Below are positions 1 to 64,000 of a stretch of DNA of 64,000 nt, piece by piece. A program made the position numbers and the translations under genes. Each line of letters starts with the position of its first letter. The stretch's first letter is position 1. Under the pieces are notes generated by a model, which made no database searches, was not told the origin of the DNA, and was given only the letters and a program-made list of their open reading frames with translations. Origin of the DNA: Oscillospiraceae bacterium (lineage in GTDB: Bacteria > Bacillota > Clostridia > UBA1381 > UMGS1253); assembly GCA_015068725.1 (NCBI GenBank), contig SVKA01000004.1:1-64000 (forward strand), in the 5' to 3' direction.

Positions 1-77
1 ATGAGTATAAGGATTATCCAGATAATCCAGCTACAACTGTTGTTATCATCGCCACATCCGTTGAAGAAGCAGCCCAT
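1..77 (-). CDS. N-terminal part of a small Cys-rich hydrophobic peptide, truncated by the window edge
   Basis: Minus strand AAAGGAGG RBS (plus cctcc at 85-89) followed by ATG at 77; reads MGCFFNGCGDDNNSCSWIIWIILIL...; below the ORF-track cutoff. Confidence 0.55.
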   Translation of the reverse strand, partial: MGCFFNGCGDDNNSCSWIIWIILIL

Positions 78-351
78 AGCTAAACCTCCTTTCGCAAACA
101 GTTTCGCAGATTTTGCCCGTTTGGCTCATCTGCCCAATAGCCGCTTTCAAAGTTTTTTCAAGCGATTATTGTAATACCATAATATGAGCGAGGTGCGAAA
201 GTGGTTACAGATTATATAGATAAAAATTGAAAGGCTGTATATATTAGCAATAAAAACAAGATTTATTTTAATTAAATGTATTGATTTATTGTATTAATTT
301 GGCGTATAATATAGAATAAAGGATAATAGTGTTTAAAGGAGAAAAGGTATC

Positions 352-831
352 ATGGAACAGATTTTAGAAATTCTTGAAAAAGATTGCAGAATTACACCTG
401 AGCAGGTTGCGGTTATGCTTGATAGAGATCCCGGTGCAGTCGCGGAGGCGATTCATGCGTATGAACAGGACAAGACGATTGTAGGTTATGGCGCACTTAT
501 TAACTGGGAGCAGACAATGAGAGAATATGTTACGGCATTTATCGAGCTTAAGGTTACTCCACAACTTGGTAAAGGGTTTGATCAGATTGCAAAAAAGATA
601 TATCAGCACGAATGTGTTAAAAGCGTGTATCTTATGAGCGGCGGATTTGATCTTGCAGTAGTTATTGAAGGAAAAACACTAAAAGAGGTCTCGCTTTTTG
701 TGTCGGAAAAGCTTGCGCCCCTGGACAGTGTGCTTAGTACAGCGACACACTTTGTACTCAAAAAGTACAAGGATATGGGAGTCGTATTTGCACACGAATC
801 CGAGGACGAAAGAAGGATGATAACTTTATGA
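352..831 (+). CDS. Lrp/AsnC family transcriptional regulator
   Basis: Winged-helix N-terminus plus RAM-like domain (VKSVYLMSGGFDLAVVIEGKTLKEV); ATGA overlap with next gene. Confidence 0.9.
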   Translation: MEQILEILEKDCRITPEQVAVMLDRDPGAVAEAIHAYEQDKTIVGYGALINWEQTMREYVTAFIELKVTPQLGKGFDQIAKKIYQHECVKSVYLMSGGFDLAVVIEGKTLKEVSLFVSEKLAPLDSVLSTATHFVLKKYKDMGVVFAHESEDERRMITL

Positions 832-2009
832 GCAGCTTTGAGATGAAGGACGTTTTATCGCCGGTGGTTACAAATATGCCCCCGTCTGGTATAAGAAAAT
901 TTTTTGATATAGTAAATGAAATGAAGGGCGCAATTTCGCTCGGAGTCGGTGAGCCTGATTTTATCACGCCGGCACACATTCGTGAGGCGGGCATTACTTC
1001 TCTTGAAAACGGACATACATATTATACCTCAAACGCAGGTATTGTGGAGCTTAGAGATGAGATTGCAAAGTATTTAAAAAGACGTTTTGATTTATCGTAC
1101 GATTATAAAAGTGAAGTGCTTGTTTCTGTGGGCGGAAGTGAGGCGATTGACCTTGCACTACGGGCACTTGTGTCGCCCGGTGATGAGGTGCTTATTCCCG
1201 AGCCGAGCTTTGTGTGTTATAAGCCTGATGCACAGCTTGCAGGAGGCGTGCCTGTGCCGCTTGAAACGTATGAAGAGGACAACTTTGCTTTAAGAGCTGA
1301 TGTACTGAAGGCGGCAATTACAGATAAGACAAAGGCACTTATTTTGCCATATCCTAATAATCCGACGGGTGGCATTATGACGCGCGAGCAGCTTTATGAA
1401 ATTGCAAAAGTGCTTGAGGGAACAAACATAGTAGTTATTTCAGATGAAATATATGCCGAGCTTACGTATGGTGATAACAAGCACTTTTCAATAGCGCAAA
1501 TTCCATCAATGCACGAGCGCACAGTTATAGTGAGCGGTTTTTCAAAGGCGTATGCCATGACAGGCTGGAGGCTTGGCTACGCGTGCGGAAACAAGGATTT
1601 GATTGCGGCAATGACAAAAATTCATCAGTATGCAATTATGAGCGCACCTACGACAAGTCAGTATGCAGCTATTGAGGCACTTAGAAATGGCGATGAGGAT
1701 ATCGAGCGCATGAAAAAAGAATATAATCGTCGCCGTCGCTTTATAGTTGATGGTTTCAGAAAAATGGGACTTAGTTGTTTTGAGCCACTTGGTGCGTTTT
1801 ACGTATTTCCGTGCATAAAAAGTACGGGCTTTGGCTCGGAAGAATTTTGTGAAAAGCTTTTGCAGGAGGAAAAAATTGCCGTTGTGCCGGGTAACGCCTT
1901 TGGCGAGAGCGGTGAAGGCTTTGTACGTTGCTCATATGCATATTCTGTCGAGAATATAAAAGAGGCGCTTGAGCGCATTGAACGCTTTGTTAAAAGGCAT
2001 AAAAAATAA
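828..2009 (+). CDS. Pyridoxal phosphate-dependent aminotransferase, class I/II
   Basis: SGFSKAYAMTGWRLGY PLP-lysine motif, PYPNNPTGG. Confidence 0.93.
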   Translation: MSSFEMKDVLSPVVTNMPPSGIRKFFDIVNEMKGAISLGVGEPDFITPAHIREAGITSLENGHTYYTSNAGIVELRDEIAKYLKRRFDLSYDYKSEVLVSVGGSEAIDLALRALVSPGDEVLIPEPSFVCYKPDAQLAGGVPVPLETYEEDNFALRADVLKAAITDKTKALILPYPNNPTGGIMTREQLYEIAKVLEGTNIVVISDEIYAELTYGDNKHFSIAQIPSMHERTVIVSGFSKAYAMTGWRLGYACGNKDLIAAMTKIHQYAIMSAPTTSQYAAIEALRNGDEDIERMKKEYNRRRRFIVDGFRKMGLSCFEPLGAFYVFPCIKSTGFGSEEFCEKLLQEEKIAVVPGNAFGESGEGFVRCSYAYSVENIKEALERIERFVKRHKK

Positions 2010-2063
2010 CGGGTTTATCAGACTTTGACAACCTGAGATAAAAAATAACAAAGGAGGGGCAGT

Positions 2064-3731
2064 ATGATATTATCGGGAGCAGACATAGTCATAGAAGTGC
2101 TGCTTGAACAAGAGTGCGATGTGATATTTGGTTATCCTGGAGCACAGGTAATAGATATATACGATTCCTTATACAAGTATAAAGATAAAATAAAGCACGT
2201 TCTTGGTGCCCATGAACAAGGGGCAGCGCACGCGGCAGACGGTTATGCAAGAACTACGGGAAAGGTTGGCGTAGTGCTTTCAACATCGGGCCCCGGTGCA
2301 ACAAATCTTGTAACCGCAATTGCTACGGCACATCTTGATTCTGTGCCGCTTGTGGCGATTTGCGGAAACGTTGCTACGGACAAAATCGGAACGGACAGCT
2401 TTCAGGAGATAGATATTACGGGTATAACGCTTCCTATAACAAAGCATAATTTCTTTGTAAATGATATAAGTGAGCTTGCCCAAACGCTTCGTGAGGCATT
2501 CAGGCTTGCTATGTCGGGAAGGCGCGGGCCTGTACTTGTGGATATTCCAAAGGATGTGCAGACAGCTCTTTGTGAATATACAAAGGCAGAAAAAATCACG
2601 CAGGACGAAGCTTTTGCGGCAAAGGATATGCGCATAAAAGAGGCGGCAGAGTGTATAAACCGCGCAAAGCGTCCTTACATATATTTTGGCGGTGGCATTA
2701 TAGCGGCTGATGCGCAGAACGAGATGTTAAAGCTTGCAGAGAAAATTGATGCGCCGCTCGGATGTTCTTTAATGGGCATATCGGCTATTGCGACGAATGA
2801 GCCACGTTTTTTGGGTATGCAGGGTATGCATGGTCATTATGCCTCGACAATGGCGATGCACAATGCCGATTGCATAATTTCGCTTGGTGTACGCTTTAAC
2901 AACAGAGCCACATGCGATGGTGAAAATTTTGCCAAAAATGCAGATGTTATTCATATAGATGTAGATGGCTCTGAGCTTTGTAAAAATGTACCGACCGATT
3001 ATGGTCTGAGAGGCGATTTGAAGCTTACGCTTGAAAAGCTTTTAAGCTACACAGATAAAAGCGAAAAGCCACTTTGGCAAAAGCAGATAGAATCATTTAA
3101 ACAAGATGAGTATTATTATAATGACAAAAGAGATACGCTTACACCACGCAGTGCGATTTTGATGCTAAATGATTATCTTGATGAAAATACTGCGGTTGCA
3201 ACCGATGTTGGTCAGCATCAGATGTGGTCAGCGCAGAATTTGGTGTTCAGAAAAAACAGACGCTTTTTATCAAGCGGTGGTCTTGGCACGATGGGATATG
3301 GTCTTGGAGCGGCTATCGGCGCATATTTTGGCACGAATGAACGAAGCGTTCTTGTTACAGGCGACGGAAGCTTTGGAATGTGCTTAAATGAGCTTGCCAC
3401 TGCGGTAAATTATGATACAGATATTGTAATTCTTATTATGAACAATGGTGCTTTAGGTATGGTTCGTCAGTGGCAGACAATGTTTTTTGATAGGCGTTAT
3501 TCTTCTACTGTAATTGACAGAAAGACCGATTTTACTGCGCTTGCAAAGGCCTTTGGCGCAGATGGTGAAAGAGTAGAGCGTATAGATGAGCTAAAACAGG
3601 CGTTTGACAGAGCGTTTTCTTTTAAAGGCGTATATGTAATTGACTGCGTAATTGATAAAGACGAGCTTGTTTTGCCGATGCTTCCGCCAAATGGGACAAG
3701 CGGGGATATAATTGTAAAGGTAGGAGATTAA
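2064..3731 (+). CDS. ilvB: Acetolactate synthase large subunit
   Basis: GYPGAQVIDIYDSLY, GTDSFQE, TPP-binding GDGSFGM...NNGALGMVRQWQ. Confidence 0.95.
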   Translation: MILSGADIVIEVLLEQECDVIFGYPGAQVIDIYDSLYKYKDKIKHVLGAHEQGAAHAADGYARTTGKVGVVLSTSGPGATNLVTAIATAHLDSVPLVAICGNVATDKIGTDSFQEIDITGITLPITKHNFFVNDISELAQTLREAFRLAMSGRRGPVLVDIPKDVQTALCEYTKAEKITQDEAFAAKDMRIKEAAECINRAKRPYIYFGGGIIAADAQNEMLKLAEKIDAPLGCSLMGISAIATNEPRFLGMQGMHGHYASTMAMHNADCIISLGVRFNNRATCDGENFAKNADVIHIDVDGSELCKNVPTDYGLRGDLKLTLEKLLSYTDKSEKPLWQKQIESFKQDEYYYNDKRDTLTPRSAILMLNDYLDENTAVATDVGQHQMWSAQNLVFRKNRRFLSSGGLGTMGYGLGAAIGAYFGTNERSVLVTGDGSFGMCLNELATAVNYDTDIVILIMNNGALGMVRQWQTMFFDRRYSSTVIDRKTDFTALAKAFGADGERVERIDELKQAFDRAFSFKGVYVIDCVIDKDELVLPMLPPNGTSGDIIVKVGD

Positions 3732-3732
3732 C

Positions 3733-4239
3733 GTGAACAGATATACAGTAGCTGTGCTTGTAAATAACCAGTTCGGTGTACTTAATCGTGTAACGAGTAT
3801 GTTTCGTAGAAGACGATTTAATATAAGTGCGCTTACGGTTAGCGAAACGGAGTCGAGTGCATATTCGAGAATTACGGTTGTGTTTGACGGCGATGAAGCA
3901 AACAAGCAGCAGCTTATAAATCAGCTTTATAAGCTGGCCGATGTGTGTTCTATAAGTGAGCTTGATGAATTAAATTCGATAAGCTGCGAGCTTTTGCTTA
4001 TAAAAATGCAAAATGATGCTGATACGCGCGGTGAAATAAGTGCTGCGGCGCAGGCATTTGATGCAAAAACAGTAGATTATTCAAAGGATTCGATTATGCT
4101 TGAGCTTACGGGTACAAGTCAGAGAATTGATGATTTTATAAATCTTATGCGTGATTATACAATACTTGAAATATGCCGTACGGGCAGCGTTTCTCTTGAA
4201 AAGGGAAGTACAACGATAAGAAAGGTTACAAATCTTTGA
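3733..4239 (+). CDS. ilvN: Acetolactate synthase small subunit
   Basis: ACT domain (VLVNNQFGVLNRVTSMFRRRRFNISALTV), directly after ilvB. Confidence 0.95.
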   Translation: MNRYTVAVLVNNQFGVLNRVTSMFRRRRFNISALTVSETESSAYSRITVVFDGDEANKQQLINQLYKLADVCSISELDELNSISCELLLIKMQNDADTRGEISAAAQAFDAKTVDYSKDSIMLELTGTSQRIDDFINLMRDYTILEICRTGSVSLEKGSTTIRKVTNL

Positions 4240-4265
4240 TTTGTCAGTAGGGCTTTAAAGAGGCG

Positions 4266-4850
4266 GTGAAGGGTGTGCCTGAATACTTTATAACAAGACA
4301 AAGAAAAAACGAAATAAAAGATATAGTCATTGACATAATGCGAAAATCTGACATTCATGCTCTTCCTGTTAAAATAAATAACGTATTAAAGAGCTATAAC
4401 ATACGCTGCATTAAAATGGATAAGATTGCACCGCGAACCTCACAGAAAGCGGCTGCGGCGAGCGATGACGGATATATTATAAAAAGCGGCGACGAGTATA
4501 TCATTGTGTATAATCCAAAGCATTCCCGCCAGAGAATTCGCTATACTCTTGCATGTCAGCTTGCACATATATTTTTGGGGCACATTTCAGAAGGGAAATC
4601 CGACAAAGCAACAGATGTTGAGGCGGCATATTTTGCCGATGAGCTTTTGATGCCGCTTTCTGTGCTTGACAGCTATGGCGACAGAAGCGCCAAAGATATT
4701 GCAAAGCGCTGTGATGTGTCGTTTGTGGCGGCAAGGATAAGAGAAAAGGATTTTGTGCGCCGTGATAAATATAAAAAGGTCAATGGCGAAACGCCATACG
4801 ATATTAAGTTTTTAAACTGCTTTTTTGCAGATGATGAAGAAAATAAATAA
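4266..4850 (+). CDS. ImmA/IrrE-like metallopeptidase-family protein with a degenerate active-site motif
   Basis: YTLACQLAHIFLGH aligns with the family pattern FTLAHELGHxLLGH; downstream EAAYFADELLMP conserved. Confidence 0.8.
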   Translation: MKGVPEYFITRQRKNEIKDIVIDIMRKSDIHALPVKINNVLKSYNIRCIKMDKIAPRTSQKAAAASDDGYIIKSGDEYIIVYNPKHSRQRIRYTLACQLAHIFLGHISEGKSDKATDVEAAYFADELLMPLSVLDSYGDRSAKDIAKRCDVSFVAARIREKDFVRRDKYKKVNGETPYDIKFLNCFFADDEENK

Positions 4851-4877
4851 AAAATAATATAAAAGGGGATTTTTATC

Positions 4878-6245
4878 ATGGGAATTATCAACAAGGATTT
4901 TATGCTTAATAATAAAACGGCAAAAAAGCTTTACTACGATTATGCACAGAATTTGCCAATAATAGATTATCATTGTCATCTTGTTCCGCAGATGATAGCA
5001 GATGATTACAAATTTAAAGATACATATGATTTATTTTTGGGTGGAGACCACTACAAATGGCGCCAGATGAGAAGCTTTGGCATTGATGAAGAGTTTATAA
5101 CAGGCGACGCCGACAGATACGAAAAATGGCTTGGCTTTGCAAATGTTATGCCGTATCTTATCGGCAACCCAATATATCATTGGACTGCGCTTGAGCTTAA
5201 AAGATATTTTGATATTGATGAGCCGCTTACACCAAAGAGCGCGAAAAAAATATGGGATATTTGTAATGAAAAGCTTAAAGGCGACGATTTTAGCGCAAAA
5301 GCACTTATCACAAAGTCAAATGTAGAAACTATATGCACAACAGATGACCCGTCAGACGACCTTGCGTATCACAAAAAGCTTGCCGCTGATGGTTTTGCGA
5401 CCAAGGTTCTTCCGACATTTCGTCCTGACAAGGCAGTAAATATTGACAAGGCGGGATTTGAAGACTATATAAATGCCAACAATATCAAAAGCTATGATGA
5501 GCTTGTATCGTGGCTTGTTGATAAAGTTGCATACTTTAACGAAAACGGATGCCGTCTTTCAGACCATGCGCTCGACTATGTACCTTTTGAGTTAGGTGAT
5601 GCGTCGGCTGTATTTGAAAAGAAAATGAATGGTGATGCTTTGACGCAGCAGGAAATTGACATTTTCAAAACTGCGGTTATAAATGTGTGCGCAAAAGAGT
5701 ATGCACGTCTTGGATGGACGATGCAAATACATATCGGCGCTCTTCGAAACAACAACACAAAAATGTTTGAAAAGCTTGGCGCAGATACAGGCTTTGACAG
5801 TATAAACGATTTGTGCGTTGCACAGAATTTGTCGGCTCTTATGGATAATCTTAATAAGCAGGATATGCTACCGAAAACTATTTTGTATACTCTTAATCCA
5901 AAGGATAATTATGTTCTTGGTACAATGCTTGGAAACTTCCAGCAAGGTCCTGTAAAGAGCAAAATTCAGTTTGGCTCGGGTTGGTGGTTTAATGATAACC
6001 GCGACGGAATGGAAGCACAGATGTGTGCACTTGCAAATCTCGGAATTTTGGGCAAGTTTGTTGGTATGCTTACTGATTCAAGAAGCTTTGTATCGTATCC
6101 GCGCCATGAGTATTTCAGAAGAATATTTTGCAACCTCGTTGGCGGATGGGTAGAAAAAGGCGAATATCCCAACGACCGTGAGTATCTTGAAAAGATTATC
6201 AAGGGCGTTTGCTATGAAAATGCCAAGGAGTATTTTGGATTTTAA
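4878..6245 (+). CDS. uxaC: Glucuronate isomerase
   Basis: YDYAQNLPIIDYHCHLVPQMIADD, GSGWWFNDNRDGMEAQM. Confidence 0.95.
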   Translation: MGIINKDFMLNNKTAKKLYYDYAQNLPIIDYHCHLVPQMIADDYKFKDTYDLFLGGDHYKWRQMRSFGIDEEFITGDADRYEKWLGFANVMPYLIGNPIYHWTALELKRYFDIDEPLTPKSAKKIWDICNEKLKGDDFSAKALITKSNVETICTTDDPSDDLAYHKKLAADGFATKVLPTFRPDKAVNIDKAGFEDYINANNIKSYDELVSWLVDKVAYFNENGCRLSDHALDYVPFELGDASAVFEKKMNGDALTQQEIDIFKTAVINVCAKEYARLGWTMQIHIGALRNNNTKMFEKLGADTGFDSINDLCVAQNLSALMDNLNKQDMLPKTILYTLNPKDNYVLGTMLGNFQQGPVKSKIQFGSGWWFNDNRDGMEAQMCALANLGILGKFVGMLTDSRSFVSYPRHEYFRRIFCNLVGGWVEKGEYPNDREYLEKIIKGVCYENAKEYFGF

Positions 6246-6343
6246 AAAATAATTTTAAAAGTTTTTGGAAATAATATTAAAGCCCTTATAAAACAGAGCA
6301 CCGAAAAATGCGTACATATTTACAAAAAAGCGGGTGCAAATGT

Positions 6344-7195
6344 ATGAAGGCTGTGGTAAAATCCTATTTAATAATTACACTTGGAGCGGTTTTAATAGGG
6401 CTTGGATTATATTTTTTCGAATTTACAAACAAATTTACGACCGGCGGCGTCGGCGGTATATCAATCGTGCTTGGACAAATAGCACCATATATATCGTCGG
6501 CGGGCTGGTTTTTTGTTTTAAATTTAATTTTGACAACGATAGGCTTTATAATATTTGGAAAAAAGTTTGGCATAAAAACGGTATACTGTTCGCTTTTGTT
6601 GTCGGCTATAACGTATCTTCTGGAATTTTTATTTCCGTTAAGCCATCCGCTTACAAATCAAAAGACTCTTGAAATGTTTTTGGATGTTTTGCTTATTTCG
6701 ATAGGCAGCGCTATTATTTTTAATGAAGAAAGCAGCTCGGGAGGAAGCGACATTGTGGCGATGATTATAAAAAAATATGTTGGCATTAATATAGGAACGT
6801 CGCTTATGATTGTCGATTTTTTTGTCGTTTGTGCATCGTTTGCAGCGTTTGGCATAGAAACGGCGCTGTATTCAATTTTTATACTGGTACTGAGAACCTT
6901 TGTGCTTGACAATGCTATGGAAAGCCTTAATACATCAAAATATTTTGTCATTATTACAGACAAAGCTGATGAAATCTGCCGTTATATAAATGATGATTTA
7001 GAGCGCGGTGCGACGGTTATGCCAAATTCATACGGAACTTTTACGAATGAGAAAAAAACGATTATAATGACGGTTGTCGGACGGCGCGAGGCGGTAAGGC
7101 TAAGACATAAAATTAAAAAAACAGATGAAAACGCATTTAGTATTATCTGCACCTCGAGCGAGATTATAGGTCGCGGATTTAAAACTGTGTTGTGA
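6344..7195 (+). CDS. YitT family membrane protein (DUF2179 C-terminus)
   Basis: Multi-TM GLYFFEFTNKFTTGGVGGISIVLGQ and C-terminal domain; ORF extends up to 6308. Confidence 0.88.
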   Translation: MKAVVKSYLIITLGAVLIGLGLYFFEFTNKFTTGGVGGISIVLGQIAPYISSAGWFFVLNLILTTIGFIIFGKKFGIKTVYCSLLLSAITYLLEFLFPLSHPLTNQKTLEMFLDVLLISIGSAIIFNEESSSGGSDIVAMIIKKYVGINIGTSLMIVDFFVVCASFAAFGIETALYSIFILVLRTFVLDNAMESLNTSKYFVIITDKADEICRYINDDLERGATVMPNSYGTFTNEKKTIIMTVVGRREAVRLRHKIKKTDENAFSIICTSSEIIGRGFKTVL

Positions 7196-7250
7196 TGAAA
7201 ACCTGTTCTTTTGGGCGGTTGGGGGCTGGACGAAAAATAGCGCAGATTGG

Positions 7251-7331
7251 ACAAACTGAGCGAAAACAAGGCGCAGCCTTGCTTTCGGTTACCCGAAGGC
7301 GTACGAGTGTGCGTTGAGCGGCGAAGTTTGT
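7251..7331. other. Multi-hairpin intergenic element (possible REP-like repeat or structured RNA)
   Basis: Outer arms acaaact (7251-7257)/agtttgt (7325-7331); inner perfect hairpins CAAGGC-GCA-GCCTTG (7267-7281) and TTCGG-TTAC-CCGAA (7284-7297). Confidence 0.45.
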
Positions 7332-7356
7332 TCAAAACACAAGACTGTAAAAAATA

Positions 7357-7386
7357 AAAGAAATTCGTCAAATGACGAATTTCTTT
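7357..7386. terminator. Bidirectional intrinsic terminator between convergent yitT and ilvE
   Basis: AAAGAAATTCGTC-AAAT-GACGAATTTCTTT, perfect 13-bp arms. Confidence 0.75.
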
Positions 7387-7487
7387 CTTGCATTGTATGT
7401 TGTTTTTGTTTTGACTATAAGACGAAAAGGCTTATTATACGCTTTTCATTGTCTTGTGTGGTATGCGCATTTTGCTACAGCCCTAAA

Positions 7488-8552
7488 TTATAGCGTAACT
7501 GTCCAGCCAAATGTATCCTCACATTTACCCCACTGAATACCTGTGATTGTATCATAGAGCTTCTGGCTTACAGGTCCGATTTCGTTATTGTTAATTGTCA
7601 TAACGTCATCCTTGAAGCGAAGCTTGCCAACGGGCGAAATTACAGCGGCTGTACCTGTGCCAAAGCACTCTTCAAGCTTGCCGCTCTTTTGAGCGTCGAT
7701 AAGCTCGTCAACCGATATCTTTCTTTCCTCAACCTCATAGCCCCAGCTCTTGCATACATTTATTACAGAATTTCTTGTAATACCGGGAAGGATACTTCCG
7801 TTCAGCATAGGTGTAATGATTTTTCCGTCTATTTTGAAGAAAATATTCATTGCGCCAACTTCTTCTATATACTTTCTTTCAACACCGTCAAGCCAGAGCA
7901 CCTGTGAATATCCGTCGTCGTGCGCTTTAACTTGCGCTGCAAGGCTTGCCGCATAGTTGCCGCCTGTTTTTGCATAGCCGATGCCGCCCTTTACTGCGCG
8001 CACATAATCATCTTCAATCCAGATGCCTACCGGAGCAAGTCCGCTTGCGTAGTATGCACCGCTTGGTGAAAGAATTATAATAAACAAATATGTCTTTGAA
8101 GGAGCAACTCCCAAAAATTCATCTGTTGCGATAATAAACGGTCTTATGTAAAGTGATGCGCCTTCTGTTGTCGGAATCCAGTCCTCATCAACCTTTACAA
8201 GTGCTTTAACGGCTTCTACAAAGTCTTCTTCGGGAAGATTTGGAATACAGAGTCTTTCGTTTGACGCGTTAGCACGCTTTGCGTTCATTTCGGGACGGAA
8301 AAGTCTTGTTTTTCCATCAACGCCCTTGTACGCTTTAAGACCTTCAAACATCTCCTGACCATAGTGGAAAACCATTGCTGACGGAGCGAGCGAGATGTTC
8401 TGATAGGGGATAATTCGTGCATCGTGCCAGCCCTTGCCCTCTGTATAGTTCATAATAAACATATGGTCAGTCGGAATTTTGCCAAAGCCGAGAGGTGCAT
8501 CCGGTGCGGGCTTTTGCATTGGGTTTGTTGTTTTTGTAATACTGATGTTCAT
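7488..8552 (-). CDS. ilvE: Branched-chain amino acid aminotransferase
   Basis: HYGQEMFEGLKAYKG, GTAAVISPVG, KTGGNYAASL. Confidence 0.95.
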   Translation of the reverse strand: MNISITKTTNPMQKPAPDAPLGFGKIPTDHMFIMNYTEGKGWHDARIIPYQNISLAPSAMVFHYGQEMFEGLKAYKGVDGKTRLFRPEMNAKRANASNERLCIPNLPEEDFVEAVKALVKVDEDWIPTTEGASLYIRPFIIATDEFLGVAPSKTYLFIIILSPSGAYYASGLAPVGIWIEDDYVRAVKGGIGYAKTGGNYAASLAAQVKAHDDGYSQVLWLDGVERKYIEEVGAMNIFFKIDGKIITPMLNGSILPGITRNSVINVCKSWGYEVEERKISVDELIDAQKSGKLEECFGTGTAAVISPVGKLRFKDDVMTINNNEIGPVSQKLYDTITGIQWGKCEDTFGWTVTL

Positions 8553-8805
8553 TGTATTTCATATCCTTTCAAAATAATTATAAGTACATATAACTAAAAT
8601 ATCACTCTTATCATTATAACTGAAATTTTGGAGTTTGTAAAGTGGCAGAGAAATGAAAATGGCTTTTTATCAGGCGTGTTTGAAGATTTGCAACAAAAAA
8701 CGTGTTAATTATAGACTGCGCTTTTGTACAAACAAAGGTTTTTTGCATAGTTTTTCTAAAAAACGGATAGCATAAATGTATATTTTATCTGTTTTTGGAG
8801 GGCGT

Positions 8806-9894
8806 ATGAAAGAGAATGTAAAAGGCAGACAAATATTTTTTGCGCTTCTTAGCACAATGCTTGGAGGGGGCATTTTTACTGTGCCGTATGTTGCTTCAAG
8901 GTATATGTCGACAGGGGCGTGGATTTCAATATCTTTTGCGGCGAGCATTTTTATTATACCAATGCTTTTGCTTTCTTATAGTTCAAAAAAATATGATGGG
9001 GCGACTTTGTTTGAGTATTCAAAAATAGTTCTGGGAAAACGGACAGGTGAGATATACTCTTTTGTTTTTGCTCTTTTTTATTTGGTGTTTACTGCGCTTT
9101 TTATATCATATTTCTCGCATATAGTTTGCTCTTGGATACTCCCTGATACAAGCTTTCATCTTGTGTGTGCATTTATTGTATTCGTATGTGCCTATGCACT
9201 TTCAAAAGGCTTTATCGCTACGCTGCGTCTTGTGAGCTTTGTGGGCATAATTACGGTTCTGGCTGTTGTGGCGATGAGATTTTCGATGGTATTTTCGGGC
9301 GATATACGGGGACTTTTTCCGCTTGTGGAATTTGGAGTGGTAAAAAAGGGCTTTTTAGATGCCACAGTATCCGTGGCGGTGTTCTTTTTCGGGACGGGAA
9401 TTCTGGCCATTATACCGCATACCAAAGAGCAAAAAAGAGGTTTTTGGGTGGTGAGTGCTATAAGCGTAGGTGCGCTGCTGCTTATACTGGTGTGTGCATC
9501 GTGCTTTTGTATACTCGGTCCGCTCAGAACGAGCCTTTATCCCGAAGCGGCGCTTTTGTCTGTAAAGGCTTTTGATATATCCTCTGTAAGCTTTATACAA
9601 AGGGCGGATATAATATTTATAATTACATGGACGCTTCTGGTACTAAACGGAGTTTGCGGTATATGTCATATTCCTTATGTTTATGTAAAAAGCATATTTT
9701 TAAACGTCAAAGAAAAAATAAAAATCTTGTGTATATGCATATTGATTTTTGCTGTTGCAGCTGTGCCGTATGATGCTCAGTGTGCACTTTGGTATATCAA
9801 TATATGGTGCAAAACACTTGGTTTTTTTGTGCTTTTTGTAATGCCAACAGTAATTTTTGCTCTTTCGGGGGTGCGTCATGAAAAGAAAAAATAA
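8806..9894 (+). CDS. GerAB/GerB-type spore germination permease
   Basis: Multi-TM APC-like protein followed by GerC and GerA homologs; RBS ggagg before 8806. Confidence 0.85.
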   Translation: MKENVKGRQIFFALLSTMLGGGIFTVPYVASRYMSTGAWISISFAASIFIIPMLLLSYSSKKYDGATLFEYSKIVLGKRTGEIYSFVFALFYLVFTALFISYFSHIVCSWILPDTSFHLVCAFIVFVCAYALSKGFIATLRLVSFVGIITVLAVVAMRFSMVFSGDIRGLFPLVEFGVVKKGFLDATVSVAVFFFGTGILAIIPHTKEQKRGFWVVSAISVGALLLILVCASCFCILGPLRTSLYPEAALLSVKAFDISSVSFIQRADIIFIITWTLLVLNGVCGICHIPYVYVKSIFLNVKEKIKILCICILIFAVAAVPYDAQCALWYINIWCKTLGFFVLFVMPTVIFALSGVRHEKKK

Positions 9895-10978
9895 AGTGGT
9901 TTGTTTGTCTTTGTGCATAGCTTTTTTTTCTTGTTTTTTGTGTTCATGCACGGGATATACCGAAATTGAAAATATGGATATACTTACCTCTCATTTTGTA
10001 TATAAAAATGGGGATAAAATACAGCTTGGCGGAGGAATTGCAAATGTAAGAAGCCTGTCAGACTCTATGGCAGACAAGCCTGTAAGCTATATAAGTGCAC
10101 AGGCGGACAGTTTGTATGAAGCATCAAAAAAACTCGCGCTAAGCGCCGATCACAAGCTTTTTTATGGTGGTATACGCGCGCTTGTAATCGGAAATGAGTA
10201 TGCAGACAGTGGCGTAGGGGAATTTCTTGATTATCTTAATACACTGCCTGACCACAGGGCGAATGTGAGCGTATTTACATCTTCTGCGCCTGCGCGTGAT
10301 ATTGTGGAGTATAAGGCAGTAAATGACTTTTCGGGAGGCTTTGCGGCAGAGAGTATTGTGAGCACTCTGCAGTCGCAAAATGCTATGATAAATTGCAGCT
10401 TGTCAAAGATATTGGAGGCAAAGCTGCAGGGTGTTGGGTTTGCACTGCCTGACATTGAAATAGCCGACGGCGTAATGGGTGTAAACGGATACAGTGTTTT
10501 TGACGGAGAAAAAAAGATATTTCACATAGACGCACTTTCGGGAGCGGGGCTTAATTATATACTGAGCAAAAAAGCGCGCGAAGGATATATGGCTGTAGTG
10601 CCTGATGTGGGCGAATTTGAGGTTTACTGCGAAATGGTAAAGAAAGATATTGATGTATTTGAGGGTGCAGATGGCAGATTGTGTACTGATATATCGTTTG
10701 TGTTTGATATAGTTATGAGCGTGCCGGGTGATGAGTATCTGACGCATGAGCAGACACAGCAGATAAAAAGGAATGTAAGTGATATTATAAATAAACAGAT
10801 TAACGATATTTTAAATATAGCAAAAGAGCAGGGGTGCGATTTTTTGGAGCTTTATAAAGCGTATCAGACAAAAAAACGCGCACGCTTTTATAAGCTTGAC
10901 TGGAAAAAGATGATTTCCGAGATGAATATATCAACGAATGTAAGTATAGATAAGGTGAAAAACAAGGCGCTGAGGTGA
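9878..10978 (+). CDS. Ger(x)C family spore germination lipoprotein
   Basis: Lipobox FLCSCTGYTEIENMDI; GerC-type architecture; 17-nt overlap with upstream gene. Confidence 0.88.
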   Translation: MKRKNKVVCLSLCIAFFSCFLCSCTGYTEIENMDILTSHFVYKNGDKIQLGGGIANVRSLSDSMADKPVSYISAQADSLYEASKKLALSADHKLFYGGIRALVIGNEYADSGVGEFLDYLNTLPDHRANVSVFTSSAPARDIVEYKAVNDFSGGFAAESIVSTLQSQNAMINCSLSKILEAKLQGVGFALPDIEIADGVMGVNGYSVFDGEKKIFHIDALSGAGLNYILSKKAREGYMAVVPDVGEFEVYCEMVKKDIDVFEGADGRLCTDISFVFDIVMSVPGDEYLTHEQTQQIKRNVSDIINKQINDILNIAKEQGCDFLELYKAYQTKKRARFYKLDWKKMISEMNISTNVSIDKVKNKALR

Positions 10979-10984
10979 TGGATT

Positions 10985-12427
10985 GTGGCAATTACAGACG
11001 TAAAAAAGCTATGCGACGATATACAAAAAAACAACAATGTCAAAAAGAGAGTGTTAAAAAGCGAAAATGGTGAGGTATATATAATATATGTAAAACAGCT
11101 TTGCGATATAAATCTTTTGTCAGAGCACATTATAAGACCGATACAGCATTACTGGCAAAAAAACGATAACAAAATAAATGCCGAGTTTGCACTTGGCAGT
11201 ATAATTACGGCGGATGACTGCACTCTTACAGATGACGAAGACAAGATACGTGAAAAAGTGCTTTCGGGTATGGTAGTTGTTCTTTTTTTAGGTGATACAA
11301 CTGCAATAGAGGTAAACCTTAAAAAAGTTGAGAAAAAATCGCCTGATGCTTCCGAGATAAACTATTCAATCTGGGGCGGAAAGGATTCGTTTACTGAAAA
11401 TCTTGACTCGAATTTATCGCTCATACGCTATCGTATAAAGGACCCTTCTTTAAAGCTTGATATGTATACGGTGGGGCGCAGGACAAAGACTATGCTTTTG
11501 ATGGCATATATCGGCGATGTTGCAAATGAAGAATATGTAAATACAATAAAAAAACGCATAGAAAAAATTGATATAGACGGAATTTTGGAGTCTGCAAAGC
11601 TTCAATGGTTTTTAAATGATAAAAAGCTTGCACTCTTTCCACAGGCGGGACTTGAACAACGCTCTGACATAGCGTGCAGTGCAATGCTCGAAGGAAAAAT
11701 TGTGCTTTTGCTTGACGGGAGCGGTATTGCACTTATTTTGCCAAAGCTTTTGATTGAATTTTTATGGTCTGATGATGACGAATGTGATAATATATACTTT
11801 GGTATATTTTCAAAGCTTTTACGCATATTGTCAGTCTTTCTTTCTGCAACGATAACGTCCTTTTATATGGCGCTCACGGGCTTTCATGCAGGCGCGCTTC
11901 CGACGGTGTATTCAATGATGATTGCATCGGGGCGCGCTGGAGTGCCGTTTAGCGTTGTAACAGAGGTTATTTTGATAGAAGTGCTTATCGAAATACTGCG
12001 CGAATCACTTTTGCGTGTGCCTCGAAGCATCGGCTCGGCAATGGGAATTGTAGGTGGTATAGTAATAGGTCAGGCAGCGGTAGAGGCAGGAATTTTCAGC
12101 CCCGTTGTGCTTGTGCTTGCGGCGCTTTCGCTTATGAGCTCGTATATCGTGCCTGATTACAATCTTACAAATGCGGTGCGAATGATAAAATTTGTGCTTA
12201 TATTTTTGACGGCATTTTTCGGCTTGTTTGGACTTGTGTGCGGATTGTTTTTGCTCGCACTTATGCTTATTTCAGATACCTCACTTAAAACTCCGTATTT
12301 TGCGCCGTATGCTCCGTTTAGCGCCATTGATGCAATAAAGGGAATATTTACAAATAAATATTTATCAGTTAAACGTCCCGATTTTTTGAAAACAAAAAAC
12401 AAAATAAGACAAAAGAAGCAAGAGTGA
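10985..12427 (+). CDS. GerA family spore germination protein
   Basis: RTKTMLLMAYIGDVANEEYVN, SIGSAMGIVGGIVIGQAAVEAGI; GTG start. Confidence 0.93.
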   Translation: MAITDVKKLCDDIQKNNNVKKRVLKSENGEVYIIYVKQLCDINLLSEHIIRPIQHYWQKNDNKINAEFALGSIITADDCTLTDDEDKIREKVLSGMVVVLFLGDTTAIEVNLKKVEKKSPDASEINYSIWGGKDSFTENLDSNLSLIRYRIKDPSLKLDMYTVGRRTKTMLLMAYIGDVANEEYVNTIKKRIEKIDIDGILESAKLQWFLNDKKLALFPQAGLEQRSDIACSAMLEGKIVLLLDGSGIALILPKLLIEFLWSDDDECDNIYFGIFSKLLRILSVFLSATITSFYMALTGFHAGALPTVYSMMIASGRAGVPFSVVTEVILIEVLIEILRESLLRVPRSIGSAMGIVGGIVIGQAAVEAGIFSPVVLVLAALSLMSSYIVPDYNLTNAVRMIKFVLIFLTAFFGLFGLVCGLFLLALMLISDTSLKTPYFAPYAPFSAIDAIKGIFTNKYLSVKRPDFLKTKNKIRQKKQE

Positions 12428-12444
12428 ATGCTCTTGCTTCTTTT
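12411..12444. terminator. Bidirectional intrinsic terminator overlapping the gerA 3' end
   Basis: AAAAGAAGCAAGAG-TGAATG-CTCTTGCTTCTTTT, perfect 14-bp arms. Confidence 0.85.
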
Positions 12445-12460
12445 GCACGTGGTATAAAAT

Positions 12461-13390
12461 TTAATCTTCAAACATTGGCGTTGATAAATATCTTTCGCCC
12501 GTATCGGGGAGCAAGGCGACTATAATTTTATCCTTGTTTTCTTCCCTTTTTGCAAGCTCGGCTGCTGCCCACAAGGCCGCGCCCGAAGAAATTCCGACCA
12601 AAATGCCCTCTTTTCTTGCGAGCGTTTTGCCCGTTTTAAACGCGGCGTCTTCTGTAACTGTTATAATTTCATCATATACAGACGTATCAAGCGTGTCGGG
12701 CACAAAGTTTGCTCCAATTCCCTGAATAGAGTGCGCGCCCGCCGTTCCCTTTGACAAAAGCGGTGAATCGGCAGGCTCTACTGCCACGATTTTTATGTCG
12801 GGATTTTTCGATTTAAGGTATTTTCCAACGCCCGAGAGCGTTCCGCCCGTACCTACTCCTGCGACGAATATATCCACTTTTCCGTCGGTATCTTCCCATA
12901 TTTCAGGACCGGTTGAGCTTATATGAGCCTCGGGGTTTGCCATATTTGTAAACTGGCTCGGTATATAGCTGTTTTCTATACTTTTTGCAAGCTCGTTTGC
13001 CTTTTCAATAGCACCGCTCATGCCTTTTTTGCCGTCGGTCAAAACGATTTTTGCGCCGTATGCTGCCAGAAGCTTGCGCCGCTCAATGCTCATTGTTTCG
13101 GGCATTGTCAAAATAAGCTCATAGCCTCGCGCTGCCGCAACCGAGGCAAGACCAATGCCCGTATTGCCGCTTGTCGGTTCTATGATTACCGCGCCGGGCT
13201 TTATAAGGTCTTTTTTTTCTGCATCGTCCATCATCGCCTTTGCGACTCTGTCTTTTACGCTGCCTGCGGGGTTAAAGTATTCAAGCTTTGCCACAACCTT
13301 TGCACAAAGATTGTTTTCCTTTTCAAAGTTTGTAAGCTCGAGTAGCGGAGTTTTTCCGATAAGGTCTGTTATTTTTTTATAAATTTTCAT
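12461..13390 (-). CDS. cysK: Cysteine synthase A
   Basis: NPAGSVKDRVAKAM, EPTSGNTGIGLA, GVGTGGTLSGVG. Confidence 0.95.
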   Translation of the reverse strand: MKIYKKITDLIGKTPLLELTNFEKENNLCAKVVAKLEYFNPAGSVKDRVAKAMMDDAEKKDLIKPGAVIIEPTSGNTGIGLASVAAARGYELILTMPETMSIERRKLLAAYGAKIVLTDGKKGMSGAIEKANELAKSIENSYIPSQFTNMANPEAHISSTGPEIWEDTDGKVDIFVAGVGTGGTLSGVGKYLKSKNPDIKIVAVEPADSPLLSKGTAGAHSIQGIGANFVPDTLDTSVYDEIITVTEDAAFKTGKTLARKEGILVGISSGAALWAAAELAKREENKDKIIVALLPDTGERYLSTPMFED

Positions 13391-13596
13391 GATAAAACCT
13401 TCTTAAAAAGTAATTTTTAATGTATTTGTTTATAGTATGCCTTTGCTAAGGTATTGTATTACTTTTTTTTATCTTTGTCAATATACACCGCGCCGGCGCA
13501 AGAGAATATTTATTTTTGTATTGCCTTTATTCGACAAAGATAGTATAATTGATGCATAAAGAAGTTTAAAAAATTAGCATCGAGAGGAGAAAACAG

Positions 13597-14058
13597 ATGA
13601 AAAGAAAAAGTTTTATATATCTGGCGGTTGTTTTGGTTTTAATAATTTTAGCAATGTTTGGTGCGAATTCTTTGAAACAAGAACGTATTCAGGCTGATAT
13701 AAATACCAAATTTATGAGCGACTATGGAAACCTGATAATTGGCATGCTTAATAGGAGCATACAAACGGAGGAGGATGCAATACATAAATATGATATTGAA
13801 AATACGAAATATGGTTATCGCTTGGTAGAGCTTTATCCGTATAATTCATATTTGAAGCACCATTGCTTTAACGATATTATAATGCTGCTTGATCAGGCTT
13901 CGGGGTGTGATGCCTATTATGAAATTGATATGAATAAAGAACTTTATGATAAATTAAATGCTCTTGGGCAGGCGGTTTTCAGCAAGTCGCAAAGCTATAC
14001 GCAGGAAATGCTTGAACAGACATGGCAAGCATTAAGCGAAGCAGTTGATTTTCGGTAA
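13597..14058 (+). CDS. Hypothetical secreted/membrane-anchored protein
   Basis: Good RBS, N-terminal signal anchor, no recognised domain. Confidence 0.7.
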   Translation: MKRKSFIYLAVVLVLIILAMFGANSLKQERIQADINTKFMSDYGNLIIGMLNRSIQTEEDAIHKYDIENTKYGYRLVELYPYNSYLKHHCFNDIIMLLDQASGCDAYYEIDMNKELYDKLNALGQAVFSKSQSYTQEMLEQTWQALSEAVDFR

Positions 14059-14103
14059 AATGAGCGGTTTTTACAATATTTTTTTATAACATAGGGGGAT
14101 ATT

Positions 14104-15483
14104 ATGATGAACAATAACGGCAGATTGCCGCTTTCGAAAAGAGTTTCGCAGCGCTATGGGATGCGCGCGAGAAAAAGAAAGAAAATCTTTAAAACGATTT
14201 TTATCATTTTGCTTATAGCCGCTGTCTTGGCGGGTGGCTTTTTCGGTGTAAAGGCGCTTGTGAATTATTTTGCGACAAGACCTGTGGTGAGGGTGGAAAA
14301 GCCCAAAACTGAAAAGCCTGTAAAAAAGGTGAAGCCCGAAGAGCTTATAGCCGAGGCAGACCTTCTTGCTATGGGCTATGACTATGACGGCGCTATTGAA
14401 AAGATAAAAGAGTATGGAGAAGACTGGGTGAGTAAAGAAAAGCTTTCGTCAGCGGTTTCTCGCTATGAAGGAACAAAGGCGACTATGGTGCGCCACGCGG
14501 ACGTAACGGATATCCCACACATATTTTTTCATTCGCTTATAGTCGATACGTCAAAGGCGTTTGACGAAGATTATACATCTGACGGATATAACCAGTATAT
14601 GACAACGATAAGCGAGTTTGAAAAAATGCTCGATGAAATGTATGAGCGTGGTTATGTGCTCGTCGACATTCACGACATAGCTTATGAGCAGACACAGGCT
14701 GACGGTACTACAAAATTTGTGCCCGGCGATATTATGCTTCCCGAGGGTAAAAAGCCGTTTGTAATGTCGCAGGACGATGTAAACTATTACAGCTATATGA
14801 AGGGCGACGGCTTTGCTGATAAAATTGTAATCGGTGAGGACGGTATGCCGACGTGTGAGTATATTTTAGACGATGGAAGTGTTGTGCGCGGTGATTATGA
14901 CCTTGTGCCGATTTTGGAGCGCTTTATAAATGAGCACCCTGATTTTTCATATCGCGGTGCGCGCGCGGCGCTTGCACTTACGGGTTATGAGGGAGTTTTG
15001 GGATACCGTACATGTCCTACATCAGATGATTATAACGAAGCTGATATTGAAGAAGCAAAAGCTGTTGCAGAGCGTATGCGTGAGCTTGGATGGACATTTG
15101 CAAGTCATAGCTGGGGACATTTGACATACGGCACTATAAGTATGAGCAAATTTGAAGCTGACGTTACAAGATGGGAAGAGCAGGTAAGACCGATTATCGG
15201 CGATGTAGATGTTTTGATTTATCCATATGGAAACGATATTGCTGGAATAGGCAAATATTCGGGCGAAAAATATGAGATGCTGCATTCTCTGGGCTTTAAA
15301 TATTTTTGCAACGTTGATTCAGCACCCGCCTGGGTACAGGTGCGCGATGACTATGTGCGTCAGGGCAGAAGAAACCTTGATGGTTACAGAATGTGGTATT
15401 CGCCCGACATGCTTGACGATTTGTTTGAGGTAGAAACGGTATGGGACACATCAAGACCGACACCTGTCAAGCCGATAGGATAA
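14104..15483 (+). CDS. Membrane-anchored polysaccharide deacetylase-like protein
   Basis: N-terminal TM; SQDDVNYYSY (cf. TFDD), ASHSWGH (HSxxH), YPYGNDIAG. Confidence 0.8.
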   Translation: MMNNNGRLPLSKRVSQRYGMRARKRKKIFKTIFIILLIAAVLAGGFFGVKALVNYFATRPVVRVEKPKTEKPVKKVKPEELIAEADLLAMGYDYDGAIEKIKEYGEDWVSKEKLSSAVSRYEGTKATMVRHADVTDIPHIFFHSLIVDTSKAFDEDYTSDGYNQYMTTISEFEKMLDEMYERGYVLVDIHDIAYEQTQADGTTKFVPGDIMLPEGKKPFVMSQDDVNYYSYMKGDGFADKIVIGEDGMPTCEYILDDGSVVRGDYDLVPILERFINEHPDFSYRGARAALALTGYEGVLGYRTCPTSDDYNEADIEEAKAVAERMRELGWTFASHSWGHLTYGTISMSKFEADVTRWEEQVRPIIGDVDVLIYPYGNDIAGIGKYSGEKYEMLHSLGFKYFCNVDSAPAWVQVRDDYVRQGRRNLDGYRMWYSPDMLDDLFEVETVWDTSRPTPVKPIG

Positions 15484-15507
15484 AAAGCTTTTAATTTGGA
15501 GGTACAC

Positions 15508-17172
15508 ATGAAAAAGAGATATATAGCATTAATATGCGCGGCGGTGCTTATTTTTGTGAGTGCGATATGGTTTATGGCAGTAAAGGGGTTCTTTACTGAC
15601 CCTGCTAATTTTATGCAGCTTGCAAAAAACAAGATTACAAAAATATATAATGACGTTACAAATACCGAGCCTGAAATTCAGGAGGAGATTATCACTACTG
15701 CCGACGGACATAAGGTGCTTTTGGACAGACCGAAGGGATATTCTTTATCATTTCCGCTTGATATGAGCTTTGATTTGTCGATAAGCCCCGAGCAGATTAA
15801 GGCATATAACGATGATATGACCGTAATTGTAACGCGCGAATGGGCACCGTATGATGATGTGGAGTGGTACATTGATAATTATTTAAACAATTATTATCTT
15901 GACGAGCACTATATACAGACTAATAATATCACAATACATGAGCACAGACGCTATGAGCATAACAAAGCGGCTGCGCAGCTTGTTTCTCTTTCTCGCTCGC
16001 CCGAAAGTCAGGATATAGAAAGGCAGAATCATTATACCTATTTTTATGTGCTCTCAAAAACCGGAAAACAGGCGTTTTTCCGTGTGATGTTTAAGACGAA
16101 GGACTATGAAAAAAGTGCGCCCGTTATAGAAGAGATTATAAACTCCTTTGAGGAAATTCGCCTCGAGGGTGAAAATGTTTTCAAAGCGCGCTATTATCCG
16201 AATGTACCGTCGTACTGGAACAGTGAAACAAAGGCATTATGGAAGCAGATAAACTCTCAAAAGGATTTTAAATGGGGAATTTTTGTCGATGGTGCGTATG
16301 ATAAGGAGCGCAACTATCAGTGGCTACAAGACCTTGAAGAAAAGGTTGATTATGAGTTTGACTTTGCGCTGCACTATGTAAATCTTGGTTGGGAATTTCC
16401 TGTAAAGTCTATGCAAAAGCTTTATGACGACGGCAAAATTACAGAGCTTACGCTTCAAATTTCAAACTGGAATAATGACGATTTGTTTGGAAAAAATATA
16501 AATTTTGATGTTTATGACGGCGTTTTGGACGAGCAGATACGCGAGTTTGCACGTGGGGCAAAGGCTTTTGGGCATCCGTTTTTGTTCAGACTTAATAACG
16601 AAATGAACAGCGACTGGGTAAATTATTCGGGAGTGGCGGCGCTCTCTGACCCCGAAATATTTATCGAAAACTGGCGCAGAATTTATAACATCTTTGAAGA
16701 AGAAGGCGTTGACAACGCAATATGGATTTTTAATCCAAATGCAGAGGATTGTCCGCCTGCACATTGGAATTCGTATATTTCATATTATCCGGGCAACGAA
16801 TATGTTCACATGATTGGTATGACGGGCTATAATACGGGCGAATATTATAAAGAATTATATCACGAAAAGTGGCGCAGCTTTGATGAGATTTATAAAGAAC
16901 CATACGAAAAATATATGAACGTATTTAGTGAATTTCCGTTTATAATTACCGAGTTTGCATCAAGCTCGATAGGTGGAGATAAGCCTGCATGGATAAAGGA
17001 TATGTTTGAGTCAATCAAAAAATATGATAATATAAAAATGGCTCTCTGGTGGAGCAGCGCAGATTATGATATGCGTCCTGAAACGTATAAACATATTGCG
17101 CGTCCGTATTTTCTTGATGAAACAGACGAAACTACAAAGGCGTTTCGTGAGGGAGTAAAGAAATATAAATAA
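15508..17172 (+). CDS. Secreted GH26-like glycoside hydrolase with an extra N-terminal domain
   Basis: FRLNNEMNSDWVNYSG (acid/base E) and FIITEFASSS (nucleophile E) fit the GH26 pattern. Confidence 0.75.
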   Translation: MKKRYIALICAAVLIFVSAIWFMAVKGFFTDPANFMQLAKNKITKIYNDVTNTEPEIQEEIITTADGHKVLLDRPKGYSLSFPLDMSFDLSISPEQIKAYNDDMTVIVTREWAPYDDVEWYIDNYLNNYYLDEHYIQTNNITIHEHRRYEHNKAAAQLVSLSRSPESQDIERQNHYTYFYVLSKTGKQAFFRVMFKTKDYEKSAPVIEEIINSFEEIRLEGENVFKARYYPNVPSYWNSETKALWKQINSQKDFKWGIFVDGAYDKERNYQWLQDLEEKVDYEFDFALHYVNLGWEFPVKSMQKLYDDGKITELTLQISNWNNDDLFGKNINFDVYDGVLDEQIREFARGAKAFGHPFLFRLNNEMNSDWVNYSGVAALSDPEIFIENWRRIYNIFEEEGVDNAIWIFNPNAEDCPPAHWNSYISYYPGNEYVHMIGMTGYNTGEYYKELYHEKWRSFDEIYKEPYEKYMNVFSEFPFIITEFASSSIGGDKPAWIKDMFESIKKYDNIKMALWWSSADYDMRPETYKHIARPYFLDETDETTKAFREGVKKYK

Positions 17173-17176
17173 AAAT

Positions 17177-17209
17177 AAAGCACTTATTCAAAAATTGAGT
17201 AAGTGCTTT
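17177..17209. terminator. Bidirectional intrinsic terminator
   Basis: AAAGCACTTATTCAA-AAA-TTGAGTAAGTGCTTT with one mismatch, then T-run. Confidence 0.75.
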
Positions 17210-17224
17210 TTTGTATGTAGGGTG

Positions 17225-18418
17225 TTATTTAAAATCCACTTTTTTGCCGTCCTCATAAAGATTTGATGCGTACACATTTTTAATTTCGGCATCGCCAAGA
17301 ATAAGGGGCATGCCTTCACTTTCGGTGTGGTTCTGCGATGTAATATTATCAAGTATAAAATTGTCTATTTTTGCTTCCTTAAATGTCAGAATAGTTGGGA
17401 CAGCATCTATATATTCTGAGCGGTGAAGATTTGTAATTTTAAGATTTTTAACATCGCTTTCTCCCGAAATGTCAATGACTCCGTATTTTCGGTAGTTGTT
17501 TACAGCATAAAATTTTACAAGATTTCGGTCAGATTTTGCGGCACAGACGTTATCTATTGTAATATTTTCGAACAAGCCTCGCTCACTCGTGTCATAATAG
17601 TGCTGAATGGAAATGCCGAAATGATAAAATGTACCGTAAATATCTGAAATATGTATATTGCGAATTGCAGTTTTCGGACTTGCACAAAGCATTCTTATGG
17701 CACTGTATGAGCCTTTTGTATAAATGCCGCGAACAGTTATATCGTGAATCGGACCGCATGAGCCTTCCTGGGAGTTTAATGCAACGATATCATCGTAGCA
17801 TGTTCCAAAAAGCTTTTCAATATGTCCGTGATGACAGTTTCCGCAGCAGTGTATTCCGTCCATATTGCATTGATAAAGGTTTCCGTCATTAAAATCAAAT
17901 GTGATATTTTCTATGTTAAAATATGATACACTGTCAAGAGTCACAGAAAAATTACATGGGTCTTTTAGAGTGAGCGAGGATATATTTAAACCACGAACGT
18001 TATAGAAAAGAAAACCGAAGCCACTATAACCTTCGGGCTCATATTCTCCGCCACAAATCGGATTGGGATTTTGCTCTTTGTTGTTAAAATTCCAGATGCC
18101 ACCTTCAACACTGATGTTTTCGCAGGGTGCATCGGGAGAATAATAATCAAGATATGTAGCCCACAGCTTTGAGTCGCTTCTTTTTTTATAATCGTCTACG
18201 GTTTTGTTTTTTATCATAACGCAGTTTGATGCACGTGCAAGACGTATTTCGGCAAATCTTGGGAGCACAAGTCTGAAATTTGAATGCAGCTCGAGCGGCC
18301 TTGAAATAAGATAGTGCACCTTTGGAATGGGCAAAACCACCTCGCAGGAAGTATCAATCATTTGTTGTATTGCATTTGTATCGTCATGTATACCATCACC
18401 ATAAAGAGCATAATTCAT
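17225..18418 (-). CDS. Right-handed beta-helix protein, GH28 (polygalacturonase)-like
   Basis: DGIHDDTNAIQQ start; NMDGIHCCG...CYDDIVALNS resembles the GH28 NxDGID...DDCIA pattern. Confidence 0.75.
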   Translation of the reverse strand: MNYALYGDGIHDDTNAIQQMIDTSCEVVLPIPKVHYLISRPLELHSNFRLVLPRFAEIRLARASNCVMIKNKTVDDYKKRSDSKLWATYLDYYSPDAPCENISVEGGIWNFNNKEQNPNPICGGEYEPEGYSGFGFLFYNVRGLNISSLTLKDPCNFSVTLDSVSYFNIENITFDFNDGNLYQCNMDGIHCCGNCHHGHIEKLFGTCYDDIVALNSQEGSCGPIHDITVRGIYTKGSYSAIRMLCASPKTAIRNIHISDIYGTFYHFGISIQHYYDTSERGLFENITIDNVCAAKSDRNLVKFYAVNNYRKYGVIDISGESDVKNLKITNLHRSEYIDAVPTILTFKEAKIDNFILDNITSQNHTESEGMPLILGDAEIKNVYASNLYEDGKKVDFK

Positions 18419-18524
18419 ACAAATCTCTCCTTTATTCTAAATTATATGTAATTAACTTTTTGTTGTCAAGCGTAAAAATCAGCGTGGCTTAATTTTCATA
18501 TAATTCGGCTTGATTTTCATAATT

Positions 18525-19655
18525 TTAACTTTTGTGCTTTGCTTTTTGTCGCCACATACATACTTTTTCAATAAGCCAGAATAAAACCATAACGACGATT
18601 ATGCTTGCCATATAAAGAAGCGACAGCTTCATAGCAGCACCAAAATCTATAAGCTCGTACGAACGGATGGGATAAATATAGTCAGCGTATGTTTGAACGT
18701 ATATGTTTTTAAAAACAAAAAGGGATATAACAAACGATATAAGTGCCTGCAATATCTTGCCTGTGATATAAAAGATTGTACTCAAATCTGTGCCCGAAAC
18801 AAGACTTGATACCTGGAGGTAAACGCTTATGCCTCCAAAGCCAATAAGTGCAGAGGTTATTGCAAGGCGCATATCAAGGGGTAACAAAGAAAAGGCGACA
18901 TTTTTTGTGCCTGTTGAAATTTCGATTACACCGCTTATAAGAAGCAAGAGTGCAGAGCTATTAAAAAATGGTTTGAGTGATGATATTACAACAGAAAAAA
19001 GCACCGTAAAGCCGCATACGAGCAAAATGTTGTTTACAGAGCCGCTGACGGCTTCTTTTATTATGACTGAGAGCGGTTTTGAGACGGATATGTTTATATT
19101 TGATTTTGCAAAATAGCTTGTGCGGCGTATAAATAAGCTCAAAATAAAGCCGACCAAAACCGATGAGATAATGTGTATTATATAAAACGTGATACCAATC
19201 TGGCGACTTTGATACATAGATGCGCCGATGCAGCCGATTATAAAAAGCGGCCCTGAATTGTTGCAAAAGGCGAGAAGGTTTTGTGCCTCCTGCTTTGAAA
19301 GCTCGCCCTGTTTATACATATCGCATACGCACGCAGCACCGAGAGGATAGCCGCTTATAATGCCGAGCACAAAGCAGAGTGCACCTTTGCCCGACACACC
19401 GAAAACGGGGCGCATAATGACTTGCATAGGGTGTGATACGAGCGTGGCAAAGCCGAGGTTTATTAAAAGAGAGGAAAACACAAAAAACGGAAAAAGACTC
19501 GGCACAAGTACATTTGCACACAAATTGAGCGCGTCTTTTGATGCATTTATTGTATTTTCGGGAAAGATGAGCGTAGTTGCTATAAGATAGATTATTATCA
19601 TGGCAAACACCGCTTTTTTTATCTTTGAAAAATATATCCTTTTTTTCTTCAACAA
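18525..19655 (-). CDS. ylbJ: Sporulation integral membrane protein YlbJ
   Basis: VLVPSLFPFFVFSSLL, GISGYPLGAACVCDMYKQGELSKQEAQNLLAFCNNSGPLFIIG. Confidence 0.9.
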   Translation of the reverse strand: MLKKKRIYFSKIKKAVFAMIIIYLIATTLIFPENTINASKDALNLCANVLVPSLFPFFVFSSLLINLGFATLVSHPMQVIMRPVFGVSGKGALCFVLGIISGYPLGAACVCDMYKQGELSKQEAQNLLAFCNNSGPLFIIGCIGASMYQSRQIGITFYIIHIISSVLVGFILSLFIRRTSYFAKSNINISVSKPLSVIIKEAVSGSVNNILLVCGFTVLFSVVISSLKPFFNSSALLLLISGVIEISTGTKNVAFSLLPLDMRLAITSALIGFGGISVYLQVSSLVSGTDLSTIFYITGKILQALISFVISLFVFKNIYVQTYADYIYPIRSYELIDFGAAMKLSLLYMASIIVVMVLFWLIEKVCMWRQKAKHKS

Positions 19656-19686
19656 AATCCCTCCATAAAAAAAGAGTAATGCATTG

Positions 19687-19711
19687 CTTTTAATGTATAT
19701 GACATTAAAAG
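19687..19711. repeat. Inverted repeat in the ylbJ/yqfC divergent intergenic region
   Basis: CTTTTAATGT-ATATG-ACATTAAAAG, perfect 10-bp arms. Confidence 0.5.
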
Positions 19712-19770
19712 GCTTTGTATTGCATAAAATTGTTATAAAAATATGGCAAAAATATATGAGGTGATATAAC

Positions 19771-20079
19771 GTGAAAAAGAAAAAGCACCAAATAAATGTG
19801 CGTGAAACGGCGTATAAAAAATCGCGCGCAGAAAGAATGGCGGAGATATTTGATTTGCCAAAGGATATTGTGCTGAATCTTCCGAAGATGACCTTTACGG
19901 GAAACAGAGAGCTTTATGTGGAAAATTATCGGGGCATTGTAGAATATTCCGAGAGCGTGATGCGCTTTAATGCGGGTGATTACCTTGTTACAATTATGGG
20001 GCGTGGTCTTGGAATAAAAAATATTGCCACTGAGGAAATAACGCTTTGCGGCAATATAAAGTCGCTCGAATTTTGCTGA
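19771..20079 (+). CDS. yqfC: Sporulation protein YqfC
   Basis: LPKMTFTGNRELYVENYRGIVEYSE...; followed by yqfD. Confidence 0.92.
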   Translation: MKKKKHQINVRETAYKKSRAERMAEIFDLPKDIVLNLPKMTFTGNRELYVENYRGIVEYSESVMRFNAGDYLVTIMGRGLGIKNIATEEITLCGNIKSLEFC

Positions 20080-20090
20080 GGAGTGTATAT

Positions 20091-21311
20091 ATGCTTACTA
20101 AAATATTTTGTTTTTTGCGCGGATATGTCTGTGTTATAGTAAAAAGCCGCTTTATAGAGCGTTTTATAAATATCTGTATTGGAAAAAATATTTATCTTTG
20201 GGATATACGTTATAAAAACGAGTGTGAGGCGGATATGAAAATGAGTATGGGCTCGTTTCACAAAATACGTCCTGTTGCAAAAAAGACACATTCGAGCGTG
20301 CGTATACAGGCAAAAAAAGGACTTCCGATAATTTTTCACAGATATAAAAAGCGATACTTTTTTATGTCGGGCTTTATACTGGCGATTTGTTTTGTATTTA
20401 TTATGTCGCAGTTTATATGGTCTATTGAGGTAGTGGGAAACGAAAATGTGGCGAGCGAGGAAATTTTGCAGGCGTTAGAGGAGCTTGGCTTTAAAAAAGG
20501 CAGATACAACAAGGCGTTTGATGCGCGCGATTTGAAAAATAACGCGCTTTTAAAGCTTGATAAATTAAGCTGGCTTTGGGTGGACATAAAGGGGAGCAAG
20601 GCCACGGTTACTGTAAATGAAAAAAAGCAGGCGCCGCAGCTTGTGCCCAAAAATACGCCATGTGATATTGTAGCGCTTCGCTCAGGAGTTATAAAGGATA
20701 TGACCATAAAAGAGGGACAAAGCAGGGTGCAGATAGGACAGACAGTGATGGAAGGCGAGCTTTTGATAAGCGGAGTTGTTCAAAGTGAACGCATAGAGCC
20801 ACGCTATACGCACGCATCGGGAGAGGTCGTTGCAAGAACATGGTATGAAAGCTCGGTCATTTATCCTTTATCGCGCGAGATACGTACACCCACGGGAAGA
20901 CAAAAAAAGCATCATTCGCTTTGTATAGGAGATACAGAGATAAAATTTTTTCTAAGTAGTGGAAATGTATATGAAAATTATGATACAATAGAAAAAAAGC
21001 ATGATTTGGTTATTTTTGGATATTATACAGGGCTTTCGTGGAAGACTTTGGTTTATGATGAGGTTGATGTTACATATGAGCCTCTTTCGAGCGAGCAGGT
21101 TATGGAAAATGTAAAAGGTGAGCTTGAATCAAAGATTATTCCCGTAAGTGGTGAAAGCGCGCTGCTGGTGGCAAGTGATTTGCGCTATACGCCTTATGAC
21201 GATGAAAATATAAAGGTTACACTTACGGCAGAATACAGCGAGCCGATTGGATATGAAAAGACAATAGAAATGATTTTTGATTCATATACAAAAAATACGC
21301 AAAAAGAGTAA
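20091..21311 (+). CDS. yqfD: Sporulation protein YqfD
   Basis: YqfD-like TM plus extracytoplasmic architecture after yqfC; RBS gagg before ATG 20091. Confidence 0.92.
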   Translation: MLTKIFCFLRGYVCVIVKSRFIERFINICIGKNIYLWDIRYKNECEADMKMSMGSFHKIRPVAKKTHSSVRIQAKKGLPIIFHRYKKRYFFMSGFILAICFVFIMSQFIWSIEVVGNENVASEEILQALEELGFKKGRYNKAFDARDLKNNALLKLDKLSWLWVDIKGSKATVTVNEKKQAPQLVPKNTPCDIVALRSGVIKDMTIKEGQSRVQIGQTVMEGELLISGVVQSERIEPRYTHASGEVVARTWYESSVIYPLSREIRTPTGRQKKHHSLCIGDTEIKFFLSSGNVYENYDTIEKKHDLVIFGYYTGLSWKTLVYDEVDVTYEPLSSEQVMENVKGELESKIIPVSGESALLVASDLRYTPYDDENIKVTLTAEYSEPIGYEKTIEMIFDSYTKNTQKE

Positions 21312-21393
21312 ATTTGCCGTTTAAAGTGTTGATACTTTCCAAAAAATAGATTATAATAGATATATACAAAAGAGAAACGGGAGTGAATGTTTT

Positions 21394-22383
21394 TTGATAG
21401 AAAAGGTTTATACACTTGATGAGGGCATTGATGTCGGCGCATTGTTCGGAAGCTTTGACAGTAATATAAAGCTTATTGAAAAGGAGCTTAATGTCAAGAT
21501 ACTCAATCGTGGATGTGATATAAAAATTCTCGGTGAAGAGAAAAATGCTGAAAATGCCATAAAGGTGCTTGATAATCTTGGCGCAATACTTAGCCGCGGC
21601 GAAGCGCTCGGCGAGCAAAACGTTTTATATACAATATCAATGGTTGAGGACGGACTTGAACAGGGACTTGGCAGTCTTGGAGCAGATGTTGTGTGCATAA
21701 GCTCAAAGGGAAAGCCCATAAAGAGTAAAACTCTCGGACAAAAAAAGTATATAAATATGATTAAAAACAATACGGTAACGTTTGGTATAGGCCCTGCCGG
21801 AACGGGTAAGACATACCTTGCTGTTGCGGCGGCGGTTACTGCGTTTAGAAACAAAGAGGTCAGCCGTATAATCCTCACGCGTCCCGCTGTTGAGGCGGGC
21901 GAAAAGCTTGGATTTTTGCCGGGCGATTTGCAGATGAAGGTTGACCCGTATTTAAGACCGCTTTATGATGCGATGTACGATATGCTTGGAGCGGAGAGCT
22001 ATCAGAAGTATCTTGAGCGTTCTATGATAGAGGTTGCGCCGCTTGCGTATATGCGCGGACGCACGCTTGATGATGCGTTTATTATCTTGGATGAGGCGCA
22101 AAATACCACGCCCGAGCAGATGAAGATGTTTTTGACTCGCATAGGCTTTGGCTCGCGCGCAATCGTTACGGGCGATATTACACAGGTTGACCTTCCCGAT
22201 GGAAAAAAGTCAGGACTTAAAGAAGCATCAAAAATTCTTAAAAATATTGAAGGTATAGATTTTTGTTATCTCAGCGAAAAAGATGTTGTGCGTCATCCGC
22301 TTGTGCAAAAGATTATAACGGCGTATGAAAAGGCGGAGCAGGACAGGGCAAGACGTAATGCATCAAGAGAGAAAAATTACTAA
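21394..22383 (+). CDS. phoH: PhoH family ATPase
   Basis: GPAGTGKTYLAVAAAV, LDEAQNTTPEQMKMFLTRIGFGSRAIVTGDITQVDLP. Confidence 0.95.
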   Translation: MIEKVYTLDEGIDVGALFGSFDSNIKLIEKELNVKILNRGCDIKILGEEKNAENAIKVLDNLGAILSRGEALGEQNVLYTISMVEDGLEQGLGSLGADVVCISSKGKPIKSKTLGQKKYINMIKNNTVTFGIGPAGTGKTYLAVAAAVTAFRNKEVSRIILTRPAVEAGEKLGFLPGDLQMKVDPYLRPLYDAMYDMLGAESYQKYLERSMIEVAPLAYMRGRTLDDAFIILDEAQNTTPEQMKMFLTRIGFGSRAIVTGDITQVDLPDGKKSGLKEASKILKNIEGIDFCYLSEKDVVRHPLVQKIITAYEKAEQDRARRNASREKNY

Positions 22384-22399
22384 ATGAGGAGTTATTTAT

Positions 22400-22885
22400 A
22401 TGCAAATTGCAGAGGTATTTATTGAAAATGAGCAGGACGTATGTGAGTTTACAGAGGGTATGGAAGAGCTTATTTCAAATGTTATAAACAAGGTTTTAGA
22501 GCAGGAAAACTTTACAAACGAATGTGAGGTTTCGGTTGTTATAACCGATGATGAAAATATCTGTATGCTTAATGCCGAGCACAGAGAAAAGGACTCGGCA
22601 ACAGATGTTTTGTCATTTCCGATGCTCGAATTTGACGAAGAGCACAATATAATAAGCGACGATGAGTACGGGGTGCTTTTGCTTGGAGATATTGTGATAA
22701 GCCTTGAAAGAGCGTGCGCGCAGGCCACCGAGTACGGCCATTCGATTATTCGTGAGATTGGTTTTTTGTGCGCTCACAGCACTCTTCACCTTCTTGGATA
22801 TGACCATGAAGACAGCGAAGAGAGCCGCCTTGTGATGCGTGAAAAAGAGGAAAAAGCACTTTCGGCTCTTGGACTCACAAGATAG
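22400..22885 (+). CDS. ybeY: Endoribonuclease YbeY
   Basis: DVLSFPM and HSTLHLLGYDH metal-binding motif. Confidence 0.95.
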   Translation: MQIAEVFIENEQDVCEFTEGMEELISNVINKVLEQENFTNECEVSVVITDDENICMLNAEHREKDSATDVLSFPMLEFDEEHNIISDDEYGVLLLGDIVISLERACAQATEYGHSIIREIGFLCAHSTLHLLGYDHEDSEESRLVMREKEEKALSALGLTR

Positions 22886-22934
22886 TACATATCTTAATTT
22901 TAAATAATATGGCAAAGATAAGGGGTAGACAATT

Positions 22935-23825
22935 TTGATTAATAATAATTTTAAATCGGGATTTGTGTCGATAATAGGACGCCCGAATGTCGGCAAATCC
23001 ACACTTTTAAATTCGCTTGTGGGCGAAAAAATAGCGATAATTTCTGATAAGCCGCAGACGACGAGAAATAAAATTCTTGCGATAAGAAATACCGATGAGG
23101 CACAAATTATATTTACTGACACACCAGGTATTCACAAGCCGAAAAACAAGCTTGGAGAATATATGGTAAAGGTTGCAAATGAGTCGATGGGTGAGATGGA
23201 TGTTGTTTTGTTTGTTGTTGATGCAACAAATAAGACGACAGAGCCTGAAAGAAATATAGCGGCAAACCTTGCTTCGCTTCGTGTACCTGTAATTTTGGTT
23301 ATAAACAAGGTTGACCTTGTTCATAAAGAGTCGATACTTCCGCTTATTGCAGATTTTAGCAGCCTTCACAATTTTGAGGCAATTGTGCCTATAAGTGCGC
23401 TAAAAGAAGATGGCACGGACAGACTTTTGGATGAAATTATGCACTATATTCCCGAAGGTCCTGCGTTTTTCCCTGACGATATGATTACTGATCAGCCCGA
23501 AAAGCAGATTGCGGCAGAAATTATACGCGAAAAGCTTTTGTGGCTTCTTGATAAAGAGGTTCCGCACGGAATTGCAATTGAGATTATGAAAATGACAGAA
23601 GGCGACAAAATGACATCGATTCAGGCAAACATTTACTGTGAGAAGGCGTCGCATAAGGGCATTGTAATAGGCAAGGACGGCGCACTTTTGAAAAAAGTGG
23701 GAACGATGGCGCGTATAGACATTCAAAAAATGCTTGGCAGAAAGGTTTTTCTTGAGCTTTGGGTAAAGGTAAAAAGCGACTGGAGAAACAATAATTACCT
23801 TATAAGAAATTTTGGTTACGAATAA
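22935..23825 (+). CDS. era: GTPase Era
   Basis: GRPNVGKSTLLN, TDTPGIHKPKNKLGEYM, KH domain IVIGKDGALLKKVG. Confidence 0.96.
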   Translation: MINNNFKSGFVSIIGRPNVGKSTLLNSLVGEKIAIISDKPQTTRNKILAIRNTDEAQIIFTDTPGIHKPKNKLGEYMVKVANESMGEMDVVLFVVDATNKTTEPERNIAANLASLRVPVILVINKVDLVHKESILPLIADFSSLHNFEAIVPISALKEDGTDRLLDEIMHYIPEGPAFFPDDMITDQPEKQIAAEIIREKLLWLLDKEVPHGIAIEIMKMTEGDKMTSIQANIYCEKASHKGIVIGKDGALLKKVGTMARIDIQKMLGRKVFLELWVKVKSDWRNNNYLIRNFGYE

Positions 23826-23912
23826 AAAAATAATATAAATTTACGATTAAAAACTTAAAAATTGTCAATGCTATCTATGTAAGAATAATTTAATTGACAG
23901 GGGGCAATTTTT

Positions 23913-24044
23913 ATGTTTTACGAGTATATGTGGCAAAAATTTTTTATGACGGGAAACATTTTGGATTATATCATTTTCAGAGAGGTTGAAAATGATATAG
24001 AAGATTTTGAGCAGCTACAAGAAAGAGAGCCTTTGACAGTTTGA
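23913..24044 (+). CDS. yqzL: YqzL family small protein, 43 aa
   Basis: MFYEYMWQKFFMTGNILDYIIFREVENDIEDFEQLQEREPLTV after gggg RBS; sits between era and recO as in Bacillus; below ORF-track cutoff. Confidence 0.8.
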   Translation: MFYEYMWQKFFMTGNILDYIIFREVENDIEDFEQLQEREPLTV

Positions 24045-24056
24045 TATTAAAATTAT

Positions 24057-24091
24057 ACAGCCGCCACCAAAAATACGCATCGGGCGGCTGT
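24057..24091 (+). promoter_or_regulatory. GC-rich stem-loop upstream of the recO start
   Basis: ACAGCCGCC (24057-24065)/GGCGGCTGT (24083-24091), perfect 9-bp arms. Confidence 0.4.
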
Positions 24092-24115
24092 GATTATACA
24101 TATAGGTGTGTTATT

Positions 24116-24859
24116 ATGGAAACTATTACTACAAACGGGCTTGTGATAAAGCAGACAAATTATGGAGAAGCGGACCGCATTTTGCATATTTTCACCGAAA
24201 AGCTTGGTATTGTAAGCGTACTATGCAAGGGCGCAAGAAAATACAAAAGCCATCAGGGAAGTGCATCGCAGCTTTTATATTATTCTTCGTTTACGCTTGT
24301 GAGCGGTAAGGGAATGTATCAGATGCGCGGAGCAAGTACGATTGAAAGCTTTTTCTCGCTTTCAGAGAGTCTTGAAAAAATTGCGCTTTGCACATATCTT
24401 TTTGATATAACAAAGGCGCTTGTGCCTGAAAATATGCCAGAGCAGGCGGTTTTGTCGCTTCTTTTAAATACTTTGTATATATTAAAAACAAAAGAGCGCG
24501 ACCTTTCTTTGATAAAGGCGGCGTATGAGCTTCGGCTTTTGGCGCTGACGGGATACATGGCAAATTGCGAAGAGTGTTGTATATGCGCGCGTGGGTGTAA
24601 GGCTGCGTATTTTTCTTCTTCGCACGGCGGTATAGTATGTGATAATTGCCCGCCGCCTGCAGACAGTATAAAAATATCTTCGTCTGTGCAAAAGGCTATG
24701 GACTACATAACAAAAAATGATGCAGACAAGATTTATTCGTTTACCATTTCCGATGATGCTGCGCGTGAACTTGGTGTGGCATGTGAAAAATTTTTGCTAT
24801 CTTGTGCGGAGCGTAATTTTTTGTCGCTTGATTATTATAAAAGTGTATGTGAGCTGTGA
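24116..24859 (+). CDS. recO: DNA repair protein RecO
   Basis: TNGLVIKQTNYGEADRILHIFTEKLGIVSVLCKGARK; four-Cys CEECCICARGC...CDNC. Confidence 0.93.
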   Translation: METITTNGLVIKQTNYGEADRILHIFTEKLGIVSVLCKGARKYKSHQGSASQLLYYSSFTLVSGKGMYQMRGASTIESFFSLSESLEKIALCTYLFDITKALVPENMPEQAVLSLLLNTLYILKTKERDLSLIKAAYELRLLALTGYMANCEECCICARGCKAAYFSSSHGGIVCDNCPPPADSIKISSSVQKAMDYITKNDADKIYSFTISDDAARELGVACEKFLLSCAERNFLSLDYYKSVCEL

Positions 24860-24890
24860 TAACAAGTGTGGTTTTATCGCAGCTTTTTTG
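24852..24890 (+). terminator. Intrinsic terminator overlapping the recO stop codon
   Basis: AGCTGTGATAA/TTATCGCAGCT (one wobble) followed by T6. Confidence 0.7.
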
Positions 24891-25047
24891 TGCATAATTG
24901 GGAATTGCTACATAAGAAATTAAAAAAATTGCAGTTTTTTAAAAATTTTTTCAAAAAACACTTTACTATTTTAGCATAATAAAGTATAATATAAATTGTT
25001 CGATAAAAAATATCGAAATACATAACTTTTAAAGGGGAGTTTTTATT

Positions 25048-25863
25048 ATGAAAAAGATTATTTCAATCGTATTGGCAGCTATGCTGGTAGTGTGCATGGT
25101 TTTGAGCGGTTGTGGAACACAGCCTACTTCAAACAACGCAGAAGATGTATCACTTGATACGATAAAAGAAGCAGGCAAGATTGTTGTTGGTCTTGATATC
25201 GCATTCCCACCTATGGGATTCCAGGATGAGAACAACGAAATCGTTGGCCTTGATGTTGACCTTGCAAAAGCAGTTGGCGAAGTTTTGGGCGTTGAGGTAG
25301 AGCTTCGTCCTATCGACTGGAAGGCAAAAGAGCTTGAGCTTGATGGCGGCAAAATCGACGTTATCTGGAACGGTTACACAATCACTGATGAAAGAAAAGA
25401 AAAAGTTCTTTTCAGCGATCCGTATCTTGCAAACAAGCAGATTGTTATAGTAAAAGCTGATTCCGACATAAAGGCGAAAGCCGATATCGCAGGCGGCAAG
25501 GTTGGCTTGCAGACAGGCTCAACTGCTGAAGATGCAATCAAAGCTGATGCAATTTATCCGGAAATTGAAAAGAGCCTTATGATGTATGATGACAACAACA
25601 CAGCTATGATGGACCTTGAAGCAGGCAGAATTGCAAGCGTTGTTGTTGACGAGGTTGTAGGAAAGTACTATCTTTCAAAGCACGAGGGCAAATTCAGAAT
25701 TCTTGATGAAGACTTTGGCTCAGAAGAATATGGCATAGGTTTCAGAAAAGCAGACGTAGCTTTCCGCAATGCCGTTCAGGAAGCAATTAACACACTTAAA
25801 GAAAACGGCAAGGCTGACGAAATTTCACTTAAGTGGTTTGGTCAGGAAGGTCTTATTCTGTGA
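25048..25863 (+). CDS. Amino acid ABC transporter substrate-binding lipoprotein
   Basis: Lipobox VLSGCG; IVVGLDIAFPPMGFQDE...GLDVDLAKAVGEVLG. Confidence 0.95.
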   Translation: MKKIISIVLAAMLVVCMVLSGCGTQPTSNNAEDVSLDTIKEAGKIVVGLDIAFPPMGFQDENNEIVGLDVDLAKAVGEVLGVEVELRPIDWKAKELELDGGKIDVIWNGYTITDERKEKVLFSDPYLANKQIVIVKADSDIKAKADIAGGKVGLQTGSTAEDAIKADAIYPEIEKSLMMYDDNNTAMMDLEAGRIASVVVDEVVGKYYLSKHEGKFRILDEDFGSEEYGIGFRKADVAFRNAVQEAINTLKENGKADEISLKWFGQEGLIL

Positions 25864-25962
25864 TAGCCGCTTAAGGTAAAATTGATTTTTTTAAGTATGC
25901 CATGGGGCAAAACTGCCCTGTGGCATATGAATTTATCAGCTTGTATGGAAGGGTAGATAAAA

Positions 25963-26631
25963 ATGGCGCAGGTTGCAAGTATGTGGGAATATTTTTTGAG
26001 GGTTTCGCAAAACATCAGCGACGGTCTTGGTGTAACTTTGGGACTGTTTTGCCTTACAATCCTTTTGTCAATTCCGCTAGGACTCATAATATCGCTTGGC
26101 GCTGTCGGATCATTTAAACCGCTCGGTGCCGTAGTAAAATTTTATATATGGCTTTTGCGTGGAACACCGCTTTTGTTGCAGCTGTTGTTCGTATATTTTG
26201 GTCTGCCTAAATTCGGATTTAATATCGAGAATTTTCCTGCAGCGGTTATAGCTTTTGTATTAAACTATGCGGCGTATTTTGCCGAAATTTTCCGTGCGGG
26301 AATACAGTCTATTGACAAAGGACAGTTCGAGGCCGCAAAGGCGCTTGGACTTTCAAATGCACAAACTATGACTAAAGTTATAATTCCGCAGACGGTAAGC
26401 CGTGTTTTGCCGCCCGTAGGAAACGAGGCAATCACACTTGTAAAGGATACATCGCTTGTGTCTATTATTGCACTTTCCGATATAATGCATCAGACGCGCG
26501 TAATCGTAATGCGCGAGGCAAGTGTAGCGGCGTTTATTGTTGCGGCGATATTCTACCTTATTATGACGTTTGTGCTTACAAAGCTGTTTTCATATCTTGA
26601 AAAACGCTTTTCAAAAAGCCAGCTTGTATAA
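25963..26631 (+). CDS. Amino acid ABC transporter permease (HisM/GlnP type)
   Basis: RGTPLLLQLLFVYFGLP, EAAKALGLSNAQTM, LPPVGNEAITLVKDTSL. Confidence 0.95.
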   Translation: MAQVASMWEYFLRVSQNISDGLGVTLGLFCLTILLSIPLGLIISLGAVGSFKPLGAVVKFYIWLLRGTPLLLQLLFVYFGLPKFGFNIENFPAAVIAFVLNYAAYFAEIFRAGIQSIDKGQFEAAKALGLSNAQTMTKVIIPQTVSRVLPPVGNEAITLVKDTSLVSIIALSDIMHQTRVIVMREASVAAFIVAAIFYLIMTFVLTKLFSYLEKRFSKSQLV

Positions 26632-26646
26632 AGAGAAAATTGATTT

Positions 26647-26680
26647 AAGGATTGTGCGCGGGCACAATCCTTATTTTTTT
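26647..26680 (+). terminator. Intrinsic terminator after the ABC permease gene
   Basis: AAGGATTGTGC-GCGG-GCACAATCCTT then T-run. Confidence 0.85.
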
Positions 26681-26861
26681 GTAGCAAAAAGCCCGACAAT
26701 TTTCTATGTAGAGAAGGTATTTTGAGAAACTTTGTAAAAAAATACATTTTGAGTGTATTTTTCCCTTGATTATAAGAGAAAATAATGATAAAATAGTAAC
26801 AATGGTGTAAATTCACTAATTTTTGGTACAAGTAATTTATTATTATGAGAGGTGTAACAAG

Positions 26862-27554
26862 ATGAATTTTTCTCACGAAGTTGAAAACATGTGCTGCGTT
26901 GCAAAGGGCGTATCACACGGTCCGGCACCTATTCCGCAGGAGGGTAAGTGGACGCAGTCAAAACAAATCAGCGACATTAACGGTCTTACACATGGTGTAG
27001 GCTGGTGTGCTCCTCAGCAGGGTGCCTGCAAGCTCACACTTAATGTCAAGAAAGGTATTATTGAAGAGGCTTTGGTTGAAACAATAGGCTGTTCGGGTAT
27101 GACGCACTCTGCCGCTATGGCAAGTGAGGCGCTCGTTGGCAAGACACTACTCGAAGCTCTTAATACAGACCTTGTATGTGATGCTATTAATACTGCAATG
27201 CGCGAGTTGTTCTTGCAGATTGTATACGGTAGAACACAGACAGCATTTTCTGATGATGGTCTTCCGATTGGTGCAGGTCTTGAGGACCTTGGTAAGGGAC
27301 TCAGAAGCCAGACAGGTACAGTATTTTCCACAAACGCAAAAGGTGTTCGTTACCTTGAGCTTGCCGAAGGTTATATTACCCAGGTAGCGCTCGATGCTGA
27401 TAACCTTGTTATAGGTTATAAGTTTGTACATCTTGGCAAAATGATGGAAAATATTAAAAAAGGAATGTCGGCTGATGAGGCTCTTAAAAAGGCATCAGGC
27501 CAGTACGGCAGATTTGACGACGCTGTAAAGGTTATTGACCCGCGTGCTGAGTAA
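26862..27554 (+). CDS. NifU/IscU N-terminal-like iron-sulfur scaffold-related protein
   Basis: GWCAPQQGACKLTLNVKKGIIEEALVETIGCSGMTHSAAMASEALVGKTL; RBS gaggtg before ATG 26862. Confidence 0.7.
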   Translation: MNFSHEVENMCCVAKGVSHGPAPIPQEGKWTQSKQISDINGLTHGVGWCAPQQGACKLTLNVKKGIIEEALVETIGCSGMTHSAAMASEALVGKTLLEALNTDLVCDAINTAMRELFLQIVYGRTQTAFSDDGLPIGAGLEDLGKGLRSQTGTVFSTNAKGVRYLELAEGYITQVALDADNLVIGYKFVHLGKMMENIKKGMSADEALKKASGQYGRFDDAVKVIDPRAE

Positions 27555-27585
27555 GTCTGTAAATTTATAAAGGAGGACTAATAAA

Positions 27586-28584
27586 ATGGCTTTATTTGAA
27601 AGTTATGAAAGAAGAATTGACCATATAAACGAAGTTTTGAAAGAAAACGGCATTTCCTCTATCGAGGAGGCAAGAAAAATCTGTGAAGATAAGGGCATAG
27701 ACGTATACAACCTTGTAAAAGGTATTCAGCCAATATGCTTTGAGAACGCATGCTGGGCATACATCGTAGGTGCCGCAATCGCAATTAAAAGAGGCGTTAC
27801 AAACGCTGCTGATGCTGCTGCTGTTATCGGCGAAGGCTTGCAGGCTTTCTGCATAAAGGGTTCTGTTGCTGACGACAGAAAGGTTGGTCTTGGACATGGT
27901 AACCTTGCTTCGATGCTTTTGAAGGAAGAAACAAAGTGCTTTGCTTTCCTTGCAGGACATGAGTCTTTTGCTGCTGCTGAAGGTGCAATCGGTATTGCAA
28001 AGTCAGCTAACAAGGTTCGTAAAGAGCCTTTAAAGGTTATCCTCAACGGTCTTGGCAAAGATGCTGCACAGATTATTTCAAGAATCAACGGTTTTACATT
28101 TGTTGAAACAGATTTTGATTATTACACAGGCGAGCTTAAGATTGTAAGCACAAAGGCTTATTCAAACGGCGAGCGTGCTGCTGTAAATTGTTACGGCGCA
28201 AACGACGTTCGTGAAGGCGTTGCAATCATGCATCACGAGTCAGTTGACGTATCAATTACAGGTAACTCAACAAACCCGACACGTTTCCAGCATCCTGTTG
28301 CAGGTACTTATAAGAAAGAGTGCCACGAAATCGGCAAAAAGTACTTCTCAGTTGCATCGGGCGGCGGTACAGGAAGAACACTCCATCCTGATAACATGGC
28401 TGCAGGTCCTGCTTCCTATGGTATGACAGATACAATGGGAAGAATGCACTCAGACGCTCAGTTTGCAGGTTCTTCATCAGTTCCGGCTCACGTTGAAATG
28501 ATGGGACTTATCGGTATGGGTAATAACCCAATGGTAGGTGCTACTGTTGCAGTTGCAGTTGCTATTGAAGAAGCAAGCAAATAA
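27586..28584 (+). CDS. GGGtGRT family protein of unknown function
   Basis: Signature SVASGGGTGRTLHPDNMAAGPASYGMTDTMGRMHSDAQFAGSSSVPAH; strong RBS aggagg. Confidence 0.92.
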   Translation: MALFESYERRIDHINEVLKENGISSIEEARKICEDKGIDVYNLVKGIQPICFENACWAYIVGAAIAIKRGVTNAADAAAVIGEGLQAFCIKGSVADDRKVGLGHGNLASMLLKEETKCFAFLAGHESFAAAEGAIGIAKSANKVRKEPLKVILNGLGKDAAQIISRINGFTFVETDFDYYTGELKIVSTKAYSNGERAAVNCYGANDVREGVAIMHHESVDVSITGNSTNPTRFQHPVAGTYKKECHEIGKKYFSVASGGGTGRTLHPDNMAAGPASYGMTDTMGRMHSDAQFAGSSSVPAHVEMMGLIGMGNNPMVGATVAVAVAIEEASK

Positions 28585-28603
28585 TTGAATAACGTATAAA
28601 TGA

Positions 28604-28637
28604 AAACAGGCACATCAATTTGATGTGTCTGTTTTTG
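28604..28637 (+). terminator. Intrinsic terminator
   Basis: AAACAGGCACATCAA-TTTGATGTGTCTGTTT then T-run. Confidence 0.8.
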
Positions 28638-28741
28638 TGTGAGTATTTGAGTATTATTCAAACAAAAAACATTTACATATATGTCAATTTGTGATATACT
28701 ACCTAAGATGTGTATTTATATTAATGTTAGAAGGTGTTTTT

Positions 28742-29905
28742 ATGATAACAAGAATTAAAAATGCAAAACTGATATTGCCCGATAAAATTGATGAAAACTC
28801 ATTTTTGTATTATGAGAATAGTATTATCAGTGCGATAACGGATAAAGAACTTTCGTATGACAATGAAATCGATGCAAATGGATGCTATGTATCACCGGGC
28901 TTTATTGATATTCACACTCACGGTGGCGGCGGATACGATTTTATGGACGGCGGCACAGATGCGATTGTCAACGGCGTGGCTATGCATTTAAAGCATGGAA
29001 CAACGTCAATTCTTCCTACATCGCTTGCGTGCTCAAATGACGTGCTTTTGGAGTTTTTAAAGGATTTAAAGACAGTTGTTGACAACGGACTTTGCCTATC
29101 CAATATTGTTGGTGCACACCTTGAAGGACCGTATTTCTCACATGCTCAAAGCGGTGCACAAAACCCCGATTACATAATAGCGCCAAAGCCTGATGAATAT
29201 GAGTATATTATAAAAAATTATGGCTCTCTTATTAAGCGTTGGAGCTTTGCACCTGAGCTTGAGGGCAGTGAGCGTTTTTGCAAAATACTTGTAGAAAACG
29301 GAATTTTGCCTTCCATTGGACACAGCGATGCAACGTATGACGAGCTTTTGCCAGCTTATGAAGCGGGCGTGCGTATGGTAACGCATCTTTATTCGGGAAT
29401 GTCAACGATAGTAAGAAAGGGCGGTTTCAGACAACTTGGTGTTATTGAGAGTACATACCTTCTTGACGATATGAATGCAGAGATAATTGCTGATGGCTGT
29501 CATCTGCCTGCGCCACTTTTGAAGCTTATCGTTAAACAGCTTGGCACAGATAATATTTGTCTTGTTACAGATTCTATGCGCGGAGCGGGTATGCCCGACG
29601 GTGAGTCACTTCTCGGAAGAAAGGCAGAGGGGATGCCTTGTGTTATAGAGGACGGTGTAGCAAAGCTTATGGACCGCTCGGCTTTTGCGGGAAGCGTTGC
29701 TACGGCAGACAGACTTGTTCGTACAATGGTGCAAAAAGCAGGCATTGACGTAGCTGAGGCAGTAAAAATGATAACCATAAATCCGGCAAAAATACTTGGT
29801 CTTGACAATCGCGGACGTCTCTATGAAGGATGCGTAGCTGATATCGTTATTTTTGATGATGATATTAATATCAAGTGTGTTATAGCGCAGGGAAAGACTG
29901 TTTGA
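28742..29905 (+). CDS. nagA: N-acetylglucosamine-6-phosphate deacetylase
   Basis: SPGFIDIHTHGGGGYDFMDG, AHLEGPYFS, GHSDATYDE, HLYSGMS. Confidence 0.93.
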   Translation: MITRIKNAKLILPDKIDENSFLYYENSIISAITDKELSYDNEIDANGCYVSPGFIDIHTHGGGGYDFMDGGTDAIVNGVAMHLKHGTTSILPTSLACSNDVLLEFLKDLKTVVDNGLCLSNIVGAHLEGPYFSHAQSGAQNPDYIIAPKPDEYEYIIKNYGSLIKRWSFAPELEGSERFCKILVENGILPSIGHSDATYDELLPAYEAGVRMVTHLYSGMSTIVRKGGFRQLGVIESTYLLDDMNAEIIADGCHLPAPLLKLIVKQLGTDNICLVTDSMRGAGMPDGESLLGRKAEGMPCVIEDGVAKLMDRSAFAGSVATADRLVRTMVQKAGIDVAEAVKMITINPAKILGLDNRGRLYEGCVADIVIFDDDINIKCVIAQGKTV

Positions 29906-30080
29906 TTTTTGTTGTTTAATGTAATAATTAGTAATATTTTTCTTATTACTATTGACTTTTTTGGTATTTTTGATAAACTATAAGTTAGTGGAAAATTGGT
30001 TTATATATGATTATGCAGTTTTTTACGAAGGTCAAAAGCTAATATAGTTACTGACCGATAAAATACGGAGGTAGATTTGA

Positions 30081-31472
30081 TTGAAGAACACAGAAAAAAC
30101 AATGGAGAAAATAGTTGCGCTGTGTAAGAGCAGAGGTTTTGTATATCCCGGCTCGGAAATATACGGCGGACTTGCAAACTCATGGGACTATGGCCCGCTT
30201 GGTGTTGAGTTTAAAAACAACGTAAAGCGTGCATGGTGGAAAAAATTTATACAGGAGTCACCTTATAACGTAGGACTTGATGCGGCAATTATTATGAACC
30301 CGCGTGCGTGGGTTGCATCGGGCCACGTTGGTGGATTTTCAGATCCTTTGATGGACTGTAAGGAATGTAAAGCGCGTTTTCGTGCAGACCAGCTTATTGA
30401 GGATTTCATGAAATCTAAAGGCGAGGTTATAAGCGTTGATGGCTGGAGCAACGAAAAGATGCTCGAGTTTATAAAGGAAAATAATGTCGTTTGCCCCGAA
30501 TGTGGTAAAGCGAATTTCACAGATATCCGTAAGTTTAACCTTATGTTCAAGACATTCCAGGGTGTTACAGAGGATGCTCAGTCAGAGCTTTATCTTCGTC
30601 CTGAAACAGCACAGGGTATTTTTGTAAACTTCAAAAATGTGCAGCGTACATCGAGAAAGAAGATACCTTTTGGTATAGGTCAGGTTGGTAAATCGTTCCG
30701 TAACGAGATTACACCCGGAAACTTCGTGTTCAGAACACGCGAGTTTGAACAGATGGAGCTTGAATTCTTCTGCAAGCCCGGTACGGACCTTGAGTGGTTT
30801 GCATATTGGAAAAAGTATTGCATGGACTTTTTACTTTCGCTTGGTCTTCGCGAAGAAAATGTTCGTTTCCGTGACCATGAAAAAGAAGAGCTTTCGCACT
30901 ATTCAAATGCTACAACAGATATCGAGTTTGTGTTCCCGTTTGGCTGGGGCGAGCTTTGGGGCATAGCTGACAGAACAGATTTTGACTTAAAGCAGCACGC
31001 AGAGCACTCGGGTGAGTCTATGGAATACCTTGACCCGACAACAAACGAAAAGTATGTGCCATATTGCGTTGAGCCGTCACTTGGCGCAGACAGAGTTGCA
31101 CTTGCATTTTTGGTTGATGCATATGATGAGGAGCAGCTTGAAGGCGATGATGTAAGAGTTGTACTTCACTTGCATCCGGCGCTTGCACCGATTAAGGCAG
31201 CAATTTTGCCGCTTTCAAAGAAGCTTTCTGACGATGCGACAAAGATTTTTGAAACACTTTCGAAGAAGTATCGTGTAGAGTTTGACGAAACAGGTTCAAT
31301 TGGTAAGCGTTATCGCAGACAGGACGAAATCGGAACTCCGTTTTGTATCACATACGACTTTGACTCGCAGCAGGATGGTTGCGTAACAGTGCGTGAGCGT
31401 GATAGCATGGAGCAGATTCGTATGCCGATTACTGAACTTGAGAGTTATTTGGAAGAAAAGCTTGCATTTTAA
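30081..31472 (+). CDS. glyS: Glycyl-tRNA synthetase, single-chain alpha2 type
   Basis: [50 protein letters not shown]. Confidence 0.95.
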
Positions 31473-31544
31473 TAAGCTTAAACATTCGATTATATTTTAA
31501 AGAAATTAATATATAATAATCATCTTTAAGGAGGAAAATTACCA

Positions 31545-32816
31545 ATGAAGGCAAAAAGTATAACTTTCTTAGTATTGACCTTGATTTTGGTTGTGGCGAT
31601 AACTTTTCTTTCGCTCTTTGGCCTCAATCTATTTGGAAAACAATACTATACAGGTATTTTACAGGAGGGTGGACTTAACCAGGGTATCGACCTTGCGGGT
31701 GGTTCCACAATCACATTTGAGGCTGACAAAATTGATGTAACACAAGAGGAAATGGATTCTGTTGAGGCTGTTATGCGTGCGCGTCTTGCGGGCGAAGGCT
31801 ATACAGAGGCAAGAGTCAGCAGAAACCAGTCAACACCTAATAGAATTCGCGTTGAAATTCCATCAGTTACAAACACAGACGATGCTATTAAGCTTCTCGG
31901 CTCAACTGCTAAATTAAGCTTTGCTGATGCTGATGGCAACATCGTTATGGATGGCGCAGATGTTAAGAGCGCGGCGTATAAGTTCGGACAGATAAGCGAA
32001 ACAGGCGGTTCGGTTCACTATGTAGAGCTTAATTTGAACGACACAGGTGTAGAGAAATTTTCGGATGCAACAGCAAACGCTGTGGCTATGACGTCGGAAG
32101 GTAAGAACTATATAGCAATTATGATAGATGATACTATCATATCTGCACCTTCTGTAAATGAGCAGATTACAACAGATACATGCGTTATCTCGGGTTCATT
32201 TGATCAGGCAAGTGCATCGATGCTTGCAAACCAGATTAAATCAGGTCAGCTCCCTGTTTCTTTAACAGCAATTGAGAGTAGCACAGTAGGTGCAGAGCTT
32301 GGTGAAAATGCACTTTCAACAAGTCTTTGGGCATCACTTATCGGAATTATCCTTGTTATGATATTTATGCTTATCTTCTATCGTTTGCCGGGTCTTGTAG
32401 CAGATATTGCTCTTCTTGGTTATATCGGTGTAATGTGCTTTATTATAGGTGCATTCAAGATTAATCTAAGCCTTTCAGGTATTGCAGGTATTGTTTTGTC
32501 AATCGGTATGGCGGTAGATGCTAACGTAATTATATTTGAAAGAATTAAAGAAGAAATTAAGAGCGGAAAAACAATTCGTGCATCTGTTGATGCAGGCTTC
32601 CACAGAGCGCTAAGCGCTATTATGGACGGTAACATTACAACGCTTATAGCTACTGTTGTACTTTGGCTCTCGGGCGTAGCTACTGTTCAGGGCTTTGCAG
32701 TAACTTTGTTTATCGGTGTTGTATTGTCAATGCTTTCAGCAATCACACTTACGAAGTTCTTGTTAAAGCAGATTGTTGGTCTTAATGTAAAGAACACAAA
32801 GCTTTATGGTGCGTAA
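31545..32816 (+). CDS. secD: Protein translocase subunit SecD
   Basis: GLNQGIDLAGGSTITFEA; GMAVDANVIIFERIKEE. Confidence 0.95.
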   Translation: MKAKSITFLVLTLILVVAITFLSLFGLNLFGKQYYTGILQEGGLNQGIDLAGGSTITFEADKIDVTQEEMDSVEAVMRARLAGEGYTEARVSRNQSTPNRIRVEIPSVTNTDDAIKLLGSTAKLSFADADGNIVMDGADVKSAAYKFGQISETGGSVHYVELNLNDTGVEKFSDATANAVAMTSEGKNYIAIMIDDTIISAPSVNEQITTDTCVISGSFDQASASMLANQIKSGQLPVSLTAIESSTVGAELGENALSTSLWASLIGIILVMIFMLIFYRLPGLVADIALLGYIGVMCFIIGAFKINLSLSGIAGIVLSIGMAVDANVIIFERIKEEIKSGKTIRASVDAGFHRALSAIMDGNITTLIATVVLWLSGVATVQGFAVTLFIGVVLSMLSAITLTKFLLKQIVGLNVKNTKLYGA

Positions 32817-32833
32817 GAAAGGGAGGAATTAAA

Positions 32834-33742
32834 ATGTTTAGCGTTACAAAAAATAAGGTATGGCTGTTGTTACTCCCTATTGTACTCATTATTGCAGGTA
32901 TAATCGGGCTTTTGGTAAATGGCGGCTTTAAACAGGATATTGACTTTGCAGGCGGAACATCAATGCAGATTGATATCGGCAGAACACTTAGTGGCAGCGA
33001 GCGTGAAGAACTTTCAAAGGTATACTCAGATGCAGCAAAACTTGAGGTTAAGCCTATTGTACAAACTACAGGTCAGGCATTTGACCAGGTAATTGTTAAG
33101 TCGACAACACTTAACGAGGAGCAAAAAAATCTTGCTTTTGAGGCTGTAAAAAACAAGTTCTCACTTGCTGATGATGCGCTTTTGAGCACATCAAGTCAGA
33201 GTGCAAGCTATGGTAATGAGATGAAGAGAAATACACTTTTGTATTCACTTATTGCTGCAATTTTGATGCTTATATATATTGCAATACGTTTTGAGTGGAA
33301 AAAGGGTATTATGGCGGTTGCAGCTCTTGCAATAAACATTCTTGTTATGCTTTCTGTATATGCAATATGCAAGATTCCGCTTTCAACAACATTTATCGCA
33401 GCTATTTTGACAGTTTTGGGTTATTCAATTAATGATACAATCGTTATCTTTGACAGAATAAGAGAAAATACAAAACGTTCAAAGAAAGAATCTGCAACCC
33501 AGATTACTGAAAAGAGTATCTGGCAGAGTATGACTCGTACAATCAATACTTCTATCACAACTCTTGTTACTATCGTAATTCTCTACTTTATGGGTGCAAC
33601 TGCACTTAAAGACTTTGCGCTTCCGATTATAATCGGTGTTATATGCGGTTCTTATACATCAATCTTTGTTGCAAGTCCGTGGTGGGCTGCTTGGAGCGAT
33701 GTAAATTACAAAGCACCAAAGCAGAAAAAAGCTAAGGCATAA
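32834..33742 (+). CDS. secF: Protein translocase subunit SecF
   Basis: DIDFAGGTSMQI; GYSINDTIVIFDRIREN. Confidence 0.95.
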   Translation: MFSVTKNKVWLLLLPIVLIIAGIIGLLVNGGFKQDIDFAGGTSMQIDIGRTLSGSEREELSKVYSDAAKLEVKPIVQTTGQAFDQVIVKSTTLNEEQKNLAFEAVKNKFSLADDALLSTSSQSASYGNEMKRNTLLYSLIAAILMLIYIAIRFEWKKGIMAVAALAINILVMLSVYAICKIPLSTTFIAAILTVLGYSINDTIVIFDRIRENTKRSKKESATQITEKSIWQSMTRTINTSITTLVTIVILYFMGATALKDFALPIIIGVICGSYTSIFVASPWWAAWSDVNYKAPKQKKAKA

Positions 33743-33756
33743 TAAAAGGGCATAAT

Positions 33757-33790
33757 AAAAAGGCTTTTGAGAAATCAAAAGCCTTTTTTT
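33757..33790. terminator. Bidirectional intrinsic terminator between secF and aroA
   Basis: AAAAGGCTTTTGA-GAAA-TCAAAAGCCTTTT, perfect 13-bp arms. Confidence 0.88.
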
Positions 33791-33802
33791 GTTATTACGG
33801 AT

Positions 33803-35068
33803 TTATTTATCAAGAGATGACAAAACCTCAAAGAAATTCGGGAAAGAAATGTCAACGACGTGTGGGTTTTCGATTGTGCTTTCACCTTTTGCGGCAAGTG
33901 CTAAAACTGCCATACTCATTGCCATTCTGTGGTCGTTGTATGTTAAAAAGTCTGCACCGCGCACTTCGTTTTTGCCATTTATAATCATTCCGTCATCCGT
34001 GGCGGTTATATCAACGCCGGCGCGTTTTAGCTCGCACACAACGGCATCTAATCTGTTTGATTCTTTTACCTTTAACTCTGTTGCATCTTTTATAATCGTG
34101 GTTCCGCTTGCAAATGCCGCAGCTACGGCAATTATAGGTATTTCATCTATAAGACGGCCTATGATATCGCCTTCTATTGTGCATGCGTGAAGCGGAGCAG
34201 AGGATATTGTCATATCGCAGACCTTTTCAAAACCGAAATAACGCTCGTTTTCAAGCTTTATATCAGCGCCCATTTGCAAAAGAATATCCAATATGCCACT
34301 GCGTGTTTCGTTTATTCCTACATTCAGTAGCGTGATTTGAGAATTTGGCACGATTGATGCTGCCACCATAAAAAATGCGGCAGACGATATATCGGCAGGA
34401 ACTGTTATATCCTGCGCGTGCAGGTTTTCGGTGGGCAGTATAGTTATTGTATTATTTGATGTAGTTATATTGGCGCCCATATGCGAAAGCATAAGCTCGG
34501 TGTGGTTGCGGCTTTGCTGTGGCTGGATAATTGTTGTTTCACTGTCTGCGTACATAGCGGCAAGAATTATTGATGATTTAAGCTGCGCAGAAGCGACGGG
34601 GAGTGTATATGAAATTCCGTGAAGCTTTCTGCCTTTGATATACAGAGGACAAAAATCGCTGCTTATATCTGCGCCCATAAGGCTAAGTGGCTCTCTTATG
34701 CGTTTCATCGGACGCTTTCTGATTGAAAAATCTCCATCTATTACAGAGTCAAATTCCTGAGCGGACAAAATTCCCGCCAAAAGACGTGTTGTTGTGCCCG
34801 AGTTTCCTGTATAAAGTGTTTTTGATGGCGCTGAAAGTGAGTGCATACCTTTGCCGTTTACCGTAACAGTTGTATCGTTTATATCGATGCAAATCCCCAT
34901 TTTTGCGAAGCAGTCAATTGTGGAAAGACAGTCGGCGCCGTTTAAAAAGCCCGTGATGCTTGTTTTTCCGTTTGCAAGTGCACCAAGCATAACTGCTCTG
35001 TGCGATATTGATTTGTCGCCCGGAACAACAATCTCTCCGCGAAGCCTTGAGGATGGTTTGATTATCAT
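33803..35068 (-). CDS. aroA: 3-phosphoshikimate 1-carboxyvinyltransferase (EPSP synthase)
   Basis: VPGDKSISHRAVMLGALANG; GNSGTTTRLLAG; DHRMAMS. Confidence 0.95.
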   Translation of the reverse strand: MIIKPSSRLRGEIVVPGDKSISHRAVMLGALANGKTSITGFLNGADCLSTIDCFAKMGICIDINDTTVTVNGKGMHSLSAPSKTLYTGNSGTTTRLLAGILSAQEFDSVIDGDFSIRKRPMKRIREPLSLMGADISSDFCPLYIKGRKLHGISYTLPVASAQLKSSIILAAMYADSETTIIQPQQSRNHTELMLSHMGANITTSNNTITILPTENLHAQDITVPADISSAAFFMVAASIVPNSQITLLNVGINETRSGILDILLQMGADIKLENERYFGFEKVCDMTISSAPLHACTIEGDIIGRLIDEIPIIAVAAAFASGTTIIKDATELKVKESNRLDAVVCELKRAGVDITATDDGMIINGKNEVRGADFLTYNDHRMAMSMAVLALAAKGESTIENPHVVDISFPNFFEVLSSLDK

Positions 35069-35417
35069 AAAAATCAGTCCTTGTCATAGAAAATATTGTG
35101 AAAAATTAAATATTAATTTTGATGATTTATACTTTACAATATTATACATTAAAAAGATAAAAAAGTAAACATATACCTTATAAAACACCAATATTATATT
35201 TAATGGTCGGTACATAAACGCAGAAAACATTTATATATACAATAGCGACAAATAAGTATTTTTATGTATAAATTGCACATAAAAAAATGTTAATATTGTT
35301 TATATTTTAGGTAGGAAAAACAAAAATAACATAGAATATTGCATATTATAGGGAGAAAATAGCTTTCTGAATATATAATTCGGGAGTATAATAAATAAAA
35401 CTCGGGAGGTAGTTAAC

Positions 35418-37478
35418 ATGGGAAATTTTAAACCGGAAAAAATCAGAAACATTTGCTTTGCAGGTCATGGCAGATCGGGAAAGACGACTCTGTGTGAGGC
35501 TATGCTTTACTACAGTGGTGGTATTGACCGTTTTGGAAGCGTTGCAGACGGAACATCAGTAATGGATTATGACCCTGAGGAGATAAAGCGTAATTTTTCG
35601 ATAAGCACGACGGTTGCGCCGGTAGAATATAAAGATTGCAAAATTAACCTTATCGACACACCCGGATATTTTGATTTTGTCGGCGGTGTATGTGAAGGTA
35701 TGCGCGGAGCCGATAGCGTTGTTATAACAGTAAGCGGCAAGTCGGGCGTAGGCGTTGGCACTGAAAACGTGTTCAGAAGCGCAGTAAAGGCGAAAAAGCC
35801 TATCGCCATGTTTATTACAAAGCTTGAAAATGAACATTCCGATTATGATGGAATTTTAGAACAGATAAAAAGTCGTTTTGGTTCGGCGGTTGTGCCGTTT
35901 ACCATTCCGATTATAGAGGATAAAAAGGTAATGGGCTTTGTGGATGTAATTTCTCAGAAGGCATATACCTATGATGGCTTTAAATGCACAGAAACTGCAA
36001 TGCCCGCCGATATGGCCGATAAGATTTCGGATGCGAGAAATGTATTGTTTGAGCAGATTGCTGAAACTGATGAAGCTCTTATGGAAAAGTTTTTTGACGG
36101 CGAAGAATTCAGCGAACAGGAAATTTTTGACGGAATCAAGAATGGACTCAAAGAGAGCATAATTGTTCCTGTGTTTGCGGGCGAGCTTTCAAAGGGTGCG
36201 GGCGTGAGCTTGTTTATGGATGCGCTTATTTCGTATATGCCATCACCTGTGGATGTTGATGCAGTACTTGCTACAAACACAAAAACTGAGGATATAGTTG
36301 AGCTTAGTGCAAGTGAAGACGGCGATGTTGTTGCATGTGTATTTAAAACAGTAGCAGACCCATACGTTGGCAAGCTTTCGATTTTCCGTGTTATATCGGG
36401 CGTTATGAAGAGTGATTCGACTCTTTACAATCCTACAAAGGACATAAGCGAGAAAATCGGACGTCTTTATACAATCAAAGGTAAAAAACAGGTAGAAACA
36501 GACAGCGTTGTTGCAGGTGATATCGGTGCGGTAACAAAGCTTGCGGGCACTACAACCGGCGATACGCTTTGCAAGCCCGGTCTTAATATAGCGCTTGAAG
36601 CTATTGATTATCCGGCGCCTGTTATTTCGCTTGCTGTGCTTCCCGTTGCAAAGGGCGATGAGGAAAAGATACACGCGGGACTTGTAAAGCTTAGAGAGGA
36701 AGACCCCACATTTAAGGTTTCAAATAACCACGAAACTCACCAGATGATTATAGAAGGTCAGGGTGAGCAGCATATAGATGTTATCGTGAGCAAGCTCAAG
36801 ACAAAATACGGCGTAAGCGTAAAGCTTGAGGAGCCGATTGTGCCATATCGAGAGGCAATCAAGGGACGTGCAAAGGTTGAAGGAAAGCACAAGAAGCAAT
36901 CGGGCGGACATGGACAGTACGGTCACGTTGTAATTGAGTTTGAGCCGGGTAGTCAGGATGGACTTGAATTTGCAGAAAATGTCTTTGGCGGCAGCGTTCC
37001 GAAAAACTATTTCCCTGCTGTTGAAAAGGGACTTCGTGATTGTATGGAGCATGGTGTTTTGGCAGGTTATCCGGTAGTGAGTCTTAAGGCTACACTGCTT
37101 GATGGCTCATACCATCCGGTTGACTCGTCGGAAATGGCGTTCAAGGTTGCGGCGGGACTTGCATTTAAGACAGGTCTTGCACAGGCAAATCCGATACTTC
37201 TTGAGCCTATCGGTTATCTGAAAGTAAGTATTCCGGAAAATATGATGGGCGATATAATCGGCGATATCAACAAGCGCCGTGGCCGCATACTTGGAATGGG
37301 CAGCGGAGAGGTTGAGGCAGAGGTTCCTGTTGCAGAAATGTTTAAATATGCAACTGATTTGCGTTCGATGACACAGGGCAAGGGAAGCTTCTCATTTGAT
37401 TTTGTTCGCTATGAAGAAGCACCGAAGAATGTTGTTGATAAAGTTATTATGGACGCAAAAGCCAAACAAAGTGAGTGA
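35418..37478 (+). CDS. Elongation factor G-like translational GTPase (EF-G paralog)
   Basis: GHGRSGKTTLCEAML, IDTPGYFDFVG; full EF-G domain layout; variant switch region DPEEIKRNFSIS. Confidence 0.9.
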   Translation: MGNFKPEKIRNICFAGHGRSGKTTLCEAMLYYSGGIDRFGSVADGTSVMDYDPEEIKRNFSISTTVAPVEYKDCKINLIDTPGYFDFVGGVCEGMRGADSVVITVSGKSGVGVGTENVFRSAVKAKKPIAMFITKLENEHSDYDGILEQIKSRFGSAVVPFTIPIIEDKKVMGFVDVISQKAYTYDGFKCTETAMPADMADKISDARNVLFEQIAETDEALMEKFFDGEEFSEQEIFDGIKNGLKESIIVPVFAGELSKGAGVSLFMDALISYMPSPVDVDAVLATNTKTEDIVELSASEDGDVVACVFKTVADPYVGKLSIFRVISGVMKSDSTLYNPTKDISEKIGRLYTIKGKKQVETDSVVAGDIGAVTKLAGTTTGDTLCKPGLNIALEAIDYPAPVISLAVLPVAKGDEEKIHAGLVKLREEDPTFKVSNNHETHQMIIEGQGEQHIDVIVSKLKTKYGVSVKLEEPIVPYREAIKGRAKVEGKHKKQSGGHGQYGHVVIEFEPGSQDGLEFAENVFGGSVPKNYFPAVEKGLRDCMEHGVLAGYPVVSLKATLLDGSYHPVDSSEMAFKVAAGLAFKTGLAQANPILLEPIGYLKVSIPENMMGDIIGDINKRRGRILGMGSGEVEAEVPVAEMFKYATDLRSMTQGKGSFSFDFVRYEEAPKNVVDKVIMDAKAKQSE

Positions 37479-37534
37479 TTTTGGGTGTTTTTTGGGCAAA
37501 AGTAACAAAGATTTTTAACATCAAAAAAATGGGT

Positions 37535-37555
37535 GGGGCGCAGACTATGCGCCCC
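37535..37555 (+). terminator. Stem-loop, probable terminator after the EF-G-like gene
   Basis: GGGGCGCA-GACTA-TGCGCCCC; weak T-run. Confidence 0.5.
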
Positions 37556-37694
37556 ATAGCTTTTGTGCATTGTATACAAAAATGCGTTTTTGTTTTTGTT
37601 CAAATAGGTTATGTCAATTTTAATTTGGATGTGTTATAATAATCTACGTTGATAGTGCAACACTATTTAAAAATCGAAAGGGGTATTTTACCAA

Positions 37695-38804
37695 ATGTCA
37701 AATTTAAGTTTAAAGGGTATTTACAAAAGATATTCGGGCGGCGTTGTTGCTGTAAGCGACTTTAACCTCGATATCGAAGATAAGGAATTTATAATTCTTG
37801 TAGGACCTTCAGGTTGTGGTAAGTCGACAACACTTCGTATGATTGCAGGTCTTGAAGAAATCAGTGATGGTGAGCTCTACATAGACGGCAGACTCGTAAA
37901 CGAGGTTGCTCCTAAGGATAGAGATATAGCGATGGTTTTCCAGAACTACGCACTTTATCCGCATATGACAGTTTTTGAGAACATGGCATTCGGTCTTAAG
38001 CTAAGAAAGACACCTAAGGCTGAGATTACAAGACGTGTTCATGAGGCTGCACAGATTCTTGATATCGAGCACTTGCTCGACAGAAAGCCGAAGGCACTTT
38101 CAGGTGGACAGAGACAGCGTGTTGCTCTTGGTCGTGCAATCGTTCGTGAGCCTAAGGTATTCTTGATGGACGAGCCGCTTTCAAACCTTGATGCAAAGCT
38201 TCGTGTTCAGATGAGAACAGAGATTGGTAAGCTTCATCAGAAGCTCCAGACAACATTCATCTACGTTACACATGACCAGACAGAAGCTATGACAATGGGT
38301 AGCCGTATCGTTGTTATGAAGGATGGTATTGTTCAGCAGGTTGACTCACCGTCAAATCTTTATATGAATCCTTGCAACATGTTCGTTGCAGGCTTTATTG
38401 GTAGCCCACAGATGAACTTTATAAACGCTACTGTTGTTAAAAAGGATGACGGAATCTGGATCGAGTTTGGTAACAGCGCTGTTAAGCTTCCTGAGGGTAA
38501 GGCAGCTAACCTTGATGAAAGCTACATCGGTAAAGAGGTTGTTATGGGTATTCGTCCTGAAAACCTCCACGATGAAGAAAACTATATTTCAACAATGCCT
38601 GAAACAACTGTTGATGCAAACGTTGAAATTACAGAAATGATGGGTGCTGAAACATACTTGTATCTCAAGATTGAGGGCACACAGTTTGTTGCAAGAGTTA
38701 ACCCGCGCTCAACTGCTGCATCTGGCGACAAGATTAAAATTACATTTGATGGTAATAAGATTCACTTGTTCGATAAGGACAGTGAGATTGCAATTTTGCA
38801 CTAA
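37695..38804 (+). CDS. ABC transporter ATP-binding protein, MsmX/UgpC/MalK type
   Basis: GPSGCGKSTTLRMIAGLE, LSGGQRQRVALGRAIVREPKVFLMDEPLSNLDAKLR; TOBE-like C-terminus. Confidence 0.95.
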   Translation: MSNLSLKGIYKRYSGGVVAVSDFNLDIEDKEFIILVGPSGCGKSTTLRMIAGLEEISDGELYIDGRLVNEVAPKDRDIAMVFQNYALYPHMTVFENMAFGLKLRKTPKAEITRRVHEAAQILDIEHLLDRKPKALSGGQRQRVALGRAIVREPKVFLMDEPLSNLDAKLRVQMRTEIGKLHQKLQTTFIYVTHDQTEAMTMGSRIVVMKDGIVQQVDSPSNLYMNPCNMFVAGFIGSPQMNFINATVVKKDDGIWIEFGNSAVKLPEGKAANLDESYIGKEVVMGIRPENLHDEENYISTMPETTVDANVEITEMMGAETYLYLKIEGTQFVARVNPRSTAASGDKIKITFDGNKIHLFDKDSEIAILH

Positions 38805-38817
38805 TAATTAAAAAATT

Positions 38818-38847
38818 AAAGCCGTGTCGTACGACACGGCTTTTTTG
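38818..38847. terminator. Bidirectional intrinsic terminator
   Basis: AAAGCCGTGTCGTACGACACGGCTTT, 26-bp perfect palindrome then T-run. Confidence 0.85.
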
Positions 38848-38851
38848 TATG

Positions 38852-39007
38852 TTATTTTTCGGTGTTATTCTCGCAGTCTTTATTACAGCAATCACAGCCG
38901 CAACCACAGCAACCACTGCCTTTCTTTTTTCGACTTCGTAAACAATAATATGAAATACATACGAGTGCAATCAAAATAAGTATCACTACTAAATCTGCAG
39001 TTTTCAT
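38852..39007 (-). CDS. FeoB-associated Cys-rich membrane protein
   Basis: MKTADLVVILILIALVCISYYCLRSRKKKGSGCCGCGCDCCNKDCENNTEK; ggagg RBS; follows feoB. Confidence 0.85.
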   Translation of the reverse strand: MKTADLVVILILIALVCISYYCLRSRKKKGSGCCGCGCDCCNKDCENNTEK

Positions 39008-39023
39008 TTTATTCCTCCGATTT

Positions 39024-41045
39024 TTACACAAACAATAGTCCAAAACTGTAAACTAAAAATGCAATAAGCCACGCAAACGCAGTTTGGTATGCCATAGCGG
39101 CAATTGCCATTTTATAACTTCCAAGCTCTCTTTTCACTGCAGCCATAGCAGCAACGCAAGGCATATATAAAAGAGTAAAAACGAGGAAGGATACTGCTTG
39201 TAGCGGTGTAAACATCTGCGCCAAAATCGGCACAAGCGACGATGAATCGCCGGCTCCGGTGAGTACGGCAAATGTGCTTACAACGGCTTCTTTTGCAGTA
39301 AGACCTGTGATTAGTGCTGTTACAGATTCCCAGCTGCCAAATCCGAGTGGTTTAAATATTGGGCAAAGAAGCTTGCCTATCATGGCAAGAATACTTTGTG
39401 AGCTGTCGCTGACCGTTTCAAAACGCAAATCAAAGCTTTGTAGTAGCCAGATTACAATTGTTGCAAAGAAAATTATAGTAAACGCTTTTACAATAAAGTC
39501 TTTTGCCTTTTCCCACATATGTAAACATACATTTTTTGCCGACGGAAATCTGTACGCGGGAAGCTCCATAACAAATGGTATAGGTTTTCCTTTAAAAAGT
39601 GTATTTTTCAAAAGCAGCGCAGAAAGTATTCCCATAATTATGCCGAGCACATACAAACAAATCATCACCAATGCACCATGGTCTGGAAAAAATGCGGCTG
39701 TAAATACGGCGTAAATCGGTAGCTTGGCACTACACGACATAAATGGCACAAGCAGGATAGTAAGTCTTCTGTCGCGCTCGCTTGAGAGTGTGCGTGTTGC
39801 CATAATTGCGGGTACAGAGCAGCCAAATCCAATTAGCATTGGCACGAATGAACGACCTGAAAGCCCGATTTTTCTAAGCAACTTGTCCATAACAAACGCT
39901 ACACGAGCCATATATCCGCTGTCCTCAAGAATTGAGAGCATAAAGAACAGTATAATTATTGTCGGAAGAAATGACAGTACGCTTCCTACACCCGAAAATA
40001 CCCCGTCAATGATGAGTGAGTGGAGCCAGTCGCTTATTTGTATGTTTGTAAGCAGTGTATCTACCAAAGCCGTAACATAATCTATTCCCATACTGAACAA
40101 ATCACTGAGCGCACTTCCTACAACGCCGAAGGTTATCCAGAACACGAAAAGCATTATGCACAAAAATATCGGTATTGCAAAAAATTTATGTGTAAGAACG
40201 GCATCAATTTTTATAGAGCGTATCTGTGCTTTTGTTTGTGTGTGCTTTTTTTCGACGCAGCCTTGACACAGCTTTTCGATAAAGTCATAGCGCATATCGG
40301 CAAGTGCAGCATCGCGGTATGTGCCGAGCGATTTTTCCATATCGGATACTATAATTGAGATAAGCTCCGTTTCGTTTTTATGAAGCTCGAGCTTTCTATT
40401 CATTGGCTCGTCGCCCTCAACAAGCTTTGTCGCCGCAAAACGAGTCGGAATATCCACCTTGTGTGCGTGGTCCTCTATAATATGGGCGATTGAGTGAATT
40501 GCCTTATGAAGTTCGCCGCCCGATGTGCAAAAGTCAGTTTTTGAAGGCTTTACATCGTTTTTTACAGTAAGAATTGCACGGTTTATAAGCTCGTCTATAC
40601 CATCGTTTTTGCTTGCAGAAATCGGCACAACGGGAATTCCAAGCCCGTCTGAAAGCTTTTTTATATCTATGTAATTGCCGCTCGCGATAACCTCGTCCAT
40701 CATATTAAGTGCAAGCACCATAGGGATTTGAAGCTCTGTAAGCTGAAGCGTCAGGTACAGATTTCTTTCGATATTTGTTGCATCTACTATATTAATAATA
40801 CCGTCAGGTTTTTCGTTTAGCACAAAGTCGCGTGTTACAACCTCTTCAGCAGTATACGGCGAGAGAGAATAAATGCCGGGAAGGTCTACAACGTGGGCTT
40901 GCTTTTGTTTTCTTATGCTGCCCTGCTTTTTTTCAACAGTAACACCGGGAAAATTGCCGACGTGTTGATTTGAACCTGTAAGCTGGTTAAAAAGCGTCGT
41001 TTTTCCCGAGTTTTGATTTCCTATAAGAGCAAAAGTAATAGCCAA
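39024..41045 (-). CDS. feoB: Ferrous iron transport protein B
   Basis: GNQNSGKTTLFNQLTGSNQHVGNFPGVTVEKK; VDLPGIYSLSPYTAEE. Confidence 0.96.
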   Translation of the reverse strand: MAITFALIGNQNSGKTTLFNQLTGSNQHVGNFPGVTVEKKQGSIRKQKQAHVVDLPGIYSLSPYTAEEVVTRDFVLNEKPDGIINIVDATNIERNLYLTLQLTELQIPMVLALNMMDEVIASGNYIDIKKLSDGLGIPVVPISASKNDGIDELINRAILTVKNDVKPSKTDFCTSGGELHKAIHSIAHIIEDHAHKVDIPTRFAATKLVEGDEPMNRKLELHKNETELISIIVSDMEKSLGTYRDAALADMRYDFIEKLCQGCVEKKHTQTKAQIRSIKIDAVLTHKFFAIPIFLCIMLFVFWITFGVVGSALSDLFSMGIDYVTALVDTLLTNIQISDWLHSLIIDGVFSGVGSVLSFLPTIIILFFMLSILEDSGYMARVAFVMDKLLRKIGLSGRSFVPMLIGFGCSVPAIMATRTLSSERDRRLTILLVPFMSCSAKLPIYAVFTAAFFPDHGALVMICLYVLGIIMGILSALLLKNTLFKGKPIPFVMELPAYRFPSAKNVCLHMWEKAKDFIVKAFTIIFFATIVIWLLQSFDLRFETVSDSSQSILAMIGKLLCPIFKPLGFGSWESVTALITGLTAKEAVVSTFAVLTGAGDSSSLVPILAQMFTPLQAVSFLVFTLLYMPCVAAMAAVKRELGSYKMAIAAMAYQTAFAWLIAFLVYSFGLLFV

Positions 41046-41273
41046 TTATTCTGCCTCCTCTATCTGTATATTGTTAGCGTCATCTTTTCTTATTGTAAGC
41101 TCGTAGCCACGAAGATAAAGCTCAATCGGGTCGCCGAGTGGCGCAACCTTTCGCACCATAACCTTTGTTTTTGGGGTAAGCCCCATATCTAAAAGACGTC
41201 TGCGAAGAGCACCATCACCGCCAACATCTGTTATTATACCGCTCTTGCCTATTTTAAGCTCTGAAAGAGTCAT
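41046..41273 (-). CDS. feoA: Ferrous iron transport protein A
   Basis: LRRRLLDMGLTPKTKVMVRKVAPLGDPIELYLRGYELTIRKDDA. Confidence 0.95.
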   Translation of the reverse strand: MTLSELKIGKSGIITDVGGDGALRRRLLDMGLTPKTKVMVRKVAPLGDPIELYLRGYELTIRKDDANNIQIEEAE

Positions 41274-41458
41274 TTATCTAATCGTCCTTTCCGTTAATTA
41301 AGTATATTCAAAATTTTAATAATTACGCACTATAAAAAATATACGCTTTGCACATCAAAAAGTCAAGAGATTTAAGAAAATTTGCGCTTTGCTATATTAA
41401 TACATATTTTTTTATTTATGATAAATACTAAAAAAAATAAAAATGGAGCGTGATTTTT

Positions 41459-42121
41459 TTGGAAAAAGCAGCAGATACAAAAAGCGCAATAACGCCTGTA
41501 AATGGAAAAAATCTTAAAATTCAATGTCTTAACATAATTGGTCAGATTGAGGGGCATATGATATTGCCGCCGCAGGACAAAACAACAAAATACGAATATA
41601 TTTTACCTCAGCTTGCTGCACTTGAACAGGATGACGAGGTAGAAGGCCTTTTGGTGCTTTTAAACACGGCAGGTGGTGATGTCGAAGCGGGACTTGCCAT
41701 ATCAGAAATGATTGCAGGTATGACAAAGCCTACGGTATCGCTTGTGCTTGGCGGTGGACACAGTATAGGTGTGCCGCTCGCAGTATCGACGGATTACTCT
41801 TTTATAGCGCGCTCGGCGACGATGACGCTTCATCCGCTTCGTATGAATGGTATGGTAATAGGTGTGGCACAGACATTTGAGTATCTTAGCAGAATTCAGG
41901 ACAGTATAGTAAGCTTTATCTCCGAGCACAGCAAAATCTCGAAAGAGGATTTTAATGCGCTTATGCTGAAAACGGGTGAGATAGCAAACGATGTGGGCAG
42001 TATAGTTTTTGGTGAAAAAGCGGTGGAGTGTGGGCTTATTGATGAGGTGGGAACGCTTGGTGATGCAATCGCTAAGCTTCGTGAGCTTATTTTGGCAAAA
42101 AAGGAAAATAGCGAAAAATAA
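41459..42121 (+). CDS. tepA: ClpP-like serine peptidase, TepA family
   Basis: GLLVLLNTAGGDVEAGLAISEMIAGMTKPTVSLVLGGGHSIGVPLA...TLHPLRM; TTG start with GGAG spacing. Confidence 0.82.
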   Translation: MEKAADTKSAITPVNGKNLKIQCLNIIGQIEGHMILPPQDKTTKYEYILPQLAALEQDDEVEGLLVLLNTAGGDVEAGLAISEMIAGMTKPTVSLVLGGGHSIGVPLAVSTDYSFIARSATMTLHPLRMNGMVIGVAQTFEYLSRIQDSIVSFISEHSKISKEDFNALMLKTGEIANDVGSIVFGEKAVECGLIDEVGTLGDAIAKLRELILAKKENSEK

Positions 42122-42230
42122 TATGCTAATTTTTACTATATGGCAATATCACATCTTGTTTTTATCAAAAAAAAGTTGTATAATATAGTGGATAATGATT
42201 TCTCTGTATTATGATATGGGAGTGGTTTTT

Positions 42231-42977
42231 GTGAGCGAGAAAGAAAAGATAAATATTCTTGGCGTCGATGTATCGGCTAAGACTATGGACGAAACGGTAG
42301 ATGAGCTTATGGGTTATCTTGGCGATGGCAGTACGCATACTGTATATACGCCCAACTCTGAGATTATTTATATGGCATACAAGGATGAAGAATTTAAAAA
42401 TATACTCAATTCGGCTGATGTAAAATCGGCTGACGGAATTGGTGTTGTATATGCCTCTAAAATACTGCGAAAGCCACTTACAGAGCGTGTTGCGGGTTAT
42501 GATTTGATGCACGCATTTTTTAAAAAGGCAAAAGACAGAGGTGTGAGAGTATTTTTATTTGGCTCAAAGCCAACTGTGGCGGAAAATGCGGGCAAAATGC
42601 TTTCTGATATGTATGAGGGGCTTGAAATTTGCGGCACACGCAACGGCTATTTTAAACCGGAAGAAACTGATGAGATTGTAAATATGATTAATGCATCAAA
42701 TCCTGATGTCGTGCTTGTATGCCTTGGTGCGCCAAAGCAGGAAAAATGGATTTATGAAAATAAAGATAAAATAAAAAAAGGAATTGTTATGGGACTTGGC
42801 GGAAGCCTTGACACACTTACGGGCGTTACACAGCGTGCGCCCGAAAGCTGGCAAAAGCTGGGACTTGAATGGGCGTATCGTCTTGTGCGTGAGCCGCGGC
42901 GAATTGGACGCATGATGGCGCTTCCGCGCTTTGGACTTACGGTATTTTTCAAGGGCAAGAGATATGGCAAAAAATAA
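42231..42977 (+). CDS. WecB/TagA/CpsF family glycosyltransferase
   Basis: TPNSEIIYMAYKDEEFKNILNSADVKSADGIGVVYASKIL; CLGAPKQEKWI; GTG start at 42231 preferred. Confidence 0.93.
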   Translation: MSEKEKINILGVDVSAKTMDETVDELMGYLGDGSTHTVYTPNSEIIYMAYKDEEFKNILNSADVKSADGIGVVYASKILRKPLTERVAGYDLMHAFFKKAKDRGVRVFLFGSKPTVAENAGKMLSDMYEGLEICGTRNGYFKPEETDEIVNMINASNPDVVLVCLGAPKQEKWIYENKDKIKKGIVMGLGGSLDTLTGVTQRAPESWQKLGLEWAYRLVREPRRIGRMMALPRFGLTVFFKGKRYGKK

Positions 42978-43065
42978 TTTTAAATATTGTGTTAAATTTT
43001 TACATAATTGTAGACATGAGCGGAGCATTGTGCTTTAATTAGATTTGGTGAAATGGAGATTAATT

Positions 43066-44451
43066 ATGAAGAAAACCGATATTTCATATATATTCAAAAA
43101 CAGTGATGCATTTTGTGGCGAGCAGATTAATGTATGCGGATGGGTACGAAATATACGCGCATCGAATAATTTTGGTTTTATAGAGCTAAACGACGGTACG
43201 TTTTTTAAGTCGCTTCAGGTTGTTTTTGATACATCGCTTGAAAACTTTAATGAAATTTCAAAGCTGAATGTTGGTGCGGCGCTGACGGTTACAGGCGAGA
43301 TAAAGCTTACGCCAAATGCGCGTCAGAGCTTTGAAATGTATGCAAAAAAGATTGTCTGCGAGGGTGAATCGACGGGTGAATATCCTATTCAGCCAAAGCG
43401 CCACAGTCTTGAATTTTTGCGTACAAAACCGCATCTTCGTATGCGTACAAATCTGTTTTCGGCAGTGTTTCGTATTCGTTCACTTGCAGCTATGGCGGTG
43501 CACAGCTTTTTTAACTCGCGCGGCTTTGTATACGTTCACACTCCAATAATTACAGCAAGCGACTGTGAGGGAGCGGGCGAAATGTTTAACGTAACGACGC
43601 TTGATTTAAAAAGCGTGCCTGAAAATCCCGACGGTAGCATTGATTATACAAAGGATTTTTTCTCAAAGCGTGCTTCGCTAAGTGTAAGCGGTCAGCTTGA
43701 AGGAGAAACGTATGCGATGGCGTTTTCGAAAATTTATACGTTTGGTCCTACGTTTAGAGCAGAAAATTCAAATACGACGCGCCATGCGGCAGAGTTTTGG
43801 ATGATAGAGCCGGAAATTGCGTTTGCAGACCTTGGTGATGATATGGCTCTTGCCGAGGATATGCTAAAATATATTATAAAATACTGTCTTGATAATGCGC
43901 CCGAGGAGATGGAGTTTTTTAATAAGTTTGTGGACACAACACTTCTTGAAAGGTTAAATAATGTTGTAGAGAGTGATTTTGAGCATATAACGTATACGCA
44001 GGCGGTAGAGTTTTTGGAAAAGCATAATGATAAGTTTGAGTACAAGATTTCGTGGGGGAGCGACCTTCAAACAGAGCACGAAAGATATCTTACTGAAAAA
44101 GTGTTTGGACGCCCTGTTTTTGTTACGGATTATCCCAAACAGATAAAATCATTTTATATGCGGTTAAATGATGATGAAAAAACAGTTGCGGCGATGGATT
44201 TGCTTGTGCCCGGAGTCGGCGAAATTATAGGAGGAAGTCAGAGAGAGGAAAGATATGACCTTCTTATAGAGCGTATGAGCGAAATGGGACTTGATACAAA
44301 GGATTATGAGCAGTATCTTGATTTAAGACGCTTTGGAAGTGCAAAGCACGCAGGATTTGGACTCGGGTTTGAGCGTGCGATTATGTATATAACAGGCATG
44401 AGTAACATACGCGATGTAATACCGTATCCGAGAACCGTTAATAATATATGA
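43066..44451 (+). CDS. asnS: Asparaginyl-tRNA synthetase
   Basis: [60 protein letters not shown]. Confidence 0.95.
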
Positions 44452-44494
44452 TTTAATACATTTTAATTTTAACAAAAGAGGAGATGACGTTGTT

Positions 44495-45334
44495 TTGAAA
44501 AAGAAGAGTAAGGTTTCATTAAAAACGGCGCTTTTTGTAATAGCGGTAGCAGTAATTGCCTTTGCGCTTACTATGGGTAACTATGCGCTTGCACTGTGGG
44601 CAACGCTTGCTTCAATATTGGGCATTCTTTACTGGCAATGGCCGAATATATTATCACTTAAGGGTCAGTCAGAGTATGCAAAGGGCAACAATACAAAAGC
44701 ACTTGCTATTTTAAAAAAGGCTCACGAGTCAAGCCGTTCGCGTGTATCAAATTCGACTGCGTATGCATACATACTTTTAAGAGTAGGTCAGGCGGATGAG
44801 GCATCAAAGGTCTTAAACTATGTTTTGCTTAATCAAAAATTAAAGGAAAATGAAAAGCTTCAGGCAAGACAGATTTTATCGCTTGTAAAATACAAACAGG
44901 GCGATTTTGAAGAGGCAACACGCCTTATGGAAATGGTGTTTGAAGGATATAAGAATTCAAGCGTGTATGGTGCGCTTGGATATTATAAAATACTTTCGAA
45001 TGCGCCCGATGCACAAAGCTTTAATGATGAGGCGTATGAGTATAACAGCGACGATAAGGTTATAATTGATAATGTGGTTATTCTTGCGCTTGCAAATGGC
45101 GATCTTAAAAGAGCGAAGGAGCTTTCTGATAAGAGCATTGAAGCGGGTAATAAAGGCGTGGAAATCTTTTATCATGCAGGTCAAGTCTATCTTGCACTTG
45201 GCGATAATGAGAAGGCGCTTGAGTATTTCAAGGCGGCACGTTCGTGTGAACGCTCGTTTATGACAACTGTAACTGAAAAAGAAATTACAGATGCAATCAG
45301 CTCACTTGAGGGCGAAGAAACAGAAGAAAATTAA
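44495..45334 (+). CDS. Membrane-anchored tetratricopeptide-repeat protein
   Basis: Two N-terminal TM segments then TPR-like helices. Confidence 0.75.
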   Translation: MKKKSKVSLKTALFVIAVAVIAFALTMGNYALALWATLASILGILYWQWPNILSLKGQSEYAKGNNTKALAILKKAHESSRSRVSNSTAYAYILLRVGQADEASKVLNYVLLNQKLKENEKLQARQILSLVKYKQGDFEEATRLMEMVFEGYKNSSVYGALGYYKILSNAPDAQSFNDEAYEYNSDDKVIIDNVVILALANGDLKRAKELSDKSIEAGNKGVEIFYHAGQVYLALGDNEKALEYFKAARSCERSFMTTVTEKEITDAISSLEGEETEEN

Positions 45335-45368
45335 ATTTTATTTATGTTAAAAAATGGAGGTATTACAA

Positions 45369-46016
45369 ATGAAAAAACGTATTTTAGCTTTGGCTATGGC
45401 AGCGGTTTTGGTATTGACGCTTTGTGCGTGTGGCGAGGAGTATACTCCAACATCGGATACAAAAAAATCACCGACGTCATCTCCATCATCGGCAACCGAG
45501 CAAGAAGAGGTAGCATCACCTGACTTTGAAAAGACAAACATCGTTATCGAAACAAGCGAAGGCGTCATCAAGGCAGAGCTTTATCCCGAGATTGCACCGA
45601 TTACTGTTGAGAACTTTCAAAACCTTATAAGTGAGGGCTTTTATGATGGTCTTACATTCCACAGAGTAATCGAAGGCTTTATGATTCAGGGTGGGGACCC
45701 AAAGGGTAACGGTACAGGCGGTTCTGATAAAAAAATCAAGGGTGAATTCAGCGACAATGGTGTTGAAAACAACTTAAAGCATGAGCGCGGCGTGCTTTCA
45801 ATGGCAAGAAGCTCAAATATGGACTCTGCAAGCAGCCAGTTCTTTATTATGCATGAAGAGGCGCCTCACCTTGATGGTCAGTATGCGGCATTTGGTAAGG
45901 TTACAGACGGTATGGAGGTTGTTGACAAGATTGCGGCAAATACAATTGTCGAGGATGCAAACGGCAGCGTACTCCCCGAAAATCAGCCAAAGATTATATC
46001 TATAAAATTTGAATAA
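45369..46016 (+). CDS. Peptidylprolyl isomerase lipoprotein (cyclophilin type)
   Basis: Lipobox [58 protein letters not shown]. Confidence 0.95.
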
Positions 46017-46054
46017 TATTTTTTAAATAAACTTATATATAAGAGGGGAAAATT

Positions 46055-47398
46055 ATGACAAACATTAGACTTGATTTTGAAAAACAGCTTGGAAGAATTA
46101 AGCCTATGCACGGAGTTGGTCAGCCACCTATGCTTGGTATTAATTGTTCACGTTTCAGTTACTTAAAGGATGCCAATATTCCATATTCGCGTCTTCATGA
46201 TGTTGGCGGTTTTTGGGGCGGAAGCAGGTTTGTAGATATCCCGAATATATTCAGAGATTTTGATGCAGATGAAAATGATGAGGCATCGTACGATTTTGCG
46301 TATACGGATTTGCTGATAAATGCACTTATGGAAAATGACTGTGAGCCTGTATTTCGTTTGGGAGTATCAATTGAAAATCATCCTGACATTAAAGTATACA
46401 GAATTTTTCCGCCAAAGGATATGCCAAAATGGGCAAGAATTTGTGAACATATTATACGCCACTATAACGAAGGCTGGGCAGATGGCTACCATTATAACAT
46501 AAAATACTGGGAAATCTGGAACGAACCTGACAACGGAAGAAATAATTTGGAGAATATGATGTGGCAGGGCACAAAAGAGGAGTATTATGAGCTTTACCGT
46601 GTAACGTCAAAGCATCTTAGAAGCTGTTTTGGAAACAGTATAAAAATCGGCGGCTATGCAAGCAGTGGCTTTTATGCCGTAGACGGTGTTGAGGATATGG
46701 AAAAAGCGGTTTTCATTGGGCTTAATGAAAATACCAATCCTACAAACTGGGAGCTTAGAACTCAGTATTTTGTTACATTTTTTGAAGAATTTATTGATAT
46801 GGTTTCAAAGGAAAAGCTTCCGTTTGACTTTTTCTCACATCATAGCTATGCATCGGTTCAGGCAACGCTCAGAAGACAGGATTTTGTTGAAAGAAAGCTA
46901 TATAAGGCGGGTCTTGGTGATGTTGAAATTCACTTAAATGAGTGGGCGCCAAATCCAAGAAACGATGAAAAGGGAACATCACTTGCATCTGCAAATGTGG
47001 CTGCAATGATGTGTGCTATGCAGAATACAAAAATGGAAATGATGTGCTATTATGATGCTAAAATCGGCACCGGTGATTATGCAGGAATGTTTAATCCCCT
47101 GACATATAAGCCGTTTTGTACATACTATTCTTTTATGGCGTTTGGTAACTTGTATCGCATGGGAACACAGGCTGAGGCGGTATGTGATAACGATAAGGTA
47201 TATGTGGTTGCTGCTACAGATGGTGCTAAAAAGGGTGTTATGCTTACAAATCTTGGCGAAGATACGACTATAAGTATGAATATAGACGGCAAGCTTAGTG
47301 CATATTTGATTGATCAGGACAATATGTATACACCCATAAGCATAGATGCATCGGGATTTGAACTTAAGGAAAATCAGACAATGTACATAGAGGCTTGA
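46055..47398 (+). CDS. GH39-like glycoside hydrolase (beta-xylosidase-related)
   Basis: YWEIWNEPDN acid/base motif; DFFSHHSY; IHLNEWAPNP nucleophile region. Confidence 0.82.
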   Translation: MTNIRLDFEKQLGRIKPMHGVGQPPMLGINCSRFSYLKDANIPYSRLHDVGGFWGGSRFVDIPNIFRDFDADENDEASYDFAYTDLLINALMENDCEPVFRLGVSIENHPDIKVYRIFPPKDMPKWARICEHIIRHYNEGWADGYHYNIKYWEIWNEPDNGRNNLENMMWQGTKEEYYELYRVTSKHLRSCFGNSIKIGGYASSGFYAVDGVEDMEKAVFIGLNENTNPTNWELRTQYFVTFFEEFIDMVSKEKLPFDFFSHHSYASVQATLRRQDFVERKLYKAGLGDVEIHLNEWAPNPRNDEKGTSLASANVAAMMCAMQNTKMEMMCYYDAKIGTGDYAGMFNPLTYKPFCTYYSFMAFGNLYRMGTQAEAVCDNDKVYVVAATDGAKKGVMLTNLGEDTTISMNIDGKLSAYLIDQDNMYTPISIDASGFELKENQTMYIEA

Positions 47399-47468
47399 TG
47401 TACGCTTAAAAGCAGTATAATAAAAAGAATTTATGAACATAATACACAAAAGAAAGGAAAAAGAAAAA

Positions 47469-47960
47469 ATGGCAAATACAGTTATAATGTTTGAAACGGA
47501 AAAAGGAAATATAAAAGCAGAGCTTTATCCTGAAATTGCGCCGATTACGGTGAAAAATTTTGTAAAGCTTGTAGAGGGCGGTTTTTATGATGGTCTTACC
47601 TTTCACAGAATTATAAACGGCTTTATGATTCAGGGCGGCGACCCGTGGGGCAATGGTATGGGCGGCTCGGATGAAAAGATTAAGGGAGAATTTTTGGCAA
47701 ACGGCGTTAAAAATGATTTAAAGCATACTCGCGGCGTTCTTTCCATGGCAAGAAGCATGGATCCTAATTCTGCAAGCAGCCAGTTTTTTATCATGCATGC
47801 TGATGCACCGCATCTTGACGGGCAGTATGCAGCATTTGGCAAGGTTATAGAGGGAATTGAGGTTGTTGATGCGATTGTGAAAAGTGCCAAGGTTGAAGAT
47901 TTTAACGGCACTGTTTTGAGCGAAAATCAACCAAAAATTAACAAGGTTTATGTTGTTTAA
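47469..47960 (+). CDS. Peptidylprolyl isomerase (cyclophilin type), no signal peptide
   Basis: [51 protein letters not shown]. Confidence 0.95.
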   Translation: MANTVIMFETEKGNIKAELYPEIAPITVKNFVKLVEGGFYDGLTFHRIINGFMIQGGDPWGNGMGGSDEKIKGEFLANGVKNDLKHTRGVLSMARSMDPNSASSQFFIMHADAPHLDGQYAAFGKVIEGIEVVDAIVKSAKVEDFNGTVLSENQPKINKVYVV

Positions 47961-48080
47961 TCTAAAAAAAAGAAGATTATTAAATTTTTAACAAAAAAAC
48001 TCTTGTAAAATATTAAAAAATATTGTAAAATATTGAGTATGGCCAATTGGAAAAAATATAATTTTTAGGAGGTTTTTACT

Positions 48081-49091
48081 ATGTCAGTAAAAGTTGCTAT
48101 TAATGGTTTTGGACGTATCGGTCGTTTGGCGTTTCGTCAGATGTTCGGTGCAGAGGGTTATGAGGTAGTTGCAATCAACGACCTTACAGATCCTAAGATG
48201 CTTGCTCATCTTCTTAAATATGATTCTTCACAGGGCAGATATGACGGCCACACAGTTGAGGCTGGTGAAGATAGCATTACAGTAGATGGTAAGGAAATAA
48301 AAATTTATGCTATTAAGGACGCTAAAGAGTGCCCTTGGGGTCAGCTTGGTGTTGACGTTGTATTGGAGTGTACAGGTTTCTACTGTTCAAAAGAGAAGAG
48401 CCAGGCTCATATCGATGCAGGCGCTAAGAAGGTTGTTATTTCTGCTCCTGCAGGCAACGACCTTAAGACTATCGTTTACAGCGTAAACGAGAAGACTCTT
48501 ACAGCTGATGATACTATTATTTCTGCTGCTTCATGTACAACAAACTGTCTTGCTCCTATGGCTAAGGCACTCAACGAGTACGCTCCTATCCAGAGCGGTA
48601 TCATGGCTACAATCCATGCTTACACAGGCGACCAGATGATTCTTGACGGTCCGCACAGAAAGGGTGATCTCAGACGTGCAAGAGCAGGTGCGGTTAACAT
48701 CATTCCTAACTCAACAGGCGCTGCAAAGGCTATCGGTCTTGTTATCCCTGAGCTTAATGGCAAGCTTATCGGTGCTGCACAGAGAGTTCCGGTTCCGACA
48801 GGTTCAACAACTATCCTTACAGCTGTTGTAAAGGGTAATGATGTTACAGTTGACGGCATCAATGCTGCTATGAAGGCTGCTGCTTCTGAGTCTTTTGGTT
48901 ACAATGAAGATCAGATCGTATCTTCTGATATCATTGGTATCAAGTACGGTTCACTCTTTGATGCTACTCAGACAATGGTAAGCAAGATTGCTGATGATCT
49001 TTATCAGGTTCAGGTTGTTTCCTGGTATGATAACGAGAACTCATACACAAGCCAGATGGTTAGAACAATCAAGTATTTTGCTGAACTCTAA
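48081..49091 (+). CDS. gap: Glyceraldehyde-3-phosphate dehydrogenase
   Basis: [42 protein letters not shown]. Confidence 0.97.
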
Positions 49092-49101
49092 GATAATAAA
49101 C

Positions 49102-49134
49102 AAAAAGCTCTCTGCTTTATGCAGAGAGCTTTTT
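49102..49134. terminator. Bidirectional intrinsic terminator between gap and thiD
   Basis: AAAAAGCTCTCTGC-TTTAT-GCAGAGAGCTTTTT. Confidence 0.9.
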
Positions 49135-49146
49135 TAGTCTGATGGC

Positions 49147-49974
49147 TTAGGGACCACTATCTATAAGAAAAGCATGATTTAGCGGCCCCGAGCCTTTTCC
49201 CAAATCAAGCATTGCCGAAAGAGCACCCGAAACATATTCTTTTGCTTGTTGTACTGACTCGATAAGAGAAAAGCCTTTAGCAAGATTTGATGCAATAGCA
49301 CTGGATAATGTGCATCCTGTACCATGTGTATTTGGATTATTAATTCGTTTTGCACAGAACCATTGATATTCTCCGTTTGCATATAAAAGGTCATTAGCAT
49401 CATTAATATTATGACCACCCTTTAAGAGGACCGCACATCTATATTTATCACCTATGGTCTTTGCTGCATTTTGCATATCATCTGTATTTTTAATAGAATG
49501 TCCACAGAGAATTTGTGCTTCGGGAATGTTCGGCGTAACAAGTGTTGCAATTGGTAAAAGCTTATCTGTCAATGCCTTAATTGCGTTAGTCTTCATAAGT
49601 GAAAACCCACTTGTAGCAACCATGACAGGATCCACTACAATATTTTTTGCATTATAGTATTTTAATCTGTCTGCTATTACGCATATCAGATTACTCGAAG
49701 ATACCATACCGATTTTTACAGCATCCGGAAAGATATCCTCAAACACCATATCAATTTGCTTTTTTAAAAATTTAGGAGTGGACTCATCAATTGCTTTTAC
49801 GCCGGTTGTATTCTGTGCGGTTAATGCAGTAATCGCACTCATAGCATAAACACCGTTCATTGTTATTGTTTTGATGTCTGCCTGAATTCCTGCGCCTCCG
49901 CAGGAATCACTGCCCGCAATGGTCAATGTGGTTTTCATAGTTTTTGCCGAATGAAAATTTGTGCTATCAACCAT
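49147..49974 (-). CDS. thiD: Hydroxymethylpyrimidine/phosphomethylpyrimidine kinase
   Basis: TIAGSDSCGGAGIQADIKT; VDPVMVATSG; NTHGTGCTLSSAIAS. Confidence 0.95.
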   Translation of the reverse strand: MVDSTNFHSAKTMKTTLTIAGSDSCGGAGIQADIKTITMNGVYAMSAITALTAQNTTGVKAIDESTPKFLKKQIDMVFEDIFPDAVKIGMVSSSNLICVIADRLKYYNAKNIVVDPVMVATSGFSLMKTNAIKALTDKLLPIATLVTPNIPEAQILCGHSIKNTDDMQNAAKTIGDKYRCAVLLKGGHNINDANDLLYANGEYQWFCAKRINNPNTHGTGCTLSSAIASNLAKGFSLIESVQQAKEYVSGALSAMLDLGKGSGPLNHAFLIDSGP

Positions 49975-50611
49975 CCAAAATCACCTGCTTTGTTAGTGAT
50001 TTTAATTCTGAGGTGGCTTTTTTTATATTATCTGCGGCAAAAATGGCGCTTATGACGGCGATGCCGCATATGCCGCTTCCTTTCAGTTTGTAAACATTGT
50101 TTTTTCCAATTCCGCCAATTGCAATAACGGGAATATTTACCGCGTTGCATATTGCTTTGAGAGTTTCATAGCTTACATCGTCTGCGTCTTCTTTGGAGTC
50201 TGTTCTAAAAACTGCACCTACACCTAAGTAGTCGGCCCCCATTTTTTCGGCAAGAATGGCTTGTTCTACCGTTTGTGCGGATACACCAAGAATTTTGTCT
50301 TCTCCAATGATTGACCTGACATAACCTACTTCCATATCTTTTTGTCCTATATGTATCCCGTCTGCATCTGACTTTACGGCAATATCGACATTGTCATTGA
50401 TGACAAATGGCACATTATATTTTCTGCAAAGTTCTTTAATTTCAAAGGCTTCTTTGAGAAATGCTTCATAATCCAATTCTTTTTCGCGAAGCTGAACAAA
50501 ACTCACTCCTCCTTTAAGCGCTTCTTCTACATGCTCACAAAGAGTCATATTTCCGAGCCATGTTCGGTCGGTAACGGCATATAAAATTAAATCTTTTTTA
50601 TCGCACCTCAT
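49967..50611 (-). CDS. thiE: Thiamine-phosphate synthase
   Basis: VQLREKELD; INDNVDIAVKSDADGIHIGQKD; IPVIAIGGI. Confidence 0.95.
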   Translation of the reverse strand: MRCDKKDLILYAVTDRTWLGNMTLCEHVEEALKGGVSFVQLREKELDYEAFLKEAFEIKELCRKYNVPFVINDNVDIAVKSDADGIHIGQKDMEVGYVRSIIGEDKILGVSAQTVEQAILAEKMGADYLGVGAVFRTDSKEDADDVSYETLKAICNAVNIPVIAIGGIGKNNVYKLKGSGICGIAVISAIFAADNIKKATSELKSLTKQVILDG

Positions 50612-51419
50612 ATTTTGCTCCTTTATTCAATGTATCTGCGCTCATATTGTAAATTGTATCTATTATGCGATTGCGCAAAGTAGAATTGCCTTCGCCGGGC
50701 AATAGATTTGTATAGCCAATTTCGCCGGCAAGTCCCATTACACAGACTGCTGCTGCGACTGCTTTTGTTTTATCATCGGGATTTGCTATGGCATAAGCTG
50801 CTGCAATCCCTGAAAGTTGACAACCAGTGCCGGTAATTTTGCTCATTTCCGATCTGCCGTTACGAATGACATAGCATTTTTCACTATCTGCAACAAGGTC
50901 AATCGCTCCTGTAATTGCAATAACAGCATTTGTTTTTTTCGAAAAGTTTTTAGTGAAGGCTATCATATCATCAAGGTTATCTTCTGTTACCGTGTCGGCG
51001 CTATCTGCATCCACGCCTTTTGTTGTTCCAAAGCCAAGTGCTAATGTTTTAATCTCTGAAATATTTCCGCGAATAATGGTAGGTTTAATTGTATTCATAA
51101 TTTTGATTGCCGTATCCGTGCGGAGTTTGCTTGCGCCTGCTCCCACAGGGTCAAGCAAAACTATATGACCGAGCTTGTTGGCCTTTGCGCCTGCAATAAA
51201 CATTGCTTCGATACTTTTTTGATTGAGAGTGCCGATGTTGATATTGAGTCCACCACAAATTGATGTAATGTCCGCTACATCATCCGGTTCATCCGACATA
51301 ATTGGACTACCACCGCAAGCAAGTAATGCATTTGCCACATCGTTAACTGTAACATAGTTTGTGATGTTATGCACAAGCGGTGTTTTTCTCCTCACATTTT
51401 CAAGACAATTTCCTAACAT
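50598..51419 (-). CDS. thiM: Hydroxyethylthiazole kinase
   Basis: PLVHNITNYVTVNDVANALLACGGSPIMSDEP; GTGCQLSG. Confidence 0.95.
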   Translation of the reverse strand: MLGNCLENVRRKTPLVHNITNYVTVNDVANALLACGGSPIMSDEPDDVADITSICGGLNINIGTLNQKSIEAMFIAGAKANKLGHIVLLDPVGAGASKLRTDTAIKIMNTIKPTIIRGNISEIKTLALGFGTTKGVDADSADTVTEDNLDDMIAFTKNFSKKTNAVIAITGAIDLVADSEKCYVIRNGRSEMSKITGTGCQLSGIAAAYAIANPDDKTKAVAAAVCVMGLAGEIGYTNLLPGEGNSTLRNRIIDTIYNMSADTLNKGAKYEVR

Positions 51420-51489
51420 TTTTTACCTCTTTCTCCGAATCTTTTCGGCTGTTTTATTAACTTAATAACAAACCTTGCCAAAACAAAAA

Positions 51490-51516
51490 AAGAAGCTACC
51501 GATTTGGCAACTTCTT
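51490..51516 (-). terminator. Intrinsic terminator in the thiM leader, downstream of the TPP aptamer
   Basis: Minus strand AAGAAGTTGCC-AAATC-GGTAGCTTCTT followed by T-run. Confidence 0.75.
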
Positions 51517-51546
51517 AAAAGTTCTTTGTTCCTCCCAATATTATAT

Positions 51547-51638
51547 ATCAGGCATCCCTACGTTGGCATTATCCAAATCAGGTTCTCGGTCGAAGGTCGC
51601 ACCTTCCTCTCAGCCTGTAATACAAGCTCCCGCTTATT
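51547..51638 (-). promoter_or_regulatory. TPP riboswitch aptamer upstream of thiMED
   Basis: Minus strand GCGGGAGCTTGTATTACAGGCTGAGAGGAAGGTGCGACCTTCGACCGAGAACCTGATTTGGATAATGCCAACGTAGGGATGCC; canonical CTGAGA and GAACCTGATTxGGATAATxCCxxCGxAGGGA boxes. Confidence 0.95.
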
Positions 51639-51757
51639 AAGTTTAAATGTATTATATCACCTTTTTTATTGCATTTCAATAGTTTAAGTTAAATTATTTT
51701 ATTTAAAATAAAAAAACAGAACAGCATAGATTGACACCAGGACTGTTCTGCTTTTTG

Positions 51758-51833
51758 GAGCTGTCTAGCGGATTCGAACCGCCGACCTCTTCCTTACCAA
51801 GGAAGTGCTCTGCCTACTGAGCTAAGACAGCGC
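51758..51833 (-). tRNA. tRNA-Thr (GGT)
   Basis: GCTGTCT...CTTCC TTGGTAA GGAAG...GGTTCGAATCC...AGACAGC T CCA; cloverleaf, encoded CCA. Confidence 0.95.
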
Positions 51834-51846
51834 AAAATAAAAAAAG

Positions 51847-51923
51847 TGGCGACCCGGAAGGGGCTCGAACCCTCGACCTCCAGCGTGACAGGCTGGCGTT
51901 CTAACCAACTGAACTACCGGGCC
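51847..51923 (-). tRNA. tRNA-Asp (GTC)
   Basis: GGCCCGG...CCAGC CTGTCAC GCTGG...GGTTCGAGCC...CGCCA; encoded CCA. Confidence 0.95.
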
Positions 51924-51967
51924 ACAAACTTTTTACTATATTATTATACACACAAAAGCGGTTCGTG

Positions 51968-53842
51968 TCAATACCTAATTACAAAAGCGGCAAATTTATA
52001 TGGGTGAAGCGGTGTGTCGAGGATAATGGTATCGTTTTCGATGTGTCCTTCACAGTTAATAAACGTGGCCGATTTAAAGCTTTTGGTGATTTTGATTTTT
52101 GCATTATCAACTGTATCCTCAAATAAATTCCACAAGCCTACAGTCAAGGAGGCGTTATCCTCTTTTGCCATTGTATAAAGATAGGGATAATTTCCGTCAA
52201 TGTGAGCGGGCAAGGAGTCTTTGCTTATCCACATAACGGCATTTTCTACCTGGCGACGACGTGCATATGACGTAAACCAGCCTACTTTATTTTTTGCGAC
52301 GTTTGCATCGAAATTGAATACAAGGAATTTTATGCCGTCTGCGTTTTCGTATGTATATGCACACGGATACATGTTGCTGCCTTTTTTTATGTACGATAAA
52401 ACATCAACCCTGTCTGCTGTTTTTATTGGTGAAACCTCAGGGCCCGGGTCGAGTCTTGTATATAAATCTTCGTTTGGAAAATACTCTTGCGGCACATCGG
52501 CAAAGCCTTGCACCTGGTATTCATCTGCATTTAGTAAATTTTCAATTCCGACATCAATACCACGGCCCATAAGAATTTTTGCAGCCGTTATATCAATTAT
52601 ATTTCCGTTTTTAAGTTCATGCTCTTTTATATGTCTTGCGTTTTCGCCGAAAAGAATGTTTACATATCCATCTTCGTATGTTATTGGCAACGAATTTGCA
52701 GCCAAAAAGAAAAGCGATGGATATTCAAGATATTTTTGTATATCATCGGTTTCGAGGACTTCGGCATCCTCGTGAAGCTTCATCACGTTGTACGGGCGAA
52801 GACCAACACATTTTTTGCCACAAAAATGCTTGTCGATTTCCTCATAAAGAGGCATATTTTTAACCATGTTATCTATATACCCTGTTTCATAAGTCGGATA
52901 TGACACATAGTCAAGCATATATTTTAGTATTCCGTCTGTTTCACCGCTTGCACGCAAAATCATATCATAACATTCGAGCCTTGATGCAGAGCAGCCAAAT
53001 CTTGGGCGAGGATATACATCGCCTTCTGCAAATATTTCATAGCCGCGGTTTTTGCACCAGTTTGCTTCAGTTCTTTGATACTCGGCCAAAACTCCCAACG
53101 GCTCTTCCCAATAGGGCGCGCCAATAAGACGCACAAATGGCTTTGTATCACCTGCCATAACGTCTGTTACATCGTGGATATATCCCCAGTTATAACAAGC
53201 ACAAACGCCAAGCCTTATTGTTGGTGATACACTGTCAAGTGTCCGTCGCAAAGCTTTTGCAAAATTTATCATAGAGTCGTTTTGCGCCTTTATCCATGCA
53301 CTGCGGTATTTATTTTTGCCACCGCTAACAAGATAGGGTTTGAGCTCTTGAGGAGTAATTTTTTCGCCGAGTTCTTCTTCGATTTTTGCCATATGCAAAT
53401 CGCAAAAGCATCCAAAATCTCGTCCTCTCATATCAAGACGAAAATCGTCATCGAGCATAATCATATCAGGACCGCACTCGGCAATGTTTTTTACCCATGT
53501 GCAAAAATCGTTTTTAAAGTTTTTGCCCAAAGGACAAAAAGCACCTGTTTCACCTACGTGCATACTGTGAATATATTGATAATTTGAAGGATTGCCAACC
53601 TTAGTTACCGTATGACCAAAGGTTTCTCCGAGCCATATTATTGTTTCAAATCCGTTTTCTTTATAATATGCAACAAGCTCTTTTAATATTTTGAGATTTT
53701 CGGGCGAGGTGAATGAATAATCAAGCTCTCTTGCAATTGCGAGTGCAACTCTTGCAGCGCCGCATCTTTTTAATTCATTAAGTGTTTCTTCTTTTTTAAA
53801 ATGTGGATCGGTTGCCGCAACAGGTACAGATATTTTATACAT
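51968..53842 (-). CDS. Large putative TIM-barrel glycoside hydrolase-like protein, family unassigned
   Basis: Barrel-like N-terminal half with GPDMIMLDDDFRLDMRG, beta-rich C-terminal half; start MYKISVPVAATDPHF. Confidence 0.6.
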   Translation of the reverse strand: MYKISVPVAATDPHFKKEETLNELKRCGAARVALAIARELDYSFTSPENLKILKELVAYYKENGFETIIWLGETFGHTVTKVGNPSNYQYIHSMHVGETGAFCPLGKNFKNDFCTWVKNIAECGPDMIMLDDDFRLDMRGRDFGCFCDLHMAKIEEELGEKITPQELKPYLVSGGKNKYRSAWIKAQNDSMINFAKALRRTLDSVSPTIRLGVCACYNWGYIHDVTDVMAGDTKPFVRLIGAPYWEEPLGVLAEYQRTEANWCKNRGYEIFAEGDVYPRPRFGCSASRLECYDMILRASGETDGILKYMLDYVSYPTYETGYIDNMVKNMPLYEEIDKHFCGKKCVGLRPYNVMKLHEDAEVLETDDIQKYLEYPSLFFLAANSLPITYEDGYVNILFGENARHIKEHELKNGNIIDITAAKILMGRGIDVGIENLLNADEYQVQGFADVPQEYFPNEDLYTRLDPGPEVSPIKTADRVDVLSYIKKGSNMYPCAYTYENADGIKFLVFNFDANVAKNKVGWFTSYARRRQVENAVMWISKDSLPAHIDGNYPYLYTMAKEDNASLTVGLWNLFEDTVDNAKIKITKSFKSATFINCEGHIENDTIILDTPLHPYKFAAFVIRY

Positions 53843-53905
53843 AAGCTTTATATTCCTTTCAAACAGATTGCATAATTTCACACATCAATTTTATCATAAT
53901 AAAAA

Positions 53906-53945
53906 AATAATGCAATATAATATTTTCCCGTTATATTGCATTATT
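53906..53945 (-). terminator. Intrinsic terminator downstream of the HAD-GtrA gene
   Basis: AATAATGCAATATAA/TTATATTGCATTATT, perfect 15-bp arms; T-run on minus strand. Confidence 0.8.
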
Positions 53946-53980
53946 TTCCTGATGATTGTACAGTAGAGATGATGCTTACA

Positions 53981-54955
53981 TTATGGGCGTTTGGTGTTTT
54001 TAAACGCAAAAAACTTCATCATAAGAAATGTAACAGGTATGCCTATTATACCTGCAAGTATATACGCAATAAGCTCGTCAAGATGCAGCAGATTGTAAAC
54101 TATAAACACAATTACATTTTGAATTATAAAATTTGGTATATACGAAATGGCAAATTTTATAAATCTTACAAAGCCGAGTGGTGCTTTGAATGTTAAAAAC
54201 GAATTAAGCAGATATGATATCACAAGGCTCGTTATATAACCTAAAACAAAGGCTGTGTTTGGGTAAAATAAAAGTGAATACAAAATTGAAAATAAGACAC
54301 TATTTACAGTATTTACAGCCCCGATAAACACAAATGATAAAAACTGTCGGTCAAAAACCATTTTAACAAGCTTTTTTATGGGCGTAAGCTTGTAGTCATT
54401 CCACTTTATCAAGGTTTCGCCCGAGACAATATAGCTTTCATTTTTTGCAAGCTCTGCAAGTGGCGAATCAGAGAGTGAATCTGAATAAAAATGCTCATAT
54501 TCTATATCACCAAGCTGCGCTTTCAGACGTGAAACCTTTTCTTCTCCATAGCAGTTGAGTCCGTCATATTTTCCGTCGTGTAAATTTACACGAGAGGCGA
54601 TAAGAGTTTTTATACCAAGCCTTTTGCATATCGGCTGAAGTAAAAACTCGGGAGAAGCGGAAATTACAATATCATCATCACGGTGATTGTCAAGATACCA
54701 CTTTTTTATGCCGCTCTCGTGTGTATCCCAAAAGGAATCAACCATCTGTTCAATATTTTTGACATCTTTAAAAAAGCTATAAAATCTTTCTTTAAACTGT
54801 GTTTTATCATATATTCCTATAATGTATAGAAAGAACATCCATGCCTGATAGGGAAGCCACAAGAGCACGCGAGGTTGTTTTTTTACACAGTAAAAGTAAA
54901 AATGCGTTGTGCTGTCGCCGTTATATATGGTTTTATCAAAATCGTAAACGTTCAT
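53981..54955 (-). CDS. HAD-IB family phosphatase fused to a GtrA-like membrane domain
   Basis: N-terminal NVYDFDKTIYNGDST and VISASPEFLL; C-terminal four-TM GtrA-like FVFIGAVNTVNSVLFSILY...SYLLNSFLTF. Confidence 0.85.
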   Translation of the reverse strand: MNVYDFDKTIYNGDSTTHFYFYCVKKQPRVLLWLPYQAWMFFLYIIGIYDKTQFKERFYSFFKDVKNIEQMVDSFWDTHESGIKKWYLDNHRDDDIVISASPEFLLQPICKRLGIKTLIASRVNLHDGKYDGLNCYGEEKVSRLKAQLGDIEYEHFYSDSLSDSPLAELAKNESYIVSGETLIKWNDYKLTPIKKLVKMVFDRQFLSFVFIGAVNTVNSVLFSILYSLLFYPNTAFVLGYITSLVISYLLNSFLTFKAPLGFVRFIKFAISYIPNFIIQNVIVFIVYNLLHLDELIAYILAGIIGIPVTFLMMKFFAFKNTKRP

Positions 54956-55002
54956 TTTTTACCCTTCCTTTGCAGTTCAATATAAAACGCAAACAGCAAT
55001 CT

Positions 55003-56355
55003 TTATCCAAGGTTACATATGCGAGATTTATATACTCTGCGATACAGTATAATACTTGCAATAAGAGATCCTGCCTCTGCTATGGGATATGACCACCATA
55101 CAGGCTCAAGTCCGAGTTTGCTTAGTAAGTATGCAGCAGGAAGCAGAAGTATTATCTGTCTTAAAAGAGATACAACAAGACTGTTTATACCAAGCCCCAC
55201 CGCTTGAAACAGAGTCGAAAGAGTAATTCCTATTGCAGCTGAGGTAAAGCACAGGCTTATAATACGAAGTGCAGGAACGCCGATTTCAATCATCTCGGGT
55301 GTGGCGTCGAAAATCATAAGAAGCGGTATGGGGAATGCCCAGAAAATTACTGTGCCGATAAGCATTATTAAAAAGGCAATTATAATGCCATATTTTAGTG
55401 CAGAGAGCAATCTTTGTTTATTGCGCGCGCCGTATGAATAACCGAGTATCGGCATAAGTCCCTGTGTCATACCAAACACAGGCATAAATATAAACGATTG
55501 AAGCTTAAAATATATTCCAAAAATCGATACTGCAACCTCTGAAAAGTTAATAAGAATTTTGTTTAGTGCTGTTGTAAGTACCGAGCCGATTGCCTGCATA
55601 ACAATTGAGGGTACACCTACAACGTATATATCCTTTACGGTTTTAAAATTCCATTTAAAGCCTTTGAAGGTTATATGTACGTCGTGTTTTTTTGCAAATA
55701 TAACGATTATTGAAAAAATCATTGCAGAAATCTGACCTATTACAGTTGCTATCGCCGCGCCTGCAATGCCCATTTGTGGCACACCAAAATATCCAAAAAT
55801 AAAAATCGGGTCTAAAATTATATTTACAATCGCGCCTGTAAGTTGGAAAAGCATTGGATAAATCATATTACCTGTTGCCTGAAGCGTTTTTTCAAGTATA
55901 CATTGAACAAAGCAGCCTATTGACAGGTATATTACAATATTTGTGTATGTGCAGCTGAATTGTTTTACCTGCGCACTTGCCTGCATCATAGAAAAATAGG
56001 GATCAATGAAGAAAAAACCCAAAACAACAAATGCAATCCAGCTGATAACCGCCAACAGCAAGCCGTGAGTTGCCGCACTGTCTGCCTCTGCAAAACGTTT
56101 TTCGCCAAGACGTCTTGATACTAATGAGTTTATACCTACACCTGTGCCGACGGCAACTGAAACCATAAGCATCTGTATCGGGAATGCAAGCGATATTGCA
56201 GTCAGACCCTCCTGGCTGTAATGAGATATAAACATACTGTCAACTATGTTATAAAGTGCTTGTATTAGCATTGAAAACATACTTGGCAGTGACATTGAAA
56301 TTATTAGCTTCATCATTGGCGTAGACGCCATTTTATTTTCTCTTAGCTGTTCCAT
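55003..56355 (-). CDS. MATE family efflux transporter
   Basis: Twelve-TM protein, PSMFSMLIQALYNIVDSMFISHYSQEGLTAISLAFP. Confidence 0.94.
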   Translation of the reverse strand: MEQLRENKMASTPMMKLIISMSLPSMFSMLIQALYNIVDSMFISHYSQEGLTAISLAFPIQMLMVSVAVGTGVGINSLVSRRLGEKRFAEADSAATHGLLLAVISWIAFVVLGFFFIDPYFSMMQASAQVKQFSCTYTNIVIYLSIGCFVQCILEKTLQATGNMIYPMLFQLTGAIVNIILDPIFIFGYFGVPQMGIAGAAIATVIGQISAMIFSIIVIFAKKHDVHITFKGFKWNFKTVKDIYVVGVPSIVMQAIGSVLTTALNKILINFSEVAVSIFGIYFKLQSFIFMPVFGMTQGLMPILGYSYGARNKQRLLSALKYGIIIAFLIMLIGTVIFWAFPIPLLMIFDATPEMIEIGVPALRIISLCFTSAAIGITLSTLFQAVGLGINSLVVSLLRQIILLLPAAYLLSKLGLEPVWWSYPIAEAGSLIASIILYRRVYKSRICNLG

Positions 56356-56495
56356 TTCTGCTCTCCTTAAATGTTAAATAAAAAATCTTTTCTATTATAA
56401 CATAAAACGAATAAAAAGTAAATAAGTTTGCCTGAATTTTATGTGCATACGTAAAAAACTTCAAGCGCAAAGGCTCGAAGCTTTTTAATCTCGGG

Positions 56496-57110
56496 CTATT
56501 TGGTTCGTATAATTTTGATTGAATATATAACAGATATAATGATGTAGGGTATCAGTAAAATAAGAGCGATAATCGCAAAGGCGGGCGGTAAAAAGATTGA
56601 TATAAGAAACAAAATTCCCATAATGACCGTTTCAAAACCTATAAAACGGTTTATTTTTCTTGCCTTCTGTGTATCTATATCATAATTTTTTACATAGTCA
56701 AGTTTTGGCAGATAGTTTCCTATCACAATCAGTATACAGCCCACAAGAAGAGCCACAACCCTTCTTATATCGACAATCCATCCAAGGCTGAAGCCGATCG
56801 TTATTGTTTGTAAAACAATTGACATAACGGGGATAATCCACTTTGTCACTTTCTCAAATTTTGGGCGTTCGCCGTGCTTGTGGGCGTTTATATCGTATAC
56901 AAAGCAGGAAAAAAATTGTAAAACAGCCATCAAAAATGGCAGTCCGAATACGACAAAGCTCTTTGATGCAAAGTTGTCAGGCTCGTTATTTATATTAAAA
57001 TGAATTGCCATTGTATCGGGAAGATTCTCCCACAATGCTACACCCAAAAGAATGGGCAAAAGACATACAAAAGATGTTACAATAAAACTTTTCCATTTTA
57101 TAAATTTCAT
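56496..57110 (-). CDS. sdpI: SdpI family protein (DUF1648 N-terminus)
   Basis: LPDTMAIHFNINNEPDNFASK; multi-TM; ATGA overlap with sdpR-like gene. Confidence 0.88.
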   Translation of the reverse strand: MKFIKWKSFIVTSFVCLLPILLGVALWENLPDTMAIHFNINNEPDNFASKSFVVFGLPFLMAVLQFFSCFVYDINAHKHGERPKFEKVTKWIIPVMSIVLQTITIGFSLGWIVDIRRVVALLVGCILIVIGNYLPKLDYVKNYDIDTQKARKINRFIGFETVIMGILFLISIFLPPAFAIIALILLIPYIIISVIYSIKIIRTK

Positions 57111-57376
57111 TGTTTATTACCTCCCAGTTTATAAATCCATGATAACACATCTTCAAATACAGACGTGTTTAATTCATAGTAAATAAAATTTTTGCATTTT
57201 TGTTCTGCAATAAGGTCTGCACTTTTTAGCTTTGACAGATGATATGAAACTGTTGCGCCCGTCAGTTTGAACTGCTCTGCAATTTCCCCTGCAGACTTTC
57301 TGCCGCTCTTTAACATTTGCAATATATCCCTGCGCACAGGGTCGGATATTGCCTTGAATGTTTCATTCATTCCCAT
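57107..57376 (-). CDS. sdpR: ArsR/SdpR-type winged-helix autorepressor
   Basis: AISDPVRRDILQMLKSGRKSAGEIAEQFKLTGATVSYHLSKLKSADLI. Confidence 0.92.
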   Translation of the reverse strand: MGMNETFKAISDPVRRDILQMLKSGRKSAGEIAEQFKLTGATVSYHLSKLKSADLIAEQKCKNFIYYELNTSVFEDVLSWIYKLGGNKQ

Positions 57377-57392
57377 TTTATCACTCCTTTAG

Positions 57393-57424
57393 CAATCTAT
57401 TTAGAAATATTTCTAAATAGATTG
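57393..57424 (-). promoter_or_regulatory. Perfect 32-bp palindrome, candidate SdpR operator overlapping the -10
   Basis: CAATCTATTTAGAAATATTTCTAAATAGATTG. Confidence 0.75.
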
Positions 57425-57449
57425 TATCACGGGCAATATATAAAGTCAA
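57421..57449 (-). promoter_or_regulatory. Sigma-A type promoter for sdpR-sdpI
   Basis: Minus strand TTGACT-N17-TACAAT. Confidence 0.75.
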
Positions 57450-57481
57450 GACCTATTTAGAAAAAAATCTAAATAGGTCTT
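57448..57481 (-). promoter_or_regulatory. Second inverted repeat abutting the -35, candidate distal SdpR operator (or bioY terminator)
   Basis: AAGACCTATTTAGA-AAAAAA-TCTAAATAGGTCTT, perfect 14-bp arms, same CTATTTAGA core. Confidence 0.6.
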
Positions 57482-57503
57482 TTGGATGCAGATAATTTTA
57501 TTA

Positions 57504-58046
57504 TTAGAATAATTCTGATTTAGTATGTTTTAATATAATCAGGGCAATATATGCTGCCATAGCTGCTTTGATAATATCGAAAATTATAAATGGGAGAGCG
57601 CCGACTAACAGCGCAGAAATAAAAGTTGTTTTAGTCAGCAGGGCAAGGTGTGCACTTCCAAATAAATAGCATACAAAAAGCGATGCGAGCATACTTAAAA
57701 ATAATTTAAGAAAGCCGACGGATTTTTTGTCCCGACTAAAAAAACTAATTATAATTGTTATGAAAGGATACGAGAGTATGTATCCGCCAGTAGGGCCAGA
57801 AAGAATGGCTAATCCGCCTGACAACCTTCCAAATACAGGCAAGCCGCACGCTCCAATAAGTATGTATGCAAGCATTGATATTGAAGAATATTTTGGACTG
57901 AGCAGTGCACCACACAAAAAAACGCCAAAAAGCGACATGCTTATTTGCACCTGACCTGCCGGTATTGGTATTACAAGTTGTGCACATATGGCAGTGAGTG
58001 CACAAAATACCGATGAAAAGAGTAATTGTTTTGTTTTAAAATTCAC
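57504..58046 (-). CDS. bioY: Biotin transporter substrate-binding component BioY
   Basis: LVIPIPAGQVQISMSLFGVFLCGALL; GCGLPVFGRLSGGLAILSGPTGGYILSYP-type motif (ACGLPVF in this protein). Confidence 0.94.
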   Translation of the reverse strand: MNFKTKQLLFSSVFCALTAICAQLVIPIPAGQVQISMSLFGVFLCGALLSPKYSSISMLAYILIGACGLPVFGRLSGGLAILSGPTGGYILSYPFITIIISFFSRDKKSVGFLKLFLSMLASLFVCYLFGSAHLALLTKTTFISALLVGALPFIIFDIIKAAMAAYIALIILKHTKSELF

Positions 58047-58069
58047 AGTTATTCTCCCTCATAAATAGT

Positions 58070-58534
58070 TTAGTGTTGTTTTTTCTTTCTTAATTCAGAA
58101 AAGAAATTGCTCAAAAGTGCGCTGCAATCTTCTTTTAATATTCCGCCGCTAACAGATACATTGTGATTAAATAAATTTGGAACAAACAAATCCACAACCG
58201 AGCCTGCTGCACCTGCTTTTTTATCAAATGCACCAAAATATACGTTTTTTATTCTGCTTTGTATAATTGCGCCACTGCACATTGCACACGGCTCGAGGGT
58301 AACATATAAATCGCACTCTTCGAGTCGCCACGAGTCAAGCTTTTTATTTGCTTTATCTATGGCGAGAATTTCTGCATGATATGTGGCGTGCTTTTTTGTT
58401 TCGCGAAGATTGTGCGCGCGGCTTATTATTTTGCCGTCGCAGACAACAACTGCACCAATGGGGCACTCGCCTTTTAGCGCTGCTTTTTTAGCCTCGCATA
58501 TTGCCGCCTTCATAAATTTTATATCAAATGCCAT
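58070..58534 (-). CDS. tadA: tRNA-specific adenosine deaminase
   Basis: TYHAEILAIDKAN; LEPCAMCSGAIIQSRIKNVYFGAFDKKAGAAGS. Confidence 0.93.
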   Translation of the reverse strand: MAFDIKFMKAAICEAKKAALKGECPIGAVVVCDGKIISRAHNLRETKKHATYHAEILAIDKANKKLDSWRLEECDLYVTLEPCAMCSGAIIQSRIKNVYFGAFDKKAGAAGSVVDLFVPNLFNHNVSVSGGILKEDCSALLSNFFSELRKKKQH

Positions 58535-58670
58535 ATAAGTATCCTCGTTTCGCATAAAATTTTGGTAAAATATATTATATATTTTAAAAAATTACTCGAC
58601 ATTTGTCAAGAAATGTGTTAAATTAAAAGTAAGAAAAAATTTTTGTAAATATGTGAAAGGATGCCAGCAA

Positions 58671-59045
58671 ATGAAGAAATGTTTTAAATGCGAGCGTGAG
58701 TTTGATGATGATGTGCAGTTTTGCCCGGGATGTGGTACAAAGCTTGACGAAGTACAATCCGTTCAGGCGCTTGAAATTAAAGAAGATAAAAAGAAAAATA
58801 CCAATAATGAGCCTGTAAGCGTTGGCGAATGGCTGGTTATGCTTGTTAATATCATACCGTTTATAGGACAGCTTATATATTTTGTCATAATGCTTGTATG
58901 GGCGTTTTCGGATAATATAAAGCCGAGTAAAAAAACCTTTGCAAAAGCAACCCTTATTATATATGCCATATCGGTAGCTATTCTAATTGCGGCGTTTTTT
59001 CTTATATTTATAGGTGGAATAGGGTTGTCGTTACTTTATTGGTGA
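58671..59045 (+). CDS. Zinc-ribbon domain membrane protein
   Basis: CFKCEREFDDDVQFCPGCG then TM helices. Confidence 0.8.
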   Translation: MKKCFKCEREFDDDVQFCPGCGTKLDEVQSVQALEIKEDKKKNTNNEPVSVGEWLVMLVNIIPFIGQLIYFVIMLVWAFSDNIKPSKKTFAKATLIIYAISVAILIAAFFLIFIGGIGLSLLYW

Positions 59046-59101
59046 CAGTATATTTGTTTGGAAACAAACTTTTATAATAAAAATAAACGGAGGGGAAAAA
59101 T

Positions 59102-60610
59102 TTGGAACAAACAGTTTGGCTACAACAGACAATTTGGACAATAGTGCCGCCAATCGTAGCGATTGCGCTTGCGCTTTGTACCAAAGAGGTGTACTTCTCA
59201 CTCTTGATAGGCATTATTTCAGGAGCACTTATGTACACGAATTTTAATCCGATAGGAGCTGTTGAAACGACATTTAGCATTATATCGGATAAGGTTGGAG
59301 GAAATATGAACATTATCATATTCCTCGTTTTACTTGGAATGCTTGTTGCACTTATGAATAAATCAGGTGCTACACGCGCGTATGGTAACTGGGCGAAAAA
59401 ATCAATAAAATCAAAACGTGGTGCGCTTGCTGCTACATCGGCACTAGGTGCTTTGATTTTTGTTGACGACTATTTTAACTGTCTTACAGTTGGAACGGTT
59501 ATGCGTCCTGTGACAGATGCTCACAAAATTTCAAGAGCAAAGCTTGCATATATTATTGATGCAACGGCCGCACCAATATGCATAATCGCACCTATTTCAA
59601 GCTGGGCAGCTGCAGTTGGCTCATCACTTCCAGAGGGAAGCACGATAGACGGCTTTACATTGTTTTTGCAGACAATACCGTTTAACCTTTATGCGCTTTT
59701 GACGCTTGCAATGATCGTATTTTTGATTATTACAAACTTTGACTTTGGCGCTATGAAAAAGAGCGTTTATACAGAAAATGCAGGTATGGATGTTGTGAGT
59801 GGCGAGGATGCGTCTGCAGAAAATGCTAAAGGTAAGATTATAGACCTTGTAGCACCTATTTTGATTTTGATTGTTTTGTGCGTGCTTGCTATGCTTTATA
59901 CAGGCGGAATTACTGATGGTGTTGGCATTGTAAATGCGTTTGCAGATTGTGATGCTTCATTGTCGCTTGCTATGGGTTCGTTCTTTGCGATTATTCTTAC
60001 ATTTATTTTGTACATACCGCGCAAGGTTATTACCTTTACTGAGTTTGCTCAAAGTCTTGTTGATGGATTTAAGGCTATGGTACCTGCAATTCTAATTTTG
60101 ACATTTGCGTGGACGCTCAGCGGTATCTGCTCAGAGGATTATCTTAACCTCGGCGGTTATGTAAGTGGAGTTGTTGAGCAGAGCAATATGTCATTTGCAT
60201 TACTACCGGCAATATTCTTCCTTGTTGCACTTGGTCTTGCTTTTTCAACAGGTACTTCATGGGGAACATTTGCTATACTCATTCCGATTGCTATGACAAT
60301 CTTCTCGGGCGAAGCGTCTCATTTGGCAGTTGTTACAATTTCATCTATACTTGCAGGTGCTGTTTGTGGCGACCACATTTCACCAATTTCTGATACAACG
60401 ATTTTGTCATCGACAGGTGCTCAGTGTAACCATATTGAACACGTTTCAACACAGATACCGTATGCACTGCTTGTAGCAGGCTGCTGTTTGGTAGGTTATG
60501 TTGTTTCCGGTGTTACAAATAATGGTTGGATGGGACTTTTGGTTTCGGCAGTTGTTTTGTTTGCTGTATTATTTGCACTATATGCGGTTTCAAAGAAAAA
60601 GCAAGCATAA
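59102..60610 (+). CDS. NhaC-type Na+/H+ antiporter family protein
   Basis: VDDYFNCLTVGTVMRPVTD; GTSWGTFAILIPIA; GDHISPISDTTILSS. Confidence 0.92.
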   Translation: MEQTVWLQQTIWTIVPPIVAIALALCTKEVYFSLLIGIISGALMYTNFNPIGAVETTFSIISDKVGGNMNIIIFLVLLGMLVALMNKSGATRAYGNWAKKSIKSKRGALAATSALGALIFVDDYFNCLTVGTVMRPVTDAHKISRAKLAYIIDATAAPICIIAPISSWAAAVGSSLPEGSTIDGFTLFLQTIPFNLYALLTLAMIVFLIITNFDFGAMKKSVYTENAGMDVVSGEDASAENAKGKIIDLVAPILILIVLCVLAMLYTGGITDGVGIVNAFADCDASLSLAMGSFFAIILTFILYIPRKVITFTEFAQSLVDGFKAMVPAILILTFAWTLSGICSEDYLNLGGYVSGVVEQSNMSFALLPAIFFLVALGLAFSTGTSWGTFAILIPIAMTIFSGEASHLAVVTISSILAGAVCGDHISPISDTTILSSTGAQCNHIEHVSTQIPYALLVAGCCLVGYVVSGVTNNGWMGLLVSAVVLFAVLFALYAVSKKKQA

Positions 60611-60641
60611 TTATATTTGATGAAACTATAAAAAAATAAAG

Positions 60642-60673
60642 AAAGTGTGTATGAAAATCTTCATACACACTTT
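60642..60673. terminator. Bidirectional intrinsic terminator
   Basis: AAAGTGTGTATGAA-AATC-TTCATACACACTTT, perfect 14-bp arms. Confidence 0.85.
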
Positions 60674-60679
60674 TTAATA

Positions 60680-61714
60680 TTATTCTTTATAATCGCCGCG
60701 CTCATATGAGATTTCATAACCAATCGAGTGAAGGCTTTGCTTCAGCTTTTCGAGTCCTTCGGCGGCCTCTTCATCTGTGCAGGCTTTGTCATTATACAAA
60801 AGATAGTTTTTTCGTGTCGCTGCAGGCGACAAATTTGGCATAATTACGTTTGCGCCTGATAATATGCCCATATTTCGTCCGTTTTTATCAAGAGTAGCAA
60901 GAGCTGTCGTCGAAGGAAGAAGCACTTTTGGAAACATCAAGCGGCAAAGAGAAAGCATAAATAAGCTCAGCTCAAGTGAACCGTTTGGCATATCTTTAAA
61001 TGGTGTATCGCTATGAGAAAGAAATGGCCCTATTCCAATCATTTGTGGCCCAAGCTCGCTTATGAAAACCATATCATCTGCAAGATTTTCCTCTGTCTGA
61101 TATGGTGAGCCGACCATAAACCCTGTTCCGACCTGATAGCCAATTTCTTTTAAATTATAAAGACATTGTTTTCGGTTTTCGAGCGACAAAGATGATGGAT
61201 GCAGCTTTGAATAATGCTCATTGGTTGCAGTTTCGTGGCGCAAAAGATATCTGTTTGCCCCTGCATCATAAAGACGTTTATATGAACTGTGCGAGCGTTC
61301 ACCCAAAGAAAGCGTAATTGCACAGTCGCTATACTGTTTTTTTATTGCAGATACGATAGAGCACATATAATCGTCTGTATAAAACGCATCTTCGCCACCC
61401 TGGAGTACAAAAGTACGAAAACCAAGCGGGTATCCTACACGGCAGCACTCTAACACCTGCTCTTTTGTAAGGCGATAGCGGCTGCAGTTTTTATTGCCTG
61501 CGCGTATACCACAATAGTAGCAATCATTTTTGCAGTAATTTGTAAGCTCGATAAGTCCGCGTATATATATTTTGTTTCCAAAATTCTGACGTGATATTTC
61601 GGATGCTTTTTGCCGGGCATATAGGCACACAGTATCACGGTTTTTTATAAGCGTTATCCATTCGCTGCGGCTCAGTTTTTGTTCTTTTATAAGCTTATCT
61701 ATTAAGGCCTGCAT
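60680..61714 (-). CDS. hydE: [FeFe] hydrogenase H-cluster maturation radical SAM protein HydE
   Basis: CKNDCYYCGIRAGN radical SAM motif; LQGGEDAFYTDD; RHETATNEHYSKLHP. Confidence 0.85.
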   Translation of the reverse strand: MQALIDKLIKEQKLSRSEWITLIKNRDTVCLYARQKASEISRQNFGNKIYIRGLIELTNYCKNDCYYCGIRAGNKNCSRYRLTKEQVLECCRVGYPLGFRTFVLQGGEDAFYTDDYMCSIVSAIKKQYSDCAITLSLGERSHSSYKRLYDAGANRYLLRHETATNEHYSKLHPSSLSLENRKQCLYNLKEIGYQVGTGFMVGSPYQTEENLADDMVFISELGPQMIGIGPFLSHSDTPFKDMPNGSLELSLFMLSLCRLMFPKVLLPSTTALATLDKNGRNMGILSGANVIMPNLSPAATRKNYLLYNDKACTDEEAAEGLEKLKQSLHSIGYEISYERGDYKE

Positions 61715-61739
61715 CCTTTATCACCTCTTGTAAATTTTA

Positions 61740-62810
61740 TTATTCTATAACTCCGCCGCCAACAACATAATCATCAAGATAGAACACTGCTGACTGGCCG
61801 CTTGCGATTGCGCGCTGCGGCGTATCAAAGGTGCACAGTACGCGTCCGTTTTCAAGTGGTGTTATTGTAGCCTCTACGGCGCTCTGTTTATATCTTGCCT
61901 TTGCCAAAACGCGCATAGGCTCCTTTAAATCGTCAAACATAATCCAGTTTGTATCACGGGCGACAAGCTCGCGCGAGAAAAGCTGCTCGTGTCGTCCAAG
62001 CGTAACGGTGTTATCAGTCGCATCTTTTTTTACAACGTATCTTGGCTCGCCAAATGTAATTCCAAGACCTTTTCGCTGTCCTATTGTATAATGAATTATT
62101 CCCTTGTGCTCACCTAAAATGTTGCCGTCTACATCTATAAAATTACCACTTTCGCATTTTTTATTTGCACAGCGTTCTATAAATGAGGCGTAATCACCAT
62201 CGGGGACAAAGCATATATCCTGACTGTCGGGCTTTTTTGCAGTTATGAGATTTCGCTCCTCTGCCATCTGGCGAATCTGTGATTTTGTATATGAACCAAG
62301 CGGAAAAAGCGTATGCGCAAGTTCATCCTGTGTCATTGTATAGAGTACGTATGTCTGGTCTTTTGATGTATCGACTGCCTTCTTTAAAAGATAGCGCCCA
62401 CTTTTTTTGTCATACTCAATTTGTGCATAGTGTCCCGTTGCGATATAATCATATCCAAGCTCTCTTGCACAATTAAGCATTTTTGCAAATTTGAGGTGGC
62501 GATTACATTCTATGCACGGGTTTGGTGTTTCGCCGCAAAGATATGAATTTATAAATTTGTCAATAACATGAGTTTTAAACTCTGTGCTAAGGTCAAACAC
62601 ATAATGCTCAAATCCCATTTTTGCAGCTATTTTGCCTGCATCGTGTGCGTCGGTAAGCGAACCGCAGATGCCTTTGTCAGTATTAATATCATCCGGTGAA
62701 AACAATTTCATTGTAGCACCGCAAAGTGTATAGCCTTTTTCTTTTATGAGTGATGCCGCAACCGATGAATCGACGCCGCCGCTCATTGCCACCATTACTT
62801 TTTTACACAT
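61740..62810 (-). CDS. mnmA: tRNA-specific 2-thiouridylase MnmA
   Basis: VAMSGGVDSSVAASLIKEKGY; GETPNPCIECNRHLKF; TIGQRKGLGI. Confidence 0.95.
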   Translation of the reverse strand: MCKKVMVAMSGGVDSSVAASLIKEKGYTLCGATMKLFSPDDINTDKGICGSLTDAHDAGKIAAKMGFEHYVFDLSTEFKTHVIDKFINSYLCGETPNPCIECNRHLKFAKMLNCARELGYDYIATGHYAQIEYDKKSGRYLLKKAVDTSKDQTYVLYTMTQDELAHTLFPLGSYTKSQIRQMAEERNLITAKKPDSQDICFVPDGDYASFIERCANKKCESGNFIDVDGNILGEHKGIIHYTIGQRKGLGITFGEPRYVVKKDATDNTVTLGRHEQLFSRELVARDTNWIMFDDLKEPMRVLAKARYKQSAVEATITPLENGRVLCTFDTPQRAIASGQSAVFYLDDYVVGGGVIE

Positions 62811-63016
62811 AAAAATCCCCGTTTCGTATATAAAAACAAAATAAAATCCTTAACCTTATTATAGTATAAAAACGCTGTTTTGTAAAGTAGTTATACGTAT
62901 GCAGGAAAAAGACATAAAAAATCAAAATGCACATATTTTTCCGTTGACGCTTTGATTAAAATGTCGTATAATATAAGTATTGGAATATGAAAAACATTAT
63001 ATGTGTGGAGAAGCTT

Positions 63017-63805
63017 ATGAAAAAAATAAAAAAAAGCATAGCAGTGTTGGTGCTAATTACACTTGTTATGAGTTTTATGACGTGTGTGTGCGCAGATGCA
63101 CAGGACATAAAGGTGCCGATAATTTTATACCATAATATTGCGGACAATACGGGCCGGGAGTATTATGATCCGTATCTGAACATTCCCGCCGATTTGTTTG
63201 AAATGCATATATCTGCCATTAAAGAGGCAGGCTATAACGCTATTACATACGAACAGTATTACAATTATGTTATAAATGATGCGCCGCTTCCCGAAAAACC
63301 AATTATTATAACCTTTGATGACGGATATTCAAGCAACTACATATATGCTTATCCGATACTCAAAAAATATAATACGAAGGCGACAATTTTTGTCATAACT
63401 GACAGACGTGGTATGTCGCTTAGTAAAAATCCGCATTTTTCGTGGAATCAGGCAAGGGAAATGGCTGATAGCGGAATAATTGATATACAAAGTCATACGC
63501 ACTCGCATCAGGCTGCGACATCGCTTTCTGATTTTGATTTGGTTTTTGAACTTAAAACCTCAAAGAGAATGATTGAAAATAAGCTCGGAAGAAAATGCAG
63601 CGTTCTGGCCTTTCCGTTTGGAGATGCGGGAGAGAGGGAAATTAATGCGGCAAAAAAGGCGGGCTATCTTGTGGTAAACAAGGTGGAAAATTGGGGCGCT
63701 AATGCCAAAAGCGATGGTCTTGATGCGCTAAAACGCATAACCGTGCGTGCCGACTGGTCAGCGTCAAGGCTTCTTGAGATAATTGAAGAAAATATGAATT
63801 TATAG
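63017..63805 (+). CDS. Secreted polysaccharide deacetylase
   Basis: Signal peptide; IITFDDGYSSNY; QSHTHSH; LAFPFGD. Confidence 0.93.
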   Translation: MKKIKKSIAVLVLITLVMSFMTCVCADAQDIKVPIILYHNIADNTGREYYDPYLNIPADLFEMHISAIKEAGYNAITYEQYYNYVINDAPLPEKPIIITFDDGYSSNYIYAYPILKKYNTKATIFVITDRRGMSLSKNPHFSWNQAREMADSGIIDIQSHTHSHQAATSLSDFDLVFELKTSKRMIENKLGRKCSVLAFPFGDAGEREINAAKKAGYLVVNKVENWGANAKSDGLDALKRITVRADWSASRLLEIIEENMNL

Positions 63806-63820
63806 TTTTTTGGAATTAAA

Positions 63821-63851
63821 AAAGCTCTGATGCATTTCGTATCAGAGCTTT
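63821..63851. terminator. Bidirectional intrinsic terminator
   Basis: AAAGCTCTGAT-GCATTTCGT-ATCAGAGCTTT. Confidence 0.85.
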
Positions 63852-63869
63852 ATTTTTTATCTGAATATA

Positions 63870-64000
63870 TCAGCCTGCGCGTTCTATTTCTTTATCAATG
63901 GCGATACTAAGCTGCTTTTCTATTTCGTCTATGTCAGCCACTTTTGTAAGAACAAGCTCACTTATCAAAATCTGCTTTGCGTTTGAAAGCATCTTTCTTT
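63870..64000 (-). CDS. C-terminal fragment, possibly CarD-family transcriptional regulator (partial at window edge)
   Basis: RKMLSNAKQILISELVLTKVADIDEIEKQLSIAIDKEIERAG*, similar to CarD/CdnL C-termini. Confidence 0.45.
   Translation of the reverse strand, partial: RKMLSNAKQILISELVLTKVADIDEIEKQLSIAIDKEIERAG

Follow-up and report, generated by a model that had tools for sequence, protein, structure and literature searches.

The sdpR locus and its inverted repeats

The window, meaning the whole stretch of DNA analyzed here, covers positions 1 to 64,000 of the forward strand of contig SVKA01000004.1 (assembly GCA_015068725.1, Oscillospiraceae bacterium). It contains the following genes, promoter elements, and repeats:

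57107–57376, minus strand: sdpR, ArsR-type winged-helix repressor of the SdpR family, 89 amino acids (NCBIfam NF033789; Pfam HTH_20/HTH_5)
56496–57110, minus strand: DUF1648 membrane protein, 204 amino acids, in the SdpI position (PF07853, 2.7e-18); 4-bp overlap between its start and the sdpR stop
57504–58046, minus strand: bioY (PF02632), co-directional gene upstream of sdpR, outside the conserved unit
57444–57449, minus strand: −35 box TTGACT, a promoter match; orthologs keep TTGACN
57421–57426, minus strand: −10 box TACAAT with TG before it, a promoter match; orthologs keep TATAAT abutting O1
57397–57420, unstranded: O1, candidate proximal operator with core CTATTTAGAAATATTTCTAAATAG, immediately next to the −10 box; about −6 to +18 relative to the inferred start
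57453–57476, unstranded: O2, candidate distal operator with core CTATTTAGAAAAAAATCTAAATAG, upstream of the −35 box at a distance of 3 bp; about −62 to −39
57393–57424, unstranded: perfect 32-bp palindrome (16+0+16) around O1, with CAAT in common with the −10 box
57448–57481, unstranded: perfect inverted repeat (14+6+14) enclosing O2; read-through from bioY would give an RNA hairpin of −19.4 kcal/mol

The repressor scored 123.5 bits against NF033789, for which the curated cut-off is 100, and therefore belongs to the SdpR family. The protein encoded downstream gave no match to the SdpI domain (PF13630) even at E ≤ 10, and sdpR was followed by a relative of the DUF1648 gene in 79 loci. None of the 95 genomes of the order, the bacterium's own among them, had a match to the SdpB exporter (model TIGR04033), while the B. 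subtilis control was detected.

A sequence-only reading of this region had placed a minus-strand promoter, TTGACT-N17-TACAAT, upstream of sdpR. This promoter was confirmed at 57449–57444 and 57426–57421, with a spacer of 17 bp and a position between O1 and O2. The coordinates of the two long inverted repeats held as well: the repeats have in common a 24-bp core, CTATTTAGA-N6-TCTAAATAG, and the two copies start 56 bp apart. The 32-bp palindrome was indeed perfect and overlapped the −10 box as described. The distal repeat was likewise right to be placed over two bases of the −35 box; however, in the direction of transcription these are its first two bases (TT) and not its last two, and the O2 core itself stops 3 bp short of the box.

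Both inverted repeats are genuine and not products of chance. Perfect repeats with arms of at least 14 and loops of at most 10 nucleotides occurred eight times in the real window, compared to none in 30 first-order Markov copies, and among these eight the O1 and O2 repeats are the pair with a common core. The longest perfect inverted repeat of the window (17+10+17) lies at 53904–53947, and another (14+2+14, AAAGAAATTCGTCAAATGACGAATTTCTTT) at 7357–7386. At 38818–38843 there is a perfect, loop-free 13+0+13 palindrome, AAAGCCGTGTCGTACGACACGGCTTT, which is not terminator-like and is a possible operator.

Conservation and sdpR restriction of the twin sites

The comparison covered about 100 distinct regions upstream of sdpR relatives, many of them from metagenome-assembled genomes and all from loci that are related rather than independent. 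The block O2–3 bp–TTGACN–17 bp–TATAAT–O1 was present with exact spacing in 70 of the 75 loci that had both sites and a recognized promoter. The remaining five deviated by 1 bp in one segment, and O1–O2 spacings of 55 and 57 bp occur. SdpR relatives carrying the block had about 41–86% protein identity, and the sites were still found upstream of relatives with as few as 41 of 89 identical residues. The twin-site layout was observed in Gemella, Anaerofustis, Clostridium, and many Oscillospiraceae and Lachnospiraceae, the Lachnospiraceae loci mostly having the variant CTATTTAAA/TTGAAATAG. In these relatives the conserved block adjoins unrelated upstream genes. Information content was about 1.6–1.85 bits per base in the operator halves, compared to 0.25 in the 17-bp promoter spacer and 0.24–0.39 in the flanks. 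A search for the motif upstream of sdpR homologs, as suggested by the sequence-only reading, thus found the repeats kept in sequence, number, and position, and the lack of conservation that it had also considered was not seen. About 12 loci had O1 only and four had O2 only, with an unchanged promoter register; two sites are therefore not essential everywhere. A degenerate twin-operator promoter was also noticed before an SdpR-like gene on the Streptococcus agalactiae plasmid pR31-snf2-M, where no SdpI-like gene is annotated beside it.

The sites were restricted to sdpR. Allowing up to three mismatches, no further copy of the core was found in the bacterium's own 1.58 Mb genome, and all exact core matches in 95 genomes of the order were located at sdpR. 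An additional near-exact pair was found in a genome with a single, weak protein hit; there it preceded an sdpR start truncated by the end of a contig, which the protein search had missed. Among other genomes of the phylum, the full O1+O2 pair was found in 0 of 398. On the Ruminococcus albus plasmid pRUMAL02 the pair is located upstream of a three-gene operon (intramembrane protease–sdpR–DUF1648), in which sdpR is the second gene; the pair therefore marks the operon promoter and not the sdpR start codon. A wider regulon was considered and rejected, as the own genome had no other core and the lone one-mismatch matches in the order (genomes G043, G046, G052, and G074) stayed at the level of a reversed-pattern control.

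Most of the phylum-wide, more distant SdpR loci examined (NF033789) keep one TTAGA-N6-TCTAA-like site upstream, with half-sites as in the window; unlike the window, these single-operator loci showed no further copy ahead of the −35 box. Operator variants TTTAGA and TTTAAA split with the sequence of the recognition helix (GATVSYHL versus PQALSYHL), although this covariation is essentially one main family split and may reflect shared ancestry. The sites are A+T-rich, which might fit a regulator other than SdpR binding to both of them. Across genomes, however, only sdpR operons carry the site, and the operator variants follow the SdpR clades, so that another regulator is very improbable.

Proposed autorepression through O1 and O2

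Taken as sequence evidence, these results point to the region very probably being the autoregulated promoter of the sdpR-DUF1648 operon, with two SdpR dimers bound at the twin sites, and autorepression of sdpR via both repeats is strongly supported as a prediction. Assuming a transcription start at 57414, O1 would extend from −6 to +18 and O2 from −62 to −39. Since this start cuts O1, O1 cannot form a hairpin in the sdpR transcript and should act as DNA. The UP-element is the stretch just upstream of the −35 box where the alpha subunits of RNA polymerase dock; this and the footprint positions used here are those of bacterial promoters in general. Each 24-bp site would be bound by an SdpR dimer at its TTAGA-N6-TCTAA palindrome. 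At O1 the dimer would occupy the edge of the −10 box and the start region, while a second dimer at O2 would lie just upstream of the −35 box, on the putative UP-element position. With both sites filled, polymerase would be shut out at both ends of its footprint. Upon a signal, the membrane protein encoded next may sequester SdpR and so lift repression, by analogy with B. subtilis.

The sequence-only reading had proposed cooperative autorepression, for which it considered DNA looping or a dimer-of-dimers; either would connect O1 with O2 over the promoter. Its autorepression part is strongly supported, as the sites are conserved at sdpR orthologs and restricted to sdpR. The looping or dimer-of-dimers part is not supported by the geometry. 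A spacing of 56 bp that hardly varies between two equal sites would speak for looping; yet 56 bp corresponds to about 5.3 helical turns, so the two dimers would face different sides of the DNA, and a loop this short is stiff. Moreover, the promoter parts simply add up to 56 bp (24+3+6+17+6), partnerless sites hold the same promoter register, and the spacings of 55 and 57 bp noted above occur. The window's pair thus showed neither the helical phase nor a spacing kept independently of the promoter, and looping is clearly unlikely. Occlusion of polymerase from both ends by two SdpR dimers, at O1 and O2, would be the simplest mechanism.

O2 as a possible hairpin, and comparison with known systems

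The distal repeat had also been suggested to double as the bioY terminator. It lies 22 bp past the bioY stop and was scored as terminator-like. However, no match to BioY was found upstream of sdpR in any other sdpR locus searched, so that this suggestion is not supported. As the sole purpose of O2, unrelated to SdpR, bioY termination was rejected and is most improbable: O2 is conserved upstream of sdpR without bioY, stays 3 bp from the −35 box, and matches O1 in sequence. The distance from O2 to the −35 box is constant whatever lies upstream, which makes O2 a part of the promoter.

A broader version is that O2, besides being an operator, serves as an RNA hairpin or intrinsic terminator for transcription arriving from the upstream gene, so that one sequence would be operator and insulator and also include part of the −35 box. 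The first and third bases outside the O2 core paired across the dyad in 47 and 37 of 81 loci, compared to 21 and 22 in column shuffles, although kinship among the loci inflates these stem counts. All four Watson–Crick pair types were present in the outer stem, and T-richness after TTGAC was higher where this stem had at least 5 bp (p = 0.0014). Three O1-only loci upstream of sdpR (L013, L022, and L051) lacked the operator core in the O2 slot but had a hairpin there. Outer stems of at least 5 bp were found in 13 of 34 loci with a co-directional gene lacking its own terminator, against 1 of 14 and 4 of 25 in the other upstream contexts; while Fisher's test on 13/34 and 5/39 gave p = 0.015, a rank test was not significant (p = 0.17). 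In the window itself the O2 hairpin is stable (−19.4 kcal/mol, z = −7.2), but the stem is followed by GACTTTATAT without a T-run, whereas some relatives have T-rich tails. The outer stem of O2 is missing from many loci and can occur at divergent ones, and hairpin-templated mutation could perfect the O2 palindrome without selection. The O1 flanks showed no excess of pairing, in a comparison with little power because one side is the fixed −10 box. A hairpin or terminator role of O2 in general has suggestive support, and we consider it a tentative possibility. Somewhat more doubtful still is the full threefold function, in which O2 would be repressor operator, UP-element position, and an RNA hairpin that stops transcription coming in from the gene upstream; the 3′ arm of this hairpin would contain the 5′ part of the −35 box. 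If this were true, the block would amount to a portable, self-insulating promoter under autorepression that could sit behind any gene.

Whichever of these additional roles O2 may have, the proposed autorepression by SdpR at two sites can be compared to known systems. Two operators around one promoter are known from gal (OE/OI) and CopY. In gal, a distance of about 114 bp separates the sites, which loop; here, by contrast, both sites lie inside the polymerase footprint or at its edge, 56 bp apart. As for ArsR/SmtB repressors such as CzrA and SmtB, a winged-helix dimer is expected on a palindrome at its own promoter, while the best score of the window's protein, unlike CzrA and SmtB, is to the SdpR subfamily. 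In B. subtilis, SdpR is an autorepressor, and SdpI sequesters it at the membrane in the presence of the SDP toxin (PMC1626106). The locus described here resembles B. subtilis sdpRI in that a gene for an SdpR-family repressor directly precedes a membrane-protein gene. It differs in that the order is without the SdpB exporter, the membrane protein has DUF1648 without an SdpI-domain match, and the promoter is framed by two candidate operators.

In the open literature searched (subscription papers were outside its scope), no SdpR operator sequence was found. The twin sites provide a concrete candidate operator for a large autorepressor family, by which SdpR-controlled genes become findable by sequence, and a compact promoter design with a spacing kept across a wide range of Firmicutes. 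The SdpR switch also exists where the known SdpB toxin exporter does not. On a Staphylococcus simulans plasmid (L177), an SdpR–SdpI pair was observed convergent with genes for an SDP-family toxin and SdpB.
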